Origin: Nocardioides sp. Arc9.136
GTDB lineage: Bacteria; Actinomycetota; Actinomycetes; Propionibacteriales; Nocardioidaceae
Assembly (NCBI RefSeq): GCF_030506255.1
Contig: NZ_CP113431.1
Coordinates: forward strand, 3,917,001-3,981,000
DNA length: 64,000 nucleotides
Direction: 5' to 3'
This document shows positions 1 through 64,000 of the stretch, piece by piece; the first letter of the stretch is position 1; each line of letters begins with the position of its first letter. Under the pieces are notes generated by a model. That model had not been told where the DNA came from. It made no database searches and saw only the letters and a program-made list of their open reading frames with translations. The translations under genes were made by a program, and so were the position numbers.

Positions 1-35
1 CCGTGACGAGCGGGTCCGCGCGTAGTTTGTGGGGC

Positions 36-1064
36 ATGGCGCAGGAGAGTGAGCCCGCCGACCTGCTCGACCGGTGGCTGACCCACCGCGAGCAGGGCGG
101 TGCCGCGCGCACGCCGGTCGCCGGCGCCGTCGACTCGGGGTCGGCGACCGACGTGGACGCGGAGGACCCGCTCTTCGACGAGTCCTTCGAGCCGGCACCG
201 GAGGAGGTGGAGGCGCCGCTGTTCGAGGCCTCCGCACCGCAGGAGCTGCAGCTCGACTTCGAGCCGGTGATCATCCCCTCGGCCCGCCGCAGGCAGGAGC
301 GGGCAGGGTCGCGCCGCGGGCGGCTGCGCCCGCGGCGCGACGACCAGGCACCCGAGGCCGCGGGCGACCCGGTCGCCGACCCCGAGGCCGACCCGGTCGT
401 CACCGACGCCGTCCCGGAGGCTCCGGCCGAGGTCCCGGCCGGGCCGACCCCGGAGGAGGTGCGCGCCGCCGAGGCGCGCGTCGCCGAGGAGGCCCGGGTG
501 GCAGCCGGGGAGCGCATCGCCGCCCAGCTGGAGGCGGCCCGGGTGGCCGAGCGCGAGACGCGCCCGGCCCGCCCGGTGAGGAGCCCGGCACCACCGGCAG
601 CGGCGGCCGCACGAGCCACGGTGGACGACGCGTCGACGAACCACGTGTTCCGGCCACGGACCGGCGCCCGACGGGTCGTCGGCCTGCTGCTCCTGGTGCT
701 GCTCGCGGCCACCGCCGGCGCGGCGTACGCCGCCTCCCGCGACCAGACGACCACCACCCTCGGCCTGGCCGGGACGCTCGCGGTCCTCACCCTGGTCGTC
801 TGGGCGGTGCGGGCCGGATCGGCGCCGACCCGGATGTCGGTGACCGCCGGGCAGCTGGAGGTGCTGCGCGGGGGCGGGAGGTTCGTCTTCGACCTGCGCA
901 GTCCCCACACGCCGATCGAGGTGGTGGGTGAGCCGGGGTCGCGTGGGTGGAAGGTGCTGTTCCTGCGGCGGAGCATGGAGCCGTTCGTGGTCGACTCCAC
1001 CATGGTCGACCCCGAGGAGTTCACCGCCGTCCTGCGCCGGCACCGTCCGGAACGGACGGCCTAG
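36..1064 (+). CDS. Two-TM membrane protein with acidic, coiled-coil N-terminus, unknown function
   Basis: 342 aa, not recognised as a named family. Residues 1-80 are acidic and low in complexity, about 100-190 are rich in Ala, Glu and Arg with a likely coiled coil (repeated AEARVAEEARVA-type heptads), and two hydrophobic segments lie near 212-232 and 243-265. A C-terminal soluble part of about 75 residues looks PH-like in its beta pattern. The ATG at 36 is preferred over the GTG at 3 because TAGTTT (23-28) sits 7 nt before it, as expected for a leaderless transcript. The topology suggests a cytoplasmic N-terminus tethered to the membrane; no enzymatic motif is visible. Confidence 0.7.
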   Translation: MAQESEPADLLDRWLTHREQGGAARTPVAGAVDSGSATDVDAEDPLFDESFEPAPEEVEAPLFEASAPQELQLDFEPVIIPSARRRQERAGSRRGRLRPRRDDQAPEAAGDPVADPEADPVVTDAVPEAPAEVPAGPTPEEVRAAEARVAEEARVAAGERIAAQLEAARVAERETRPARPVRSPAPPAAAAARATVDDASTNHVFRPRTGARRVVGLLLLVLLAATAGAAYAASRDQTTTTLGLAGTLAVLTLVVWAVRAGSAPTRMSVTAGQLEVLRGGGRFVFDLRSPHTPIEVVGEPGSRGWKVLFLRRSMEPFVVDSTMVDPEEFTAVLRRHRPERTA

Positions 1065-1101
1065 GCGCCGCGGCCGCACGCGCCGTACCTAGACTCCGCC
1101 C

Positions 1102-1782
1102 GTGAGTCTCGATCCCCACCGCCCAGCAGAGATCAGCGCCGAGGAGCTCGCCGCGGAGACGGCGCTCTACGCGCCGTTCACCCAGGCGGTGCGCGAGCTG
1201 GTGGACGCCACCATCCGGACCACCGTCGACCCGGACACGATCCGTGCCGCCCAGGCGGAGGTCGAGGCGATCACCGCCCGACTGCGCCGCTCGCAGATCG
1301 ACGGCTCCATCGGCGCGCACTTCGGCCACGGCCGCGCCCGGCAGCCGTGGGGCAACACCGTCGTCGGCGTGCGGAACCCGGTGGCGCCGCCGCTGGACCC
1401 GCAGCCCGCCGGCGACCGGCTCGGCGAGGTCCGTGCGGAGGTCGTGCTCGGCGCGGCGTACGAGGGACCGCCGGGACTCGTCCACGGCGGCGTCTCCTCG
1501 CTGCTGCTCGACCAGATGCTGGGCAACGCGGCCGCCGCGGCGCGCAAGCCCGGCATGACCGCCTACCTCAACGTCACCTACCGCCAGCCCACGCCGCTCG
1601 GCCCGCTCCGCCTCGAGGCGTGGGTCGAGCGCACCGAGGGCCACAAGACGTGGGCCCGCGGGCACGTCATCGGCCCGGACGGGCCGACGGTCGAGGCCGA
1701 GGGGCTCTTCGTGCTCCCCCGCTGGGCCCGGGACCTGCTCGCCGCGCGTGGGGCCACCGAGGTGCCGCCGACGTTCGAGTAG
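1102..1782 (+). CDS. PaaI-type hotdog-fold thioesterase family protein
   Basis: 226 aa. The C-terminal half has the hotdog hallmarks: GPPGLVHGGVSSLLLDQMLG followed by a strand set of YLNVTYRQPTPLGPLRLEA type and a final EAEGLFVLP strand. Members of this family hydrolyse acyl-CoA thioesters; the substrate here cannot be told. The N-terminal 80 residues are a helical extension. GTG 1102 is supported by TAGACT (1090-1095) 6 nt upstream, a leaderless arrangement. It is convergent with ndh, with a hairpin at 1799-1819 between them. Confidence 0.85.
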   Translation: MSLDPHRPAEISAEELAAETALYAPFTQAVRELVDATIRTTVDPDTIRAAQAEVEAITARLRRSQIDGSIGAHFGHGRARQPWGNTVVGVRNPVAPPLDPQPAGDRLGEVRAEVVLGAAYEGPPGLVHGGVSSLLLDQMLGNAAAAARKPGMTAYLNVTYRQPTPLGPLRLEAWVERTEGHKTWARGHVIGPDGPTVEAEGLFVLPRWARDLLAARGATEVPPTFE

Positions 1783-1798
1783 GTCCCGGTACGACGGC

Positions 1799-1819
1799 GA
1801 CGGCCCCACCGGGGCCGTC
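1799..1819. terminator. Hairpin between convergent thioesterase and ndh
   Basis: A perfect 9-bp stem (1799-1807 with 1811-1819) closes a 3-nt loop. It lies 17 nt after the thioesterase stop and 45 nt after the ndh stop, so it could serve both strands. No T-tract follows. Confidence 0.6.
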
Positions 1820-1863
1820 CTGTCGGACGGGTCCGGGTGGGGCCGGGTGCTGCGGCCGAGGGC

Positions 1864-3363
1864 TCAGACGCGCTCGGAGGGACGGGTGCCGCGCTCGCCG
1901 GCGTCGGTGAGGCGGACCTCCTCCGCGGCCTGCGCCTCGAGCTCGTCGCGGCGGGCCTGGTCGCGCTGGGCGTCGTACTCACCCGGCTGCGAGACCAGGT
2001 CGGACGCGCCCCGCTCGAGCCGCTTCAGCGCCGACCGGGCGAAGATCTGCTGCTCGGTCGTGGTGCGCTCGGAGCGGCCGCGGCCGAGGAACGAGACCGC
2101 CCAGTGCAGGACGGCGGTGACCCGGTTCTTGAAGCCGGTGATGTAGACGAGGTGGACCGCCAGCCACATCAGCCAGGCGATGACGCCGGTCAGCCGGAGC
2201 TTGCCGACCATCGCGACCGCGCGGAAGCGGCTGATGATCGCCATCGAGCCCTTGTCGAAGTACTTGAACGGCTTCTGCGGAGCCTTGCCCTCGACCCGGT
2301 TCTGGATCTCCTTGGCGGCGTACTTCGCGCCCTGGATCGCGACCTGCGCGACGCCGGGGAGGTTGTCGAGCTGGATCATGTCGCCCACGACGAAGACCTC
2401 AGGGTGGCCCGGGAGGGTCAGGTCGGGGTTGACGCCGATCCGGCCGGCCCGGTCGAGCGGGGCGCCGCTCTGCTCGGCGAGCTGCTTGCCCAGCGGCGAG
2501 GCCTGCACACCGGCGGCCCAGATCTTGGTGACGGACTCGATCCGCTCGACGCGGCCGTCCTTGAACTTCATCGAGAGCCCGCGCTCGTCGACGTCGGTCA
2601 CCATCGCGCCGAGGATCACCTCGACGCCGAGGTCCTCGAGCTCCTTCTGCGCCTTGCCGCCGAGCTTGGCGCCGAACGGCGGGAGCACCTGCGGCGCGGC
2701 GTCGACGAGGACGACGCGGGCCTGACGGGTGTTGATCGACCGGAAGTCGCGCTTGAGGGTACGGTGCGCGAGCTCGGCGATCTGGCCGGCCATCTCCACA
2801 CCGGTGGGACCGGCGCCCACGACGACGAAGGTCAGCAGGTGGTCGACGTTCTCGCCCCGGGCGGCGCCGAGCTCGGCGAGCTCGAAGGCGCCGAAGATCC
2901 GGCCGCGCAGCTCTAGGGCGTCGTCGATCGACTTCATGCCCGGCGCGAACTCGGCGAACTGGTCGTTGCCGAAGTAGGACTGGCCCGCGCCCGCGGCCAC
3001 GATGAGGGAGTCGTACGGCGTGACCGTCTCCCGACCCAGCACGTGCGAGCGGACGGTCTGCTTCTCCAGGTCGATCTCGGTGACCTCGCCGAGCAGGACC
3101 TGGGCGTTCTTCTGCCCGGCCAGCACCTCGCGGGTCGGCGGCGCGATCTCGCCCTCGGAGAGGATGCCGGTCGCCACCTGGTAGAGCAGCGGCTGGAAGA
3201 GGTGGTGGGTGGTCTTGGCCACCATCGTCACGTCGACGTCGGCGCGCCGCAGCTCCTTGGTCCCGAAGAGGCCACCGAAGCCGGACCCGACCACCACCAC
3301 CTGGTGGCGCCGGCCCTCGCCGGTCGTCCGGGTCTCGTCGCCGAGGGGAGCGGTCGCTGCCAT
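1864..3363 (-). CDS. ndh: Type II NADH dehydrogenase (NDH-2)
   Basis: 499 aa. A single-polypeptide flavoprotein that oxidises NADH and reduces menaquinone at the inner face of the membrane without pumping protons. Visible are an N-terminal FAD-binding GSGFGG motif, a second dinucleotide fold VVVGAGPTGVEMAG near residue 190, the late FAD motif VVGDM, and a hydrophobic C-terminal stretch (TGVIAWLMWLAVHLVYITGF) typical of the actinobacterial enzymes. ATG 3363 is chosen because AGGAGG lies 6 nt upstream; the reading frame stays open further upstream but that part looks non-coding. Length fits the family (about 460-500 aa). Confidence 0.93.
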   Translation of the reverse strand: MAATAPLGDETRTTGEGRRHQVVVVGSGFGGLFGTKELRRADVDVTMVAKTTHHLFQPLLYQVATGILSEGEIAPPTREVLAGQKNAQVLLGEVTEIDLEKQTVRSHVLGRETVTPYDSLIVAAGAGQSYFGNDQFAEFAPGMKSIDDALELRGRIFGAFELAELGAARGENVDHLLTFVVVGAGPTGVEMAGQIAELAHRTLKRDFRSINTRQARVVLVDAAPQVLPPFGAKLGGKAQKELEDLGVEVILGAMVTDVDERGLSMKFKDGRVERIESVTKIWAAGVQASPLGKQLAEQSGAPLDRAGRIGVNPDLTLPGHPEVFVVGDMIQLDNLPGVAQVAIQGAKYAAKEIQNRVEGKAPQKPFKYFDKGSMAIISRFRAVAMVGKLRLTGVIAWLMWLAVHLVYITGFKNRVTAVLHWAVSFLGRGRSERTTTEQQIFARSALKRLERGASDLVSQPGEYDAQRDQARRDELEAQAAEEVRLTDAGERGTRPSERV

Positions 3364-3767
3364 GACATTCCTCCTGTACGAGGTGGGGCCGTGCCTGTGG
3401 ACGTGCACCGGGCTCCGCCGTTGTGCGGTCATTGTCCCGCCGCACGCCTGCCGATCACCAATCCGGTGACCAGTCCGTCGGCCGGCACACATGCCCGGGA
3501 CCCCGGCGGTTCTGCGCCCGTGACGACGGGTCACCGGGTCAACACGGCAGCGGGGGAACCGATTCCGTCGGAAAACTTTCAACGACATGGGTTTGGTCAC
3601 AAGATGCGGGGGTAGGCAAGCCAAGAATGGCTCTACCCGTCGCCTCGACCGTGGACCACGCCGAGCGACGGACCGCACCACCGCCGCACCACCGCCCCAC
3701 ACCACCCCGCCCCACCCGCAGGCGTCCCGCCCCTCACCCGTCCCGCCAGCAGTCCGGAGTCGCACCT
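3364..3767. other. 404-nt intergenic region between divergent ndh and the ATPase-domain regulator
   Basis: No convincing gene. It holds the ndh ribosome-binding site (next to 3363) and upstream sequence, the SigF-type promoter at 3590-3614 pointing right, and an inferred 5' leader of roughly 145 nt before GTG 3768. The overlapping frames here have poor composition. Confidence 0.6.
3590..3614 (+). promoter_or_regulatory. SigF/SigB-type promoter (GGTTT-N15-GGGTA)
   Basis: Seen: GTTT at 3591-3594 preceded by G, then exactly 15 nt, then GGGTA at 3610-3614. Known: this equals the mycobacterial SigF and Streptomyces SigB-family consensus for general stress sigma factors. Inferred: it drives the ATPase-domain gene at 3768 and, through overlapping stops and starts, both crcB genes. 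Confidence 0.65.
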
Positions 3768-4772
3768 GTGCCGCTGAACAGGCCCGCCCTGTCCCTGGGC
3801 CCTGGTCCCCGCGGCGTGCAAGACGCACGCCGATGGGTGGTCGAGACGTGCCGGGACATCGGACGCGACGACCTGGTCGAGTGCGCCGAGCTCGGTGTCT
3901 CCGAGCTGGTCACCAACGCGCTGCTGCACGGTGCTCCGCCGATCCAGGTCCGCGTGCGCGGGACCGTCCAGCACCCGCGGGTCGAGGTGCGTGACGCCTC
4001 CCCCGAGCGCCCGGTGCTGCCCTCGGCCGTGAGCCCCGACGAGGACGACATCCTGCTGACCTTCGGCCGGGGCCTGTCGATCGTCGCGCGCAGCTCCGAC
4101 GCCTGGGGCGCGGAGATGGAGGACGACGGCAAGACCGTGTGGTTCGCCCCGGCCGCCTCGTTCGCGGAGGACGACGGTGTCGAGGGACTGGTCACCGGGG
4201 TCGCGGAGGAGGCGTCGCTCGCCGGCACCGACGACCAGGACCTGCTGGAGATCGAGGTCGTCGCGGTCCCCCTGCGCGCCTACCTGGCCTTCCAGCGCCA
4301 CTACCGCGAGCTGCGCCGTGAGGTCCGGCTCCTCGCGCTGGCCCACGAGGCGGACTACCCCCTCGCCAAGAACCTCTCCGACCTCTTCGGCGACCTGGAC
4401 CGCCAGCTGCGCGAGGGGATCGGCTCCGAGCAGATCGCCGCCGCCCAGGCGACCGGGCTCGAGCAGGCCGACCTGCGCATCGTGATGCCGCGCCGGGGCG
4501 CGCAGACCATCGACCAGTTCCTCGAGCTCCTCGACCTCGCCGACGAGTTCTGCCGCCAGCAGCGCCTGCTGTCGCTGGCCCGCACGCCCGAGCAGCGCGA
4601 GTTCCAGCGGTGGTTCCTCGGCGAGCTGGTGCGCCAGGCGCACGGCGCCGCTCCCCGGCCGTGGACGGGCGGCTCGGGGGTCGGCGCGCAGGACGGCGGC
4701 GCGCCCGCGACCGCCGAGGGCGCCGGCATCGCGGCCGACCTCCGGACGGGACGCCAGAGCAGCGTGTCGTGA
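3768..4772 (+). CDS. Anti-sigma-type HATPase regulator with long helical C-terminus
   Basis: 334 aa. Residues about 15-125 form a GHKL ATPase domain like RsbW/SpoIIAB: the N box is ELGVSELVTNALLHG, followed by VRDASPE and the glycine motif GRGLSIVARSSDAWG. Such proteins bind sigma factors or anti-anti-sigma STAS proteins. Residues 150-300 are a charged, mostly helical region not recognised, perhaps a sensing or dimerisation part. GTG 3768 has GGAG 9 nt upstream; an ATG at 3627 is an alternative that adds a Pro/Arg-rich leader. It lies behind a SigF-type promoter, which suggests feedback control. Its stop overlaps the first crcB start (GTGA). Confidence 0.8.
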   Translation: MPLNRPALSLGPGPRGVQDARRWVVETCRDIGRDDLVECAELGVSELVTNALLHGAPPIQVRVRGTVQHPRVEVRDASPERPVLPSAVSPDEDDILLTFGRGLSIVARSSDAWGAEMEDDGKTVWFAPAASFAEDDGVEGLVTGVAEEASLAGTDDQDLLEIEVVAVPLRAYLAFQRHYRELRREVRLLALAHEADYPLAKNLSDLFGDLDRQLREGIGSEQIAAAQATGLEQADLRIVMPRRGAQTIDQFLELLDLADEFCRQQRLLSLARTPEQREFQRWFLGELVRQAHGAAPRPWTGGSGVGAQDGGAPATAEGAGIAADLRTGRQSSVS

Positions 4773-5179
4773 GCCCGCGACTGCTCGCGGCCGTGGCCGC
4801 GGGCGGCGCGGTCGGCGCTGCCCTGAGGTGGGGGTGTGGGGAAGCGGTGCCTGACGGGCCGGGCCTGCCGGGGACCACGTTGGCGATCAACGTGGTCGGC
4901 AGCCTGCTGCTCGCACTGCTGCCCGGCGTGGCGCCCGTCCGCCGCTCGCCCGCGCTCGCCGCGGCGCTCGGCCCCGGCCTGCTGGGGGGCTTCACCACGC
5001 TGTCGGCGGCCTCGGAGCAGACCCGGTCGCTGCTCGCGGAGGGCCGGTCGCTGCTCGCCCTGGGCTACCTCCTCGGCACGCTCGCGGCCACGGTCGCGGC
5101 GGTCGCACTGGCCTCCCGGCTCGCACCGGCCCCACCGGGCACGGCGGGGGTCCCGAGCGCTCGTCGAGGCGCGTCGTGA
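4769..5179 (+). CDS. crcB: Fluoride channel subunit CrcB (Fluc), first copy
   Basis: 136 aa, four predicted TM segments. The family exports fluoride passively as a dual-topology dimer. The signature region is AINVVGSLLLALLPG, followed by GLLGGFTTLSAASEQT, matching the GN-x-x-G and GFCGGLTT-type motifs of Fluc proteins, although the first positions are more divergent than in the next gene. GTG 4769 overlaps the upstream stop (GTGA), so translation is probably coupled. Paired crcB genes in Gram-positive bacteria usually make a heterodimer. Confidence 0.88.
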   Translation: MSPRLLAAVAAGGAVGAALRWGCGEAVPDGPGLPGTTLAINVVGSLLLALLPGVAPVRRSPALAAALGPGLLGGFTTLSAASEQTRSLLAEGRSLLALGYLLGTLAATVAAVALASRLAPAPPGTAGVPSARRGAS

Positions 5180-5532
5180 CGCTCCTGCTCGTGGCACTGG
5201 GCGGTGCGCTCGGCTCCGCCCTGCGGTACGTCGCGGCGTCGGCGCTCGACGGCCGCTGGCCGCGCGGCACGCTGGCGGTGAACGTCGCCGGCTCGGCCCT
5301 CCTCGGCCTGCTGGTGGGCCTCGGCCACGAGCCGGGCGGCGGCGACGCGGCGTACGCGCTGGTGGGGGTGGGCTTCTGCGGGGGCCTGACCACCTGGTCG
5401 GCGTTCGCGGGGCAGACCCACCGGCTCGGCGGCCGCGCCGGGGCGGCGTACGCCGCGGGCACGCTCGGGCTGGCGCTCGCCGCCTGCGCCCTGGGCTTCT
5501 GGGTGGGCTCCTGGGCGGACCCTCAGGCGTAG
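5176..5532 (+). CDS. crcB: Fluoride channel subunit CrcB (Fluc), second copy
   Basis: 118 aa, four TM segments, with the canonical motifs GGALGSALRYV, LAVNVAGSALLGLL and GFCGGLTTWSAFAGQT. It begins in a GTGA overlap with the first copy, giving a three-gene translationally coupled set (ATPase regulator, crcB, crcB). Its stop overlaps the convergent metallopeptidase gene by 10 nt. No fluoride riboswitch was recognised upstream of the operon. Confidence 0.92.
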   Translation: MTLLLVALGGALGSALRYVAASALDGRWPRGTLAVNVAGSALLGLLVGLGHEPGGGDAAYALVGVGFCGGLTTWSAFAGQTHRLGGRAGAAYAAGTLGLALAACALGFWVGSWADPQA

Positions 5533-5882
5533 CCGAGGTCGTGGAGGCGGTCGTCGTCGATGCCGAAGTGGTGGGCGACCTCGTGCACCACGGTGATCCG
5601 GACCTCGTCGACCAGCTCCTCCTCGCTGCTGCACATGTCCAGCAGCGGACCGCGGAAGACGAAGATCCGGTCGGGCAGCTCCATTCCCTCGGTCCAGCTG
5701 GTCCGCTCGGTCAGCGCCACGCCGTCGTAGAGGCCGAGCAGGTCGTCAGGCTCGCCCTCCGGCGGCTCGTCCTCGACGAGGACGACGACGTTGCGCACGA
5801 GCGAGGCCAGCTCGTCGGGGATGCCGTCGAGCGCCTGGTCGACGAGAGCGTCGAAGCGGTCGCGGTCCATGTCGATCGGCAC
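5523..5882 (-). CDS. Zincin-like metallopeptidase family protein (PF06262 type)
   Basis: 119 aa. A small soluble protein with the C-terminal signature VVHEVAHHFGIDDDRLHDLGY, in which HEVAH is the HExxH zinc site. This matches the short zincin-like family common in actinobacteria; proteolytic activity is mostly untested. GTG 5882 is chosen because CAGACT lies 6 nt before it (weak -10, leaderless type); ATG 5870 would lose four residues. It ends inside crcB on the other strand. Confidence 0.85.
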   Translation of the reverse strand: MPIDMDRDRFDALVDQALDGIPDELASLVRNVVVLVEDEPPEGEPDDLLGLYDGVALTERTSWTEGMELPDRIFVFRGPLLDMCSSEEELVDEVRITVVHEVAHHFGIDDDRLHDLGYA

Positions 5883-5924
5883 GCGGCCAGTCTGCCGTGG
5901 GCGGGCAACGGCCCGGGAACGACT

Positions 5925-5956
5925 GAGCGCCCCGGACCTGGTGGTCCGGGGCGCTC
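5925..5956 (-). terminator. Strong hairpin after tRNA-Asp
   Basis: A perfect 14-bp stem (5925-5938 with 5943-5956) and TGGT loop, starting 3 nt after the CCA end of tRNA-Asp in the direction of transcription. It separates the tRNA from the metallopeptidase gene. Confidence 0.75.
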
Positions 5957-5958
5957 GG

Positions 5959-6035
5959 TGGCGACCCCGACGGGACTCGAACCCGCGGCCTCCGCCGTGA
6001 CAGGGCGGCGCGCTAACCAACTGCGCTACGGGGCC
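5959..6035 (-). tRNA. tRNA-Asp (GTC)
   Basis: Full cloverleaf: acceptor GGCCCCG pairs with CGGGGTC (one G-T), the D arm contains AGTTGGTTAG, the anticodon loop is CTGTCAC (GTC, Asp) and the T arm is GGGTTCGAGTCCC. The 3' CCA is encoded at 5961-5959. It is 106 nt downstream of tRNA-Glu on the same strand and may share its transcript. Confidence 0.97.
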
Positions 6036-6141
6036 ATGGAACTGCTGGTCGTGCTCTGCTCCGCACATCGGCGAAGCGGTGGAACTCTAACCCACACTCT
6101 CGCGACGGACCCAATCGCGGGGCCTGCACGAGCCGGTGGAG

Positions 6142-6214
6142 CACCCCCAACGGGATTCGAACCCGTGCTACCGCCGTGAAAGGGCGGGGTCCTGGGCCGC
6201 TAGACGATGGGGGC
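6142..6214 (-). tRNA. tRNA-Glu (TTC)
   Basis: Cloverleaf with acceptor GCCCCCA, anticodon loop CTTTCAC (TTC, Glu) and T arm GGGTTCGAATCCC; discriminator G at 6142, and CCA is not encoded. A TATGCT box at 6229-6234 lies 14 nt upstream and is the probable -10. Neighbouring Glu, Asp and Phe tRNA genes are a common actinobacterial grouping. Confidence 0.96.
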
Positions 6215-6283
6215 CGGACTGCGCGGACAGCATACGAGATCCTCGCTCGCCGGTGCCGCCCGCCACGGCCCGGAACGCGCGGG

Positions 6284-6769
6284 TCACGGCAGCAGGCCGA
6301 GGCCCTTGACCAGCTTGTCGACCACCTTGCGCGGCCCGACCAGGCTCAGGGCGTGGAAGGAGAGGTCCTCGGTCCCGCTCGCGGCGACCGCGTCGAGGTA
6401 CTCGGCGTACACCCGGGTCTGCTGGGCCTGGACCGGCATCGCGACGAGCGCGACGTCCTCGCGCCGGGCGGCGGCGGCCCGGACGGCGGCGAGCCGCTCG
6501 GGAGCCGCGCCGAGCACCGTGCACCCCAGCCAGGGCAGTCCCGGGTACGACGTGCCGTCGGCGTCGGTGGCGGCGTCGCCGAGCAGCCCGCGGACGCGCG
6601 TGGTGGTGGCGCCGGCGACGCAGACGGCGGCGTTGACCGCCCGCCCGGCCGGCAGGGTCTCGTCCACGACGACGACCCATTTGAGCGGGACGTCGCGGGT
6701 GCTCGCGGACTGGTCGATCTGCTCGGGGTCGAACCCGATCGGCGGCGCCGGGAATGTCTCGGTGGTCAT
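6284..6769 (-). CDS. DUF2000 family protein
   Basis: 161 aa. The core LKWVVVVDETLPAGRAVNAA, followed by a GLPWLGCTVLGA strand-turn and a C-terminal SFHALSLVGPRKVVDKLVKG helix, fits DUF2000, a small alpha/beta family of unknown function related to peptidyl-tRNA hydrolase II folds. ATG 6769 has TAGCGT (6776-6781) 6 nt upstream, a leaderless pattern. It is divergent from an Lrp-type regulator only 78 nt away, which suggests that the regulator controls it. Confidence 0.8.
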   Translation of the reverse strand: MTTETFPAPPIGFDPEQIDQSASTRDVPLKWVVVVDETLPAGRAVNAAVCVAGATTTRVRGLLGDAATDADGTSYPGLPWLGCTVLGAAPERLAAVRAAAARREDVALVAMPVQAQQTRVYAEYLDAVAASGTEDLSFHALSLVGPRKVVDKLVKGLGLLP

Positions 6770-6847
6770 GCGGGAACGCTAGGACGACGTACGGCGCAGA
6801 CGCCAGCACGCCGCGCATCGTCCGGACGAGTGCCTATCCTGGCTGAC

Positions 6848-7309
6848 ATGGACGCCCTGGACCGCTCGATCCTGCGTGCCTGGATGACGGATGCCCGGCG
6901 CAGCCTGCGCGACATCGCGGCCGAGGTCGGGGTCTCCGCGACGACCGTCCACGACCGGGCGCGGGCCCTGCAGCGGCGCGGGGTGGTCCGCGGGAGCCAC
7001 CTCGACGTGGACCTGACCCAGCTCGGCCGCTCGGTGCAGGCCCTGGTCTCGGTGCGGATCCGCCCGCCGACGCGGACCAACATCGAGGACTTCCGCGACT
7101 GGGTCGCCACACTCCCCGAGACCGTCGGCGTCTTCGTGACCTCCGGCCGGGCGGACTTCATGGTGCACGTGGCGGTGGCGAGCAACGACGCGCTCTACGC
7201 CTTCGTCATCGACCGGCTGACCTCGCGCGAGGCGATCGCCGACGTGGAGACCTCGATCATCTACGAGCACCTGCGCAACCCCGTCGTGGACGTCGCGCCG
7301 GAGGCGTGA
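6848..7309 (+). CDS. Lrp/AsnC family transcriptional regulator
   Basis: 153 aa, the usual size. N-terminal winged HTH (LDRSILRAWMTDARRSLRDI, then GVSATTVHDRARALQRRGVV) and a C-terminal RAM/AsnC domain (VGVFVTSGRADFMVHVAVAS). Lrp-type proteins form octamers that respond to amino acids or related small molecules. ATG 6848 follows TATCCT (6835-6840) by 7 nt, a leaderless start. Divergent from the DUF2000 gene; the 78-nt gap must hold both promoters and probably the operator. Confidence 0.92.
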   Translation: MDALDRSILRAWMTDARRSLRDIAAEVGVSATTVHDRARALQRRGVVRGSHLDVDLTQLGRSVQALVSVRIRPPTRTNIEDFRDWVATLPETVGVFVTSGRADFMVHVAVASNDALYAFVIDRLTSREAIADVETSIIYEHLRNPVVDVAPEA

Positions 7310-7378
7310 GCCCGGCGCTGCCGCGTCGAGGACGCGATTCGTCGGCCGCTCCGCGGGCATGTAAGGTGTCCGTCGCTC

Positions 7379-7452
7379 GGGCAGGTAGCTCAGTTGGTAC
7401 GAGCGTCCGCCTGAAAAGTGGAAGGTCGGCGGTTCGACCCCGCCCCTGCCCA
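7379..7452 (+). tRNA. tRNA-Phe (GAA)
   Basis: Acceptor GGGCAGG/CCTGCCC, D arm TAGCTCAGTTGGTACGAGC, anticodon stem TCCGC/GTGGA with loop CTGAAAA (GAA, Phe), T arm GGCGGTTCGACCCCGCC; discriminator A at 7452, no encoded CCA. A TAAGGT box at 7362-7367 is a plausible -10. Confidence 0.96.
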
Positions 7453-7463
7453 CGAGCACCAGC

Positions 7464-7495
7464 GAAGGGCCCCGCCGATCACGGCGGGGCCCTTC
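7464..7495 (+). terminator. Hairpin terminator after tRNA-Phe
   Basis: Perfect 14-bp stem (7464-7477 with 7482-7495) and 4-nt loop, 12 nt after the tRNA end. GC-rich and without a long T-run. Confidence 0.75.
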
Positions 7496-7612
7496 GTCGT
7501 ACGACGGGCACGGACGCCGACTCGTCCCTGGGGGTGCTGGCGGTGGGGGGTGGCCTCGGGTCAGGATGACCCCCCGGCGCACACACGCGCCGGACTCTCG
7601 GGAAGGAACGAC

Positions 7613-9166
7613 ATGACCCACCGCACCACCCTGCGGCGTACCGCAGCCGCGCTCGCCGCCACCACCGCCCTCTCCACGGCGCTGCTGGTCGCCACCGGGC
7701 CGGGCGCCACCGCGACCGGCGGCCACGGCGGCCCCGGCGGCCACGGCGGCCCGACCGCCGGCCCCCCGTCCACGCCCGTGCCGATCGCCACTCCCGACGG
7801 AGTGGTGTCGAGCTACCTCCTCAACGCCCGCAAGGCCGGCCCCGCGCAGGTCCGCCAGGTCGAGCGCGCGGTCGAGCGCGCCGGCGGCACCGTCGTGCAG
7901 TCGTGGCCCCAGATCGGCGTCGTCGTGGCGCACGCGGACGAGGCCGACTTCCGCGAGGACGTCAGCCGGGCCGCCCGCGGCGCACTGGCCTCGGTCGGCG
8001 CGACCCGCACCGTCCCGGTCACCGAGGGCACGCCCGGCGTCGACGCGAAGCGCCCCGGGCGCTCGGAGCGGTCGGCGCGTGCCGCGCGGTCCGCCAAGAA
8101 GAAGGACCTCGAGTCCGCCACGAAGGTCGTGGCCGACCCGCGCGAGGCCGAGCAGTGGGACATGCAGATGATCGGGGCCGACCGGGCGCACGCGATCACC
8201 GACGGCAGCCGGCGCGTCGTCGTCGGCGTCCTCGACAGCGGCATCGACCCCGACCACCCCGACCTCGCCCCCAACATCGACGTCCGGGACTCGGTCAACT
8301 GCAGCGACGCCGGGCGCCCCGACCGGTCGGCGACCGGCTGGCACCCGACCACCAGCGACCACGGCACCCACGTCGCCGGGACCATCGCCGCGGCCCGCAA
8401 CGGCGTCGGCATCGTCGGTGTCGCCCCGGGCGTGCGGATGGCCTCGGTGAAGGTCGTCAACGACGACGGCTTCATCTACCCCGAGTACGCCGTGTGCGGC
8501 TTCGTGTGGGCCGGCCTCCACGGCATGGAGGTCACCAACAACAGCTACTACGTCGACCCGTTCCAGTTCTACTGCGAGGACCAGCCCGACCAGCTGGCCG
8601 CCAAGGAGGCGGTCCGCCGCGCCGTGGCCTGGTCGACCCGCGAGGGCGTCGTGCACGCCGCCGCGGCCGGCAACTCGTCGTACGACCTGGCGAACAAGAC
8701 CACCGACACCACCAGCCCCGACGACAGCACGCCGGTCGACCGGGTCATCAACGACGACTGCGAGGACATCCCCGCCGAGCTCGACGGTGTCGTCACGGTC
8801 TCCTCGATGGAGCGCTTCCCCGCCGACACCATGGAGAGCCGGCTCTCCGGCTTCAGCAACCGCGGCCTCGGCGTGATCGACGTGGCGGCCCCGGGCTCGC
8901 GGATCCTGTCCACCGTGGTGACGGACAACGGCTACGGGCTCAAGAGCGGCACCTCGATGGCGTCCCCGCACGCCGCCGGCGTGCTGGCACTGCTGGCCTC
9001 CGAGCACCCGCGGTGGAGCCCGGCCCAGCTGGCCCGCGCGCTGCGGGCCCAGGCCGACGACAAGGCGTGCGGCACCACGACCGCCGGTGCGCCGTGCGTG
9101 GGCACGACCGACGAGAACAGCTACTTCGGCGACGGCGTGATCGACGCCCTGGACGCCGTCCGCTGA
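7613..9166 (+). CDS. Secreted S8 family serine peptidase (subtilase)
   Basis: 517 aa. Signal peptide (RTTLRRTAAALAATTALSTA..., cleavage near the GATATGG region), then an I9-like propeptide-type region (about 60-140), then a subtilisin domain. The triad is visible: Asp208 in GVLDSGIDPDHPDL, His250 in HGTHVAGTIAA and Ser448 in GTSMASPHAAGVLAL; the oxyanion Asn is probably in AAAAGNSSYD. ATG 7613 has GGAAGGAACG just upstream. It probably degrades extracellular protein. The gene stands alone between the tRNA terminator and its own terminator at 9222-9255. Confidence 0.93.
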   Translation: MTHRTTLRRTAAALAATTALSTALLVATGPGATATGGHGGPGGHGGPTAGPPSTPVPIATPDGVVSSYLLNARKAGPAQVRQVERAVERAGGTVVQSWPQIGVVVAHADEADFREDVSRAARGALASVGATRTVPVTEGTPGVDAKRPGRSERSARAARSAKKKDLESATKVVADPREAEQWDMQMIGADRAHAITDGSRRVVVGVLDSGIDPDHPDLAPNIDVRDSVNCSDAGRPDRSATGWHPTTSDHGTHVAGTIAAARNGVGIVGVAPGVRMASVKVVNDDGFIYPEYAVCGFVWAGLHGMEVTNNSYYVDPFQFYCEDQPDQLAAKEAVRRAVAWSTREGVVHAAAAGNSSYDLANKTTDTTSPDDSTPVDRVINDDCEDIPAELDGVVTVSSMERFPADTMESRLSGFSNRGLGVIDVAAPGSRILSTVVTDNGYGLKSGTSMASPHAAGVLALLASEHPRWSPAQLARALRAQADDKACGTTTAGAPCVGTTDENSYFGDGVIDALDAVR

Positions 9167-9221
9167 CCGACCGCTGAGGGCCGGCCGACCGCCGGCCGAA
9201 CCCAGCGACCCGCTCGAACAG

Positions 9222-9255
9222 CACCGGGGCCCGTCCACCAGGACGGGCCCCGGTG
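9222..9255. terminator. Hairpin terminator after the subtilase
   Basis: Perfect 15-bp stem (9222-9236 with 9241-9255), 4-nt loop ACCA, 55 nt after the subtilase stop. Confidence 0.75.
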
Positions 9256-9483
9256 TCGCGTCTGCGGCCGGCCCGGCCGCGCCGAGGCGTGCGCCGGGGG
9301 CCGGGGGCCGTCGTGCGGGCTGTCGTGCGGGCCCGTCGACCGTGGCCCCTCGTGCCGGGGGCTCCGGCAGCTCCCTGGGAGGAGGGCATGGGAGGTGGCG
9401 TCAGCGTGTGGCGCCGTGTCCCTCCGCCACGGTCGACAGGTCGTTCGCACGGGTCTCGCCCGTCCCTCGACTGTGCGCTCGCG

Positions 9484-9512
9484 GCGGAGCGCTCCGCATC
9501 CCCAGATCTGGG
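9484..9512. repeat. Two perfect palindromes in tandem
   Basis: GCGGAGCGCTCCGC (9484-9497) is followed after 3 nt by CCCAGATCTGGG (9501-9512). Each is self-complementary without a loop, as expected of dimer-binding operators rather than terminators. They lie about 165 nt upstream of the large secreted phosphoesterase. Confidence 0.45.
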
Positions 9513-9578
9513 TAAACGCCGCACCCCACGTCCCGCCGGCACGGCCCGCTCGAAGCAGACCGACAGCGTCCACCTGCG

Positions 9579-9606
9579 GGTCACGCGCGGTTCGCATTCC
9601 TTCACC
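9579..9606 (+). promoter_or_regulatory. Pho-box-like direct repeats (tentative)
   Basis: GGTCACGCGCG at 9579 fits the Streptomyces PhoP unit at 10 of 11 positions; GTTCGCATTCC at 9590 and CTTCACC at 9600 are partial repeats at 11- and 10-nt spacing. Phosphate control would suit the downstream phosphoesterase, but the match is imperfect and the regulator is not in the window. Confidence 0.3.
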
Positions 9607-9661
9607 TTCTCGCTGCGAGGGTCCGCCCGATCCCCTTCCAGAGAAAGCGAACCCGACCCGC

Positions 9662-12600
9662 ATGACGCCCTCTCCAGCCGGCTCCGCCGGCGTGCGCCGC
9701 CGTCGCGGCCGACGCACAGCGCTCGCCACCCTGGCGCTCTCCACCACGCTCACCGGCACGCTCGCCGCCGGCACCGTCGCCCTGACCGGGCCGACCGCAT
9801 CGGCCGCTCCGCTGGCCGCCGCCGACCTCCCGGCCGCGCCGGCCGATGCTCCGGCGTTGCTCATCACCGAGGTCAACGTCGACTCGGCGAACATGCCGAC
9901 CTTCGAGAACAAGTCTGCTGACGCGTGGGAGTTCGTCGAGCTGCACAACACCACTGCCGAGGCCATCGACCTGACCGCTGCGGGCGTCGGCATCGTCTAC
10001 ATGAGCGGCACGAACCCCAAGACGCTGTCGTACCCGGCCGGCACGACCGTCCCGGCGCACGGCACCGTCGTGCTGTGGGCGCGGAACAGCGTCTACCGCG
10101 ACGGGAGCGCGACCGGTGGTCGCGATGCCACGCTCACCGACCAGCAGTTCCGCGAGCACTACGCCTCGCTCGGCGTCAGCGACGACTACACGCTGGTGCA
10201 CCTCACCGGCCAGGACGGGCTCAACAACTCCGGCACCTCGATGTACCTCACCCGTGGTGGCACCAAGCTCACTGAGGTCGCGTGGACGGGGACCGACAAG
10301 GGCGTCGACCGGACGGTGACGTACGCGGTGCCGCCGTCGGGTTCCCCGCAGCAGCCCGTCCTCGGACGGCTGCAGGCGCCGACCCCGGGCACGGTCGACC
10401 CAGCGCAGCTCACCCGGCCGACGACCGAGCCCACAACGACGCCCACACCGACCCCGACGCCGACCACCAGCCCCACGCCCACCGAGCCCACGGCGCCGGC
10501 CAGCCCCACCGCTCCGGTCGAGCCGAGCACCAGCCCGACCCCGACGGAGACGCCGACAGGCAGCTCGACGCCCACCGAGGCGCCGACGAGCCCGACGAGC
10601 ACCCCGACCACGAGCCCGGCACCGGGCGGCCCGTCCGTCCCGGTCCAGGGTCCGGCGCCGGCGGTCGACCCGGCGCTCACCGCACCCGTGCTGCAGGTCA
10701 CCGAGGTCGCGCCCGACACGGCGAACGTCGGCGGCGGCGACGCCTACGAGTTCGTCGAGGTCTACAACGCCTCCGACGCGCCGGTCGCGTTCGCCGACTT
10801 CACCCTCAACTACCTCTACATCGACGGCAGCGAGCTGACCACCAACAGCCTCCTGTGGCCGGCCCGGCCCCACGACCCCGTCATCGCCCCCGGGCGCACG
10901 CTCGTGCTGTGGGTGAAGAACGGGTCGAACGACCACCTGACGGCGACCGACTTCAACAAGCACTTCGGCTCCCGCCTGACCCCGGGGACCGACCTGGTCG
11001 AGATCGCCTCGGGCGGCATGGCCAACGGCGGCCTGCGCGGCATCCAGGTGATGACCAACAGCGGCCACGACATCAGCCGCGCGTACTACCACGACGACGC
11101 CGACACCGTCGCCGACAAGCCGCTGCAGTACCGCTGGGACGGCGGCACCAAGCAGACCAAGCTGGGCACCGGCACCGCCACGCCCGGGTACGCCGCCCCC
11201 GACCAGGTCCCGCCGGGCCTGGTCGCGACGCCGGCCGACACCAGCGCCCCGCGCATCGTCGACCTCGTCGGCGGCTCGGAGACCCCGGACACCGCCGACC
11301 TCGCCCTCGACTTCGAGATCACCGACGACCGTCAGGTCCGCACGGTCGTGCTGACCGTCGACACCGACGTCGACGAGCCGATCCGCCGCAACCTCGTCTT
11401 CGGCGCGCCGGACCGGTACGCCTACACGATCCCCGCGGTCGACCTCTACGGGAAGCGGTGGGTCGAGTACTCGGTCACCGCCACCGACGGCACGGGCAGC
11501 ACCACGCTGGAGACCGTCCGGGTGACGCTCGACGCCACCGAGACCGCACCGGTCCGGCTCAACGTCACCGAGGACCAGTACGTCGGCGGGCGCACGCGCC
11601 TCGCTGCCACCACCGCCGGCGACCCGGCGGACCTGAGCCTGGCGATCGACGGCGCGCCCGCGCCCACGCCGGTGCCCGCGCTCGAGGCGCGTCCCGTCTT
11701 CGCCTTCGAGGCCACCAGCACCGACGCGTTCTTCCGCAACGGCGTGCGCATCGGCGAGGAGGTGCTCACCGTCTTCGACGAGGGCTTCTACGCCCGGGTC
11801 GAGACCGTCACCGCGCCGGTCCCGGTCGAGCGGGTCGTCAAGGGCGAGCCGCTCACGGTCGGCATCTACGCCGGCACCAAGGCCTGGCCGCAGCCCGACC
11901 CGAACGAGAACAACGACGACTTCTCCGCGCTCAACCTGCGCCTCGCGCTGCCCGACGGCCGAGTGCTGCGTCCGACGACCTGCGGCGGCGCCGGCGAGGG
12001 CCAGGACCCGACGGTCCGCGCCTGCCCGGACCCGACGACCCGGATCGGCTTCAACGACGCCAACCAGGTCTACTTCACCGCCACCTTCACCATCCCCGAC
12101 GACGCCTTCGACTCGCTCGCGACCATGTGGGACTCCACCACCGTCGCGGACGGCCCGCACACGGTCACCGCGACCGCGCGGGACGGCGCCACGCTGACCC
12201 GCACCGTGCGCGTCGACAACACCGCACCCGTCGTCGAGCCCACCGTGGCCGACGGCCAGCGCTACCGCGGTGACCTCACCCTCGACGCGGCCACGACCGA
12301 CGCGGGCTCCGGCCTGGCCGACGCCGGCGTCACCGCCACGCTCGACGGCGAGGCGGTCACGCTGCCGCACGCCACGAGCTCGCTGAGCCTGGCGCCCGGC
12401 GAGCACCGCCTGGTGGTCACCGCCCGCGACCGGGTCGGGAACACCGCGACCCGGACGGTCACCTTCACCACCGCCGACGAGCGGCCCCGCACCACGCTGG
12501 TGAGCCCGGAGGACGGCGCGAGCGTCGCCTCCGGGCCGGTGGACCTGACCGCCACGGCCGGCTCGCCCGAGGGCGACGACCTGCAGCTGCGGTTCCGCGA

Positions 12601-14848
12601 GGGCAGCAGCTTCGTGCCCACCGACGCCGAGGTGGCGGCGTACAGCGGCACCACCGGCGTCGCCCGCGGCACCGACCGCTCCGAGCGGACGGTGCTGACC
12701 GCCGAGCAGCTCGAGCAGGTCGCCGGCACCGACGGCATCGAGCACGAGGTCAGCTCGGACGTGGCCTTCCCCTACCAGCTGTTCTCGGTGGCGGTCCCCG
12801 CCGACGCGGGCGCCGACGCCACGGCCCGGCTGACCTGGACCGGTTCGGCCAACGCCGGCGCGAAGGTGCTGCTCTACGTGAAGGACGCCGCCACCGGCGC
12901 CTGGGAGGAGGTCGCGCGCAAGATCACCACCGACGACCAGCCCTTCGCCTTCGAGGAGCTCGTGCCGGTCGCCGGGCACACCGCCGACGGCACGATGACT
13001 GTCCTCGTGCAGCACTCCGAGGGCTTCGCCGGCAAGGTGCGCTCGACCCGCGCCGACAACCCCGCGCCGTACTCCGGCAAGGGGGTCACGCCCCGCTCGG
13101 AGTACGACTTCACCTTCGGCTGGGAGTCGGACACGCAGTACTACAACGAGACCGACGGCTTCTACAAGCACCAGCTCAACATCAACAAGTTCCTGCTCGC
13201 CCAGCGCGACCAGCTGAACCTGCAGTACGTCCTGCACACCGGTGACGTCGTCAACGTCGCGACCGACGAGCGGCAGTGGCTCAAGGCGGACCCGGCGTAC
13301 CGGATGCTCGACGAGGCGGGCCTGCCGTACGGCGTGCTCGCCGGCAACCACGACGTCGGCCACCACGACAACGACTACACGGCGTTCTCGAAGTGGTTCG
13401 GCACCCACCGCTACCAGCAGAACCCGTGGTACGGCGGCACCCACCAGGACAACCGCGGCCACTACGACCTGATCACGGCCGGCGGGATCGACTTCCTCAT
13501 GCTCTCGATGGGCTGGGCGCCCGGCGACGAGCAGATCGCCTGGATGAACCGTGTGATCAAGGCCCACCCCGAGCGCAAGGTCTGGATCAGCCTGCACGAG
13601 TTCATGCTGACCACCGGCGGGCTCGGCCCGGTCCCGCAGCGGATCATGGACGAGGTCGTCGCCCCCAACCCGAACGTCTTCGCGGTGTCCTCCGGGCACT
13701 ACCACGACGCCTACACGCGCCTCGACCAGTTCGACGACGACGGGGACGGCACGCCGGACCGCACGGTCCACTCGATGCTGTTCGACTACCAGGGCCTCCC
13801 CGAGGGCGGCCTCGGCTACCTGCGGCTGATGCACTTCGACAACACCGGCGGCCGGATCGTCGTGCGCACCTACTCCCCCTCGCTCGACGACTTCGACTCC
13901 GACGACCCGTCGCTGGAGCCGGTCCACCAGGAGTTCGTGATCCCGTACGTCGACGCGGGCATCGCCCCGGCGACCAAGACGCTCGCCACGGACTCCTTCC
14001 GTGCCGACGTCCTCACCACCCGCGACATCGCCGTCCTCGACGACGTCGCCTCGGGCGCGACCAGCACGGTCGCCTGGGACCCCGGCGCCGGGCGGCACGG
14101 GTGGTACGTCGAGACCACCAACCCCTACGGCGGCAGCTCGATCTCCGAGGTCCGGACCCTGACCGTGGCCGGGGGCGGGGGCGGCACGCCGGACCCGGGC
14201 AACCCGGGCACTCCCGGGACCCCGAACCCGGGGAACCCCGGCACGCCGAACCCGGGCAACCCCGGCGACCCCGGCACGCCGGACCCGGGCACCCCGGGCG
14301 ACCCCGGCACGCCCGGCCCGGAGGTGCCGCAGCCGGCCGAGCCGGACCTGCGGGGCCCCGCCCGCGTGGGCCGCGTGCTCACCGCGGACGCGGGCGACTG
14401 GCCCGCCGGCACGACGCTCACCTACCAGTGGAACGCCGACGGCAGGCCGATCAACGGGGCGACCGCGAGCACGTTCCGGGTCCTCCCCCGGTTCGTCGGC
14501 AGGCGGCTCACCGTGACGGTGACGGCGACCCTCGGCTCGGGCCCGGCCACCTCGGTCACCTCGGAACCGACCCGGGTCGCACCGGGCCGGCTCCAGGGCG
14601 AGCGGCCCGTGCTGCTCGGGAAGGCCCGGGTGGGGCAGCGCCTGACGGTGGAGACCGGTGACTGGGCCGACGGCACCAGGACCCGCGTGCGGTGGATCGT
14701 CGGCGGCAAGCAGGTCGCCACCGGCCGGACGCTGCTGCTGACGCGCCGCCACCTGGGCAAGACGGTGACGGTGCGCGTCACCGGCACCCGCCGGGGGTAC
14801 GAGGCGCTGACCCTGCGTAGCGACCGCCGCCCCGTCGTCACCCGCTGA
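9662..14848 (+). CDS. Large secreted metallophosphoesterase with lamin-tail and Ig-like modules
   Basis: 1728 aa. Signal peptide 1-45 (ends TASAAP). Lamin-tail domain about 61-215, Thr/Pro linker 253-326, second lamin-tail domain 343-490, then several Ig-like strands (about 526-630, 850-940). A calcineurin-like phosphoesterase domain spans about 1146-1423: SDTQYY in place of DxH, GDVV (Asp1195), GNHD (1228-1231) and GHYHD (His1346, His1348). A PGNPGTP repeat linker (1505-1560) leads to two homologous beta domains (each with TADAGDW/TVETGDW and a LTVTVTATL-type strand). The protein is probably exported and may stay on the cell wall; no sortase motif is seen at the C-terminus. Substrate unknown (phosphomonoester, phosphodiester or nucleotide). 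Confidence 0.87.
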   Translation: MTPSPAGSAGVRRRRGRRTALATLALSTTLTGTLAAGTVALTGPTASAAPLAAADLPAAPADAPALLITEVNVDSANMPTFENKSADAWEFVELHNTTAEAIDLTAAGVGIVYMSGTNPKTLSYPAGTTVPAHGTVVLWARNSVYRDGSATGGRDATLTDQQFREHYASLGVSDDYTLVHLTGQDGLNNSGTSMYLTRGGTKLTEVAWTGTDKGVDRTVTYAVPPSGSPQQPVLGRLQAPTPGTVDPAQLTRPTTEPTTTPTPTPTPTTSPTPTEPTAPASPTAPVEPSTSPTPTETPTGSSTPTEAPTSPTSTPTTSPAPGGPSVPVQGPAPAVDPALTAPVLQVTEVAPDTANVGGGDAYEFVEVYNASDAPVAFADFTLNYLYIDGSELTTNSLLWPARPHDPVIAPGRTLVLWVKNGSNDHLTATDFNKHFGSRLTPGTDLVEIASGGMANGGLRGIQVMTNSGHDISRAYYHDDADTVADKPLQYRWDGGTKQTKLGTGTATPGYAAPDQVPPGLVATPADTSAPRIVDLVGGSETPDTADLALDFEITDDRQVRTVVLTVDTDVDEPIRRNLVFGAPDRYAYTIPAVDLYGKRWVEYSVTATDGTGSTTLETVRVTLDATETAPVRLNVTEDQYVGGRTRLAATTAGDPADLSLAIDGAPAPTPVPALEARPVFAFEATSTDAFFRNGVRIGEEVLTVFDEGFYARVETVTAPVPVERVVKGEPLTVGIYAGTKAWPQPDPNENNDDFSALNLRLALPDGRVLRPTTCGGAGEGQDPTVRACPDPTTRIGFNDANQVYFTATFTIPDDAFDSLATMWDSTTVADGPHTVTATARDGATLTRTVRVDNTAPVVEPTVADGQRYRGDLTLDAATTDAGSGLADAGVTATLDGEAVTLPHATSSLSLAPGEHRLVVTARDRVGNTATRTVTFTTADERPRTTLVSPEDGASVASGPVDLTATAGSPEGDDLQLRFREGSSFVPTDAEVAAYSGTTGVARGTDRSERTVLTAEQLEQVAGTDGIEHEVSSDVAFPYQLFSVAVPADAGADATARLTWTGSANAGAKVLLYVKDAATGAWEEVARKITTDDQPFAFEELVPVAGHTADGTMTVLVQHSEGFAGKVRSTRADNPAPYSGKGVTPRSEYDFTFGWESDTQYYNETDGFYKHQLNINKFLLAQRDQLNLQYVLHTGDVVNVATDERQWLKADPAYRMLDEAGLPYGVLAGNHDVGHHDNDYTAFSKWFGTHRYQQNPWYGGTHQDNRGHYDLITAGGIDFLMLSMGWAPGDEQIAWMNRVIKAHPERKVWISLHEFMLTTGGLGPVPQRIMDEVVAPNPNVFAVSSGHYHDAYTRLDQFDDDGDGTPDRTVHSMLFDYQGLPEGGLGYLRLMHFDNTGGRIVVRTYSPSLDDFDSDDPSLEPVHQEFVIPYVDAGIAPATKTLATDSFRADVLTTRDIAVLDDVASGATSTVAWDPGAGRHGWYVETTNPYGGSSISEVRTLTVAGGGGGTPDPGNPGTPGTPNPGNPGTPNPGNPGDPGTPDPGTPGDPGTPGPEVPQPAEPDLRGPARVGRVLTADAGDWPAGTTLTYQWNADGRPINGATASTFRVLPRFVGRRLTVTVTATLGSGPATSVTSEPTRVAPGRLQGERPVLLGKARVGQRLTVETGDWADGTRTRVRWIVGGKQVATGRTLLLTRRHLGKTVTVRVTGTRRGYEALTLRSDRRPVVTR
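14186..14330 (+). repeat. In-frame Pro-Gly-Asn/Asp-Pro-Gly-Thr coding repeat
   Basis: Tandem degenerate 9- to 18-nt units encode about 48 residues of PGNPGTP/PGDPGTP type inside the secreted phosphoesterase. It is probably an extended spacer; its repetitive DNA may vary in length between strains. Confidence 0.8.
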
Positions 14849-14870
14849 CGGGACGACGGAAGCAGCGAGC

Positions 14871-14911
14871 GAGAGGCCCGCAGGTCACCCCAGGTGACCT
14901 GCGGGCCTCTC
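14871..14911. terminator. 19-bp hairpin between convergent secreted-protein genes
   Basis: Perfect 19-bp stem (14871-14889 with 14893-14911), loop CCA, placed between the two convergent stops at 14848 and 14925. Probably a bidirectional terminator. Confidence 0.8.
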
Positions 14912-14924
14912 CGCGTCCCGGGCC

Positions 14925-16634
14925 TCAGCGGCTCCGGGGGAACTCCACGCCCTTCGTCCGCTGGGCCTCCATCACGATCGTGTCGCCGTGGGTGCCGTAG
15001 CCCAGCAGCGGCTCGTAGTACTGCGTGCCGTTGAAGGTCACCAGCAGCCAGCGGGTCCGGTTCCGCTCCGCGACGGGGATGATCATCGGCCACGGGATGT
15101 TCGTCGGGTGCGGGGCGTCGAGGATCCCGAGCTGCTTCATCTGCAGGTCGTACACGGGGTACTGCCCGCGGATCTCCGCCGCGTTGGCGTCGCCGTTGCT
15201 GGCCAGGACGTACCAGCGGCCGCCGAAGCGCTGGAGCACCGTCCCCTCGGTCTCGACCTTCGAGGCGTCCGCGCCGACCAGCGACAGGTTGGTGAAGTCG
15301 GCGCCGCGCGGGCTCCGGGCCAGGGCGGGGTAGAAGTCGAAGAAGCGCCGGGCGTTGACGAACCCGACGTACCAACGGCCCTCGATCTTGACCACGTGCG
15401 GGTCCCACTGCCCGACCGCCTCCGACGGCAGCTCGGAGGTGGGCAGCCGGAGCTGCCGGGTGCGGAGCACGTGCACCCCGCGCAGCACGTCGGTGGACGA
15501 GCGCAGCGTCGTGTAGTTGATCTCGACGCTGTCGTTGGCGAAGTCGCCCCACGTGCTGTTCGTGACGATCCAGCGCCGGTTCGCGTCGTCGCGCACGAGG
15601 TGGCCGGCGTGGTCGCCGAGCACCAGGTCGCGGCCGTCGCGCTGGAAGAAGAGGTTGGCGACCTGCTCGAGCCGGTAGGTCTCCAGGTCCAGGGTCCACA
15701 CGCCCCAGTGGGCGGTCTCGAAGAACGCCAGGCCGGCCTGGGTGAAGGTCAGGTAGACCTTCCCGTCGCGGATGTACGGCGCGCCGTCGGCGTGGGTGAC
15801 CAGGTGCGGGTCGCGCAGCCCGAGCTGGCCGAAGTACCCCGCCCGCACGCGGTCCAGCACGACCGTGCCCGAGCCGGACTCGGCGCCGAAGGAGTTGGTC
15901 CAGGTCCGCAGGTTCGCCGGCTCGCGCAGGTCGAGCCGCTCGTCGAGGGTCGCCTTGACCAGCGGCACCGGTCCCGAGCCGGTGTCGGCGAAGGCCACCA
16001 CCGTGGTGCTGGTGACGGCGAAGGCGAGCTGGAAGGGCGCCTGCAGGTCGGCCTCGGCCGTGCCGAGCGTCTCGGTGGTCCCGCCGACGGTCAGGTCGAT
16101 CCCCACCGTGCCGGTCGCCCGGTCGTACCACGCGAGCAGGTGGTCGCCCGCGCCCTTGGCGAGGCCCGCGAGCACCCGGTCGCGGGTGGTGTCGCCGGAG
16201 AACGCCGCGACGTCGACCACCACCGCGGCGTACGGCGCGTCCTGGCGGCTGGTCGACCGCAGCAGCGTGGAGTGCTCGCGCCCGCCGATCCGCACCTCGC
16301 CCCCACCGCGCGCCACCGCGCCCGCGCGGCCCCGCGGCGCCAGCACGTCGTACCGGCCGCCCCCGTCGGTGAAGCTGTCGCGCAGCGTGACGAACCGGTC
16401 GGCCAGCAGGTCGAGCCGACGCTGGCGGTCGACGACCTCGAAGTCGAGGTCGAAGGGGCTGACCCGGCTGCGGGGCGCGGCCGAGGCGGCGTCCGTGGGC
16501 AGGGTGACCGCCGCGAGCCCGCCGAGCCCGGCGGCTCCGAGGAGGGCCCGGCGCCCCACCGCGGCGGCAGCCGGGGTGCGGGTGAGCGCGGGAGGAGCGG
16601 GCGGAGTGGGACGGGTCATGGGGGTCAGGGTCAT
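14925..16634 (-). CDS. Tat-exported beta-propeller protein, GH43-like
   Basis: 569 aa. A twin-arginine signal (GRRALLGAAGLGGLAAV, after a Pro-rich N-region) ends near AASAAP. Residues 60-260 look like a jelly-roll or concanavalin-type domain; about 270-560 carry repeated blades with FETAHWGVWTLD, TNSTWGDF, QWDPHVVKIEGRWYVGFV and NIPWPMIIP, as in five-bladed GH43/GH32-type propellers. Which carbohydrate, if any, is cut is unknown, and the catalytic acids were not assigned. GGAGG lies 5 nt before ATG 16634. A paralogue without a signal peptide lies at 41641-42954. Convergent with the large phosphoesterase. Confidence 0.75.
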   Translation of the reverse strand: MTLTPMTRPTPPAPPALTRTPAAAAVGRRALLGAAGLGGLAAVTLPTDAASAAPRSRVSPFDLDFEVVDRQRRLDLLADRFVTLRDSFTDGGGRYDVLAPRGRAGAVARGGGEVRIGGREHSTLLRSTSRQDAPYAAVVVDVAAFSGDTTRDRVLAGLAKGAGDHLLAWYDRATGTVGIDLTVGGTTETLGTAEADLQAPFQLAFAVTSTTVVAFADTGSGPVPLVKATLDERLDLREPANLRTWTNSFGAESGSGTVVLDRVRAGYFGQLGLRDPHLVTHADGAPYIRDGKVYLTFTQAGLAFFETAHWGVWTLDLETYRLEQVANLFFQRDGRDLVLGDHAGHLVRDDANRRWIVTNSTWGDFANDSVEINYTTLRSSTDVLRGVHVLRTRQLRLPTSELPSEAVGQWDPHVVKIEGRWYVGFVNARRFFDFYPALARSPRGADFTNLSLVGADASKVETEGTVLQRFGGRWYVLASNGDANAAEIRGQYPVYDLQMKQLGILDAPHPTNIPWPMIIPVAERNRTRWLLVTFNGTQYYEPLLGYGTHGDTIVMEAQRTKGVEFPRSR

Positions 16635-16757
16635 GGGGGCCTCCGAGTGCGGCGGGTAGTGACGACGATCACTCTCCCCGCTCGCACGGAGCAGCACAAG
16701 ACCGAACACGTCCTCACACCCGTGGGGATGGCCGGCCCGGCCGGCGGCCCGCCCGGC

Positions 16758-17519
16758 TCAGGCGTGCCCGGCCAGCTGCCCCATCCGCGCCTCGAGGGCG
16801 GCGAGGTAGGCGTCGCGCTGCTTCTGGTCGAGCGGGCTGTCGGGGTCGAGCCGGCTGCAGGCCGGCAGCACGTCGATGGAGAGCTTCGCGGCGCCGGCGA
16901 GCGCGCGGAGCTCGTCGAGCCGGTCCCCGAACGGCGTGCCGCCGCCGGGTGAGTAGGAGCGGACCACCTCGTCGACGTCGTCGAGGAAGAGGTCGACCTT
17001 CGTCACCACGATCACCAGCCAGGTCGGTCGCGGCCGGCGGACCGCCATCGAGGCGATCCGGTGGGCGGTGACCGTCCAGTCCTCCAGCTCCCGGGCCAGC
17101 TGCTCGTCGCGGTCCACCTCGACCGCCCCGGTGGTGCCGGCCGGGCGGCGCCCGGTGGCGTAGCCGTTGGCGACCACGTGCAGCACCCCGTCGACCGGGT
17201 CGTCGTGGAAGACCTCGTCCAGCGCCCCGAGCCGGGTGGCGGCGTTCTCGCCCGGCACGACGCGGAACCGGAAGCCGCGCAGCCGCCGGTCGCGGCGCAC
17301 CCGCCGCTCCATCACCGCCGACCCCGCCTCCGGCGGCTCCCCGGCGCGCGGGCGGCCGGCGAGGTGGTCGACCAGCTCGCTCTTGCCGACGCCGGTCATG
17401 CCGGTCACCGCGACGGTCGGGTAGCGGTGCTGGAGGACCCCGGTCACCCGGTCCCGTCCGCGCGCGAGGGTGGAGGGCACGGCGCGGATGCCGCGCGGTC
17501 CGCGGGACTGCTGGCTCAT
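16758..17519 (-). CDS. GTPase-domain protein, unknown function
   Basis: 253 aa. P-loop GMTGVGKS (about residues 39-46) and a TKVDLF motif in the position of the G4 NKxD element, so a TRAFAC-type GTPase is likely. A VLHVVANGYATGR segment follows the presumed switch region. Similar proteins often work with short membrane or effector partners; none is adjacent. ATG 17519 is 8 nt after TACCTT (17528-17533) and is the only good start. It is divergent from the old-yellow-enzyme gene. Confidence 0.7.
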   Translation of the reverse strand: MSQQSRGPRGIRAVPSTLARGRDRVTGVLQHRYPTVAVTGMTGVGKSELVDHLAGRPRAGEPPEAGSAVMERRVRRDRRLRGFRFRVVPGENAATRLGALDEVFHDDPVDGVLHVVANGYATGRRPAGTTGAVEVDRDEQLARELEDWTVTAHRIASMAVRRPRPTWLVIVVTKVDLFLDDVDEVVRSYSPGGGTPFGDRLDELRALAGAAKLSIDVLPACSRLDPDSPLDQKQRDAYLAALEARMGQLAGHA

Positions 17520-17596
17520 GGCGCTCGAAGGTACCCGAGGCACCTTCCGGGCACCCGGGTGCACGGCACCGCCGCCCGCTCGGCCACGATGGAGCG

Positions 17597-18667
17597 GTGA
17601 CCTCCCTCGCCGACCCGCTCGCGCTCGCCCACGGCCCGGAGTGGGCCAACCGCTTCGCGCTGGCACCGCTGACCAACACCCAGAGCAACGCCGACGGCAC
17701 GCTGTCCGACGACGAGCACCACTGGCTGGAGGCGCGCGGCCGCGGTGGCTTCGGGCTGGTCATGACGGCGGCGGCGTACGTCGCGCCGGCGGGCCAGGCG
17801 TGGGCCGGCCAGCTCGGCATCGCCTCCGACGACCACCTGCCCGGGCTCACCCGGCTCGCCGACGCCCTGCGCACCACCGGCGCCGTCTCCTCGGTCCAAC
17901 TCCACCACGGCGGCCGGCGCGCGGACCCGGCACTGACCGGCCGGGCCAACCAGTGCCCCTGGGACGAGCCGGCGAAGGGCGCGGTCGCGATGACGACCGA
18001 CGAGGTGGAGCAGGCCGTGGCCGACTTCGTCGCCGCCGCGGTGCGCGCGGAGCGGGCCGGCTTCGACGGGGTTGAGGTGCACGGCGCGCACGGCTACCTC
18101 GTCGGGCAGTTCCTCGACGCCCGACACAACCACCGCACCGACGGGTACGGCGGCTCCTTCGACGACCGGTCCCGCCTCCTGCGCGAGGTGCTCGAGGGCA
18201 TCCGCGCCGCGACCGGGCCGGACTTCCAGCTCGGGCTGCGGCTCACGCCGGAAGGCAGCGGGATCACCCTCGAGGAGGGGCGCGAGACCGCCCGGCAGGT
18301 GATGACCTCGGGGCTGCTGGACTACCTCGACATGTCGCTGTGGGACGTCTTCATGGCCTCCCGGTTCGGCGCCGAGGGGCTGCTGGTCGAGCACTTCGCC
18401 GATCTGCCCCGGGGCGGCACGCGGCTCGGCGTCGCCGGCAAGGTGCTCTCCGCGGCCGACGCACGCTGGTGCCTGGAGCGGGGCGCCGACTTCGTCTCGG
18501 TCGGCACCGGCGCGATCCTGCACCACGACTTCGCCGCCCGGGCGGCCGCCGACCCGGACTTCCGCGTGCGGGAGCGCCCGGTCACCCGCGACGTGCTGCG
18601 CGCGGAGCGGGTCGGCCCGGCGTTCATCGACTACCTCGCGGCCGGCTGGGACGACCTCGTCGCCTGA
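17597..18667 (+). CDS. NADH:flavin oxidoreductase (old yellow enzyme family)
   Basis: 356 aa TIM barrel. FMN enzyme that reduces activated C=C bonds with NAD(P)H. Motifs: FALAPLTNTQSNADG at the N-terminus, QLHHGGRRADP (HxxGR), the signature GFDGVEVHGAHGYLVGQFLD with HNHRTDGYGGSFDDRSRL, and a phosphate-binding VSVGTGAILHHDF end. GTG 17597 has CACGAT 6 nt upstream, a weak leaderless signal. Monocistronic, closed by a large hairpin at 18676-18725. The natural substrate is unknown. Confidence 0.9.
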   Translation: MTSLADPLALAHGPEWANRFALAPLTNTQSNADGTLSDDEHHWLEARGRGGFGLVMTAAAYVAPAGQAWAGQLGIASDDHLPGLTRLADALRTTGAVSSVQLHHGGRRADPALTGRANQCPWDEPAKGAVAMTTDEVEQAVADFVAAAVRAERAGFDGVEVHGAHGYLVGQFLDARHNHRTDGYGGSFDDRSRLLREVLEGIRAATGPDFQLGLRLTPEGSGITLEEGRETARQVMTSGLLDYLDMSLWDVFMASRFGAEGLLVEHFADLPRGGTRLGVAGKVLSAADARWCLERGADFVSVGTGAILHHDFAARAAADPDFRVRERPVTRDVLRAERVGPAFIDYLAAGWDDLVA

Positions 18668-18675
18668 CCCACCGC

Positions 18676-18725
18676 GCCTCGTGGTGCCCAGCGTGCGCCC
18701 GGGCGCGCGCTGGGCACCACGAGGC
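18676..18725. terminator. 18-bp hairpin between convergent OYE and aldehyde dehydrogenase genes
   Basis: Perfect 18-bp stem (18676-18693 with 18708-18725) with a 14-nt GC-rich loop. It sits between the two convergent stops (18667 and 18737) and can work in both directions. Confidence 0.75.
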
Positions 18726-18736
18726 GGTGGAAGGGG

Positions 18737-20311
18737 TCAGCCGCGGCGGCGCCCGCGGATCGTCTCAAGCGGCCGGCGCGGCAGCTTGGGCAGCTGGGAG
18801 GCACGACCGTGCAGGGCGAGCAGGAGCGTCGCGACCGTCGAGTCCTGCTCGGGCGTGCGGTCGAACGTCGTGAGGTTGAGCGGCGCCTTGAACCGGGTGC
18901 GGGTGACCGCCTTGGCGTAGGTGAACTCCCGCAGCCCGTCCGGGCCGTGGATCCGTCCGAAGCCCGAGTCGCCCACCCCTCCGAACGGCAGCGTCGGCAC
19001 GCCGGCGAACGAGATCACCGAGTTGATCGACGTCATCCCCGTGCGCAGCCGCCGGGCGAGGTCGTCGCCGCGCTTGGCGGTGAAGATGGCCGAGCCCAGG
19101 CCGTACTTCCCGGCGTTGGTCAGCTCGACCGCCTCGTCCATGTCGCGCACCCTGCGCACGGTCACCGTCGGCCCGAAGGTCTCCTCGGTGACCGCCTCGC
19201 TGTCCTCTGGCACATCGACGAGGACGGTGGGCTGGACGAACCGGTCGCCGACCGCCTCGGCGCCACCCACGACGGCCCGCCCGCCCCGGGCGAGCGCGTC
19301 GTCGACGTGGCGTCGTACGACGTCGAGCTGGCCGGGCATGGTCATCGGGCCGATCTTGGCGTCGACGTCCACGCCGGCGTGCACCGAGCGGGCCCGCTCC
19401 GCGAGCAGGTCGACGAAGCGGTCGTGCACCTTCTCGTGCACGTAGACCCGCTCGACCCCGGCGCAGGTCTGGCCGGCGTTGGCGAAGGCGCCCCAGGCGG
19501 CCGCGTCGGCCGCGGCGTCGAGGTCGGCGTCCTCGTCGACGAGGAGCGCGTCCTTGCCACCGGCCTCGATGACCACCGGGGTCAGGGTCTCCGCACAGGC
19601 GGCCATCACCCGCTTGCCGGTGGCGGTCGAGCCGGTGAAGGCGATCTTGTCGGTCCCGGCCCGGCACAGCGCCGCCCCGGTCTCGCCGTACCCGGTGACG
19701 ACCTGCAGCAGGTCGTGGTCGGGCACGACCTCGCGCAGGCTGTCGGCCAGCCAGGTGCCGACGCCCGGGGTCAGCTCGCTGGGCTTGAAGACGACGGTGT
19801 TGCCGGCCGCGAGCGCGTAGGCGATCGACCCCATCGGGGTGAAGACCGGGTAGTTCCACGGGCCGATGACCCCGACGACGCCGAGCGGGAGGTACTCCAC
19901 CGACGCGGCCTGGTTGGCCAGCAGGAGGCCCGGCGAGACCCGCCTGCGGCCCAGGACCTTCGCGGCGTGCGACCCGGCCCAGGCCAGGTGGTCGATCGCG
20001 AGCGCGCACTCGAGCTGGGCGTCGCCGTGGGGCTTGCCCGTCTCCTGGTGGACCACGTCGCACAGCTGGGCCAGGCGCCGGGTGATCACGCCGCGCCACT
20101 GGGTCAGGACCTGCTGGCGGCCCTCGAAGCCCAGCCCGGCCCACCAGTCCGCGGAGGCCCGCGCCCGGGCGACGGCGGCCCGCACGTCGGCCTCGTCGTG
20201 CACGGGGTGGACACCCACCACGTCGCCGGTGGCGGGGTTGATCGACTCCAGCTTCCCGTCGGTGCCGGTGGTCGTGCCGGTGGTCGTGCCGGTGGTCGTG
20301 CCGGTGGTCAT
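18737..20311 (-). CDS. Aldehyde dehydrogenase, succinic-semialdehyde-dehydrogenase-like
   Basis: 524 aa. NAD(P)-dependent ALDH fold with general base Glu249 (VVIEAGGKDA) and nucleophile Cys283 (NAGQTCAGVERVYV), plus VIGPWNYPVF and the GSTATGKRVM cofactor loop. Closest in feel to actinobacterial GabD2-type enzymes, but coupling to a GMC alcohol oxidase suggests it oxidises the aldehyde that enzyme makes. The N-terminus begins with four TTGT repeats from a 12-bp tandem repeat. ATG 20311 overlaps the upstream stop (ATGA). Confidence 0.88.
   Translation of the reverse strand: MTTGTTTGTTTGTTTGTDGKLESINPATGDVVGVHPVHDEADVRAAVARARASADWWAGLGFEGRQQVLTQWRGVITRRLAQLCDVVHQETGKPHGDAQLECALAIDHLAWAGSHAAKVLGRRRVSPGLLLANQAASVEYLPLGVVGVIGPWNYPVFTPMGSIAYALAAGNTVVFKPSELTPGVGTWLADSLREVVPDHDLLQVVTGYGETGAALCRAGTDKIAFTGSTATGKRVMAACAETLTPVVIEAGGKDALLVDEDADLDAAADAAAWGAFANAGQTCAGVERVYVHEKVHDRFVDLLAERARSVHAGVDVDAKIGPMTMPGQLDVVRRHVDDALARGGRAVVGGAEAVGDRFVQPTVLVDVPEDSEAVTEETFGPTVTVRRVRDMDEAVELTNAGKYGLGSAIFTAKRGDDLARRLRTGMTSINSVISFAGVPTLPFGGVGDSGFGRIHGPDGLREFTYAKAVTRTRFKAPLNLTTFDRTPEQDSTVATLLLALHGRASQLPKLPRRPLETIRGRRRG
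20262..20309 (-). repeat. 12-bp tandem repeat, four perfect copies, at an ALDH start
   Basis: Four identical copies (20262-20273, 20274-20285, 20286-20297, 20298-20309) of GTGCCGGTGGTC on the plus strand, encoding Thr-Thr-Gly-Thr four times after the initiating Met. A multiple of three, so copy-number change would alter only the length of the N-terminal tail. Confidence 0.95.
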
Positions 20312-21912
20312 CGGAGGGCCTTTCCGCGGAGGAGGTCGGCGGCGCGCTCGCCGATCATGATCGTGGGGGCGTTGGTGTTGCCGCGCGTCACCATCGGCAT
20401 CACGCTGGCGTCCGCGACCCGGAGGCCGTCGACGCCGCGCACCCGCAGCTCGGGGTCGACGACGGAGCGCTCGTCGTCACCCATCGCGCAGGTGCCGACG
20501 GGGTGGTAGAGCGTCTGGGTGTAGCTCCGGACGTGCTCGACGACCTGCGCGTCGGTCGGGTCCTCGCCCCAGGTCTCCATCGTCGGCAGGCCGGGGCCGG
20601 TGACGTGGTCGGCCAGCGGCCCCGTGGCGACGGTCTCGAGCATCCGGCGCACGCCGGCCGTCATCGCGTCGAGGTCCGCCTGGTCGTCGTAGTAGCCCGG
20701 GTCGATCTCGGGGTGCCAGCGCGGGTCGGTCGAGCGCAGCCGCAGGGCCCCCCGGCTCGCGACCGAGACCAGCGTCGGTGCGACGGTGACCTTCCGGGCG
20801 GTCGCCTCGTGCAGCCCGTTGTCGTAGAAGCCGGTCGGCGCGACGTGGACCTGCAGGTCCGGTGCGGCCAGATCGTCGCGGGTGCGCCAGAAGCCGCCCC
20901 CCTCGCCGATGTTGGAGACCAGGGGGCCGGTGCCGGTGGCCTTCGCGCGCGCCAGCTGCAGCAGGTTGTTGTGGTCCATCAGGTCGCTGGTGCCGCGGGT
21001 GGCGAAGACGAGCGGCACGGCCGGGTGGTCGTGCAGGTTCTGCCCGACGCCGGGCAGGTCGACGACCACGTCGACGCCCACCTCCCGCAGGTGCGCGCCC
21101 GGCCCGATGCCGGAGAGCATCAAGAGCTGCGGGGAGTTCACCGCCCCTCCCGCGAGCACCACCTCCCCCTCGACGTACGCCGTGCGCGTGCCGGCGCCGT
21201 GCTGGTAGGCGACGCCCACGGCGCGGCCGCCCTCGACGACGACCCGCTCGGCGAGGGCCCCGGTGCGGACCGTCAGGTTGGGACGGTCGGCCGCGGGGTC
21301 GAGGTAGGCCCGGGCCGTCGACCAGCGGCGGCCCTTGCGGCAGGTGACCTGGTAGAGCCCGGCACCCTCCTGCTCGGCGCCGTTGAAGTCGTCGGTCGGC
21401 TTGAAGCCGGCGGCGACGGCCGACTCGACCCAGGCGGTGGTCAGCGGATGGGTGTAGCGACGGTCCTCCACGTGCAGCGGTCCGTCCTGGCCGTGGAAGG
21501 GCCCGGCCAGGCGGGTGTTGCCCTCCGCGCGGACGAAGTACGGCAGCACGTCGTCGTAGCCCCAGCCGGTCGCGCCGTACGCGTCGCGCCAGGTGTCGTA
21601 GTCCGCCCGGTTGCCGCGGATGTAGATCATCGCGTTCATCGACGAGCAGCCGCCGAGCGCCTTCATCCTCGGCCAGTAGGCGCGGCGGCTCTCGAGCTGC
21701 TTCTGCTCCGAGGTCTGGTAGTTCCAGTCCCACCGCGTCTTGAACAGGTTCGCGAACGCCGCCGGGATGCTGATCTCGTCGGCGTCGGCCGCCCCGCCGG
21801 CCTCCAGGAGCAGCACCGAGACCGACGGGTCCTCGGTCAGCCGTGCGGCGACGACCGCGCCGGCGCTGCCGGCTCCGACCACCACGTGGGTGAAGACTTC
21901 CCGGTCCGGCAC
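20308..21912 (-). CDS. GMC family oxidoreductase (choline dehydrogenase-like)
   Basis: 534 aa. FAD-dependent alcohol oxidase/dehydrogenase: [20 protein letters not shown] at the N-terminus, the GMC signature around [20 protein letters not shown], a second signature [17 protein letters not shown], and the active-site pair in [10 protein letters not shown] and [14 protein letters not shown] 21912 has AGGAGGA 5 nt upstream. The following ALDH gene overlaps it by 4 nt, so alcohol to aldehyde to acid is a likely two-step route (choline, polyethylene glycol or long-chain alcohols are all possible). Confidence 0.9.
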
Positions 21913-21994
21913 GACGTCCTCCTCGGCTCGCGCGTCACCGGCGGCGTCGCCGGGACGGTGCGGGGAACACTAGGCCGGGTGACGGCGATCACCA

Positions 21995-22023
21995 AGGGCC
22001 GCGTCCAGATCGGACGCGGCCCT
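21995..22023 (-). terminator. Hairpin terminator after the DUF5709 gene
   Basis: Perfect 12-bp stem (21995-22006 with 22012-22023) with a 5-nt loop, 32 nt after the minus-strand stop at 22056. It also shields the GMC gene's promoter region. Confidence 0.7.
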
Positions 22024-22055
22024 CGGCAACGGTGGATCGGTCCTGCTCAGAGTTC

Positions 22056-22574
22056 TCAGAGGTCCTCGTCGGCGACCACGTGCACCGCGGCCTCCTCGGC
22101 GCTCGCGGCGGCGCCGTCGATGCCGACGTCGCCGGCCACCAGGTCCTTCTCGGTGTCGGTCCGGGCACCCTCGTCGGACTCGACCAGGCGGCCGGCGCGC
22201 TCGTCGCCGACCTGGGCGCCCTCGCGGATCACGTCGTTGAGCTCACCGCGGTCGGCCTCCTGCTCGGCCTGCTCGTACGGGTCGGGCTCGGGGATCTCCT
22301 GCTCGAGCCGCTGCTCGAAGGTCTCGCCCATGCTCTCCTCGAGCGGGGTGTTGCCGTAGCCCTGGGCGACCGACCACTTCTCCGGCGGGCTGTAGCCCTC
22401 GTCGAGGGGCTCGCCGATGTCGGTGTTCTCCTGCACCAGGCTGTCGCCCGAGCTCTGCGGCTGCGTCTCGTCGTCGACGCTGTAGCCGTGGTAGCTCTCG
22501 TTGTCGCTGGCGTCCTGGGTGACGTCGACGGACGGGTCGGTGCCGAGGGCTGCGGAGTCGTCGTTCTGGCTCAT
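22056..22574 (-). CDS. DUF5709 family acidic protein
   Basis: 172 aa, very acidic and rich in Glu, Asp, Ser and Gln, with no TM segment. The central region GEPLDEGYSPPEKWS, then TPLEESMGETFEQRLEQEIPE, fits DUF5709, found in actinobacteria near stress genes. The C-terminus ends in an acidic tail (AAVHVVADEDL). GGGTACC lies 6 nt before ATG 22574, but no matching -35 element was found. Probably disordered; function unknown. Confidence 0.8.
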   Translation of the reverse strand: MSQNDDSAALGTDPSVDVTQDASDNESYHGYSVDDETQPQSSGDSLVQENTDIGEPLDEGYSPPEKWSVAQGYGNTPLEESMGETFEQRLEQEIPEPDPYEQAEQEADRGELNDVIREGAQVGDERAGRLVESDEGARTDTEKDLVAGDVGIDGAAASAEEAAVHVVADEDL

Positions 22575-22679
22575 GGGGACCCGGTACCCGACCTCGGCAC
22601 GGCTATCGGTCGACGCACCTCACACCCCTGCCGCGCATCCGCCCGCCTGGGCAAGGGCCGCCTCCCGCAGCTCCTGGTG

Positions 22680-23111
22680 TCAGGAGGCGAAGACGATCTG
22701 AGCGGTCACCCGGACCGTGCCGTCGTCCAGGTCGACCCCCCACTGCTCGCAGACGTGGTCGACGATGGCCAACCCACGACCCCGGGCGGCGAACTGGGAC
22801 GCCTCGCCCGGCTGGAACCGGTCGAGGACCTCCTCGCCCACCTCGGGGTCGACGTCGCCCGCCACGGTCAGCCGGGCCCCGGTGTCGTAGAGGCACCACG
22901 TCGCCTCGACGTGGCCGCAGCCGTGGGGCGGGCCGTGCTCGACGGCGTTGCTGGCCAGCTCGGAGAAGACCAGGACCACGTCCTGGGCCGCACGCCGGTC
23001 CAGCTCGGCCTGCTCGAGGTCCTGGACCAGGGCTCGGCGCGCGTCGGCCACCGCGGCCAGGTCGTGCCACAGGTGCACGCGGGTGCACGGGTCCTGCTCG
23101 AGGGCGGTCAT
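22680..23111 (-). CDS. Small anti-sigma-type ATP-binding protein (HATPase)
   Basis: 143 aa, a stand-alone GHKL ATPase domain. N box VVLVFSELASNAVEHGPPHG, a GDVDPE segment in place of the usual DNG/DxG box, and AARGRGLAIVDHVCEQWGVD as the glycine motif. Such proteins act as serine kinases of STAS partners and hold sigma factors. The first half of the Bergerat fold is well kept. ATG 23111 is the likely start. It lies next to the DUF5709 gene and in a window that also has a STAS gene (31846-32172); a functional link is inferred only. Confidence 0.85.
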   Translation of the reverse strand: MTALEQDPCTRVHLWHDLAAVADARRALVQDLEQAELDRRAAQDVVLVFSELASNAVEHGPPHGCGHVEATWCLYDTGARLTVAGDVDPEVGEEVLDRFQPGEASQFAARGRGLAIVDHVCEQWGVDLDDGTVRVTAQIVFAS

Positions 23112-23162
23112 GCACCCCCGGTGAGCGGACCCGGCCCGCCCCAAACGGGCGAGGCGCTGCGC

Positions 23163-23309
23163 TCAGCCCTCCTGCTCGCCGCGCCACCGCAGGTAGAACA
23201 CGGTGAGGAAGGCGACGAGCAGCGGCCCGAACGCGAGGAGCAGCACGAGGAACCCCTCGCCCCCGTGCAGGGCGCCCATGTGCAGCGGCGCGGTCGGCCC
23301 GACCGTCAT
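23163..23309 (-). CDS. 48-aa single-TM protein, coupled to the membrane protein upstream
   Basis: Encodes a His-containing N-terminus (PLHMGALHGG), one hydrophobic segment (FLVLLLAFGPLLVAFLTVFY) and a charged tail. ATG 23309 overlaps the stop of the large membrane protein (ATGA), so the two are translated together. The short length and coupling suggest an accessory subunit or stabiliser of that protein. No family recognised. Confidence 0.65.
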   Translation of the reverse strand: MTVGPTAPLHMGALHGGEGFLVLLLAFGPLLVAFLTVFYLRWRGEQEG

Positions 23310-25135
23310 GCCGGCACCTTCGGGGCGGTCACGGAGCCCACGTCCGGACGCGTCGCCCGCGCGAACCGGGTGACGCCCCAGCCCAGGCCCAGGACCAGGG
23401 CGAGGGAGCAGAGCAGGACCACCGAGCCCGCCGCGAGCCACAGCCACCCCGGGACGTCGTCGGAGAGCTCGCGCTGGAGCAGCAGCTTCTCCTCGTCGAA
23501 GGGGCGCGTGCCGTCCTCGACCGGGATCTCCGGCTCACCGAGCGCGGTGTCCTCGGGCAGGTAGACCGGCATCGCGGTGAGGTCACGGCCGTCGTGCAGC
23601 CGCACCATGGTCTTCCAGCCGTCGTCGGCCGGCACCGACCGGGTCGTGCGCCACACCCCGGGGCCGGTCTCCTCGAGGTGGTCGACGACCAGCCCCTCGC
23701 TCCCCTGGCCGCCCTGCCACCCGGTGACGGTGAGCCAGGCCGGCGCCCCGGAGACGGCGTCCTGGTCGAGGCGCACCTCGAGGTCGACCTCCCCACCGCC
23801 CGCGTCGGCCACCGCGACGGTGCCCTCCAGGTCGCTGGGCTGGGTCGCGAGCACCCCGTTGGTCGCACACGCGGCGATCGCGGCCAGCGCGAGCGCAAAG
23901 AGCAGCCGCGGACGCAGGGCGTCGGGCAGGTCGCGCCGCAGACCCCGAACCAGCAGCCCGCCGAGCAGGCCGGCGGCAGCACCGGCCACGGTCGCCATGG
24001 CGACACCCTCGACCGCGATGTCCGAGGTCCACGGGAGGGGGAACGCGACCTGGGTCCAGGCGTGCTCCGCGGCGTACCCCACGGTGCCGATGAGGACGCC
24101 GCTGGTCACGCCGAAGGCGACGGGACGGTGCGCGAGCCGGAGGGCGACCAGCTCGACGACGACCGCCTCGGCGAGGTAGAGCGGCACCGAGGCCCACAGC
24201 TCGCCGAGCACCGGGCCGACGACGACGCTCACGCCGCCGCGGACCACGAGGTAGAACAGCACCGCGGCGATCGCCGCGCCCCGGCCGATCCACAGCCGGG
24301 CGACGACCAGGCTGAAGGCCGCGGCGAGCGCGATGAGGAAGGGCTGGAGCACCAGGCGGAACTGCGGCACCCCGAAGTCGAACTCCGCCTGGAACACGCT
24401 CATCCCGATCAGCAGACCGCCGACCAGGCACGCCTTGAGCACGTACGTCGCCACCGGGCTGGTCCGCCTGCCGGTGCGCTCGGTGGCCGTGCGGCCCTCC
24501 TCGAACAGCACCGCCATCGCCACCAGCGACAGACCGGCGCCCCCGATGAGCATCAGGTGGGTCGGGCCCCACAGGGTCACGTCCTGGCCGAAGATCCGGT
24601 GCCACACGTCGTCGAGCGGGAAGCCCAGGAGCGCGTAGGTGCCTGCTCCGGTGAGCAGCACGCCGCCGGCCGGGGCGTTCCACCCCGGGGCGAGGCGCAC
24701 GCCCGAGGGCCCGACCTCGTCCTGCCGCGGGAGGGCGCACGCCAGCACGCCCGCCGCGGAGATGCCGAAGAGCCCGAAGAGGATCGGGTAGTGGGCCGGG
24801 TTGGCCAGCGGCCCCTCGTCGCGGCCGATCCCGATGTGCAGCGCGATGTCCCAGTACATCCCCAGCAGGGCGGTGATCAGCGAGACCATCGCCACCATCA
24901 GCGGCACCTGCGCCCACGGGGCGAGGGTGCCGAAGAACCGGGAGCGGTCCATCCGCTCCATCAGCCGGGTCAGCGCGGGCAGCCGGCCGGAGCGGTGGGC
25001 GACCACGACCACGCCGAGCGCGATCGTCATGAGGAGCGCCAGGCCGGAGGCGAGCGCGACCTCGCCGAGGGCGGCAGCGCCCGCGGGCCGGTCCTCGACC
25101 GCGGTCGGCACGGCGGGGGTCTCGGAGAACAACAT
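23306..25135 (-). CDS. Polytopic membrane protein with duplicated HxxxGxD...PxH motif, unknown function
   Basis: 609 aa with about 12 hydrophobic segments. Two stretches share the pattern H-x3-G-x-D-x(5-6)-P-x-H: HIGIGRD...NPAH (near residue 97) and HRIFGQD...GPTH (near 182), followed by similar helices (YPILFGLFG, LMLIGGAGL). His/Asp pairs facing a helix bundle suggest a metal or haem site. Residues about 430-540 form a soluble beta-rich extracytoplasmic domain (AWLTVTGWQ, WKTMVRLHDGRDLTA) before a last TM helix. Start ATG 25135. Divergent from a MerR regulator. Not assigned to a named family. Confidence 0.8.
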   Translation of the reverse strand: MLFSETPAVPTAVEDRPAGAAALGEVALASGLALLMTIALGVVVVAHRSGRLPALTRLMERMDRSRFFGTLAPWAQVPLMVAMVSLITALLGMYWDIALHIGIGRDEGPLANPAHYPILFGLFGISAAGVLACALPRQDEVGPSGVRLAPGWNAPAGGVLLTGAGTYALLGFPLDDVWHRIFGQDVTLWGPTHLMLIGGAGLSLVAMAVLFEEGRTATERTGRRTSPVATYVLKACLVGGLLIGMSVFQAEFDFGVPQFRLVLQPFLIALAAAFSLVVARLWIGRGAAIAAVLFYLVVRGGVSVVVGPVLGELWASVPLYLAEAVVVELVALRLAHRPVAFGVTSGVLIGTVGYAAEHAWTQVAFPLPWTSDIAVEGVAMATVAGAAAGLLGGLLVRGLRRDLPDALRPRLLFALALAAIAACATNGVLATQPSDLEGTVAVADAGGGEVDLEVRLDQDAVSGAPAWLTVTGWQGGQGSEGLVVDHLEETGPGVWRTTRSVPADDGWKTMVRLHDGRDLTAMPVYLPEDTALGEPEIPVEDGTRPFDEEKLLLQRELSDDVPGWLWLAAGSVVLLCSLALVLGLGWGVTRFARATRPDVGSVTAPKVPA

Positions 25136-25143
25136 GCTTCTAT

Positions 25144-25163
25144 GTAACATCGTTCGATGCAAC
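25144..25163. promoter_or_regulatory. Dyad operator candidate between MerR gene and membrane protein gene
   Basis: CATCG (25148-25152), TT, CGATG (25155-25159) is a perfect inverted repeat; matching continues imperfectly to 25144-25163. It overlaps the -35 box of the MerR gene and lies 9 nt from the ATG of the membrane protein, so bound protein could affect both directions. Confidence 0.5.
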
Positions 25164-25181
25164 CGTGGCAAGGGCTAGGAT
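25153..25181 (+). promoter_or_regulatory. Promoter of the MerR gene
   Basis: TTCGAT (25153-25158), 17-nt spacer, TAGGAT (25176-25181). The start codon GTG begins 6 nt after the -10 box, consistent with a leaderless mRNA. Confidence 0.6.
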
Positions 25182-25187
25182 CGCGCC

Positions 25188-26000
25188 GTGGTCCACGACA
25201 CGTCCTCCCCCAGCGGGGAGACGGCGCCAGCGGGCCCTGCCGGGGCCGGTGAGCCGGGTACCGACGAGGTGTTCGTCGTCGAGGAGCTCGCGCGGCGCAC
25301 CGGTGTCTCGGTCCGCTCCCTGCGCAGCTACCAGTCCCGCAGGCTGCTGCCCCCACCGCACCTCCGCGGACGCACCGGCTTCTACGGGCCCGAGCACGTC
25401 GAGCGGGTCCGCCTGGTCCAGCAGCTGCGCGCCGCCGGCCTCAAGCTCGACGGGATCGCCCGGATGCTCGACCGGGACACGACGGCGGACGGGCAGCTGC
25501 TCGCCTTCACCGAGCACGCGCGCGGGATGTTCAGCGCACCCGAGCCGGAGGTCACCACGCTGGCCGACCTCGTCGACCGCTTCCGGCTGCAGGCCGACGA
25601 CGCCGGCGAGGTGCTGGCCACGGCGCTCCGCCTCGGCCTCGTGCGAGAGGCGCCCGACGCCGCGGACGGCGAGCCGCAGGTCGAGGTGGTCGCACCGGCC
25701 CTCCTGATCGCGGGCGAGGAGGCCATGCGCCTGCTCGGGCTGGACGCGCCCGGAGCCCTCGACCTCCTCGAGCGGCTCCGGCGGCACGCCGACGGAGTGG
25801 CCAAGCTGTACGTCGAGCTCTTCGTCGACCGCGTGTGGCAGCCGTTCGTCGACGCGGGCAAGCCGGCCGTCGCTTGGCCCGACGTCGAGCAGGCCCTCGA
25901 CGACCTGCGCCAGCTGGCGACGCGGGCCCTGCAGAGCACGTTCGACCTCGCGATGGTCACCCGGGTCGACCGGGTGCTCGGCGAGCGCCTGCTCGGCTGA
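25188..26000 (+). CDS. MerR family transcriptional regulator
   Basis: 270 aa. Disordered N-tail of about 25 residues, then the MerR winged helix (VEELARRTGVSVRSLRSYQS, then RTGFYGPEHVERVRLVQQLR, AGLKLDGIARML). Unlike short MerR proteins it has a long C-terminal part (about 100-270) with a repeated helical domain, suggesting ligand binding. No cysteine is seen in the C-terminal half, so a classical metal thiolate site is unlikely. GTG 25188 is leaderless. The divergent membrane protein gene is the probable target. Confidence 0.87.
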   Translation: MVHDTSSPSGETAPAGPAGAGEPGTDEVFVVEELARRTGVSVRSLRSYQSRRLLPPPHLRGRTGFYGPEHVERVRLVQQLRAAGLKLDGIARMLDRDTTADGQLLAFTEHARGMFSAPEPEVTTLADLVDRFRLQADDAGEVLATALRLGLVREAPDAADGEPQVEVVAPALLIAGEEAMRLLGLDAPGALDLLERLRRHADGVAKLYVELFVDRVWQPFVDAGKPAVAWPDVEQALDDLRQLATRALQSTFDLAMVTRVDRVLGERLLG

Positions 26001-26056
26001 GGCCGCCTGCGCCGATCCCCGCGTCGACGCAGCGGGATCATCAGGCTGGAAATGCA

Positions 26057-26090
26057 GAACAGCGCCATCCCCGGAGGGATGGCGCTGTTC
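26057..26090 (-). terminator. rRNA operon terminator
   Basis: Perfect 15-bp stem (26057-26071 with 26076-26090) and 4-nt loop, 10 nt downstream of the 5S 3' end. It also lies after the convergent MerR gene. Confidence 0.8.
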
Positions 26091-26099
26091 TTGAAGTGT

Positions 26100-26218
26100 T
26101 GTCCGGCGGCGTCCTACTCTCCCACAACCTCGCGGTTGCAGTACCATCGGCGCTGAAAGGCTTAACTTCCGGGTTCGGGATGGGACCGGGTGTTTCCCTT
26201 TCGCTATGGCCGCCGTAA
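26100..26218 (-). rRNA. rrf: 5S ribosomal RNA
   Basis: About 119 nt, minus strand, starting TTACGGCGGCCA and containing the conserved CCCGGTCCCATCCCGAAC and AAGTTAAGCC blocks. Ends are estimated by comparison with remembered actinobacterial 5S sequences, good to a few nt. Confidence 0.93.
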
Positions 26219-26346
26219 CTCTAACGGACCATGCGGTCTCGGGACGCCTGGTGGCGCACCGACCGCACAGACCAAGTCTGGCGTGTTCTGGATTCGTGGA
26301 CGCGAGCACTCGTGCAACGTGGTTGTTGTCTTGGTTGAGTGGTTGT

Positions 26347-31376
<5,030 letters not shown>

Positions 31377-31565
31377 CAACACCACCACCAGACACAAAGC
31401 CCGACGGCGGAAAAAGAGATGCCCCTGACAGGAGAAACTGACATTCATTGGACCCCCGTAAGGAGATCCAGCCAGAATCATTGTCAAAGAAACCATCAAC
31501 CAACCAACCCCACAAAAGAGGGAGATCAGTCGACGGGGCATAACAAACTAATTCGTCGACTATGA

Positions 31566-31585
31566 CACACTGTTGAGTTCTCAAG
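31566..31585 (-). promoter_or_regulatory. Conserved rrn leader motif (antitermination/processing)
   Basis: On the minus strand CTTGAGAACTCAACAGTGTG, with the small inverted repeat TTGAG-AA-CTCAA. This string recurs in actinobacterial pre-16S leaders, where it belongs to the antitermination or processing region. Confidence 0.6.
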
Positions 31586-31638
31586 AATCACACGCACACC
31601 GCGGACAGCGATCCCTCACTGCCCTCCGGGGCTCGCAC

Positions 31639-31668
31639 ACCCTAGACACCCAAGACCCACACCAACAA
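31639..31668 (-). promoter_or_regulatory. Candidate rrn promoter P2
   Basis: Minus strand: TTGTTG (31668-31663), 18-nt spacer, TAGGGT (31644-31639). It lies about 260 nt upstream of 16S. Confidence 0.5.
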
Positions 31669-31772
31669 ACCGGTGCAGCCCCCGAACCACCAGGACCATG
31701 CTGTGGTCAACCCGGGGCCGGAAGCCCGACCAGACCGGCCTTGCTCCCCGCCGCTCCCTGGCGACAGAGAAA

Positions 31773-31802
31773 ACATTAGACGGCTTCCCGGTGAAGTGCC
31801 AA
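31773..31802 (-). promoter_or_regulatory. Candidate rrn promoter P1
   Basis: Minus strand: TTGGCA (31802-31797), 18-nt spacer, TAATGT (31778-31773). The better of the two housekeeping-type promoters, about 400 nt upstream of 16S. Confidence 0.6.
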
Positions 31803-31845
31803 ATCGGGCGGCCACCCACCTTCGGCGGCGCTCCGGTCAGGGGTC

Positions 31846-32172
31846 TCAGCCGGCCGTCCCGCGCGTGACCGCGGCGTCGTGCTCGATCCCCATGAGCGCG
31901 AAGACCCGCGCCGGCAGCGTGCCGTCGGCCGCCACCAGGGTCAGCAGCCCGCCGGCCCGGAGCGCCGCGCCCTGCGCGGCGACCAGCGCGCCGATCCCGG
32001 CGCTGGGCAGGAAGTCGACGTCGTCGACGTCGACCCACACGACCTGGCCCCGGTGGCCGGCGACGAAGTCGGCGAGCCGCTCCTGGAGCACCGCGACGAT
32101 GTCCTCGTCGACGGAGCCGGCGACGCGCAGCACGTCGCCCTGGGTCTCGAACGAGAGGCTCCTACCGTCCAC
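31846..32172 (-). CDS. STAS-domain protein (anti-anti-sigma type)
   Basis: 108 aa. A single STAS domain: SLSFETQGDVLRVAGSVDED at the N-terminus, VVWVDVDDVDFLPSAGIGALVAAQ in the position of the phosphorylated serine loop (Ser in LPSAGIG), then a C-terminal LTLVAADG strand and helix. Such proteins bind anti-sigma ATPases when unphosphorylated. GTG 32172 is chosen because TACGCT (32180-32185) is 7 nt upstream (leaderless). Two candidate partner ATPases are in the window (3768-4772 and 22680-23111). It is directly upstream of the rRNA operon, on the same strand. Confidence 0.85.
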   Translation of the reverse strand: MDGRSLSFETQGDVLRVAGSVDEDIVAVLQERLADFVAGHRGQVVWVDVDDVDFLPSAGIGALVAAQGAALRAGGLLTLVAADGTLPARVFALMGIEHDAAVTRGTAG

Positions 32173-32234
32173 GGACCGCAGCGTAGGAGTGTGTGGGCCC
32201 GTGCGCACCCGTTGTCCGCGGTGCGGCGAGCCGC

Positions 32235-32630
32235 TCAAGCCGAGTCCCGCTCGGCGCCGAGCTCGCGCCGCACCGGCAGCCGGGGGACGCCGCCGAGCCG
32301 GCCCGCGTGCCGGACCCGGTCGGCGTGGCGGCCCAGCGCCTCCCACAACGCCGCGTGCGCAGCCCACGGGAGCGGGTCGTCGGCGACGTACCAGCTCGTG
32401 CCGAAGGAGACCCACACCGGCGTCCACTCCTGCGCGCAGTCCCAGGCGCCGCGCCGGGCCTCGACCAGCCGGCGCCGGACCTGGAAGGCCATCCGCGGTC
32501 CGTCCGCCGCGATCGGCGCGGTCGCCACCGGCCAGACCCACAGGTCGAGCGCCATCAGGTCCAGCTCGAGCTCGCGCAGGACCGTCGGGTCGACGAGCAC
32601 GGTCGCGACGTTCTCGTGCGGACGCCTCAT
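32235..32630 (-). CDS. Conserved hypothetical protein
   Basis: 131 aa, soluble, rich in Trp and Arg (LWVWPVATAPIAADGPRMAF, EEWTPVWVSFGTSWYV-like middle). No family recognised. ATG 32630 has TAGCGT (32638-32643) 7 nt upstream, so a leaderless mRNA is likely. Divergent from the SDR gene across 97 nt. The Trp-rich core and 130-residue size resemble small actinobacterial proteins of unknown function. Confidence 0.65.
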   Translation of the reverse strand: MRRPHENVATVLVDPTVLRELELDLMALDLWVWPVATAPIAADGPRMAFQVRRRLVEARRGAWDCAQEWTPVWVSFGTSWYVADDPLPWAAHAALWEALGRHADRVRHAGRLGGVPRLPVRRELGAERDSA

Positions 32631-32727
32631 GCCCGAGACGCTAGACCGGGGACACGACGGCCGCCACCACCCCGCGAGGTGGACGGAGGACGCGGAACGC
32701 GCTGCGGTCGGTGGGTACCGACGCCGC

Positions 32728-33519
32728 ATGACCAACTACCCCCGTCTCGCCATCGTGACCGGCGCCGACTCCGGCATCGGCCGCGCCACCGCAGAGCTCC
32801 TCGCCACCGAGGGGTACGACGTCGGGCTGACCAGCCACGAGGACGTGGAGGGCGCCCGGGAGACCGCGCGGGCGATCGAGCAGCGCGGCCAGCGCGCCTT
32901 CGTCGAGCCCTTCGACGCCTCCGATCCCGGTGCGGGCGCCGTCGTCGACCGGCTCGTCGAGCAGCTCGGCGGGCTCGGCGTGCTCGTCAACGTCGCCGGT
33001 ACCGGCCACAGCAGCCGGGTGCTCGACACGGACCTCGACACCTGGCGCCACGTGCTGGCCACCGACCTCGACGGCCCGTTCCTGACCTGCCGCGCCGCGG
33101 CGAGGCACATCGTCGACGCCGGCCACCCGGGGCGCATCGTCAACGTGACCAGCGTGCACGAGCACGTCCCGCGGCTCGGTGCCGCGGCGTACTGCGCCGC
33201 CAAGGCCGGGCTCGGCGCCCTGACCGAGGTGCTCGCGCTCGAGCTCGGCGAGCACGGCATCACGGTCAACTCCGTCGCCCCCGGCGAGATCTCCACCGAG
33301 ATGACCGGCATGGACACCGAGGAGGCCTACCACCAGGAGCGCCCCGGCAACCCGCTCGGGCGACCGGGGCACGTCAACGAGGTCGCTTCGGTGATCGCGT
33401 TCCTGGCCTCGCCGCGTGCCGCCTACGTCACGGGCAGCAGCTACGTGGTGGACGGCGGCCTCTCGCTGATGGCCGCGCACGGGCACGACGAGGCGGGCGC
33501 CGGCTGGCGCGAGCTGTGA
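32728..33519 (+). CDS. SDR family NAD(P)-dependent oxidoreductase
   Basis: 263 aa. Classical short-chain dehydrogenase: cofactor motif VTGADSGIGRA, NVAG in strand 4, catalytic Ser of NVTSVHEH, the YCAAK motif (Tyr and Lys of the triad), and the C-terminal YVTGSSYVVDGGLSLM. The 2-/3-oxoacyl or sugar alcohol substrate cannot be told. ATG 32728 follows GGGTACC by 8 nt; no -35 was found. Alone on its strand, next to the DUF2382 stress genes. Confidence 0.9.
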   Translation: MTNYPRLAIVTGADSGIGRATAELLATEGYDVGLTSHEDVEGARETARAIEQRGQRAFVEPFDASDPGAGAVVDRLVEQLGGLGVLVNVAGTGHSSRVLDTDLDTWRHVLATDLDGPFLTCRAAARHIVDAGHPGRIVNVTSVHEHVPRLGAAAYCAAKAGLGALTEVLALELGEHGITVNSVAPGEISTEMTGMDTEEAYHQERPGNPLGRPGHVNEVASVIAFLASPRAAYVTGSSYVVDGGLSLMAAHGHDEAGAGWREL

Positions 33520-33660
33520 CCCTCCACCGACCACCGTCGTGACGGGGCTCACCCTCCGGGATGGTCTTGTCGACTTTGCCCAGCCGAGCCGAATGCGGCC
33601 GAGAGACGACGGGGAAGGGAGGGGTCAGCAACCATCCCGATCGGAAGGAAGCACTCCCCC

Positions 33661-34527
33661 ATGATCACTGAGACCCAGGCGCGCGACGTCATCGGTTCGA
33701 CCGCCTACGGCTCCGACGGCGAGAAGATCGGCAAGGTCGGTCAGCTCTTCCTCGACGACCAGACCGGTCGCCCGGAGTTCGTGACCGTCAACACCGGCCT
33801 GTTCGGCATGAAGGAGACCTTCGTACCGGTCCAGGACGCCGAGCTCTCCGGCAGCGACCTGCGGCTGCCGTACACCAAGGACAAGATCAAGGACGCGCCG
33901 AACGTCGACCTCGACGCCGGCCACCTCGACCAGTCCGAGGAGGAGCGGCTCTACGCCCACTACGGCCTCGGGAGCGGCACCTCGGGCGTGGCCGGCACGT
34001 ACGGCGACGCCGGCACGACGTACGACGACAGTGCGACGACCCGCAACGACGGCGTCCTCGGTGTCTCCGGCACGTCCGGCACCGGCACCGGCACCACCGG
34101 CACGGCGGGCACGGCGCCCGCCGGCCACGACACCTCGGGACCGAACACCGACGACGCCATGACGCGGTCCGAGGAGCGCCTCGAGGTGGGCACCACCAGC
34201 CAGGAGGCGGGCCGCGCACGGCTGCGCAAGTACGTCACCACCGAGACCGAGACGCGCACCGTCCCGGTGACCAAGGAGCGTGCGGTCGTGGAGACCGAGC
34301 CGGTCACCGGCGGCAACGTCGACGAGGCCCTCGACGGGCCGGCCATCTCCGAGGAGGAGCACGAGGTCGTCCTGCACGAGGAGCGCGCGGTCGTGGACAA
34401 GACCGCAGAGCCGGTCGAGCGGGTGCGCCTCGGCACCGAGACCGTCGTCGACGAGCAGACGGTCACCGAGGACGTCCGCAAGGAGCACATCGAGGTCGAG
34501 GGCGACGTGGACGACCGCCGCGTCTGA
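33661..34527 (+). CDS. PRC-barrel plus DUF2382 (YsnF/AvaK-type) stress protein
   Basis: 288 aa. Residues 1-85 are a PRC barrel (ITETQARDVIGSTAYGSDGE, KIGKVGQLFLDDQTGRPEFV), 105-165 a Gly/Thr-rich linker (GTSGTGTGTTGTAGTAP), and 180-285 a DUF2382 domain (LRKYVTTETETRTVPVTKER, then EHEVVLHEERAVVD and VVDEQTVTEDVRKEHIEVEG). Such proteins are often induced by stress; molecular role unknown. GGAAGGAAG lies about 11 nt upstream of ATG 33661. A smaller DUF2382 protein is convergent at 34933-35421. Confidence 0.9.
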   Translation: MITETQARDVIGSTAYGSDGEKIGKVGQLFLDDQTGRPEFVTVNTGLFGMKETFVPVQDAELSGSDLRLPYTKDKIKDAPNVDLDAGHLDQSEEERLYAHYGLGSGTSGVAGTYGDAGTTYDDSATTRNDGVLGVSGTSGTGTGTTGTAGTAPAGHDTSGPNTDDAMTRSEERLEVGTTSQEAGRARLRKYVTTETETRTVPVTKERAVVETEPVTGGNVDEALDGPAISEEEHEVVLHEERAVVDKTAEPVERVRLGTETVVDEQTVTEDVRKEHIEVEGDVDDRRV

Positions 34528-34544
34528 CGCTCCCCCGGTCCACC

Positions 34545-34582
34545 GACGGCCGCCCGCACCCCCCCGGGTGCGGGCGGCCGTC
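34545..34582 (+). terminator. 17-bp hairpin terminator after the PRC-barrel gene
   Basis: Perfect 17-bp stem (34545-34561 with 34566-34582), loop of four C. Confidence 0.75.
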
Positions 34583-34626
34583 CGCGTCGTGGGCGCCCCG
34601 GCGTCGTAGGCGTGCCCGCCCGGGTG

Positions 34627-34779
34627 TCAGCGGCTCGGCACCTCCGGCTCGGCGAGCTCGGCACCGAGCCGGTGCACGACGTACCCGCACGCGGGATCGA
34701 GGACCCGGACCCTCAGGTCGTGCCCGCCGCCGGCGGCCGGGACGACCTGGGCCAGGCAGCTGCAACGCACCAGGGCCAT
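34627..34779 (-). CDS. 50-aa conserved-looking small protein
   Basis: Starts MALVRCSCLAQVV, with two Cys close to the N-terminus and a third near residue 33 (DPACGYVVHRL). No TM segment. ATG 34779 has TAGCCT (34787-34792) 7 nt upstream, the leaderless arrangement seen for other genes here, which is the main reason to call it. A Cys-containing redox or zinc-binding role is possible but unproven. Confidence 0.45.
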   Translation of the reverse strand: MALVRCSCLAQVVPAAGGGHDLRVRVLDPACGYVVHRLGAELAEPEVPSR

Positions 34780-34865
34780 GCGGCGCAGGCTAGGCCGCCC
34801 CGGCCCGCCCTCGCCGGAGAACCGGGCAAGGTGTGAGCGGCGCCTCCCGGCCCCCAGCACGGCAA

Positions 34866-34907
34866 ACGGCCACCCGCACCGCGCTGGTGCGCGGTCCGGG
34901 TGGCCGT
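34866..34907 (-). terminator. Hairpin terminator after the DUF2382 operon
   Basis: 11-bp outer stem (34866-34876 with 34897-34907) and 7-bp inner stem (34878-34884 with 34889-34895) separated by one C-C mismatch, 4-nt loop. Confidence 0.7.
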
Positions 34908-34932
34908 CGGCCGGGTGCCGGGCGGCGGCGGT

Positions 34933-35421
34933 CTAGCCGGGCGGAGGGGCGCTCCGGCGGTCCTCGACCTCGATCCCCTCGTCGCCCTCGACCTCGACGT
35001 GCTCGCGGCGCAGCTCGGTCTGGAGCGTGTGCTCGTCGACGACGGTGTGCTTGCGCACGATCACCCGCTCGCGCACGACCAGCTTCTTGGTCACGACGAG
35101 CACCTCCTCGAAGACCGGGATCGAGACCGCACCGTCCTCGAGCGTCTCGACCTCCCCGCTGTCACCCTCGAGGGCCGGGACGCGCTCGGAGGTGTCGGCG
35201 TGCTCGACGCTGCGGCTCACCGTCTCCTCGACCGGGTAGGTCTCGACGTGCTTGCGCACGTGGACGCGGCCGGACTCGTGCTGCTCGGTGCCGACGACCG
35301 AGCGCTCCTCGTGGCGCACCACCGAGCCGTCGTCGGGCTCGACCGCCCCGCTCGTCCCCGGGAGGTCGACGGGGGTCGTGGGATCGAGCGGGTCGGGCTC
35401 GTGGCCGGGCTGGTGGCTCAT
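34933..35421 (-). CDS. DUF2382 domain protein (YsnF/AvaK type)
   Basis: 162 aa. Acidic N-tail, then DUF2382 repeats: VVRHEERSVVGTEQHESGRV, RVHVRKHVETYPVEETVSRS, and VVRERVIVRKHTVVDEHTLQ near the C-terminus, ending in an acidic tail and Pro-rich end. Its ATG overlaps the stop of the membrane protein upstream (ATGA), so the two are coupled. Together with the PRC-barrel protein it gives two DUF2382 proteins within 2 kb. Confidence 0.87.
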   Translation of the reverse strand: MSHQPGHEPDPLDPTTPVDLPGTSGAVEPDDGSVVRHEERSVVGTEQHESGRVHVRKHVETYPVEETVSRSVEHADTSERVPALEGDSGEVETLEDGAVSIPVFEEVLVVTKKLVVRERVIVRKHTVVDEHTLQTELRREHVEVEGDEGIEVEDRRSAPPPG

Positions 35422-36077
35422 CGGTGCTCCTCCGCGGTGATGCCGCCTTGGTGCGTGCGCACCTTGCGACGCGTCCTGACGACCTCGACCTCCGAGCTGT
35501 GCCGGTGGCTTTCACCCAGCCGTCCGCCGAGCCAGCCGCCGAGCAGCATGCACAGCAGCGCGAGGACCCCGGTGACGATCGCGGCCGTGCCGAGGGCGTC
35601 GGAGCTGAACCAGTCGGGCAGGCCCACCCGCTCGCGGACGTCGGCGTCGTCGCCGGCGAGGGCCGCCAGGCCGGCCAGCAGGGCGGCCAGCACGACGAGC
35701 CACAGGGCGGCGAGCAGGCCGTGGAGCGGGCCGCGGGCGCGCGCCACGCGGGCGGCGACCCAGCCGCCGACGAGGCACGCGAGGAACAGGACGACGAGAC
35801 CGGCGACGAGACCGCCGATCGACAGGTCGGAGCCGTCGACGCCGCGCTGGAAGCCGATGGTGCCGATCGTGCCGACCAGCGCCGACAGCAGCACCAGGGT
35901 GCCCAGCGCGGCGAGCGCACCGGCCAGGGTCGCGAGCACGTCCAGGGTGCGCCGTCGCGAGGCGCCGACCACGTCACCGTGCTCGGTGTCCGCGCGGAGG
36001 ACCACCTGCTCCTCGGCGGGGCGGGGGATGGAGGGCCGGCCGGGACCGCCGGCGGCTGGGGGATGGGCGTCGGTCAT
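35418..36077 (-). CDS. Membrane protein (YrzE/TIGR04086-like), coupled to DUF2382
   Basis: 219 aa with about four TM helices: LDVLATLAGALAALGTLVLL, GGLVAGLVVLFLACLVGGW, LLAALWLVVLAALLAGLAAL and IVTGVLALLCMLLGGWLGG. Soluble N-terminal 40 residues; short charged C-tail (VEVVRTRRKVRTHQGG). Similar small integral proteins accompany general-stress proteins; the role is unknown. AGGAG is 6 nt before ATG 36077. Probably the membrane anchor or partner of the coupled DUF2382 protein. Confidence 0.78.
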   Translation of the reverse strand: MTDAHPPAAGGPGRPSIPRPAEEQVVLRADTEHGDVVGASRRRTLDVLATLAGALAALGTLVLLSALVGTIGTIGFQRGVDGSDLSIGGLVAGLVVLFLACLVGGWVAARVARARGPLHGLLAALWLVVLAALLAGLAALAGDDADVRERVGLPDWFSSDALGTAAIVTGVLALLCMLLGGWLGGRLGESHRHSSEVEVVRTRRKVRTHQGGITAEEHR

Positions 36078-36150
36078 CGTCGCTCCTGTCTCGGAACCGG
36101 GGAGTACCCCGCCCGAGCCCGGTCATACGGCCGCCCGGCCGCTCAGGCGC

Positions 36151-38022
36151 TCAGTCGCGGCGCTCGCGCGGGAGACGCAGCACGAAGCTCTGGTCCTCCA
36201 CCGAGTACGTCGCGGAGCCGCCGTGCGCCTCGGCCAGCGCGCGCACGATGTAGAGCCCCAGCCCGGTGCCGCCGGTGGTGGTGCCGAACCGCTCGAAGAG
36301 GCGGTCCCGGGACTCGGCGGGCACGCCCGCGCCGGAGTCGCGGACCGCGATCACGACGCTGTCGCCGTCGGCGCGGGCACTGACCACGACCGGGGGCCGC
36401 CCGTGGGTCAGCGCGTTGACGACGAGGTTGTCGACCATCTGCACCAGGCGCCCGGCGTCGGCGACGACGACGAGACCCGGGTCGAGGTCGAGCAGGACGT
36501 CGCCGCCCGGCCGGCTGCCGCGAGCGGCGGTCGCGACCGAGCGCAGCGGCTCGTCGAGGGGCACCGGCGCGAGGGTGAGACCGAGGCTGCGGGCGTCGGC
36601 GCGCGAGGCGGTGAGCAGGTCGTCGAGCAGCCGGCGCAGCTGGTCGGCGGTGCGCCGCATGCCCTCGGCGAAGTCCTGGCGCTCGCCGTCGGTCAGGTCC
36701 GCGTGGTGGCGGGCCAGCGTCTCCGCCGTCGCCGCGAGGACGCCGACGGGCGAGCGCAGCTCGTGGGCGGTGACCGCGAGGAACTCCGCCTGGTCGGCGG
36801 CGGAGCGCCGCAGCCGCTCGTTGGCCTGCTGCTGCAGCTCGAGGATGCGCCGGCGCTCGGTGGAGTCGCGGGTGACCTTGGCGAAGCCCACCAGGTCGCC
36901 GTCGGCGTCGTGGACGGCCGAGATCGTCACGTGCGCCCAGAACCGGCTGCCGTCCTTGCGCAGCCGCCAGCCCTCCTCCTCGTAGCGGCCCTCGCGCCGG
37001 GCGATGGCCAGCTCGTGCTCGGGATGCCGCTCGGCCTGCTTGTCCGGCGGGTAGAAGACCCGGAAGTGCCGTCCGACGATGTCGTCGGCGGAGTAGCCCT
37101 TGCTGCGCTGGGCGCCGGCGTTCCAGCTGGCCACGTGGCCCTCGGGGTCGAGCATGAAGATCGCGTAGTCCTGCACGGCCTCGACCAGGAGCCGGAAGCG
37201 CTGCTCGGTCTCGTGCAGCTCCGCCTCGGCCAGCCGCTGCTCGGTGACGTCCTGGGCCTGCAGCAGGAAGTAGAGCGGGCGGTCCTGGGCGTCGAGGACC
37301 GCGGAGATCGTGGCGTGGAGGCGACGGCCCGGGTCGTCGGCGAGCCCGTGCTCGATCTGGACCGCGCCACCGCTCTCGCGCAGCAGCTGCAGGGCCTCGA
37401 GGACCCGTTTGTGGTCGTGGGCGAGGTCGGGGTACGGCGTGCCGACGAGTGCGTCGGCGTCCTCCCCCAGCACCTGGACGAAGTGGCGGTTGACCCGCAC
37501 GACCCGACCGTCCAGGGTCATCGTCGCCATCCCGATCGCGGCGTCGTCGAAGATCTCGCGGAACCGCTCGAGGTGCTCGGCGAGCACCGGGTCGAGCTCG
37601 GGCGGCGGACCGTCCTCCACCGCGGCGGGGGCCGGCTCGGACGGGGGCCCGGGCGCGGCGACGTCCACCAGCCGGTCCACGAGCTCCTCCAGCGGCACGG
37701 ACTTCTCCACGAAGTCGGTCGCGCCCAGCCGCCGGGTGTGCTCGGCCAGGCCGGCCTGGTCGAAGCCGCTGAACATCACCACCCGCGTGGTCGGGGAGGC
37801 GTCCAGCACGAGCGGCAGCGCGCCGAGCCCGTCGCGACCGGGCATGGAGACGTCGAGCAGCATCAGCGCCGGGCGGTGCGCGCGGGCGAGCTCCACTGCG
37901 TCGTACCCGTCCGCCCCCTCGCCCACGACCTCGAGCCGACCGGACAGCCGCAGCCGGGTCTTGACCAGCAGCCGCACCTCGGGGGCGTCGTCGACGACGA
38001 CGATCGTGGGGAGACCGGGCAT
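36151..38022 (-). CDS. Response-regulator-PAS-PAS histidine kinase
   Basis: 623 aa, no TM, cytoplasmic. Receiver 1-125 (VVVDDAPE, phospho-acceptor Asp57 in LMLLDVSMPG, Lys in FVEKSVPL), PAS about 145-265, PAS/PAC about 270-395 (SWNAGAQRSKGYSADDIVG), HisKA with His420 (VTAHELRSPVG), HATPase about 515-620 (NLVVNALTHGRP, DSGAGVP, GTGLGLYIV). A receiver in front of the kinase means its activity is likely set by another kinase. ATG 38022 has TAGGTT (38030-38035) 7 nt upstream (leaderless). Divergent from the hybrid kinase group. Confidence 0.9.
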   Translation of the reverse strand: MPGLPTIVVVDDAPEVRLLVKTRLRLSGRLEVVGEGADGYDAVELARAHRPALMLLDVSMPGRDGLGALPLVLDASPTTRVVMFSGFDQAGLAEHTRRLGATDFVEKSVPLEELVDRLVDVAAPGPPSEPAPAAVEDGPPPELDPVLAEHLERFREIFDDAAIGMATMTLDGRVVRVNRHFVQVLGEDADALVGTPYPDLAHDHKRVLEALQLLRESGGAVQIEHGLADDPGRRLHATISAVLDAQDRPLYFLLQAQDVTEQRLAEAELHETEQRFRLLVEAVQDYAIFMLDPEGHVASWNAGAQRSKGYSADDIVGRHFRVFYPPDKQAERHPEHELAIARREGRYEEEGWRLRKDGSRFWAHVTISAVHDADGDLVGFAKVTRDSTERRRILELQQQANERLRRSAADQAEFLAVTAHELRSPVGVLAATAETLARHHADLTDGERQDFAEGMRRTADQLRRLLDDLLTASRADARSLGLTLAPVPLDEPLRSVATAARGSRPGGDVLLDLDPGLVVVADAGRLVQMVDNLVVNALTHGRPPVVVSARADGDSVVIAVRDSGAGVPAESRDRLFERFGTTTGGTGLGLYIVRALAEAHGGSATYSVEDQSFVLRLPRERRD

Positions 38023-38117
38023 GCGCCGGAACCTACTGCACCCCGGTCCGGTGAGGACGGTCGCGGACGGCGGGTACCGGGGGCACGACCCCTGACCCTC
38101 CTGGGAAGGAGACCCCC

Positions 38118-38330
38118 GTGCGCGGACTCATCGGACTGCTGGTGGTGGTGTGGCTGGTGATCGGCGCGGCCGCCGCCTGGCAGCGCGGCTACTTCGGCGA
38201 CGACCGGGACGCCAGCTGCAGCACGGTCGGCGACACCGTCCTCACCGTCGTCGCCGGCCCGCTCAACTACGTCGGCGTCAACCCCAAGGTCGACTGCAAG
38301 GTCCCCGACGCGCCCCAGCCCTCGGAGTAG
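38118..38330 (+). CDS. 70-aa small membrane-anchored protein
   Basis: N-terminal hydrophobic segment GLIGLLVVVWLVIGAAAAWQ serves as a TM anchor or signal; the rest carries two Cys (SCSTVG, KVDCKVP) that may form a disulfide outside the cell, and a Pro-rich end. GTG 38118 has GGAAGGAG 5 nt upstream. Short proteins with this C-S-T-V-G and NPKVDC pattern occur widely in actinobacteria without known function. Confidence 0.7.
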   Translation: MRGLIGLLVVVWLVIGAAAAWQRGYFGDDRDASCSTVGDTVLTVVAGPLNYVGVNPKVDCKVPDAPQPSE

Positions 38331-38434
38331 GTCACCGGGCGGTCCACAGCGGCCCGGGTCCCACCGGCGGATTCGGAGCCTCCGCTGCGCAGGTGGGGGC
38401 CGGGGCGACATGATGGTCCGTCGGAGGTGGGTGC

Positions 38435-41400
38435 GTGGCGCAGGCGGGTGGACCACCGGAGCACGTGTTCCGGTGGGTGGCCGAGACGACGACCGACGGC
38501 CTGTGCTTCCTCGACGCCGGCGGCACCATCACCTACGTCAACGACGCCGTCGCGTCGGCCGTCGGCCGGGCGCCGCACGAGCTGCTCGGCGCGCCGGTGC
38601 GCGACCTGTTCACCGTGCGCCCGGGCGGGCCGGGCGAGCCGGGCGAGGCGGAGCACCCCCACGAGGGCACCGACGAGCACGCCGGCGACAACGTCGAGGC
38701 CGTGCTCGTGCGCGCCGACGGGACCCGGGTCCCCGCCCTCGTGACGTCGGTGCGCCTGCCCGACGAGGCCGGCGAGCAATGGCGCTGGCTGGTCCGGGTC
38801 ACGCCGTACGCCGGGCGGCAGGGGCTGCTGGAGCAGCTGCGGGCGCGCGAGCGCTCGCTCGCCGACGCCCAGGAGATCGCCCGCCTGGGCAGCTGGAGCT
38901 GGGACCCGGCCGCCGACGTGGCGGAGTGGTCCACCGAGATGTTCCGGATCACGGGCCGCGACCCGCTGCAGTGGACCCCGACCCTCGACTCGTTCCTCGA
39001 CTCCCTCCACCCTGACGACCGGGAGGCGGTGGCGTCCGCACTGGCCTCGGTCGTGGCGGGCGGCGAGAGCTTCGAGGTCGACGCGCGCCTGGTGCGGCCC
39101 GACGGGCAGGTCCGCTGGATCCGCGCGCTGGGCCGGGGCCGTGGCCTGTCGACCGGCGGCCGCGCGCTGCGGGGCACCGTCCAGGACGTGACCGCCCTCA
39201 AGGTGGCCGACGCCGAGGCCGCCGAGGCCGGCCAGCGGCTGCGGCTGCTGCAGGAGGTCGCCCTCGCCGCCAACCGGGCCACCACCCTGCGCGAGGCCCT
39301 CGAGATCGCCGCGCGGGCGCTCCCGGCGCACGGCAGCGGCTGGCAGCCGCTCGCGGTGCACGTGCCGGCCGCCGGCCGGCTCGTGCCCCTCGCGACCTTC
39401 GACGGCGCGGTCGCGGCCGACCTCGCCCTGGTCGAGCGCGCGCGACGCACCCGGGAGATCACGACCGCCCCGGCGCCGGGCCTCGCCGACACGCACAGCC
39501 TGGTGGTGCTGCCGGTCCTCGAGGCCGAGGAGGTGCTCTGCCTGGTCTCCCTCGTGGCCGACGAGGCGCCCCCGGAGGAGACCTCCTACCAGCTGCTGCG
39601 GCAGGTCGCGATCCAGCTCGGGCTCGTCGCCGAGCGCGAGCGGCACGCCACCGAGCTGGCCGAGGCCCGCGACCAGGCGATGGAGGCCTCGCGGCTGAAG
39701 TCGGAGTTCCTGGCCACGATGAGCCACGAGATCCGCACGCCGATGAACGGCGTGATCGGCCTGACCGACCTGCTGCGGCGCACTGCGCTCGACGACCAGC
39801 AGCAGCGTCTCGTCGACGGGCTGCGCGACGCCGGCCTGACGCTGATGGCGATCATCAACGACATCCTCGACCTGTCGAAGATCGAGGCCGGCAAGCTGGA
39901 GCTGGAGACCGCGGACTTCGACCTGCGCGGCGTGCTCGACCAGACCGCGGGCGTGCTGGCCGGACCGGCCCACGAGAAGGGCCTGGAGCTCGTCGTCGCC
40001 TGTGCCGCCGACGTCCCCCGGGTGCTGCGCGGCGACGCCGTGCGGCTGGGCCAGGTGGTCGCCAACCTGGCGTCGAACGCCGTGAAGTTCACCGACCGGG
40101 GCGAGGTGGTCATCAGCGCCGAGCTGGTCGAGGAGACCCCGGTCGAGGCCGTGGTGCGGGTGACCGTGCGCGACACGGGCGTCGGCATCGACCCCCGCGG
40201 GCGTGCCCGGCTCTTCGACGCCTTCACCCAGGCCGACCCCTCCACCACGCGTCGGCACGGCGGCACCGGGCTGGGCCTGGCGATCTCCCGGCAGCTGGTC
40301 CACGCCCTGGGCGGGGAGATCTCCGTGGAGAGCGAGCCCGGCCGGGGCAGCGCCTTCGCGTTCACCGCGCGCCTGGACCGCGCCGACGCTCCCCGCCACG
40401 CCGCGCCGGCCGGGTCCGAACCGGCTCCGCTCGCCGGCCGGCGCGTGCTCGTCGTCGACGACAACGCGACGAACCGCGCGGTGCTGGTCGAGCAGCTGGC
40501 CTCCTGGGGCGTCGACGCGGTCGCGGTCGCCTCCGGGACCGAGGCCGCGCTGACCCTGCGCGAGGCGACCCGCAGCGGCCGCCCGTACGACGTGGCGGTG
40601 CTGGACCTGCTGATGCCCGAGGAGGACGGCCTCGAGCTCGCGCGGCGGCTCCGCGCCGACGCGCACGTCGCCGAGCCCCGGCTCCTCCTGCTCTCCTCCG
40701 ACCAGGCCGTCGGGGGCGGGGACGCGCGGGCGGCCGGCTTCGACGCGACGCTGGCCAAGCCGGTGCGCCACGACGACCTGCGCGAGGTGATCGCCTCCGT
40801 GGTCGGTCCCGGTCCGGGCACCGTCGACCGGCCGGCCGCGGGGCCGGCCTACGAGCTCGGCGTCCGGGTGCTGGTCGTGGAGGACAACCCGGTCAACCAG
40901 CTCGTCGCCACCGGCATCCTGGAGAGCCGGGGGTACGCCGCGGACGTCGCCTCGGACGGGATCGAGGCCGTCGAGCGCCTGCGCGGCGAGCACGGGTACG
41001 CCGCGGTGCTGATGGACTGCCGGATGCCGCGGATGGACGGCTTCGAGGCCACCCGCACCATCCGTCGCACCGAGCCGGCCGGCCGGCGCCTGCCGGTCAT
41101 CGCGATGACCGCCTCGGCCCTCGAGGGCGAGCGCGAGCGGTGCCTGGCCGCCGGCATGGACGACTTCCTCACCAAGCCGGTCGACCCCGGTGAGCTCGAC
41201 GCCGTGCTCCGGCGCTGGACCGGCCCGCAGGCGGCGCCGGACCGGCCTGCCGACGGGGCGCTCGACGACCACGCGGGCCGGTCGCGCCCGACCGGCGCCG
41301 TGCTGGACCCCGCCCGGGTCCGGATGCTCGACGAGCTGAAGAAGGACGGCGTGAGCTTCTTCGTCCGCACGGCCACCTCGTTCCTGGGCCGGATCGACGA

Positions 41401-41641
41401 GCAGGTCGCCGCGATCCACGACGCCGTCCGGTGCGGGGACGCCAACCGCACGTTCACCTCCACCCACCTGGTCAAGGGCAGCGCGCTGAACCTGGGCCTG
41501 ACCCGGGTCGCCGAGGTGGCCCAGCGGATGGAGGAGCACGCCGAGCAGGGCAGCGCGGCCGGCATGGACGGGCTGCTCGCGGACCTCGACCGCGAGATCA
41601 CCGCGGCGGTGGGCGCCCTGCGGGACGCGGTCGGCACCTAG
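38435..41641 (+). CDS. Hybrid sensor histidine kinase with two receivers and HPt
   Basis: 1068 aa, no TM. PAS about 10-120, PAS with PAC about 140-250, GAF-like about 260-400, HisKA with His431 (MSHEIRTPMNGVIGL), HATPase about 530-650 (NLASNAVKFTDRG, DTGVGI, GTGLGLAIS), receiver 1 with Asp724 (AVLDLLMPEEDG), receiver 2 with Asp861 (LMDCRMPRMDG), and HPt with His1011 (STHLVKGSALNLG). A complete phosphorelay in one chain, with no output domain. GTG 38435 has GGAGG 7 nt upstream. The beta-propeller gene follows in a TAGTG overlap. Confidence 0.92.
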   Translation: MAQAGGPPEHVFRWVAETTTDGLCFLDAGGTITYVNDAVASAVGRAPHELLGAPVRDLFTVRPGGPGEPGEAEHPHEGTDEHAGDNVEAVLVRADGTRVPALVTSVRLPDEAGEQWRWLVRVTPYAGRQGLLEQLRARERSLADAQEIARLGSWSWDPAADVAEWSTEMFRITGRDPLQWTPTLDSFLDSLHPDDREAVASALASVVAGGESFEVDARLVRPDGQVRWIRALGRGRGLSTGGRALRGTVQDVTALKVADAEAAEAGQRLRLLQEVALAANRATTLREALEIAARALPAHGSGWQPLAVHVPAAGRLVPLATFDGAVAADLALVERARRTREITTAPAPGLADTHSLVVLPVLEAEEVLCLVSLVADEAPPEETSYQLLRQVAIQLGLVAERERHATELAEARDQAMEASRLKSEFLATMSHEIRTPMNGVIGLTDLLRRTALDDQQQRLVDGLRDAGLTLMAIINDILDLSKIEAGKLELETADFDLRGVLDQTAGVLAGPAHEKGLELVVACAADVPRVLRGDAVRLGQVVANLASNAVKFTDRGEVVISAELVEETPVEAVVRVTVRDTGVGIDPRGRARLFDAFTQADPSTTRRHGGTGLGLAISRQLVHALGGEISVESEPGRGSAFAFTARLDRADAPRHAAPAGSEPAPLAGRRVLVVDDNATNRAVLVEQLASWGVDAVAVASGTEAALTLREATRSGRPYDVAVLDLLMPEEDGLELARRLRADAHVAEPRLLLLSSDQAVGGGDARAAGFDATLAKPVRHDDLREVIASVVGPGPGTVDRPAAGPAYELGVRVLVVEDNPVNQLVATGILESRGYAADVASDGIEAVERLRGEHGYAAVLMDCRMPRMDGFEATRTIRRTEPAGRRLPVIAMTASALEGERERCLAAGMDDFLTKPVDPGELDAVLRRWTGPQAAPDRPADGALDDHAGRSRPTGAVLDPARVRMLDELKKDGVSFFVRTATSFLGRIDEQVAAIHDAVRCGDANRTFTSTHLVKGSALNLGLTRVAEVAQRMEEHAEQGSAAGMDGLLADLDREITAAVGALRDAVGT

Positions 41642-42954
41642 TGGGTGCGCCGGGACCGCAGCCGGTCCTCCCCCCGGTGCTGCCGCGGTTCGAGGTCGTC
41701 GCCCGGCGGCGACCCGTCGAGCTGGTCCGGCCCTTCGCGTCGACCTCGGGCGCACCCGGCGGGCCGGTCGCGCCGTACGTCGCCGTCGAGGGCCCTGACG
41801 TCGGCCCGGGCGCCGGCCCGCTCACCCTGGCCGGCGACGGCCTGCGGGTGGTCGCGTCCTACGACGGCACGGCGCGGCTGGAGGTCACCGCCGCGGGCCG
41901 GACGACCCGGCACCGGTCGCGGCGGCACGGCCGCGCGGGCGCGCCCGTCGAGCGCCTCGGGCTGGCGCTGACCGGCACGCACGTGACGCTGCTGGCCCGG
42001 GAGGCCGGCAGCTGGGTCGCGCGCTGCCGCGTCGACCTCGCCCGGCGGGTCGACACCCGCGACGAGCGGCGGGTGACCACCCTCGAGGCCGCCGGCGGCA
42101 CGTTCGGCTCCTTCGGCCAGCTCGGGCTGCGCGACCTGCGCGTGGTCACGACGGCCGACGGCGCGGCGTACCGCCCGGGCGGGCTGGTGCACCTCACCGC
42201 CACCTCGGCCGGCCCCGGGTTCTTCGACACCGCGCACACCTCGGTGTGGACCCTGGACCCGGTGACGCTCGACCTCGAGCACGCGGCCGACCTCTTCTTC
42301 CGCCGCCCGGACCGGCCCGGCGTGCTGGGCGACCACGCCACGCACCTGGTCCGCGACGGGGACCGGTGGCTGGTCGCCACGAGCACGTGGGGCGACTTCG
42401 ACCGCCGCCGGCGCACCCGCGTCACGCTCGCGGAGACGACGGCCGACCTCCTGCGGGGCACGCACGTGCTCGACACCCGTGAGCTGCCGCTGCCGACCGA
42501 CGGCCTGCGCTCCGTGGCGGTGTGGGACCCGCACCTGGTCCGCACCGACGACGGCTGGCTCGTCGGCTTCGTGTCGGCGCGGCGGTACTTCGAGTTCCAC
42601 CCCGCCCTCGCCGGCGGCCCCGACCTCGGCGGGCTGCGCCTGCTGGCCGCGGACCCCTCGCCGCGCGAGTGCGAGGGCACGACGCTGCTCCGCCTCGACG
42701 GCCGGTGGCGGGTGCTGGCCAGCGACAAGGACCAGCGCACGTGGCCGGTGCACGACCTGGCGCTGCGCCGCACCGGCCGCCTCGACGCGCCGTACCCCTC
42801 GAACATCCCGTGGCCCACGCTCGTGCCGCTGGCCGACGCCGAGGGCGGCGGGTGGCTGGCGGTGACCTTCGACGGCACCCGGGCCGGCGGCCGGCTCGCC
42901 GGCTACGGCACCCACGGCGACGTGGTCGTGATGCGCGCGCCGGTCAGTCGGTGA
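41641..42954 (+). CDS. Beta-propeller protein, paralogue of the Tat-exported one, no signal peptide
   Basis: 437 aa. Aligns by eye along its length with the C-terminal three-quarters of the protein at 14925-16634: FFDTAHTSVWTLD, ATSTWGDF, VWDPHLVRTDDGWLVGFV, NIPWPTLVPLA and GYGTHGDVVVM. No signal peptide or TM, so cytoplasmic. GTG 41641 shares one base with the kinase stop (TAGTG), so translation is probably coupled to the hybrid kinase. Function unknown; it may serve as sugar-binding sensor or enzyme. Convergent with the sigma factor, 11-nt overlap. Confidence 0.75.
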   Translation: MGAPGPQPVLPPVLPRFEVVARRRPVELVRPFASTSGAPGGPVAPYVAVEGPDVGPGAGPLTLAGDGLRVVASYDGTARLEVTAAGRTTRHRSRRHGRAGAPVERLGLALTGTHVTLLAREAGSWVARCRVDLARRVDTRDERRVTTLEAAGGTFGSFGQLGLRDLRVVTTADGAAYRPGGLVHLTATSAGPGFFDTAHTSVWTLDPVTLDLEHAADLFFRRPDRPGVLGDHATHLVRDGDRWLVATSTWGDFDRRRRTRVTLAETTADLLRGTHVLDTRELPLPTDGLRSVAVWDPHLVRTDDGWLVGFVSARRYFEFHPALAGGPDLGGLRLLAADPSPRECEGTTLLRLDGRWRVLASDKDQRTWPVHDLALRRTGRLDAPYPSNIPWPTLVPLADAEGGGWLAVTFDGTRAGGRLAGYGTHGDVVVMRAPVSR

Positions 42955-43513
42955 CGCGCAGCAGCGGTCGCACCGCGTTGCGGGCGCTGTGGATCCGTGA
43001 CTTCACCGTGCCCAGCGGGACGTCGAGCACCCGGGCGATCTCGGCGTAGTCCAGCTCCTGGACGTCGCGCAGCACCAGCGGCTCCACCAGCTCGGGGTGC
43101 TCGGCTCCCACGACCTCCAGGGCGTCGAGCAGGTCCAGCCGGCTGCCCGCGATGACGCTCGTGGTGCGCGGGTCCGCGGCCACGGGGAGCTCGTCGGTGA
43201 GCCGTTCGGCCGCGCGGCGGCGCAGCGTCCGGTACGTCGAGCGGGCGCTGTTCGACGCCACGACGTGCAGCCAGGTGGTGAACCGGCTGCGCCCGCCGAA
43301 GGACCCGATCCTCGTCGCGACGAGCAGCAGCGCGTCCTGCGCCGCCTCCTCGGCGTCCTCGGGGAAGAGCAGCATGCGCCCGCAGATCCGCCGCACCCGC
43401 GGCTGGACCGCGGCCAGCAGCTCCTCGAGCGCCTCGCGGTCACCCGCGGCGGCCCGCAGGGCCAGGGCGTCGAGCTCGTCGGGGGTGGGCTCGGTGCCGG
43501 GGTCGTGGCTCAC
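42944..43513 (-). CDS. RNA polymerase sigma factor, ECF type
   Basis: 189 aa. Sigma region 2 (ICGRMLLFPEDAEEAAQDAL, then SFGGRSRFTTWLHVVASNSAR) and region 4 with helix-turn-helix (LDYAEIARVLDVPLGTVKSRIH). No anti-sigma gene is next to it; instead a Ser/Thr kinase is divergent 20 nt away, which could regulate it. GTG 43513 is 8 nt after TATCGT (43522-43527). Group assignment within ECF factors was not attempted. Confidence 0.9.
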   Translation of the reverse strand: MSHDPGTEPTPDELDALALRAAAGDREALEELLAAVQPRVRRICGRMLLFPEDAEEAAQDALLLVATRIGSFGGRSRFTTWLHVVASNSARSTYRTLRRRAAERLTDELPVAADPRTTSVIAGSRLDLLDALEVVGAEHPELVEPLVLRDVQELDYAEIARVLDVPLGTVKSRIHSARNAVRPLLRVTD

Positions 43514-43533
43514 GGTCTGGGACGATACGACGC

Positions 43534-44496
43534 ATGCCCCTGCCCGAGCGCCTCGGCCGACTCCGGCGCGTCGAGCGGCTGGGCGTCGGCGGCTTCGCGA
43601 CGGTCTGGCTCTACCACGACGCCGAGCTGGACTCCGACGTCGCGGTGAAGGCGCTGGCCGAGAACTGGGCGCAGCGGCTCGACGTCCGCGAGCGGTTCCT
43701 CGAGGAGGCGCGGATCCTCCGGCGCGCCGACAGCGACCACGTGGTCCGCGTCCACGACATCGGCGAGGCCGACGGGACGCCGTACTTCGTGATGACGCAC
43801 GCCGACCTCGGCTCCCTGGCCACCCTGCTCGAGCCGGGCCGCCCGCTGCCGCCCGGCCGGGTCCTCGACCTGGTCGAGCAGGCCGCCGACGGGCTCGGCG
43901 TGCTCCATGACCTCGGCGTCGTGCACCGCGACGTCAAGCCGCAGAACCTGCTGCTGCGCAGCGGCGGCAGTGCCGGCGACCGGCTCCTCGTGGCCGACCT
44001 CGGCGTGGCCAAGGCGATGCTGCACGCCAGCGGGCTGACCCAGGTCGTGGGGACGCCGGCGTACATGGCGCCCGAGCAGGCCCTGGGCACCGGGGTCGAC
44101 CGCCGCGCCGACGTCCACGCGCTGGCTGCCGTCGCCTACCAGATGCTCACCGGCGAGCTGGCCCGGACCGGCTCGGTCAGCTCGCGGGCCCACGCCGGAC
44201 TCCCGGTCGCGCCGTCCGCCCTCGCCGACCTGCCGCCCGCCGCCGACGCGGTGCTGCTCGCCGCGCTCGACCCCGACCCGGAGCGGCGGCCCGCCGACGC
44301 GGCGACGTTCGTCGCCCGGCTGCGGCGGTCGCTGGCCGGCGACGCGACCGTGCTGCACACCACGGCCGGTCCGGCCGGGCCCGCGGCCGCCGCCGCGGAC
44401 CGCCGCAGGTCCGCCGGTGCGACGGCGCTGCTCGCCCTCGTCGTCTTCGTCGCGACGTTCGCGGCGGCGTACGCCCTGGTGCGGCTGCTCGGCTGA
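43534..44496 (+). CDS. Serine/threonine protein kinase (PASTA-less, single TM)
   Basis: 320 aa. Hanks-type kinase about 10-265: [14 protein letters not shown], catalytic Lys39 ([10 protein letters not shown]), Asp133 in [17 protein letters not shown] in place of [13 protein letters not shown] in the activation loop. A juxtamembrane linker leads to one C-terminal TM helix ([20 protein letters not shown]) with almost nothing outside the cell. The start is 20 nt from the divergent sigma gene, so their promoters overlap. A role in phosphorylating the sigma factor is plausible, not shown. Confidence 0.9.
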
Positions 44497-44591
44497 GGGG
44501 CCCTAGGCTGGGTGTGACCCGCGCCACCCCTGCGGGTCAGCACACCCGTCGCCGCACCACCCCCGCGGCCGAGCAGAGAGCAGGCACACCC

Positions 44592-45731
44592 ATGTCAGCG
44601 ACCCCCCGCACCGCCGGGACCACCCCTCCACGCAGCGCCGCCGTCGATGTCTTCGAGCTCGGCGCCGAGCACGAGCAGGTCGTCTTCTGCAACGACCCGG
44701 CCACCGGTCTCCGCGCGATCGTCGCGATCCACTCCACCGCCCTCGGCCCGGCGCTGGGCGGCACCCGCTTCCACCCCTACGCCTCGACCGACGACGCGAT
44801 CGCCGACGTGCTCGACCTCTCCCGCGGCATGTCCTACAAGGCCGCGCTGGCCGGGCTCGACCTCGGTGGCGGCAAGGCCGTGATCATCGGTGACCCCGCC
44901 ACCACGAAGTCCGAGGCCCTGCTGCGCGCCTACGGCCGGTTCGTCCAGTCCCTGGCCGGGCGCTACTACACCGCCTGCGACGTCGGCACCTACAGCGAGG
45001 ACATGGACCACGTCGCGCGGGAGTGCTCCTTCGTCACCGGGCGGACGCTCGCCCACGGCGGCGCGGGCGACAGCTCGGTGCTCACGGCGTACGGCGTGTT
45101 CCAGGGCATGCGCGCTGCGGCGGAGCACGCCTGGGGCAGCACCTCGCTGGAGGGCCGCACCGTCGGCGTGGCCGGGGTCGGCAAGGTCGGGCGCCACCTC
45201 GTGCGCCACCTGGTCTCCGACGGCGCGCGCGTCGTCGTCACCGACGTCCACGCGCCCGCGGTCGAGCGGGTGCTCGCCGAGCACGCAGCCGGGACCGGGC
45301 CCGCTCCGGTGCGCGCCGTGGGGTCGACGGCCGAGCTGCTCGGCGAGCCGCTCGACGTCTACGCGCCGTGCGCGCTTGGCCGCGCGCTTACCGACGACGT
45401 CGTCGACGTGCTCTCGGCCCGGGTCGTGTGCGGCGCCGCGAACAACCAGCTCGCCCACCCCGGGGTGGACAAGGCGCTGCTGGACCGCGGCATCGTCTAC
45501 GCGCCCGACTACTGCGTGAACGCCGGCGGCCTGGTCCAGGTCGCCGACGAGCTCGAGGGCTTCTCCTTCGACCGTGCCGAGCAGCGCGCGGCACGCATCT
45601 ACGACACCACCCGCGCCGTCCTGGAGACGGCGGCCGCGGAGGGGGTCTCCCCCGCGGTCGCCGCGGACCGGCTCGCCGAGCGCCGCATGCGCGACGTCGG
45701 CCGACTGCGAGGCATCTGGCTGGGTCGCTGA
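44592..45731 (+). CDS. Leucine/valine/phenylalanine dehydrogenase family protein
   Basis: 379 aa. Oxidative deamination of a branched-chain or aromatic amino acid with NAD+. Motifs: [20 protein letters not shown], catalytic Lys in [36 protein letters not shown], the NAD fold [17 protein letters not shown], and [11 protein letters not shown] with [11 protein letters not shown]. Size and motifs fit valine or leucine dehydrogenase of actinobacteria better than glutamate dehydrogenase. A TAGGCT box about 44504 is a possible -10 with a 75-nt leader. It ends in a long hairpin. Confidence 0.9.
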
Positions 45732-45761
45732 CCCGCCCGGAACAGCCTCGTCACGCATCGA

Positions 45762-45802
45762 CCCGGTCGTCCGGCCCCTGGGACAGGGGCCGGACGGCCG
45801 GG
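45762..45802. terminator. Hairpin between dehydrogenase and DUF3073 gene
   Basis: 12-bp perfect stem (45769-45780 with 45784-45795), loop of three nt; pairing extends with one G-T to 45762 and 45802, 19 bp in all. Bidirectional between convergent genes. Confidence 0.78.
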
Positions 45803-45809
45803 TCAGTGG

Positions 45810-45998
45810 TCAGTCGCGCCGGGGCTCGACGACGTCGGCCCACTTCTCGAGGATCTCCGGATCCACCTCGGCCTCCTGGTGGTCGGTCTCCCCGCCGTGC
45901 AGCTCCTGCGCCAGCTTCCCGAAGTCCGTCTCGTGAGTCCGGTACTTCAGGTCGCGGGCGACCTTCGTCTGCTTAGCCTTCGCTCGGCCGCGCCCCAT
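45810..45998 (-). CDS. DUF3073 family protein
   Basis: 62 aa, a small basic-then-acidic protein starting MGRGRAKAKQTKVARDLKY, followed by LAQELHGGETDHQEAEVDPE. DUF3073 is restricted to actinobacteria and commonly lies next to purM, as here. Function unknown; the basic N-terminus suggests nucleic-acid or ribosome contact. A long AT-poor leader and a SigH-type promoter (46072-46098) precede it. Confidence 0.92.
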   Translation of the reverse strand: MGRGRAKAKQTKVARDLKYRTHETDFGKLAQELHGGETDHQEAEVDPEILEKWADVVEPRRD

Positions 45999-46071
45999 AG
46001 GGTCAGCCCCCTCGCAACTTGGCCGGGGCACAGTGGCACCCGGGCTGTCCTCAGAAATTCTCCGTGGCGCC

Positions 46072-46098
46072 AACGCTACCTGTTGCGTGGTTGTTCCC
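46072..46098 (-). promoter_or_regulatory. SigH/SigR-type promoter candidate for DUF3073
   Basis: Minus strand: GGGAAC (46098-46093), 18-nt spacer, GTT (46074-46072). This resembles the redox/heat stress sigma consensus GGGAAT-N18-GTT. A housekeeping -10 TAGCGT (46078-46073) overlaps it but has no fitting -35. Confidence 0.45.
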
Positions 46099-46153
46099 GC
46101 ACGTCCGGGTAGGAAGTCGCTGCGCGCGTCGCCGTCGGGGCGCGCCCCGGCGG

Positions 46154-47278
46154 CTACCAGCCGGGGTGCTGGCCGGTCAGGTGCACGCTGCCACCGGCCT
46201 GGGACGCGGTGTGGCCGGCCGTTCCGGCCTCCCGGACCTCCCCGGCGACCCAGGCACGGACGCCGTGCCCGGCGAGCACCCGCACGGCCTCGTCCACGTC
46301 CGCGGCGGGCAGCAGGGCGACCATGCCGACCCCGCAGTTGAGCGTGGCCTCCAGGTCCGCCTGCGGCACGTCGCCGACCCGGCGGACCAGGTCGAAGACC
46401 GGCTGCGGGGTCCACGTCCCGCGGTCGATCGTGGCGGTCAGCTCCACCGGCATCACCCGCTCGAGGTTCGCGGCCAGGCCACCGCCGGTGACGTGCGACA
46501 TCGCGTGCACGCCGGTGCGGTCGGCCAGCTCGAGGCAGGCCTTGGCGTAGATCCGGGTCGGGGTGAGCAGCTCCTCGCCGAGGGACCGGCCGAGCTCGGG
46601 CACGTTGCGGTCCAGCGACCAGCCGGCGCCGCCGTCCTCCGGCGAGCCGAGCAGGACGTGGCGGACCAGGGAGTAGCCGTTGGAGTGCAGGCCGCTGGCC
46701 GCCATGGCCAGCACCACGTCGCCGGGGCGGACCCGTCCCGGGCCCAGCAGCCGGTCGGCCTCCACGACGCCCGTGGTGGCGCCGGCGACGTCGTACTCGT
46801 CGGGGGCGAGCAGGCCGGGGTGCTCGGCGGTCTCGCCGCCCACGAGCGCGCAGCCGGCCACCTGGCACGCCTCGGCGATGCCCTTGACGATCGCGGCGAT
46901 CCGCTCCGGGACGACCCGGCCGGTGGCGATGTAGTCGGTCATGAACAGCGGCTCGGCACCGCACACGACGAGGTCGTCGACGACCATGCCGACCAGGTCG
47001 AAGCCGATGGTGTCGTGCACGTCCATCGCCTGGGCGATCGCGACCTTGGTGCCGACGCCGTCGGTCGACGTGGCGAGCAGCGGCCGGGTGTAGCGGGTCA
47101 GCGCGGAGGCGTCGAAGAGGCCCGCGAACCCGCCGAGCCCGCCGATGACCTCGGGCCGGGTGGCCTTGGCGACCCAGCCCTTCATCAGCTCGATGGCGGT
47201 GTCGGCCGCCTCGATGTCGACGCCGGCCTCGGCGTAGGCGTTCTTCCGCTGCGGGACGGGGGGCTGGGCGTCGGTCAC
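46154..47278 (-). CDS. purM: Phosphoribosylformylglycinamidine cyclo-ligase
   Basis: 374 aa. ATP-dependent ring closure of FGAM to AIR in purine synthesis. Motifs: YAEAGVDIEAADTAIELMKG, LLATSTDGVGTKVAIA, DLVGMVVDDLVVCGAEPLFM, GGETAEHPGLL and GLHSNGYSLVR. GTG 47278 is 11 nt after the purF stop with GAGGA overlapping that stop. A longer in-frame open stretch upstream lies antisense to other genes and is not coding. Confidence 0.95.
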   Translation of the reverse strand: MTDAQPPVPQRKNAYAEAGVDIEAADTAIELMKGWVAKATRPEVIGGLGGFAGLFDASALTRYTRPLLATSTDGVGTKVAIAQAMDVHDTIGFDLVGMVVDDLVVCGAEPLFMTDYIATGRVVPERIAAIVKGIAEACQVAGCALVGGETAEHPGLLAPDEYDVAGATTGVVEADRLLGPGRVRPGDVVLAMAASGLHSNGYSLVRHVLLGSPEDGGAGWSLDRNVPELGRSLGEELLTPTRIYAKACLELADRTGVHAMSHVTGGGLAANLERVMPVELTATIDRGTWTPQPVFDLVRRVGDVPQADLEATLNCGVGMVALLPAADVDEAVRVLAGHGVRAWVAGEVREAGTAGHTASQAGGSVHLTGQHPGW

Positions 47279-47289
47279 CGGGCTGATCC

Positions 47290-48843
47290 TCAGGGGTTGT
47301 TGAGCACGGGCAGCGCCTTGCCCATGGTGGGGGACTTCAAGGTGGCCTCGAGCAGGTGCTTCCCGAGCAGCGACTCGTCGGGCAGCTCGACGGGGTACTC
47401 GCCGGTGAAGCACGCCTGGCACAGGGCCTTCGCCGGCTGGCCGGTGGCCTCGACCATGCCCTCGAGGGAGATGTAGCCGAGGCTGTCGGCACCCACGCTC
47501 GCGGCGATCTCGTCGACCTCGAGGCCGTTGGCGATCAGCTCGGCGCGGGTGGCGAAGTCGATGCCGTAGAAGCACGGCCACTTCACCGGCGGGCTGGAGA
47601 TCCGCACGTGCACCTCGAGCGCGCCGGCCTCGCGGAGCATCCGCACCTGCGCGCGCTGGGTGTTGCCGCGGACGATCGAGTCGTCGACCACGACGATGCG
47701 CTTGCCGCGGATCATGTGCTCCAGCGCGTTGAGCTTGAGCCGGATGCCGAGCTGGCGCAGCGTCTGGCTGGGCTGGATGAACGTGCGCCCGACGTAGGCG
47801 TTCTTGACGAAGCCCTGGCCGAAGGGGATGCCGCTCTCCTGGGCGTAGCCGGACGCCGCGGGCGTGCCCGACTCGGGCACCGGCATGACCAGGTCGGCCT
47901 CGACCGGGAACTCCCGGGCCAGGCGACGACCCATCTCGACGCGTGCCTCGTGGACGTTGCGGCCGCTGATGGTGGCGTCGGGGCGGGCGAGGTAGACGTA
48001 CTCGAAGACGCAGCCCTTGCGCTCGGGCTCGGCGAACCGGTGCGAGCGCAGGCCCTGGTCGTCGATGACGAGCATCTCGCCGGGCTCGACCTCGCGCACC
48101 ACGCTGGCGCCGATGGTCGCCAGCGCGGCGTCCTCCGAGGCGACCACCCAGCCGCGGTCGAGGCGGCCCAGGACCAGCGGGCGGATGCCCTGCGGGTCGC
48201 GCGCGGCGTACAGCGTGTTCTCGTTCATCCACACGAAGCAGAAGGCGCCGCGCAGCGTGGGCAGCACCTCCAGGGCGCGCTGCTCGAGGGTGCTGTCGGG
48301 GTGGTGGGCGAGCAGGGCGGTCACCAGGCTGGTGTCGTTGGTGACCTCGCCGGCCGGGCGCGTGTGCAGCTCCAGCTCGTCGTCGGGCCCGGGCAGGTCG
48401 TCGACCATGCCGCGCAGCTCGTGGGTGTTGATCAGGTTGCCGTTGTGGCCCAGCGCGATCGAGCCGTCGGCCGTCGGGCGGAACGTCGGCTGCGCGTTCT
48501 CCCACGTGCTCGCGCCGGTCGTGGAGTAGCGCGAGTGGCCGATCGCGACGTGGCCCTTGAGGGAGTCCAGCGTGGTCTCGTCGAAGACCTGCGAGACCAG
48601 GCCCATGTCCTTGTAGACCAGGATCTGGCGGCCGTTGCTGACCGCGATCCCGGCGGACTCCTGGCCGCGGTGCTGGAGCGCGTAGAGACCGAAGTACGTC
48701 AGCTTCGCGACGTCCTCGCCCGGGGCCCAGACCCCGAAGACGCCGCAGGCGTCCTGCGGTCCGGCCTCCTGCGGGTCCAGCGCGGTCGTCAGCCGGCCGT
48801 CTCCGCCCCTGCGCGAGCTGCCAGTGCTGCTGAGGTAGGGCAC
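47290..48843 (-). CDS. purF: Amidophosphoribosyltransferase
   Basis: 517 aa. Commits PRPP and glutamine to purine synthesis. The N-terminal 32 residues are a propeptide that leaves Cys33 (DACGVFGVWAPG) as the glutaminase nucleophile; PRPP site VVVDDSIVRGNTQ; C-terminal Cys cluster in LCQACFTGEYP as in Fe-S type PurF. GTG 48843 is 6 nt after TACGAT (48850-48855), a leaderless pattern, and gives the usual length. Operon with purM. Confidence 0.95.
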   Translation of the reverse strand: MPYLSSTGSSRRGGDGRLTTALDPQEAGPQDACGVFGVWAPGEDVAKLTYFGLYALQHRGQESAGIAVSNGRQILVYKDMGLVSQVFDETTLDSLKGHVAIGHSRYSTTGASTWENAQPTFRPTADGSIALGHNGNLINTHELRGMVDDLPGPDDELELHTRPAGEVTNDTSLVTALLAHHPDSTLEQRALEVLPTLRGAFCFVWMNENTLYAARDPQGIRPLVLGRLDRGWVVASEDAALATIGASVVREVEPGEMLVIDDQGLRSHRFAEPERKGCVFEYVYLARPDATISGRNVHEARVEMGRRLAREFPVEADLVMPVPESGTPAASGYAQESGIPFGQGFVKNAYVGRTFIQPSQTLRQLGIRLKLNALEHMIRGKRIVVVDDSIVRGNTQRAQVRMLREAGALEVHVRISSPPVKWPCFYGIDFATRAELIANGLEVDEIAASVGADSLGYISLEGMVEATGQPAKALCQACFTGEYPVELPDESLLGKHLLEATLKSPTMGKALPVLNNP

Positions 48844-48998
48844 GGCCCGATCGTAGCGGCGCGGCGCGGCACCGCCCGATTCCCGGCCGGTCCCGACCGA
48901 TCGGCGGACGCATGCCACCGGGGCTGCGTATCGTGGCGGTGCTCACTGCGCCCCACCCGCCAGCTCCGCGCCGCCCCCTCCCCCTCGACTGGAGCCCG

Positions 48999-50765
48999 AT
49001 GACGAACCCCGCGACCGCCGCCACCCGGCCGGGTCCCTCGGGGTTGTCGCCGGAGGCCCAGGAGTCGCTGCAGCTGATCGCGGAGGGCATCACCGCGGTC
49101 GCCGGGTTCGGCGTGGCCGCAATCGGGCTCGTGCGCGACGAGCACCTGGAGATGGTGGCGGTCGCCGGCAGCCCGCAGGCCCGCGGCGAGCTCACCGGCC
49201 GTCGTACCCCCCTGCACCTGCTGACCACCGAGCTCGAGGTCGCCGACGACTGGGGCCTGCTGAAGTTCGTCCCCCACGAGCGGCTCCGCTCCGACGTCGA
49301 GACCTGGGCGTGGGTGCCGCAGATCGAGGTGTCCGACGACGCCGAGGCCTGGCACCCGCTCGACATGCTCACCGCCCCCCTGCTCGACGACGACGGCGCC
49401 ATGCGCGGCCTGGTCTCCATCGACGTCCCCGACGACGGTCGGCGTCCCGGCCCGACCCGCCGCCGGCTCCTGGAGCGGTACGCCGCGCAGGCCTCGCGCG
49501 CGGTGCTGCGCGAGCTGGAGCGCGAGGAGCTCGCCGAGCAGGTCCGGCTCGCCGAGACGGCCCGCAAGGTGGTCCGCCGCGCGTCGCGGCAGCGCTCGCT
49601 GGCCCGCATCCTCGACGAGTCCAGCGAGGCCCTCGTCGAGGGGTTCCGCGCCCTGGGGATGTGGATCCAGACCTTCGACGAGGACGGCCTCGGCAGCGGC
49701 ACGGTCCACGCCCTCGACGGGACCGAGGTGGAGCTGTCCGCCGGCATCGTCGAGATCGCCGAGCGCTCGGCCCGGCTCGCCTGGGCCGCCCAGCGCACGG
49801 TCGTGGTGGCGCGCGGCCGGCTGGAGGACGGCCTGAGCGAGGACGAGCGCGAGCAGGTGGTCGACCTGCTCGACAGCATCGACGTCGGCTCGATCCTCTT
49901 CGTGCCCCTCGGCGTCGGTCCCGAGTGCCTCGGCAACCTGGTGCTCACCCGGCCGCACGGCGGTGCGTGGTGGTCCGACACCGAGGCCGACGCGGCCCTC
50001 GACATCGGCCGCGACCTCGGCACCGCGATCCTCAACCTCCGCGCCTTCGAGCGCGAGCACCGGCTGGTCCAGGAGCTCCAGGCGCTCGACCAGTACAAGG
50101 GCCAGCTGATCGCCACCGTCGCGCACGAGCTGAAGAACCCGCTGACGTCGATCGTCGGCTACCTGGAGATGCTCGAGGGCGAGGGGCTCGACCAGGGCGT
50201 CGAGCAGGCGCTCTCGGCGATGGACCGCGGCGCCCGCCGGATGGTCCGGGTGATCGACGACCTGCTGCTGCTCTCCAAAGTCGGCGACCCCGCGAACCCG
50301 GTCATCCCGCGCCCGGTCGACCTGCGCACCGTCGCCGCGGACGCGGTCGACCTCACCACGGTCGCCGCGCGGCAGCGCGACCTCGAGGTGCGCATCGACG
50401 CGCCGCCGTACCCCGTCCTGGCCAGCGGCGACCCCGACGAGCTCGACCGTGTCCTGTCGAACCTGGTCAGCAATGCCGTGAAGTACACCGAGCCCGGTCG
50501 CTCGGTCACCGTCGCCCTGGCCCGGGACGGCGACGAGGTGGTCGTCGAGTGCCGCGACGAGGGCTTCGGGATCAGCGCGGAGGACCAGGAGCGGCTGTTC
50601 ACCGAGTTCTTCCGCTCGACCAACCCGGTCGCGGTCGCGCAGCCCGGCACGGGGCTCGGCCTGGCGATCGTCGCCCGGATCGTCGAGCGGCACGGCGGCC
50701 GGATCGAGGTCGAGTCCGAGCTCGGCCGGGGCAGCACGTTCCGCGTGCGGCTCCCCGCGGCCTGA
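48999..50765 (+). CDS. GAF-domain sensor histidine kinase
   Basis: 588 aa, no TM. GAF-like domains about 30-180 and 205-350 (GMWIQTFDEDGLGSGTVHAL, GSILFVPLGVGPECLGNLVL), HisKA with His376 (TVAHELKNPLTSIVGYLEML), HATPase about 470-588 (NLVSNAVKYTEPG, DEGFGIS, GTGLGLAIVARI). No cognate response regulator is adjacent, so it is an orphan kinase. ATG 48999 has GGAG 4 nt upstream. It ends 2 nt from the convergent iron-sulfur subunit gene. Confidence 0.9.
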   Translation: MTNPATAATRPGPSGLSPEAQESLQLIAEGITAVAGFGVAAIGLVRDEHLEMVAVAGSPQARGELTGRRTPLHLLTTELEVADDWGLLKFVPHERLRSDVETWAWVPQIEVSDDAEAWHPLDMLTAPLLDDDGAMRGLVSIDVPDDGRRPGPTRRRLLERYAAQASRAVLRELEREELAEQVRLAETARKVVRRASRQRSLARILDESSEALVEGFRALGMWIQTFDEDGLGSGTVHALDGTEVELSAGIVEIAERSARLAWAAQRTVVVARGRLEDGLSEDEREQVVDLLDSIDVGSILFVPLGVGPECLGNLVLTRPHGGAWWSDTEADAALDIGRDLGTAILNLRAFEREHRLVQELQALDQYKGQLIATVAHELKNPLTSIVGYLEMLEGEGLDQGVEQALSAMDRGARRMVRVIDDLLLLSKVGDPANPVIPRPVDLRTVAADAVDLTTVAARQRDLEVRIDAPPYPVLASGDPDELDRVLSNLVSNAVKYTEPGRSVTVALARDGDEVVVECRDEGFGISAEDQERLFTEFFRSTNPVAVAQPGTGLGLAIVARIVERHGGRIEVESELGRGSTFRVRLPAA

Positions 50766-50767
50766 GC

Positions 50768-51256
50768 TCAGCGCATCGCGCGGGCGCCCTTCTCGATCGC
50801 CTCGCGGATGCGGACGTAGGTGCCGCACCGGCAGATGTTGCGGATCGAGTCGAGGTCCTTCTCCGAGATCTCCCGGCCCTCGCGGCGCACCTTCTTGACC
50901 AGCGCGACGGCCGCCATGATCTGGCCGGGCTGGCAGTAGCCGCACTGCGCGACGTCCAGCTCGAGCCACGCCTCCTGCATCGGGTGCAGGTCCCGGCCCT
51001 TGGCCCCCACGGTGGCGGGCAGGCCCTCGATGGTGGTGACCTTGTCGGTCCTCCCCAGGTCGCCGACCCGGACCGAGCACGGGTTGAACGCCTTGCCGTT
51101 GATGTGGCTGGTGCACGCCTTGCACACGTTGATGCCGCAGCCGTACTTCGGGCCGGTGACGCCGAGGAGGTCGCGGAGCACCCACAGGACTCGGACGTCG
51201 TCGTGGACGTCCACGGTGACGGGCTTGCCGTTCAGGATGAAGGTCTGCTTGGGCAC
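50768..51256 (-). CDS. [2Fe-2S] subunit of a molybdenum hydroxylase (IorA/CoxS type)
   Basis: 162 aa. Two iron-sulfur clusters: plant-type CGINVCKACTSHINGKAFNPC near residues 41-61 and the four-helix type QCGYCQPGQ...ICRCGTY near 105-145. Acts as electron-transfer subunit for the large molybdopterin subunit. The gene is the last of the group and 10 nt after the large-subunit stop, with GAGGAG in the gap. Iso-quinoline 1-oxidoreductase-like; substrate unknown. Confidence 0.93.
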   Translation of the reverse strand: MPKQTFILNGKPVTVDVHDDVRVLWVLRDLLGVTGPKYGCGINVCKACTSHINGKAFNPCSVRVGDLGRTDKVTTIEGLPATVGAKGRDLHPMQEAWLELDVAQCGYCQPGQIMAAVALVKKVRREGREISEKDLDSIRNICRCGTYVRIREAIEKGARAMR

Positions 51257-51266
51257 GGCGAGCTCC

Positions 51267-53615
51267 TCAGTAGGTCTTCTTGAGGCCGTTGGTCGGCGAG
51301 GGCGGCATCGAGGGGACGTAGGACTTCGGCTTGAACCGCACCTGCCCGTGGTTGATCGGGAAGCGGGTCGGCAGCGTGCCGGTCGCGCGGGCGTACGCGC
51401 AGGCGACGGCGGCCGCCGACGAGCCGACCGCGGCCTCGCCCACGCCGCCGGGGGTGTCGGAGCCGGACTCGACGATGTGGACCTCGACGCCCTCGGGCGG
51501 GACGTTCCACTGCCGCGTGTAGAAGTAGTTGTCCCAGCTGCCCTCGAGGAAGCGTCCGTCGCGCAGGTGGTTGCTCGCGCTGAGCGTCATGGCCAGGCCG
51601 TCCATGAACCCGCCCTGCATCTGGGCCTCGACACCGCGCGGGTTGATGACCAGGCCGCAGTCGACGGCGATGACCGCCTTGGTGACGCGCGGGCCGGTGT
51701 AGGTCTCCTTGCCGAGGTCGCGGTCGACGGTCCGCGGGCGGCAGTCGATCTCGACGAGGACGGCGGTGGCGCCCTTGTACTCCTTGTGCAGCGCGACGCC
51801 CTGGGCCGTGCCCGCCGGCATCCTGCGCCCCCAGCGCCCCTCCTGCTTGACCTTCTCCAGCACCGCCCGGACCCGCTTGTTCTTCACGTGGTCCAGCCGG
51901 AACTGCACCGGGTCCTTGCCGGCCCGCTGCGCCAGCTGGTCGATGGTCAGCTCGGCGGCGACGCAGACGTCCGGGGAGTAGATGTTGCGCATCGAGCCGG
52001 TGGAGAACTTGTCCTCGAACTCCAGCGGCTCGTTGAGCAGCTGGGTGACGACGCCGAAGTTGTACGGGAGCTCCTGGGTCAGGCTGAAGATCGTCTCCGC
52101 GAAGCCCAGCCCGCCGAGCCCCGTGGGCAGCTCGTCGGCCAGCGAGGTGATCATCTCGCCGAGGCCGTGGCTGAAGTCGGTCGTGACGCTGGTGTGCCGC
52201 TGCTCGAAGCTGAGCACCTGGCCGGCGAGCACGGTCGCCCGGACGCGCGACGTCGCCATCGGGTGCAGCCGGCCCTGCCGGGGCTCGTCGACGCGGTGCC
52301 ACATCAGCTTGACCGGCACCCCCATCGCCTTCGACACCTTCGCGGCCTCGATCGCGTGGTCGCCGAAGAGCTTGTGGCCGAAGGACCCGCCGCCGGTGAC
52401 GACGTTGACCTCCACCTGGTCGGGCCGCAGGCCGGTGGCCGCGGCGATGTTCCCCTGGGCGACGATCGGCGCCTTGAGGCCGGCCCAGACCTCGGCGCGG
52501 TCCTTGCGGACGTCGGCGATCGCGGCGTACGGCTCGAGGGCCGCGCTGGACCGGAACATGAACTCGAAGCGGGTGTCGACCTGCTCGGCCAGCAGCGGCA
52601 CCTCCGGCACGACCATCGGCAGCTCCTGGGTCTTGAGCTTGGCCAGGATCGTCTGGTCGGACTCGCCGCTGACCGTGCCGGGGTTCCAGTCGACCTCCAG
52701 GGCGCGCACGCCGTCGATGCACTGGCCGAACGTCCGCGCCCGGACCGCGACGCCGGTGTCGACCATCGCCACGTGGGTGACGCCGGGCATCCGGCGCACC
52801 TGGGCGGCGTTGCGGACCCGCCGCGGCGAGCCCTGGTGCTCCGGCGGGCGGCAGACCATCGTCGGCAGCGCACCGGGGACGTCGAGGTCGGTGGTGAACT
52901 TCTTCCTCCCGGTGACCGCGTCGCGGGCATCGGTGCGGTTCCGCGGCGTGCCGATGACCTGGTAGTCGGCCTTCGACTTCAGCAGCACCTCGACCGCCTC
53001 GACGACCTGGCTGGCCGCGGACGTCGCGAGGTCGCCGTACGTCACCGTGTTGCCGAGGGCGTCGCTGACCACGCCGCCGGTCGTGGTGAGCCGGTCGACG
53101 GTGGTGCCGAGCTGGACCGCCGCCGCGTCGAGCAGCCGGCGGCGGGCGACGGCGGCGGCCACCCGGATCGGCGTGAAGGTGGAGAACGTCGTGTTGGAGC
53201 CGCCGGTGAGCTGGTTGAACAGCAGCTCGGGGCGGGCCGGGGCGAGGGTCACCCGGACCTTCTCCACGGGCAGGTCGAGCTCGTCGGCGAGGATCATCGC
53301 CGTCGAGGTGACGATGCCCTGGCCGACCTCCATCCGCGGGAGCGCGAAGGACGCGGTGCCGTCCTGGTTGATCGCCACCGTGACCAGGTTGGCCGTCGGG
53401 AGCGCCGCGTCGGTCTGGAGGTCCTCGAGGTCGTAGAGCTCGGGCACCTGCGGGGGCGACGGGATCGCCGCGCCGGCGGGCGTGCGCGCCAGGCCGAGGT
53501 CGGCGGCCACCACCAGCGTCGTGCCGGCCATCACCCAGCCGAGGAAGCCGCGGCGCCCGAGCTCGGCTCGTGGTCCGCCGTTCCCGGCCTGGGGGTCGTG
53601 CTCGAGCGCGGTCAT
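51267..53615 (-). CDS. Molybdopterin-binding subunit of a molybdenum hydroxylase (IorB type), Tat-exported
   Basis: 782 aa. N-terminal twin-arginine signal (ELGRRGFLGWVMAGTTLV, Arg21-Arg22), so the enzyme is exported folded, with its small subunit. Motifs of the aldehyde-oxidase/xanthine-dehydrogenase family: MEVGQGIVTSTAMI, GGGSFGHKLFGD, and the catalytic Glu in GVGEAAVGSSAAAVACAY near the C-terminus. Iso-quinoline 1-oxidoreductase beta-type. No maturation factor (XdhC-like) is adjacent. Oxidises an aldehyde or N-heterocycle; not assigned. Confidence 0.9.
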   Translation of the reverse strand: MTALEHDPQAGNGGPRAELGRRGFLGWVMAGTTLVVAADLGLARTPAGAAIPSPPQVPELYDLEDLQTDAALPTANLVTVAINQDGTASFALPRMEVGQGIVTSTAMILADELDLPVEKVRVTLAPARPELLFNQLTGGSNTTFSTFTPIRVAAAVARRRLLDAAAVQLGTTVDRLTTTGGVVSDALGNTVTYGDLATSAASQVVEAVEVLLKSKADYQVIGTPRNRTDARDAVTGRKKFTTDLDVPGALPTMVCRPPEHQGSPRRVRNAAQVRRMPGVTHVAMVDTGVAVRARTFGQCIDGVRALEVDWNPGTVSGESDQTILAKLKTQELPMVVPEVPLLAEQVDTRFEFMFRSSAALEPYAAIADVRKDRAEVWAGLKAPIVAQGNIAAATGLRPDQVEVNVVTGGGSFGHKLFGDHAIEAAKVSKAMGVPVKLMWHRVDEPRQGRLHPMATSRVRATVLAGQVLSFEQRHTSVTTDFSHGLGEMITSLADELPTGLGGLGFAETIFSLTQELPYNFGVVTQLLNEPLEFEDKFSTGSMRNIYSPDVCVAAELTIDQLAQRAGKDPVQFRLDHVKNKRVRAVLEKVKQEGRWGRRMPAGTAQGVALHKEYKGATAVLVEIDCRPRTVDRDLGKETYTGPRVTKAVIAVDCGLVINPRGVEAQMQGGFMDGLAMTLSASNHLRDGRFLEGSWDNYFYTRQWNVPPEGVEVHIVESGSDTPGGVGEAAVGSSAAAVACAYARATGTLPTRFPINHGQVRFKPKSYVPSMPPSPTNGLKKTY

Positions 53616-53761
53616 GCGTGGTCCTTCCCGAGAGGTCGCGAGACTTTACAACTGCGGCTCGCCTGTCGAACTGTGGCACGGGTGACCGCCGCCACACCAT
53701 GCCTTCGTCGCCCACGATCCTCCGGATGGGTCTGTGCACTCCGCACACCCGGCCTCGGCGG

Positions 53762-54934
53762 CTACTGGGTGAGCCCCGCCCGGTGGGCGCGGAGCGCGAG
53801 CGCCAGCTCGACCGGCGGCACGACGTCGACGAGGTCGCGGCCGGTCAGCGCGGAGACGCGGCGGAGCCGGTTGAGGACGGTGTTGCGGTGGCAGTGCACC
53901 CGGGTCGCGGTGTGGGTGGCCGAGCCGCCCGTCGCGACCCATGCCTCCAGGGTCTTCAGCAGCGGGTCCGCCTCGCCGGGCGCGAGGGCCAGGAGCGGGC
54001 CGAGCCAGACCGCGACCAGCCGGCCGGCCACCTCCGGGGCGGTGAGCAGCAGCGCCTCGGGCAGCCGCTCGTCGAACGTCGCGAGCCCAGCTCCGCCGTC
54101 GAGGGTCCGCAGCGCGATCGAGGCCTGCCGGAAGCCGGTGCCGACGCCCGCGAGCCCGCGGACCACGACGGAGGCACCCAGCGCGCCGCCGACCGGGCGG
54201 AGCGCGTCGTGCACCTGCGCCGCGCCACCCGCACCGACCAGCACCAGTCCGACCACGCCGCCCGTGCGGCGTACCCAGCAGGAGCGGAGCGGCGCCAGCG
54301 CGGCGAGCAGCCGGTCGGTGTCCGGCCCGGTGCCGGTCACGACGAGCAGGTCGTCGCCCACCGGCAGGTCGAGGATGCGCGCTGCCTCGTGGGCGAAGCG
54401 GGGGTCCTGGGCCCGCCCGTGGAGCAGCCCCTCCCACAGCTCGGCGCGCAGCTGCTCGTCGGCGCGGACCGCGGCGCGCTCGGTGGCGTGGTACGCCGCG
54501 GCGACCTGCGCCGAGGTCTGGTCGACCACCTCCCACAGGCGGGTGCCGACGTCCCGCACCTCCGCCCCCGGCAGCGCCTCGCCGACGTGCTCGACGAGGT
54601 CCTCCCAGATCAGCCGGCCGCCGAGCCGGAAGGACCGCAGCACGTCGTCGAGGGGCAGGCCCTGCTCGCTGCGCCGGCGCCCGGTCACCCGCGCCGCGTC
54701 GTACGCCGGGTCCTCGGCGGGGTCGCGTGCGGGGTCGGCCCCGGGCTCGCCGAGCAGCTCCAGCACCCGGTCGACGTTGTCTCGGCAGGACCGCCGCAGG
54801 TCCTCGTGCGGGACCAGGCCGGACGTGCGGTAGCCGGGGTTGGCCGCCTCGATCGTCGCGACCAGGCGGTCGGTGAGGGCCTCCACCCGCGCTCGCCGGT
54901 GCTCGGCGAGGACGGCGCGGGTGTCGGCGATCAC
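53762..54934 (-). CDS. PucR/CdaR family transcriptional regulator
   Basis: 390 aa. N-terminal helical RsbRD-type or GGDEF-like-less sensing part (about 1-150), central region with ELWEGLLHGRAQDPRFAHEA, and a C-terminal PucR HTH (LKTLEAWVATGG, TATRVHCHRNTVLNRLRRVS) that ends VELALALRAHRAGL. GTG 54934 overlaps the stop of the M20 gene (GTGA). Probably controls the adjacent peptidase, the molybdenum hydroxylase, or both; ligand unknown. Confidence 0.87.
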   Translation of the reverse strand: MIADTRAVLAEHRRARVEALTDRLVATIEAANPGYRTSGLVPHEDLRRSCRDNVDRVLELLGEPGADPARDPAEDPAYDAARVTGRRRSEQGLPLDDVLRSFRLGGRLIWEDLVEHVGEALPGAEVRDVGTRLWEVVDQTSAQVAAAYHATERAAVRADEQLRAELWEGLLHGRAQDPRFAHEAARILDLPVGDDLLVVTGTGPDTDRLLAALAPLRSCWVRRTGGVVGLVLVGAGGAAQVHDALRPVGGALGASVVVRGLAGVGTGFRQASIALRTLDGGAGLATFDERLPEALLLTAPEVAGRLVAVWLGPLLALAPGEADPLLKTLEAWVATGGSATHTATRVHCHRNTVLNRLRRVSALTGRDLVDVVPPVELALALRAHRAGLTQ

Positions 54935-56292
54935 ACCTCCAGGGTGCCCAACCGGGCCAGGAGCAGCGTCTCCGCGAGCACGACCCGCTCGAACTCGGCG
55001 AGGTGGAGGCCCTCGTTGGCGCCGTGCGCGCGGGTGTCGGGGTCCTCCACGCCGGTGACCAGGACGCTCGCCCGCGGGAACGCCTCGAGGAACTCGGCGA
55101 TGAAGGGGATCGAGCCGCCGACGCCCATGTCGACCGGCGCCGTGCCGTCCCAGGCCTCGGTGAACGCCTCGCGCGCCGCGTCGTACGCCGGGCCGGTGGC
55201 GTCGATCTGGGTGGCCTCGCCGGTGTCGACGATCGTCACGTTCAGCTCCGCGCCCCACGGGACGTTCGCCTCGAGGTGCTCGCGGAGGCGGGCGACGGCG
55301 TTCTCGGTCGTGTCGCCGGGAGCGATCCGGAGGCTGATCTTGGCGCGGGCCGCGGGGACCAGCGTGTTGCTGGCGCCCTCCACCTTGGGCGCGTCCAGGC
55401 CGGTGATGGACAGGGCGGGCTTGGTCCAGAGGCGCTCGACGACCGAGCCGGTGCCGATCCACTGCACGCCCGCGACGGCGCCGGACTCGGCGCGCAGCCG
55501 CTCCTCGGGGTACTCCACGTCGGCCGCCGGGCCGCTGTGCAGGCCGGCGATCGCGACGTCGCCCGCGTCGTCGTGGAGGCTGGCGATGACGCGGGAGAGC
55601 GCGATGAGCGAGTCGGGCACGAGCCCGCCCCACATGCCGGAGTGCACCGCGTGGGTGAGCGTGCGGACCTCGACGTCGGCGCGCACCAGGCCGCGGAGGC
55701 TGGTGGTGAGCGCGGGCTCGCCGATGTCCCAGTTGCCGGAGTCGGCGATGACGATGACGTCGGAGCGCAGCCGCTCCTGGTGCTCGCGCAGGAGCGCCGG
55801 CAGCGACTCCGAGCCGACCTCCTCCTCGCCCTCGATGAACATCGTGACGCTCACCGGCAGGTCGTCGCCGAAGACGCGCAGCGCACCCAGGTGGGCGGCG
55901 ATGCCGGCCTTGTCGTCCGCCGCGCCGCGTGCGTAGAGCCGGCCGTCGCGCTCGGTCGGCTCGAACGGCGGGGAGTCCCAGTCGGCGTGGTCGTTCTCCG
56001 GCTGGACGTCGTGGTGGGCGTAGAGCAGCACCGTCGGCGCGCCCTCCGGCCCGGGCTTGTGGGCGATCACCGCGGGGGCGCCGCCCTCGGCGGTGACGAT
56101 GTCGACGGTCGGGAACCCCTCGGCGCGGAACAGCTCGGCGACCGCCTCGGCGCTGCGCTGCACCTCGCCCGCACGGGCCGGGTCGGCGCTCACGGACTCG
56201 ATCCGGACGAGGTCCTCGAGGTCGGCCCTCAGCCCGGGCAGGACGTCGGTGACCTTGGTGCGGAGCTCGTCGGTGGAAGGGCGGTTCGTCAT
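54931..56292 (-). CDS. M20 family dipeptidase/peptidase
   Basis: 453 aa. Zinc amidohydrolase/peptidase: LLYAHHDVQP (His), GAADDKAGIA (bridging Asp), EGEEEVGSES (catalytic Glu and metal Glu), DSGNWD, and C-terminal GANEGLHLAEF. No signal peptide, so cytoplasmic; carnosinase-like dipeptidase is the nearest activity. ATG 56292 has TAGCGT (56300-56305) 7 nt upstream (leaderless), which rules against the GTG three codons earlier. Confidence 0.9.
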   Translation of the reverse strand: MTNRPSTDELRTKVTDVLPGLRADLEDLVRIESVSADPARAGEVQRSAEAVAELFRAEGFPTVDIVTAEGGAPAVIAHKPGPEGAPTVLLYAHHDVQPENDHADWDSPPFEPTERDGRLYARGAADDKAGIAAHLGALRVFGDDLPVSVTMFIEGEEEVGSESLPALLREHQERLRSDVIVIADSGNWDIGEPALTTSLRGLVRADVEVRTLTHAVHSGMWGGLVPDSLIALSRVIASLHDDAGDVAIAGLHSGPAADVEYPEERLRAESGAVAGVQWIGTGSVVERLWTKPALSITGLDAPKVEGASNTLVPAARAKISLRIAPGDTTENAVARLREHLEANVPWGAELNVTIVDTGEATQIDATGPAYDAAREAFTEAWDGTAPVDMGVGGSIPFIAEFLEAFPRASVLVTGVEDPDTRAHGANEGLHLAEFERVVLAETLLLARLGTLEV

Positions 56293-56307
56293 GCCGCCCA
56301 CGCTAGG

Positions 56308-56688
56308 TCAAGGCACGGTCCGGTGCAGCGGCAGGTACGGCGACAGGTCGGCCCGCTCCCCGCTCGCCCGGACCCGGCCGGCCGCCTCGGCCTCGTGCCA
56401 GGTCAGCTGCCCGGTCGCCAGCGCGATGATCGTCGCGGCATCGGTCTCGACGACCGCCGGCGGGGTGCCGCGGGTGTGCCGCACCCCCGGCACGACCTGG
56501 ACCGCGGCGTACGGCGGCACGCGCACCTCGACGGAGTGGCCGGGCGCCCGGGTCTCCAGCAGCGCGAGGTAGTGCTTGACGAGCAGCCGCAGGTCGCCCT
56601 TCTCGCCCTTCCCGGCGGCGTCGGCACGGACCCGCCCGAGGGCGGCGGAGACGTCGGCGGGGTCGGCGGGGCGCAGGCGTGCGGGCAC
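56308..56688 (-). CDS. Sterol-carrier-family protein
   Basis: 126 aa. The middle region SVEVRVPPYAAVQVVPGVRH and C-terminal ALATGQLTWHEAEAAGRVRA fit the MDMPI/SCP2-like C-terminal fold used in actinobacterial sterol-carrier-family proteins, which are linked in the chromosome to pur genes. GTG 56688 is 6 nt after TATCCT (56695-56700), a leaderless start. Divergent from the glycosylase gene. Ligand unknown. Confidence 0.8.
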   Translation of the reverse strand: MPARLRPADPADVSAALGRVRADAAGKGEKGDLRLLVKHYLALLETRAPGHSVEVRVPPYAAVQVVPGVRHTRGTPPAVVETDAATIIALATGQLTWHEAEAAGRVRASGERADLSPYLPLHRTVP

Positions 56689-56744
56689 GGACCGAGGATA
56701 GTTTCCGCCGCGACGGGCTTGCCCGGGCCGGGGAGGATGGGTCC

Positions 56745-57581
56745 GTGCCGGAGGGGGACAGCGTCTTCAAGCTCGCGCGGCGGCTGGACCGCCCGCTGAA
56801 GGGGCGCACGGTCACCCGCAGCGACCTGCGCGTCCCGCGGCTCGCGACGCGCGACCTCGCCGGCCGCGTCGTCCTCGAGCACGCGACGCACGGCAAGCAC
56901 CTGCTGACCCGGTTCAGCGGCGGGGCCACCCTGCACACCCACCTGCTGATGGACGGCTCCTGGTCGGTCACCGGCCCGGGCAAGCAGCTCCCCCGCCGGC
57001 TGATGCCCGACGTGCGGATCGTGCTCGCCACCGACGCCGGCCACACGGCGTACGGCCTGAGGCTGCACGAGATGGAGCTCGTCGAGACCTCCCGCGAGCA
57101 CGAGCTGGTGGGCCACCTCGGCCCCGACCCGCTGCGCGAGGACTGGGACGCCGAGGAGGCGGTACGCCGCCTGGCCGCCGAGCCCGCCGTGCCGCTCGTC
57201 TCGGCGCTGCTCGACCAGCGCAAGGTCGCCGGGTGGGGCAACCTGTGGGCCAACGAGCTGGCCTTCCTCCTCGGCCGCAGCCCGTGGACCCCGGTGGGCG
57301 AGGTCGACGTCGAGCGGCTGGTCGCCCTGGGCGCCAAGGCGCTGCGGCACTCCGCGACCGTCGAGGGCGCCTACCAGGTCACCACCGGCATCGGCCGCAA
57401 GGGCGAGTCGCACTGGGTCTCCGGCCGGGCCGGGCGGCCGTGCCTGCGGTGCGGCACGACCGTCGAGGTGGTCCCTGAGCTCCCCAACGACCCCGCCAAC
57501 CGGCGTACCTGGTGGTGCCCGCACTGCCAGCCCGGCCCCGGCCCGGAGACCCGCGTGGCGACCTCGGTGGCGTCCGCCTAG
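56745..57581 (+). CDS. Fpg/Nei family DNA glycosylase
   Basis: 278 aa. Base-excision repair of oxidised bases. After removal of Met1 the chain begins PEGDSVFKLARRL, with Pro2 as the Schiff-base nucleophile and Glu3; H2TH region around VAGWGNLWANELAFL; C-terminal zinc finger CLRCGTTVEVVPELP...WWCPHCQ. The PEGDS start fits endonuclease VIII (Nei2-type) rather than MutM (PELPE). GTG 56745 has GAGGAT 6 nt upstream. Its stop overlaps the convergent gene by 4 nt. Confidence 0.92.
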   Translation: MPEGDSVFKLARRLDRPLKGRTVTRSDLRVPRLATRDLAGRVVLEHATHGKHLLTRFSGGATLHTHLLMDGSWSVTGPGKQLPRRLMPDVRIVLATDAGHTAYGLRLHEMELVETSREHELVGHLGPDPLREDWDAEEAVRRLAAEPAVPLVSALLDQRKVAGWGNLWANELAFLLGRSPWTPVGEVDVERLVALGAKALRHSATVEGAYQVTTGIGRKGESHWVSGRAGRPCLRCGTTVEVVPELPNDPANRRTWWCPHCQPGPGPETRVATSVASA

Positions 57582-58000
57582 AGCAGGACGACCGCGCCCG
57601 GCTCGGCGTCGCGCAGCAGCCCCAGCACCGCCGCGGCGGTGCGGTCCACGTCGAGGTCGCGCGGACCGGGGACCAGCACCGGGTCGGCCAGCAGGTCCCG
57701 CCCCAGGGCGAGCGCCGCCCGGGCGCCCAGGCCGGTGGTGACGAGCAGGTCGGCCCCGCCGAGGTCGCGCGCACGACCGGCGACCAGCGCGGCGTCGGTC
57801 CCGCCGACCGACGGGTCCGCCTGCAGCGACCACCCCGACACCCGGCGCTGCCGGACAGCGGCGGCCGTCGCCTCCGCGGAGGCGGCGTCGGGATCCACCA
57901 CCAGCACGCCGGAGCCGGAGCGGGCCAGCCGCAGGCACACCTCGTGCCCGACGCCGACCCCGCCGCCCACGACGACGCCCAGCCTCCACCGCAGCAGCAT
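57578..58000 (-). CDS. Rossmann-fold protein, truncated relative to dehydrogenases
   Basis: 140 aa. RLGVVVGGGVGVGHEVCLRL reads as a GxGxxG-type nucleotide-binding turn, followed by VLVVDPDAASAEATAAA, so it resembles the first half of a short-chain dehydrogenase without the YxxxK half. ATG 58000 has TAGCCT (58007-58012) 6 nt upstream (leaderless), suggesting that it is expressed and not merely a remnant. Function unknown. Confidence 0.6.
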   Translation of the reverse strand: MLLRWRLGVVVGGGVGVGHEVCLRLARSGSGVLVVDPDAASAEATAAAVRQRRVSGWSLQADPSVGGTDAALVAGRARDLGGADLLVTTGLGARAALALGRDLLADPVLVPGPRDLDVDRTAAAVLGLLRDAEPGAVVLL

Positions 58001-58044
58001 CCGCCCAGGCTAGGCGCGGGTCGGCAAAGTCGGCGCCGGAACCC

Positions 58045-58074
58045 TTGTGGACCCACGCGGCGCAGTCCTAGGTT
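58045..58074 (+). promoter_or_regulatory. Promoter of the M28 aminopeptidase gene
   Basis: TTGTGG (58045-58050), 18-nt spacer, TAGGTT (58069-58074), 47 nt before GTG 58122. A housekeeping-type promoter with a normal leader. Confidence 0.55.
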
Positions 58075-58121
58075 GACCGCCTCGCGCGCCGCCGGCGCGC
58101 CCGTCTCTCGGGAGATCCCCT

Positions 58122-59759
58122 GTGAGCAGAAACCGCACCACCCGCCGTGTGGCGGGCCCCCTGGCCGGCCTCGCCGGCGCGGCCGTGCTCGCGGCCGCCA
58201 CCCTGCCCGGCTCCACCGCCACCGCGTCCCCCGACGCGCCGGCCCAGCAGTCCGCCCGCCAGACCGCCGCGAAGACCGCCCCGAAGGCCTCCCCCGAGGA
58301 CCGGGTGGCCGCGCTGGTGAAGTCCGTGGACGGGCCCGGCGTGCGCAAGCACCTCGTCGCCCTCGAGCGGATCGGCGACAAGCACGGCAGCCGCGCGTCG
58401 GGCACCCCCGGCTACCGCGCGTCGAAGAACTACGTCGTCAAACAGCTGCGGAAGGCCGGCTACCACCCGCAGGTCCAGTCCTTCGACTTCTCCTACTTCG
58501 AGGTCACCGCCCCGCCGGTGCTGCAGCGCACCGCCCCGGAGCCGGCGACGTTCGTGGAGGGCACCGACTTCGACATCCTGGAGTACTCCGGGTCGGGTGA
58601 CGTGACCGGGACCGTCGAGGGCGTCGACCTCGCCCTGGACGACATCGAGAACTCCACCAGCGGCTGCGAGGCCGCCGACTTCGCCGGCTTCACCGCCGGG
58701 AACATCGCGCTGGTCCGCCGTGGCACCTGCGACTTCTCCGTCAAGGTCGTCAACGCCCAGGACGCCGGCGCCAGCGCCGTCGTGCTGATGAACCAGGGCA
58801 ACGGCGAGGACCGCAGTGGACCCTTCATCGGCACCCTGGGCGGCCCGGTCGGCACCGTGCCGGCCGTCACCACCACCTTCGCGCTCGGCCGCGACCTCGA
58901 GGGCGACACCGTCCGGGTCTCCACCTCCACCGAGTCCGAGACCCGCACCACCTGGAACGTCACCGCCGAGACCCAGCGCGGCCGCCAGGGGAACGTCGTG
59001 ATGGCCGGCGCCCACCTCGACAGCGTCGTCGAGGGCAACGGCATCAACGACAACGGCACCGGCAGCGCCGCGCTGCTCCACGTCGCCGAGAAGCTGGCCC
59101 AGAAGATCAAGGCCCCCCGGAACCAGGTGCGGTTCGCCTGGTGGGGCGCGGAGGAGTCGGGCCTCCTCGGCGCGGAGCACTACGTCAGCGAGCTCGCCAC
59201 GGAGAACCCGCGCGCGCTGCGCGACATCGCGCTCTACCTCAACTTCGACATGGTGGGCTCCCCGAACTACGCCCTGTTCGTCTACGACGGCGACAACTCC
59301 GCCTTCCCGGCCGGCGACGACGCCGCGGAGGCCCCGAAGGGGTCGGCGCAGATCGAGCGGGCCTTCCGGACGTTCTTCCGCAGCCGTGACCTGGCCACCC
59401 GGCCGACCGCCTTCGACGGCCGCAGCGACTACGGCCCGTTCATCGCCGAGGGCATCCCCGCGGGCGGCCTGTTCACCGGCGCCGAGGGCATCAAGACCAA
59501 GGCCGAGGCGCGGCTGTTCGGCGGCAAGGCCGGCGTCGCGTACGACGAGTGCTACCACCAGGCGTGCGACGACCTGTCGAACGTCAGCATGAAGGCGGTG
59601 CGCATCAACACCAAGGCGATCGCCTCGCTGGTCGGCACCTACGCGTTCAGCACGAAGTCGGTCAACGGCCGGGCCACCGGCCACGACCGGCGCAACGCCA
59701 CCACCCCGCTCGCGCACGACCACGGGCACGGGGCCGGGACGGTGACCGCCACCCGCTGA
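58122..59759 (+). CDS. Secreted M28 family aminopeptidase with PA domain
   Basis: 545 aa. Signal peptide (RRVAGPLAGLAGAAVLAAAT, cleaved near TATASP). PA domain about 160-290 (NIALVRRGTCDFSVKVVNAQ) and M28 zinc domain about 280-520: GAHLDSVVEG, NDNGTGSAALL (Asp), WWGAEESGLLGAEHY (Glu-Glu), YLNFDMVG (Asp), and YHQACDDL (His). Resembles the Streptomyces griseus aminopeptidase. GTG 58122 has GGGAGA about 10 nt upstream. Releases N-terminal residues from peptides outside the cell. Confidence 0.92.
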   Translation: MSRNRTTRRVAGPLAGLAGAAVLAAATLPGSTATASPDAPAQQSARQTAAKTAPKASPEDRVAALVKSVDGPGVRKHLVALERIGDKHGSRASGTPGYRASKNYVVKQLRKAGYHPQVQSFDFSYFEVTAPPVLQRTAPEPATFVEGTDFDILEYSGSGDVTGTVEGVDLALDDIENSTSGCEAADFAGFTAGNIALVRRGTCDFSVKVVNAQDAGASAVVLMNQGNGEDRSGPFIGTLGGPVGTVPAVTTTFALGRDLEGDTVRVSTSTESETRTTWNVTAETQRGRQGNVVMAGAHLDSVVEGNGINDNGTGSAALLHVAEKLAQKIKAPRNQVRFAWWGAEESGLLGAEHYVSELATENPRALRDIALYLNFDMVGSPNYALFVYDGDNSAFPAGDDAAEAPKGSAQIERAFRTFFRSRDLATRPTAFDGRSDYGPFIAEGIPAGGLFTGAEGIKTKAEARLFGGKAGVAYDECYHQACDDLSNVSMKAVRINTKAIASLVGTYAFSTKSVNGRATGHDRRNATTPLAHDHGHGAGTVTATR

Positions 59760-59805
59760 GCACCGTCCGCGCACGACCTGGACGGGCCGGCGCCGGGCCC
59801 CGCGC

Positions 59806-60672
59806 TCAGCCCAGCCCGTCCAGAACCCCGACGACCTCGGCCCAAGCCGGGCCCTCGGGGTCGATGACGACGAAGTGGTCGCCGTCGACGGCCACCAGCT
59901 CGGCCCGCGCACCGGCGGCGGTCGCGGCGGCGACGTACTCCTCGGACTGGTTCACGGGGACGACGTCGTCGTCGCGGCCGTGCACGCACCACACCGGCAC
60001 GTCGAGGGGCAGCTGCTGCTGCGGGTCGTACGCCGCCTCCACCGCGTCGGGGTCGGCCGGGATGCCGAGCAGGTCGGGCACCGCCGTCTGGCCGACCCCC
60101 TCCCGGACCGCCCGGCGCAGGTCGAGCACGCCGGCCTGGGAGACCACGCCGGTGAGCTCGACGCCACCGGCCCACCTCGGGTCGCGGGTCCGCGAGGCGG
60201 CCCACGCGGCGAGGTGGCCGCCCGCGGAGTGCCCGACGGCCACGACCGTCGTCAGGTCCAGCCCCAGGTCGGCGTCGCCCAGCACGTCGATCGCGGCGGC
60301 CACGTCGTCGAAGGTCTCGGGTGATCCCCCGCCCCCGCCCCCGCCGGTCCCCGGGCCGACCCGGCGGTACTCGATGTTCCAGGCCGCCCAGCCGCGTGCG
60401 GCCAGGTCGTCGGCCAGCGGGGTGCCGAGGGAGAAGTCGTACTGGGCGCGCCAGAAGCCGCCGTGCACCACGACCACCACCCCGCGCGGGTCGCCCGCGG
60501 GCAGGTGCAGCTCGCCCACCTGCGAGGCGTCGTCGCCGTAGGCGATGCGTCGCCTCGTCGGTGCTCCGGTCACGGGTCCGTCCTTCCTCGGTGGCTCGCC
60601 GCCACAGGCGGCCAGGGTGCCGATACCCAAGCCCGAGAGCAGCAGCCGTCGACCGACCCGCACCGGCCTCAC
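59806..60672 (-). CDS. Alpha/beta hydrolase (esterase) lipoprotein
   Basis: 288 aa. Lipobox GTLAACGG with Cys23; then an alpha/beta hydrolase: oxyanion HGGFWRAQYD (HGG), nucleophile GHSAGGHLAAW (Ser in GxSxG), Asp in HGRDDDVVP, His in AVDGDHFVV. The HGGFW motif fits the kynurenine-formamidase/esterase group. A run of seven Gly interrupts the region near residue 108. GTG 60672 overlaps the ArfB stop (GTGA). Confidence 0.87.
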   Translation of the reverse strand: MRPVRVGRRLLLSGLGIGTLAACGGEPPRKDGPVTGAPTRRRIAYGDDASQVGELHLPAGDPRGVVVVVHGGFWRAQYDFSLGTPLADDLAARGWAAWNIEYRRVGPGTGGGGGGGSPETFDDVAAAIDVLGDADLGLDLTTVVAVGHSAGGHLAAWAASRTRDPRWAGGVELTGVVSQAGVLDLRRAVREGVGQTAVPDLLGIPADPDAVEAAYDPQQQLPLDVPVWCVHGRDDDVVPVNQSEEYVAAATAAGARAELVAVDGDHFVVIDPEGPAWAEVVGVLDGLG

Positions 60673-61094
60673 TCGAAGCGCCCCTGCCGGCCGCGCTTGG
60701 TCTCCCCGCGCCGCTTCTTCTCGGCGATCCGCCGCTCCTTCGAGCCGCGGGTGGGGCGGGTGGGGCGCCGGGTCGGCGGGGGCGGGGCGCAGGCGTCACG
60801 GAGCACGGAGGCCATTCGTTCCCGCGCCGCCCTCCGATTGGCCAGCTGGGTGCGGTGCTCGCTCGCGGCGATCGTCAGCACGCCGCCGACGAGGCGCCCC
60901 GCCAGCCGTGCGAGCACCCGCTCGCGCAGGTGCTCGGGGAGCGACGGCGACCCGGCGACGTCGTAGGACAGCTCGACCCGGCTGTCGGCGGTGTTGACGC
61001 CCTGCCCACCGGGGCCCGACGAGCGGGAGAACCGCTCCGAGAGCTCGGCGTCCGGGACGGTCCACCGCCCGGTGACCACCAGGTCGTCGGGCAC
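60669..61094 (-). CDS. arfB: Alternative ribosome rescue peptidyl-tRNA hydrolase ArfB
   Basis: 141 aa. GGQ motif SSGPGGQGVNTADSRVELSY, then a basic C-terminal tail (RGSKERRIAEKKRRGETKRG) that enters the empty mRNA channel of stalled ribosomes. Known to hydrolyse peptidyl-tRNA on non-stop complexes. GTG 61094 lies 16 nt after the purL stop, so it is likely cotranscribed. Fully typical length (about 140 aa). Confidence 0.95.
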   Translation of the reverse strand: MPDDLVVTGRWTVPDAELSERFSRSSGPGGQGVNTADSRVELSYDVAGSPSLPEHLRERVLARLAGRLVGGVLTIAASEHRTQLANRRAARERMASVLRDACAPPPPTRRPTRPTRGSKERRIAEKKRRGETKRGRQGRFE

Positions 61095-61110
61095 GTCGCC
61101 GGACCGGCGA

Positions 61111-63378
61111 TCAGGCCAGCGCGGCGGGCAGCGTCGCCATCCAGGCCGACCGCAGCTCCAGCAGCGGCACCTCGAAGGCGCCCTCGCCGGCAGCCTCGAC
61201 GACGAGCGCGTCGCCGCCGGTGGTCCCCAGCTCGGTGAGCGGCACGCCGTGGCGCGCGGCGAGGTCGCGCAGGCGGTCGGCGTCGCCGGCCGGCACGGTG
61301 ACCACGACGCGGGCGGCCGACTCGGCGAACAGCCCGACGAACGCGTCGCCGGGGACCGTCACGCGGGCACCGACCATGTTCCGCATCGCGGCCTCGGCGA
61401 GGGTCTGCGCGAGCCCGCCGTCGGCGACGTCGTGCGCGCTGGTGAGCAGCCCGACGCCCTCGTGCAGCAGGGCCGCGAGCGCCTTCTCGGCAGCGAGGTC
61501 GACCCGCGGCGGGAGCCCGCCGAGGTGGCCGTGCACGACGTTCGCCCACTCCGAGCCGGAGAGCTCCTCGCGGGTCTCGCCGAGCAGGAAGACGCTCTCG
61601 CCGGGCGCGGACCACGCCGACGGGGTGCGCCGGGTGACGTCCTCGACGACACCGAGCACCGCCACGACGGGGGTCGGCAGGATCGCCGTCTCGCCGGTCT
61701 GGTTGTAGAGGCTGACGTTGCCGCCGGTGACCGGGATGCCGAGCTCGGCACACCCGTCCTTGAGCCCGCGGCAGGCCTCGGCGAACTGCCACATGACCGC
61801 CGGGTCCTCCGGCGAGCCGAAGTTGAGGCAGTCGGAGATCGCGAGCGGCACGGCGCCGCCGGTCGCCACGTTGCGGTAGGACTCGGCCAGCGCGAGCTGC
61901 GCGCCGGTGTACGGGTCCAGCTTGGCGAAGCGTCCGTTGCAGTCGGTCGAGACGGCGACGCCGAGGTTGCTCTCCTCGTCGACGCGCACCATGCCGCTGT
62001 CGGAGGGCTGGGCGAGCACGGTGTTGCCGCGGACGTAGCGGTCGTACTGGTCGGTGATCCACGACTTGTCGCAGAGGTTCGGGCTGGCGACCAGGCGCAG
62101 CAGCGTCTCGCGGAGCTCCTGGCCGGTCGCCGGGCGCGGGAGGTCCTCGGCGCGGTCGGCCTGGAGCCCGTCCTGCCACGAGGGGCGGGCGAGGGGACGC
62201 TGGTAGGTCGGGCCCTCGTGCGCGACCGAGCGCGGCGGCACGTCGACGACGCGCTGGCCGTGCCAGTCGACGTGGAGGCGACCGGTGTCGGTGACCTCGC
62301 CGATGACGGTGGCGTCGACCTCCCACTTCGCGCAGATCGCGAGGAACGCCTCGACGTCGTCCGGCTCGACGACCGCCATCATCCGCTCCTGCGACTCGCT
62401 CATGAGGATCTCCTCCGGCGAGAGCGTGGAGTCGCGCAGCGGCACGAGGTCGAGGTCGACGTGCATGCCGCCATCGCCCGCGGAGGCCAGCTCGGAGGTC
62501 GCGCAGGACAGCCCGGCGCCGCCGAGGTCCTGGATGCCGGCGACGAGGCCGGCGGCGAAGATCTCGAGCGTGCACTCGATGAGGAGCTTCTCCATGAACG
62601 GGTCGCCCACCTGGACGGCCGGCCGCTTCGCCGGGCCGGAGCCCCCGTCCTCGGACTCCGTGAAGGTCTCGCTCGCGAGCACGCTCACGCCGCCGATGCC
62701 GTCGCCGCCGGTCCGCGCGCCGTACAGCACGACCTTGTTGCCGACGCCGCTCGCCTTGGCCAGGTGCAGGTCCTCGTGGCGGAGCACGCCGACGCAGAGC
62801 GCGTTGACCAGCGGGTTGCCGAGGTAGGTGGGGTCGAAGACCGCCTCCCCGCCGATGTTGGGCAGGCCCAGGCAGTTGCCGTAGCCGCCGACGCCGGCGA
62901 CGATCCCGGGCAGGACCCGCTGGGTGTCGTCGGCGTCCAGCGGACCGAACCGGAGCGGGTCCATCACCGCGACCGGACGGGCGCCCATGGCGAGGATGTC
63001 GCGGACGATGCCGCCGACGCCGGTCGCCGCGCCCTGGTAGGGCTCGACGTACGACGGGTGGTTGTGGCTCTCGACCTTGAACGTCACCGCGTAGCCCTGG
63101 CCGATGTCGATGACGCCGGCGTTCTCGCCGATGCCGGCGAGGGTCTTGCCCAGCGGGGTCTCCTGCGGCAGCTCGGAGAACTGCTTGAGGTGGACCTTGG
63201 AGGACTTGTAGGAGCAGTGCTCGCTCCACATGACCGAGTACATCGCCAGCTCCGAGCTCGTCGGACGGCGACCGAGGATCTCGCGGATCCGGTCGTACTC
63301 GTCGGCCTTGAGACCGAGATCGGCCCAGGGCTGGTCGCGGGCGGGGTCCTCGGCAGCAGCGGCCACGGTGTCCAGCAC
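61111..63378 (-). CDS. purL: Phosphoribosylformylglycinamidine synthase, small type PurL
   Basis: 755 aa. ATP-dependent FGAM synthase subunit that works with PurQ and PurS, neither of which is in this window. Motifs: [80 protein letters not shown], and [19 protein letters not shown] 63378 is 7 nt after TAGATT (63386-63391), a leaderless start, and is preferred to TTG 63387. Length fits the small (755-aa) type and not the 1200-aa fused type. Confidence 0.95.
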
Positions 63379-63422
63379 GGCGGCCAATCTACCGGCGCCG
63401 GGGCGGGCCGCCGTCCGCGGGC

Positions 63423-63971
63423 TCAGCGGAGGAGACCGTCGGCCAGCACCTCGAGCATGGGACGCACCTCGGCGGGCTCGAGCCCGCCCTGGTCGGCGAC
63501 GGTCGCGACCCCGCCGACCAGGCGCGCGACCTGCAGGGCGGTGACGTCCTCACGCAGCGCACCGGCGGCGCGGAGCTCCTCGAGCACCCGGTCGACCGCC
63601 GAGCGCAGGACCTCGCACTTGGTGCGGATCGGGGACCGCTCGTCGCCCATCGCGCCGGTGAGCTTGGCCGGCCCGCCCTTGTGGACGCTGATCAGCGCGA
63701 CGTACTCCTCGAACCAGGTCAGCAGCAGGGCGCGGTCGTCGCCGCGGACCGCCAGCGCGCGGCCCACGGCCTCCTCGACGGTGGCGACCCAGCTCTGCAT
63801 GACCGCGTCCACGAGGGCGTCCCGGCTCGGGAAGTGCCGGTAGAGGGTGCCCGGCCCGACGCCGGCGCGCTTGGCGACGAGGTCGAGCGAGGCGTCGTAC
63901 CCCTGCTCGCGGAACACCTCGCGCGCGACCTCGACGATCCGGTCGTAGTTGCGCTTCGCGTCGGCGCGCAC
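63423..63971 (-). CDS. TetR family transcriptional regulator
   Basis: 182 aa. N-terminal [23 protein letters not shown] and [20 protein letters not shown], then a variable ligand-binding half. GTG 63971 has AGGAGG 4 nt upstream. It lies 45 nt from purL on the same strand, but its target is unknown; the sequence further upstream is cut by the window edge, where TTTAGCAAGC might be part of an operator. Confidence 0.9.
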
Positions 63972-64000
63972 GGGTCCTCCTGGCTGGGGCTTGCTAAACG

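Follow-up and report, generated by a model that had tools for sequence, protein, structure and literature searches.

The window, a 64,000-nucleotide stretch of DNA from Nocardioides sp. Arc9.136, a soil-type actinobacterium, contains the three ORFs reported in the initial annotation: a polytopic protein of 609 aa, a coupled TM protein of 48 aa and a divergent MerR of 270 aa. The largest gene, designated c0, lies on the minus strand (23306..25135) with its ATG at 25135 and its stop at 23306. The gene for the 48 aa protein follows on the same strand (23163..23309), its start overlapping the c0 stop by 4 nt (ATGA), and the MerR-type regulator is encoded on the plus strand (25188..26000). Searches of c0 against Pfam (0 families at E ≤ 1), NCBIfam, PHROGs and PDB sequences were all blank, in agreement with the earlier failure to recognise a named family for it. 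The c0 protein has about 12–13 TM helices, with an extracytoplasmic beta domain at about residues 433–548 preceding the last, and was modelled by AF2 with a pLDDT of 84.9 and a pTM of 0.88. Two metal-site-like motifs were identified. Motif 1 (24791..24850, minus strand) has the form D96-x3-H100-x4-R-D-x8-H115, and motif 2 (24557..24613, minus strand) the form D175-x2-W-H179-x5-D-x5-P-x-H193; residues D96, H100, R105, D106 and H115 of the first and D175, W178, H179, D185, P191 and H193 of the second are invariant in 75 of 75 c0 homologs. Both are hairpins placed at the outer membrane face by loop charges. Neither Cys nor Met occurs among c0 positions conserved in at least 93% of the 75 homologs.

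Of 396 genomes sampled across the phylum, 44 (about one in nine) carry c0. No description of the family was found in literature on distant CuMMO relatives outside subscription journals and preprints, nor in the sections consulted of PMC6215863, PMC12533140, PMC10030591 and PMC9038741, and the proposal of a candidate new system is in part borne out, the system being conserved. The 48 aa partner has a single TM segment and N-terminal His residues, and comparable small TM ORFs follow c0 in 73 of 126 distinct places, a figure corrected by eye from 76 raw matches by removal of L069, L082 (really lipoprotein) and L135 (a duplicate of L002). A 4-nt overlap with c0 was seen in 68 of the 76 raw matches. 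Small TM subunits, AmoX, AmoY and AmoZ, also accompany the membrane monooxygenase AMO of archaea (PMC10030591, in the part consulted), a likeness to the 48 aa protein by analogy only.

The divergent promoter and the MerR-type regulator

The regulator matched Pfam MerR_1 (PF13411) with an E-value of 4e-18 and 65.6 bits against a cut-off of 21.6, and none of its 270 residues is a Cys, in line with the absence of apparent C-terminal Cys ligands noted at first. The 17 NCBIfam models among the matches listed for it, including CueR, SoxR, ZntR and MerR, all scored below cut-off. It has the MerR_1 DNA-binding domain in common with CueR, SoxR and their kin, as well as a divergent promoter whose 19-bp spacer holds a dyad, but differs from them in its length of 270 aa, its unnamed C-terminal domain and its lack of Cys. 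The promoter-like site of c0 (25141..25171, minus strand) consists of TTGCCA (25171–25166) and TACATA (25146–25141) separated by 19 bp, with the ATG 5 nt after the -10, such that the c0 transcript is apparently leaderless as judged from its sequence. An operator-like dyad, GCATCGAACGATGTTACAT on the minus strand (25142..25160), lies in this spacer and overlaps the -10; operator dyads of the MerR family are found in promoter spacers of 19–20 bp. A sigma-70 consensus scan, which allowed spacers of 16–18 bp only, found no promoter in 23000–25400.

The core dyad CATCGTTCGATG (25148–25159) has no other match in the window. With 0.09 matches expected by chance and one present in 9 of 100 shuffles, it is not beyond chance when taken alone, and the argument for it is its conservation in relatives. 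With up to 3 mismatches allowed, an extended form of the operator occurs nowhere else in the 4.41-Mb genome. Of 11 relative loci of Nocardioides type, 10 keep the 19-bp spacer, as does locus L062. When spacers were checked in 38 places, 11 fitted 19 bp, 10 fitted 18 bp and 17 gave no match, these last including the window itself, where the stretch ended before the ATG and a recheck gave 19 bp, and some others clipped at the -35 side. The dyad had initially been reported to overlap the -35 box of the MerR gene, and this holds for a plausible -35 read by eye (TTCGAT, 25153–25158, followed after 17 bp by TAGGAT, 25176–25181); its position within the c0 promoter is more telling. The MerR is very probably a local regulator of the c0 system. 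Within this genome, the two paralogs that match it over the greatest length lie next to genes for an acyl-CoA dehydrogenase and a thiolase respectively (the thiolase by eye), and this, together with the lack of Cys, suggests that the ligand may be organic or acyl, leaving the metal or redox signal first envisaged unsupported.

Gene neighbourhoods of c0 in relatives

Neighbourhoods were counted over 127 distinct loci, which remained of 131 c0 loci when four duplicate places were removed and the longer copies kept; no further pair among the 131 was 98% identical over >500 bases of c0. Neighbour lists are approximate, having come from a crude GC-position gene caller that gave several wrong-frame ORFs, and MerR and c1, a second membrane protein, were instead counted by tblastn. 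Of the 127 loci, 44 have a MerR homolog no more than 1 kb from c0, upstream and divergent in 39 of those, whilst c1 lies within 2.5 kb in 63, with 20 of the 127 loci shorter than 5.2 kb and c1 possibly missed in them. Neither was nearby in 28. The three-gene set picked out originally is only one of the forms of this conserved system.

In many relatives c0 is accompanied, along with c1, by c2, a cupredoxin-like lipoprotein. The c0-c1 set is also present in Rhodococcus jostii NBRC 16295, a laboratory strain. The host genome has two c2-c1 pairs, both away from c0, and since the operator search found only the known site, these genes do not share its operator. The idea that c1 might be a 'fenitrothion hydrolase' was dropped, as a literature search gave no usable support. 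A short-chain dehydrogenase (SDR) is fused to c0 in 2 of 75 homologs, from two families (adh_short, E 6e-37 and 6e-35); among the 100 loci of the first set, 18 (Actinomadura-type) have an SDR gene immediately downstream of c0, and SDR and hydrolase genes follow c0 in one genus of the same order. A lipid or terpene substrate, suggested only by neighbouring SDR, hydrolase, acyl-CoA dehydrogenase and fatty acid desaturase genes and by flavin monooxygenase-like fragments (by eye), was set aside. Some loci have neighbours with no such connection, among them glutamine synthetase and flagellar genes (by eye).

These neighbourhoods bear on whether c0 is itself an enzyme or whether, with its partners, it imports or stores copper or delivers it to enzymes such as terminal oxidases and CuMMO, with no catalysis of its own, a role we regard as rather doubtful. 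Copper handling would suit the presence of c2-c1 pairs at most about 10 kb from each of the 5 actinobacterial CuMMO operons examined, where every c1 near a CuMMO is preceded by c2, and the host pair that adjoins VKOR-like, TlpA-like and DUF305-like genes (by eye). It would also suit the c0 of JOB5, which follows a CopC gene within an island where oxidase and assembly genes also lie; the c0 of another relative follows a cupredoxin gene. The C-terminal beta domain of c0 resembles the copper-resistance protein CrdA (9ll4; VIA-align Z 6.6) and also aligns (Z 7.2) with 9g6b chain C, a subunit in a cbb3-2 NOH complex that we take from the entry title to be CcoH. Unlike these CrdA and FixH/CcoH-like domains, that of c0 keeps no His, Met or Cys in 93% of the 75 homologs and has no invariant His, and the Z scores are middling. 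Copper handling also sits poorly with the lack of Cys or Met among the conserved c0 residues and with a Cys-free regulator whose paralogs lie beside acyl-metabolism genes. The SDR fusions and the adjoining SDR and hydrolase genes fit an enzyme better than a copper handler.

Comparison of c0 with PmoC and AmoC

Motifs 1 and 2 are reminiscent of CuC and CuD in PmoC/AmoC, with the order kept and the spacing almost so; the PmoC ligands are Asp156/His160/His173 for CuC and Asn227/His231/His245 for CuD (PMC12576850, in the part consulted). The CuC-type pattern D-x3-H...H at a TM hairpin is present in 75 of 75 c0 sequences, and D175-x3-H179-x13-H193 keeps the CuD spacing with Asp replacing Asn. When the AmoC CuC block was slid along c0, its best offset was 96–106 (z 5.6), the second 175–185 (z 5.2) and the third only z 3.5; the block around the second His was placed best at 112–124 (z 5.3) and then at 190–202 (z 3.4). 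The CuD block match was weak (z 3.5 against 3.3) and was no longer best with wider flanks, and in a long-window block comparison some plain TM pairs of c0 scored as high as the motif pair. Unprompted, hhalign aligned motif 1 with the AmoC CuC ligands, at P about 0.009, a probability <5% and with 3 of 300 column shuffles equally good; AmoA and AmoB profiles gave no match to c0 by hhalign.

Further comparisons used 75 c0 proteins and a decoy set of 1317 other ORFs, some of them wrong-frame. An AmoC HMM ranked c0 proteins 1–9, and a c0 HMM searched over 20 CuMMO subunits and the decoys ranked AmoC 1 and 2 with decoys from rank 3 on, the best E-values being 0.036 and 0.015. In an AmoC two-block scan 62 of 75 c0 scored above the top of the 1317 and the best placement fell at motif 1 or 2 in all 75, but shuffled c0 sequences at times matched the real score (99.9th percentile 15.2, maximum 24.5, window 15.6). 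With blastp, AmoC was found at E ≤ 1 by only 14 of 75 c0 queries (best 0.003), and the top match was a decoy for 39 of the 51 queries having any hit. A tblastn search with 7 CuMMO subunits (AmoA/B/C) against the window and the 131 c0 loci gave 0 hits at E ≤ 0.01, and no AmoC relatives were found in viral contigs (close-relative search) or in phages (tblastn). No one statistic is decisive. CuMMO membership of c0 fails, with no match to the AmoC model PF04896, which also found nothing in the host genome, and no AmoA/AmoB genes.

Like PmoC, AmoC and HmoC (CuMMO, PF04896), c0 has two consecutive TM hairpins with [DN]-x3-H...H in the same order, an R and a D after the first His of site 1 and P-x-H in site 2. 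It differs from PmoC/AmoC in its 609 aa and about 12–13 TM helices with a beta domain fused on, in a first hairpin two residues longer, in the Asp of site 2, in its missing AmoA/AmoB partner genes and in having no evident CuB histidines. Sets of the D-x3-H...H type are able to bind several metals, and with the homology statistics as they stand the likeness to PmoC could be convergent, c0 being a zinc or iron membrane metalloenzyme (a hydrolase, transferase or non-copper oxygenase). This we consider unlikely: both motifs share non-ligand positions with AmoC (R105 D106; W178; P191), HMM searches place AmoC first for c0 and c0 first for AmoC, and c0 is linked to a cupredoxin-like lipoprotein, c2. 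Structural comparison also argues against it, in that only 4 of 998 chains reached Z 8 in VIA-align of c0, three of them pMMO (13.6, 13.5 and 13.2) standing apart from the fourth (8.7). The matched pMMO chains are PmoA, at rmsd 4.5–6.8 over shifting ranges, and a Z of about 13 is possible by chance for helical bundles; since VIA-align lists one best chain per entry and PmoC chains were not among the rows listed, it is no test of a PmoC fold. Foldseek of the c0 model against PDB gave 321 rows at E ≤ 10 and 0 at E ≤ 0.001. Some 12–13 TM helices with a MerR partner are a common drug-pump arrangement, but c0 as an efflux pump or other transporter under MerR control, the 48 aa TM protein being its accessory, is very improbable given no transporter family match in Pfam or NCBIfam, Foldseek transporter chains with no E better than 0.24 and no TM-score above 0.2, and invariant residues that form metal-type sets at the outer face.

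Proposed function of the c0 system

Our leading reading, a tentative one, is that c0 is the central component of a metalloenzyme complex facing the extracytoplasmic side, most likely a copper-dependent membrane oxidoreductase or oxygenase, remotely related to PmoC/AmoC and induced by an organic ligand. The c2-c1 pairs beside CuMMO operons, the CopC and cupredoxin genes that precede c0 in two relatives and the likeness of the beta domain to CrdA also count in its favour. The genes, their conservation, the motif correspondence, the topology signal, the promoter layout, the gene linkage and the fusions come from computation; copper, redox activity, substrate, ligand and MerR binding are inferred. 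Its TM2–TM5 would form two hairpins, each carrying Asp-His...His and arranged as CuC and CuD are in PmoC, with the 48 aa protein as a small subunit bringing its N-terminal His to the same face and the beta domain capping the metal site. An alcohol product would pass to the SDR that some relatives have fused to c0 or encoded beside it, and c2 with c1 would probably supply copper or electrons. The Cys-free MerR would sit on the dyad in the over-long 19-bp spacer, and binding of an organic, perhaps acyl or lipid-like, ligand would realign the promoter and switch on c0 and the small gene. A more specific proposal, possible if somewhat doubtful, is that c0 represents an unrecognised single-chain branch of the CuMMO superfamily, widespread across the phylum, in which a PmoC-like two-site core, PmoA-like helices, a beta cap, a sometimes fused alcohol dehydrogenase and a one-helix subunit are combined with copper supply by shared c1/c2 partners and a lipid-type inducer sensed by MerR, and whose substrates would be hydrophobic and larger than methane or ammonia.

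The location of the pMMO/AMO active site (CuB, CuC or CuD) has long been debated. If the oxidoreductase reading is correct, c0 keeps CuC/CuD-type hairpins without PmoA, PmoB or evident CuB histidines and would be a simple test system for those sites alone, and a function would be assigned to an apparently nameless family present across the sampled genomes of the phylum.

Organization of the locus and its MerR regulator

The gene for the 609-aa polytopic membrane protein (c0) lies at 25135-23306 on the minus strand and is divergent from a MerR gene at 25188-26000 on the plus strand. A gene for a 48-aa one-helix protein (23309-23163, minus strand) overlaps the c0 stop with its start codon, and these coordinates bear out the three-gene arrangement described in the initial annotation. 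In this 4.41 Mb genome the locus adjoins, on the MerR side, an rrn operon on the minus strand (16S, 29854-31372; 23S, 26346-29486; 5S, 26101-26217). A gene for a small protein with an anti-sigma-kinase-like HATPase_c_2 domain (Pfam E 3e-13; 22680-23144, minus strand) follows the 48-aa gene after a gap of 18 nt and possibly shares its transcript. Adjacent aldehyde dehydrogenase and GMC oxidoreductase genes, recognized by eye at 18737-21912 (minus strand), resemble the choline-to-betaine pathway.

Activation by MerR proteins is typified by a long promoter spacer with a central dyad. The c0 promoter-like site reads TTGCCA, 19 bp, TACATA, followed after 5 nt by the ATG, and the dyad occupies the 19-bp spacer. 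This spacing was kept in 10 of 11 other Nocardioides-type loci (L002 reads 18) and in a MAG (L062), and among all 38 places given 17 had no match to the promoter pattern, some owing to shortened stretches. A genome-wide search allowing up to 3 mismatches found the operator at this one site only. Of 127 loci, 44 have a MerR homolog within 1 kb of c0, and in 39 it is upstream and divergent. A small TM ORF followed c0 in 73 of 126 distinct places (count corrected by eye); most of these ORFs overlap c0 by the same 4 nt and have an N-terminal His and a basic tail. The proposed three-gene set is only one form that the system takes. The MerR had been said to lack C-terminal Cys ligands, and indeed there is no Cys anywhere in the protein. 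Its two longest-matching paralogs adjoin an acyl-CoA dehydrogenase gene and a thiolase gene (the latter by eye), and on these two grounds an organic ligand appears likelier than a metal.

Distribution and predicted anatomy of c0

Profile and sequence searches of Pfam, NCBIfam, PHROGs and PDB sequences gave no match to c0, in agreement with the earlier failure to recognize a named family. A scan of genome contigs yielded 160 stretches with relatives, and among the best 80 of these the closest named relative was from Nocardioides oceani (92% identity). c0 was present in 44 of 396 genomes evenly sampled from the phylum and in 23 of 96 close relatives including its own genome, from 2 of 10 genera, and is therefore patchy inside its own genus. 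A c0-MerR pair is also borne by a contig labelled as a Bifidobacterium breve MAG (L091, CAMCUD010000026.1), which is probably mis-binned.

An AlphaFold2 model built from 43 sequences (mean pLDDT 84.9, pTM 0.88) predicts approximately twelve TM helices followed by a beta domain (about 433-548) and one final TM helix. Loop charges place the loops after TM1 and TM3 (means of 4.3 and 3.6 Lys+Arg) on the cytoplasmic side, and the TM2/TM3 loop, the TM4/TM5 loop and the acidic beta domain outside. Residues invariant in 75 homologs (43 from the alignment and 32 further loci) include D96, H100, G104, R105, D106 and H115 near the TM2/TM3 turn (motif 1), D175, W178, H179, G183, D185, V186, W189, P191 and H193 near the TM4/TM5 turn (motif 2), and E213, E251, R280, E328, Q474, K508, D529, R555 and E556 elsewhere. 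Two consecutive hairpins each carry an Asp-His...His set at their outer end, and these sets resemble metal sites.

Comparison with copper membrane monooxygenases

In PMC12576850 the PmoC ligands of pMMO are given as Asp156, His160 and His173 for CuC and Asn227, His231 and His245 for CuD. Nine AmoC-type proteins, eight plasmid-borne and one from a genome of the same genus, were aligned, and the residues invariant among them (L108 numbering) include D149, W152, H153, R158, D159 and H166, and in a second set N223, H227, E233, P239 and H241. Motif 1 of c0 shares the AmoC pattern D-x3-H-x4-R-D...H and motif 2 the pattern D-x2-W-H-x5-D...P-x-H, in which the two His are spaced as in CuD (H-x13-H) but Asp stands in place of the CuD Asn. 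When the 11-column CuC block was slid along c0, positions 96-106 (z 5.6) and 175-185 (z 5.2) ranked first and second, the next reaching 3.5, and the second-His block favoured 112-124 (z 5.3) followed by 190-202 (z 3.4). The CuD block led at 175-193 (z 3.5 versus 3.3), but not with wider flanks. In an all-window comparison motif-1 pairs were at or near the top, with plain TM pairs scoring similarly. A two-block AmoC score placed best on motif 1 (29) or motif 2 (46) in the 75 homologs, 62 of which exceeded the best of 1317 other ORFs; the window c0 scored 15.6, compared with a 99.9th percentile of 15.2 and a maximum of 24.5 for shuffled c0.

Alignment of the 75-sequence c0 profile with AmoC by hhalign put motif 1 on CuC weakly (P 0.009), with 3 of 300 column shuffles equally good and reversed profiles far lower; the 43-sequence alignment gave E 0.094. 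Searching the 75 homologs and 1317 ORFs with an AmoC HMM returned only c0 at ranks 1-9 (best E 0.036), and in the reverse search, over the same ORFs and 20 AmoA/B/C proteins, the c0 HMM placed AmoC first and second (E 0.015 and 0.12), followed by decoys. These reciprocal ranks are telling, and none of the E-values is decisive. In blastp at E<=1, AmoC was reached from 14 of 75 c0 (best 0.003) and AmoA from none, AmoC being the best match for 12 of the 51 queries with any match. Some alignments (e.g. L003) span motif 1 on CuC through motif 2 on CuD; that of the window c0 places motif 2 on CuC, as would be possible with an internal repeat. Seven CuMMO proteins gave no tblastn match at E<=0.01 in the window and 131 c0 loci.

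Foldseek returned no match to the c0 model at E<=0.001. Alignment of its top chains by VIA-align (998 aligned) left four at Z>=8, namely 4phz_B (13.6), 3rfr_B (13.5), 9cl1_Ca (13.2) and an unrelated protein (8.7), a size of Z also attainable by chance for helical models. Of these, 4phz_B and 9cl1_Ca carry the name PmoA, and 3rfr_B is identified as PmoA through its sister chain J; no PmoC was among the four, and the three PmoA alignments, with rmsd 4.5-6.8, cover differing parts of c0 (51-402, 56-599 and 220-598). For the beta domain, alignments were obtained with CrdA (Z 6.6) and with chain C of a cbb3 NOH complex (Z 7.2). Since we found no match to the AmoC family model, no A/B partner genes and no sign of the CuB histidines, c0 is not a CuMMO by membership.

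Neighbouring genes and proposed function

A second polytopic protein of approximately 434 aa (c1), without a Pfam family above cut-off, is encoded within 2.5 kb of c0 in 63 of 127 distinct loci, and in 55 of 127 the gene for a cupredoxin-like lipoprotein (c2) lies no more than 1.5 kb away. All three c2 scanned matched Cupredoxin_1 below cut-off, and one narrowly passed that of Cu-oxidase_2. c1 was present in 23 of 44 genomes with c0 versus 53 of 352 without (Fisher p 1.3e-7, uncorrected for relatedness). The surroundings of five actinobacterial CuMMO operons were read, and each operon had a pair of c2 and c1 no more than about 10 kb away (Mycobacterium dioxanotrophicus, at about 1 kb; genome G011; Mycolicibacterium chubuense NBB4; Rhodococcus ZPP and WAY2). 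Against this link count the phylum sample, in which one of three CuMMO genomes (G123) has a c1 match and that on a different contig, and the occurrence of weak c1 relatives on plasmids of haloarchaea and rhizobia. Pairs adjoining CuMMO operons on actinobacterial plasmids (L147, 2045-3948; L109, 7552-9347), annotated only as hypothetical proteins, are candidate accessory genes for hydrocarbon monooxygenase. The window's genome has two c2-c1 pairs, both distant from c0. One of these pairs lies in a cluster (L107, G000:C1:2293000-2309000) that is likely a copper/metal island, with TlpA-like, VKOR-like and DUF305-like proteins and two cation-diffusion facilitators recognized by eye; the small TM protein after its c1 begins LHLGPLHP, resembling the window 48-aa protein.

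That c0 and its partners are copper-handling factors is a real alternative, and on the JOB5 plasmid a CopC gene is followed by c0. A copper chaperone, however, would not fit the association with short-chain dehydrogenases (SDR). In 2 of 75 homologs, from different families, the c0 frame runs on into a complete C-terminal SDR (L119, 4678-7224, adh_short E 6e-37; L125, 717-3416, E 6e-35; both minus strand); both frames are open, without a stop, a sequencing error being possible. The nearest free relative of the fused domain is encoded downstream of c0, with a hydrolase, in a genus of the same order. Among the 100 loci of the first set, 18 have a different SDR gene immediately after c0. Such fusions and neighbours would fit an alcohol-making oxygenase, in which c0 would yield an alcohol for uptake by the SDR.

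Homology of c0 with PmoC is proven by no single statistic, and the two would be remotely related. The ligand sets and their outer-face position, the mutual ranking in profile searches, the hint from the fold comparison, the shared c1/c2 neighbours and the SDR fusions together favour c0 as a copper-dependent membrane oxidoreductase, with copper as the metal we infer, and as a remote relative of PmoC.
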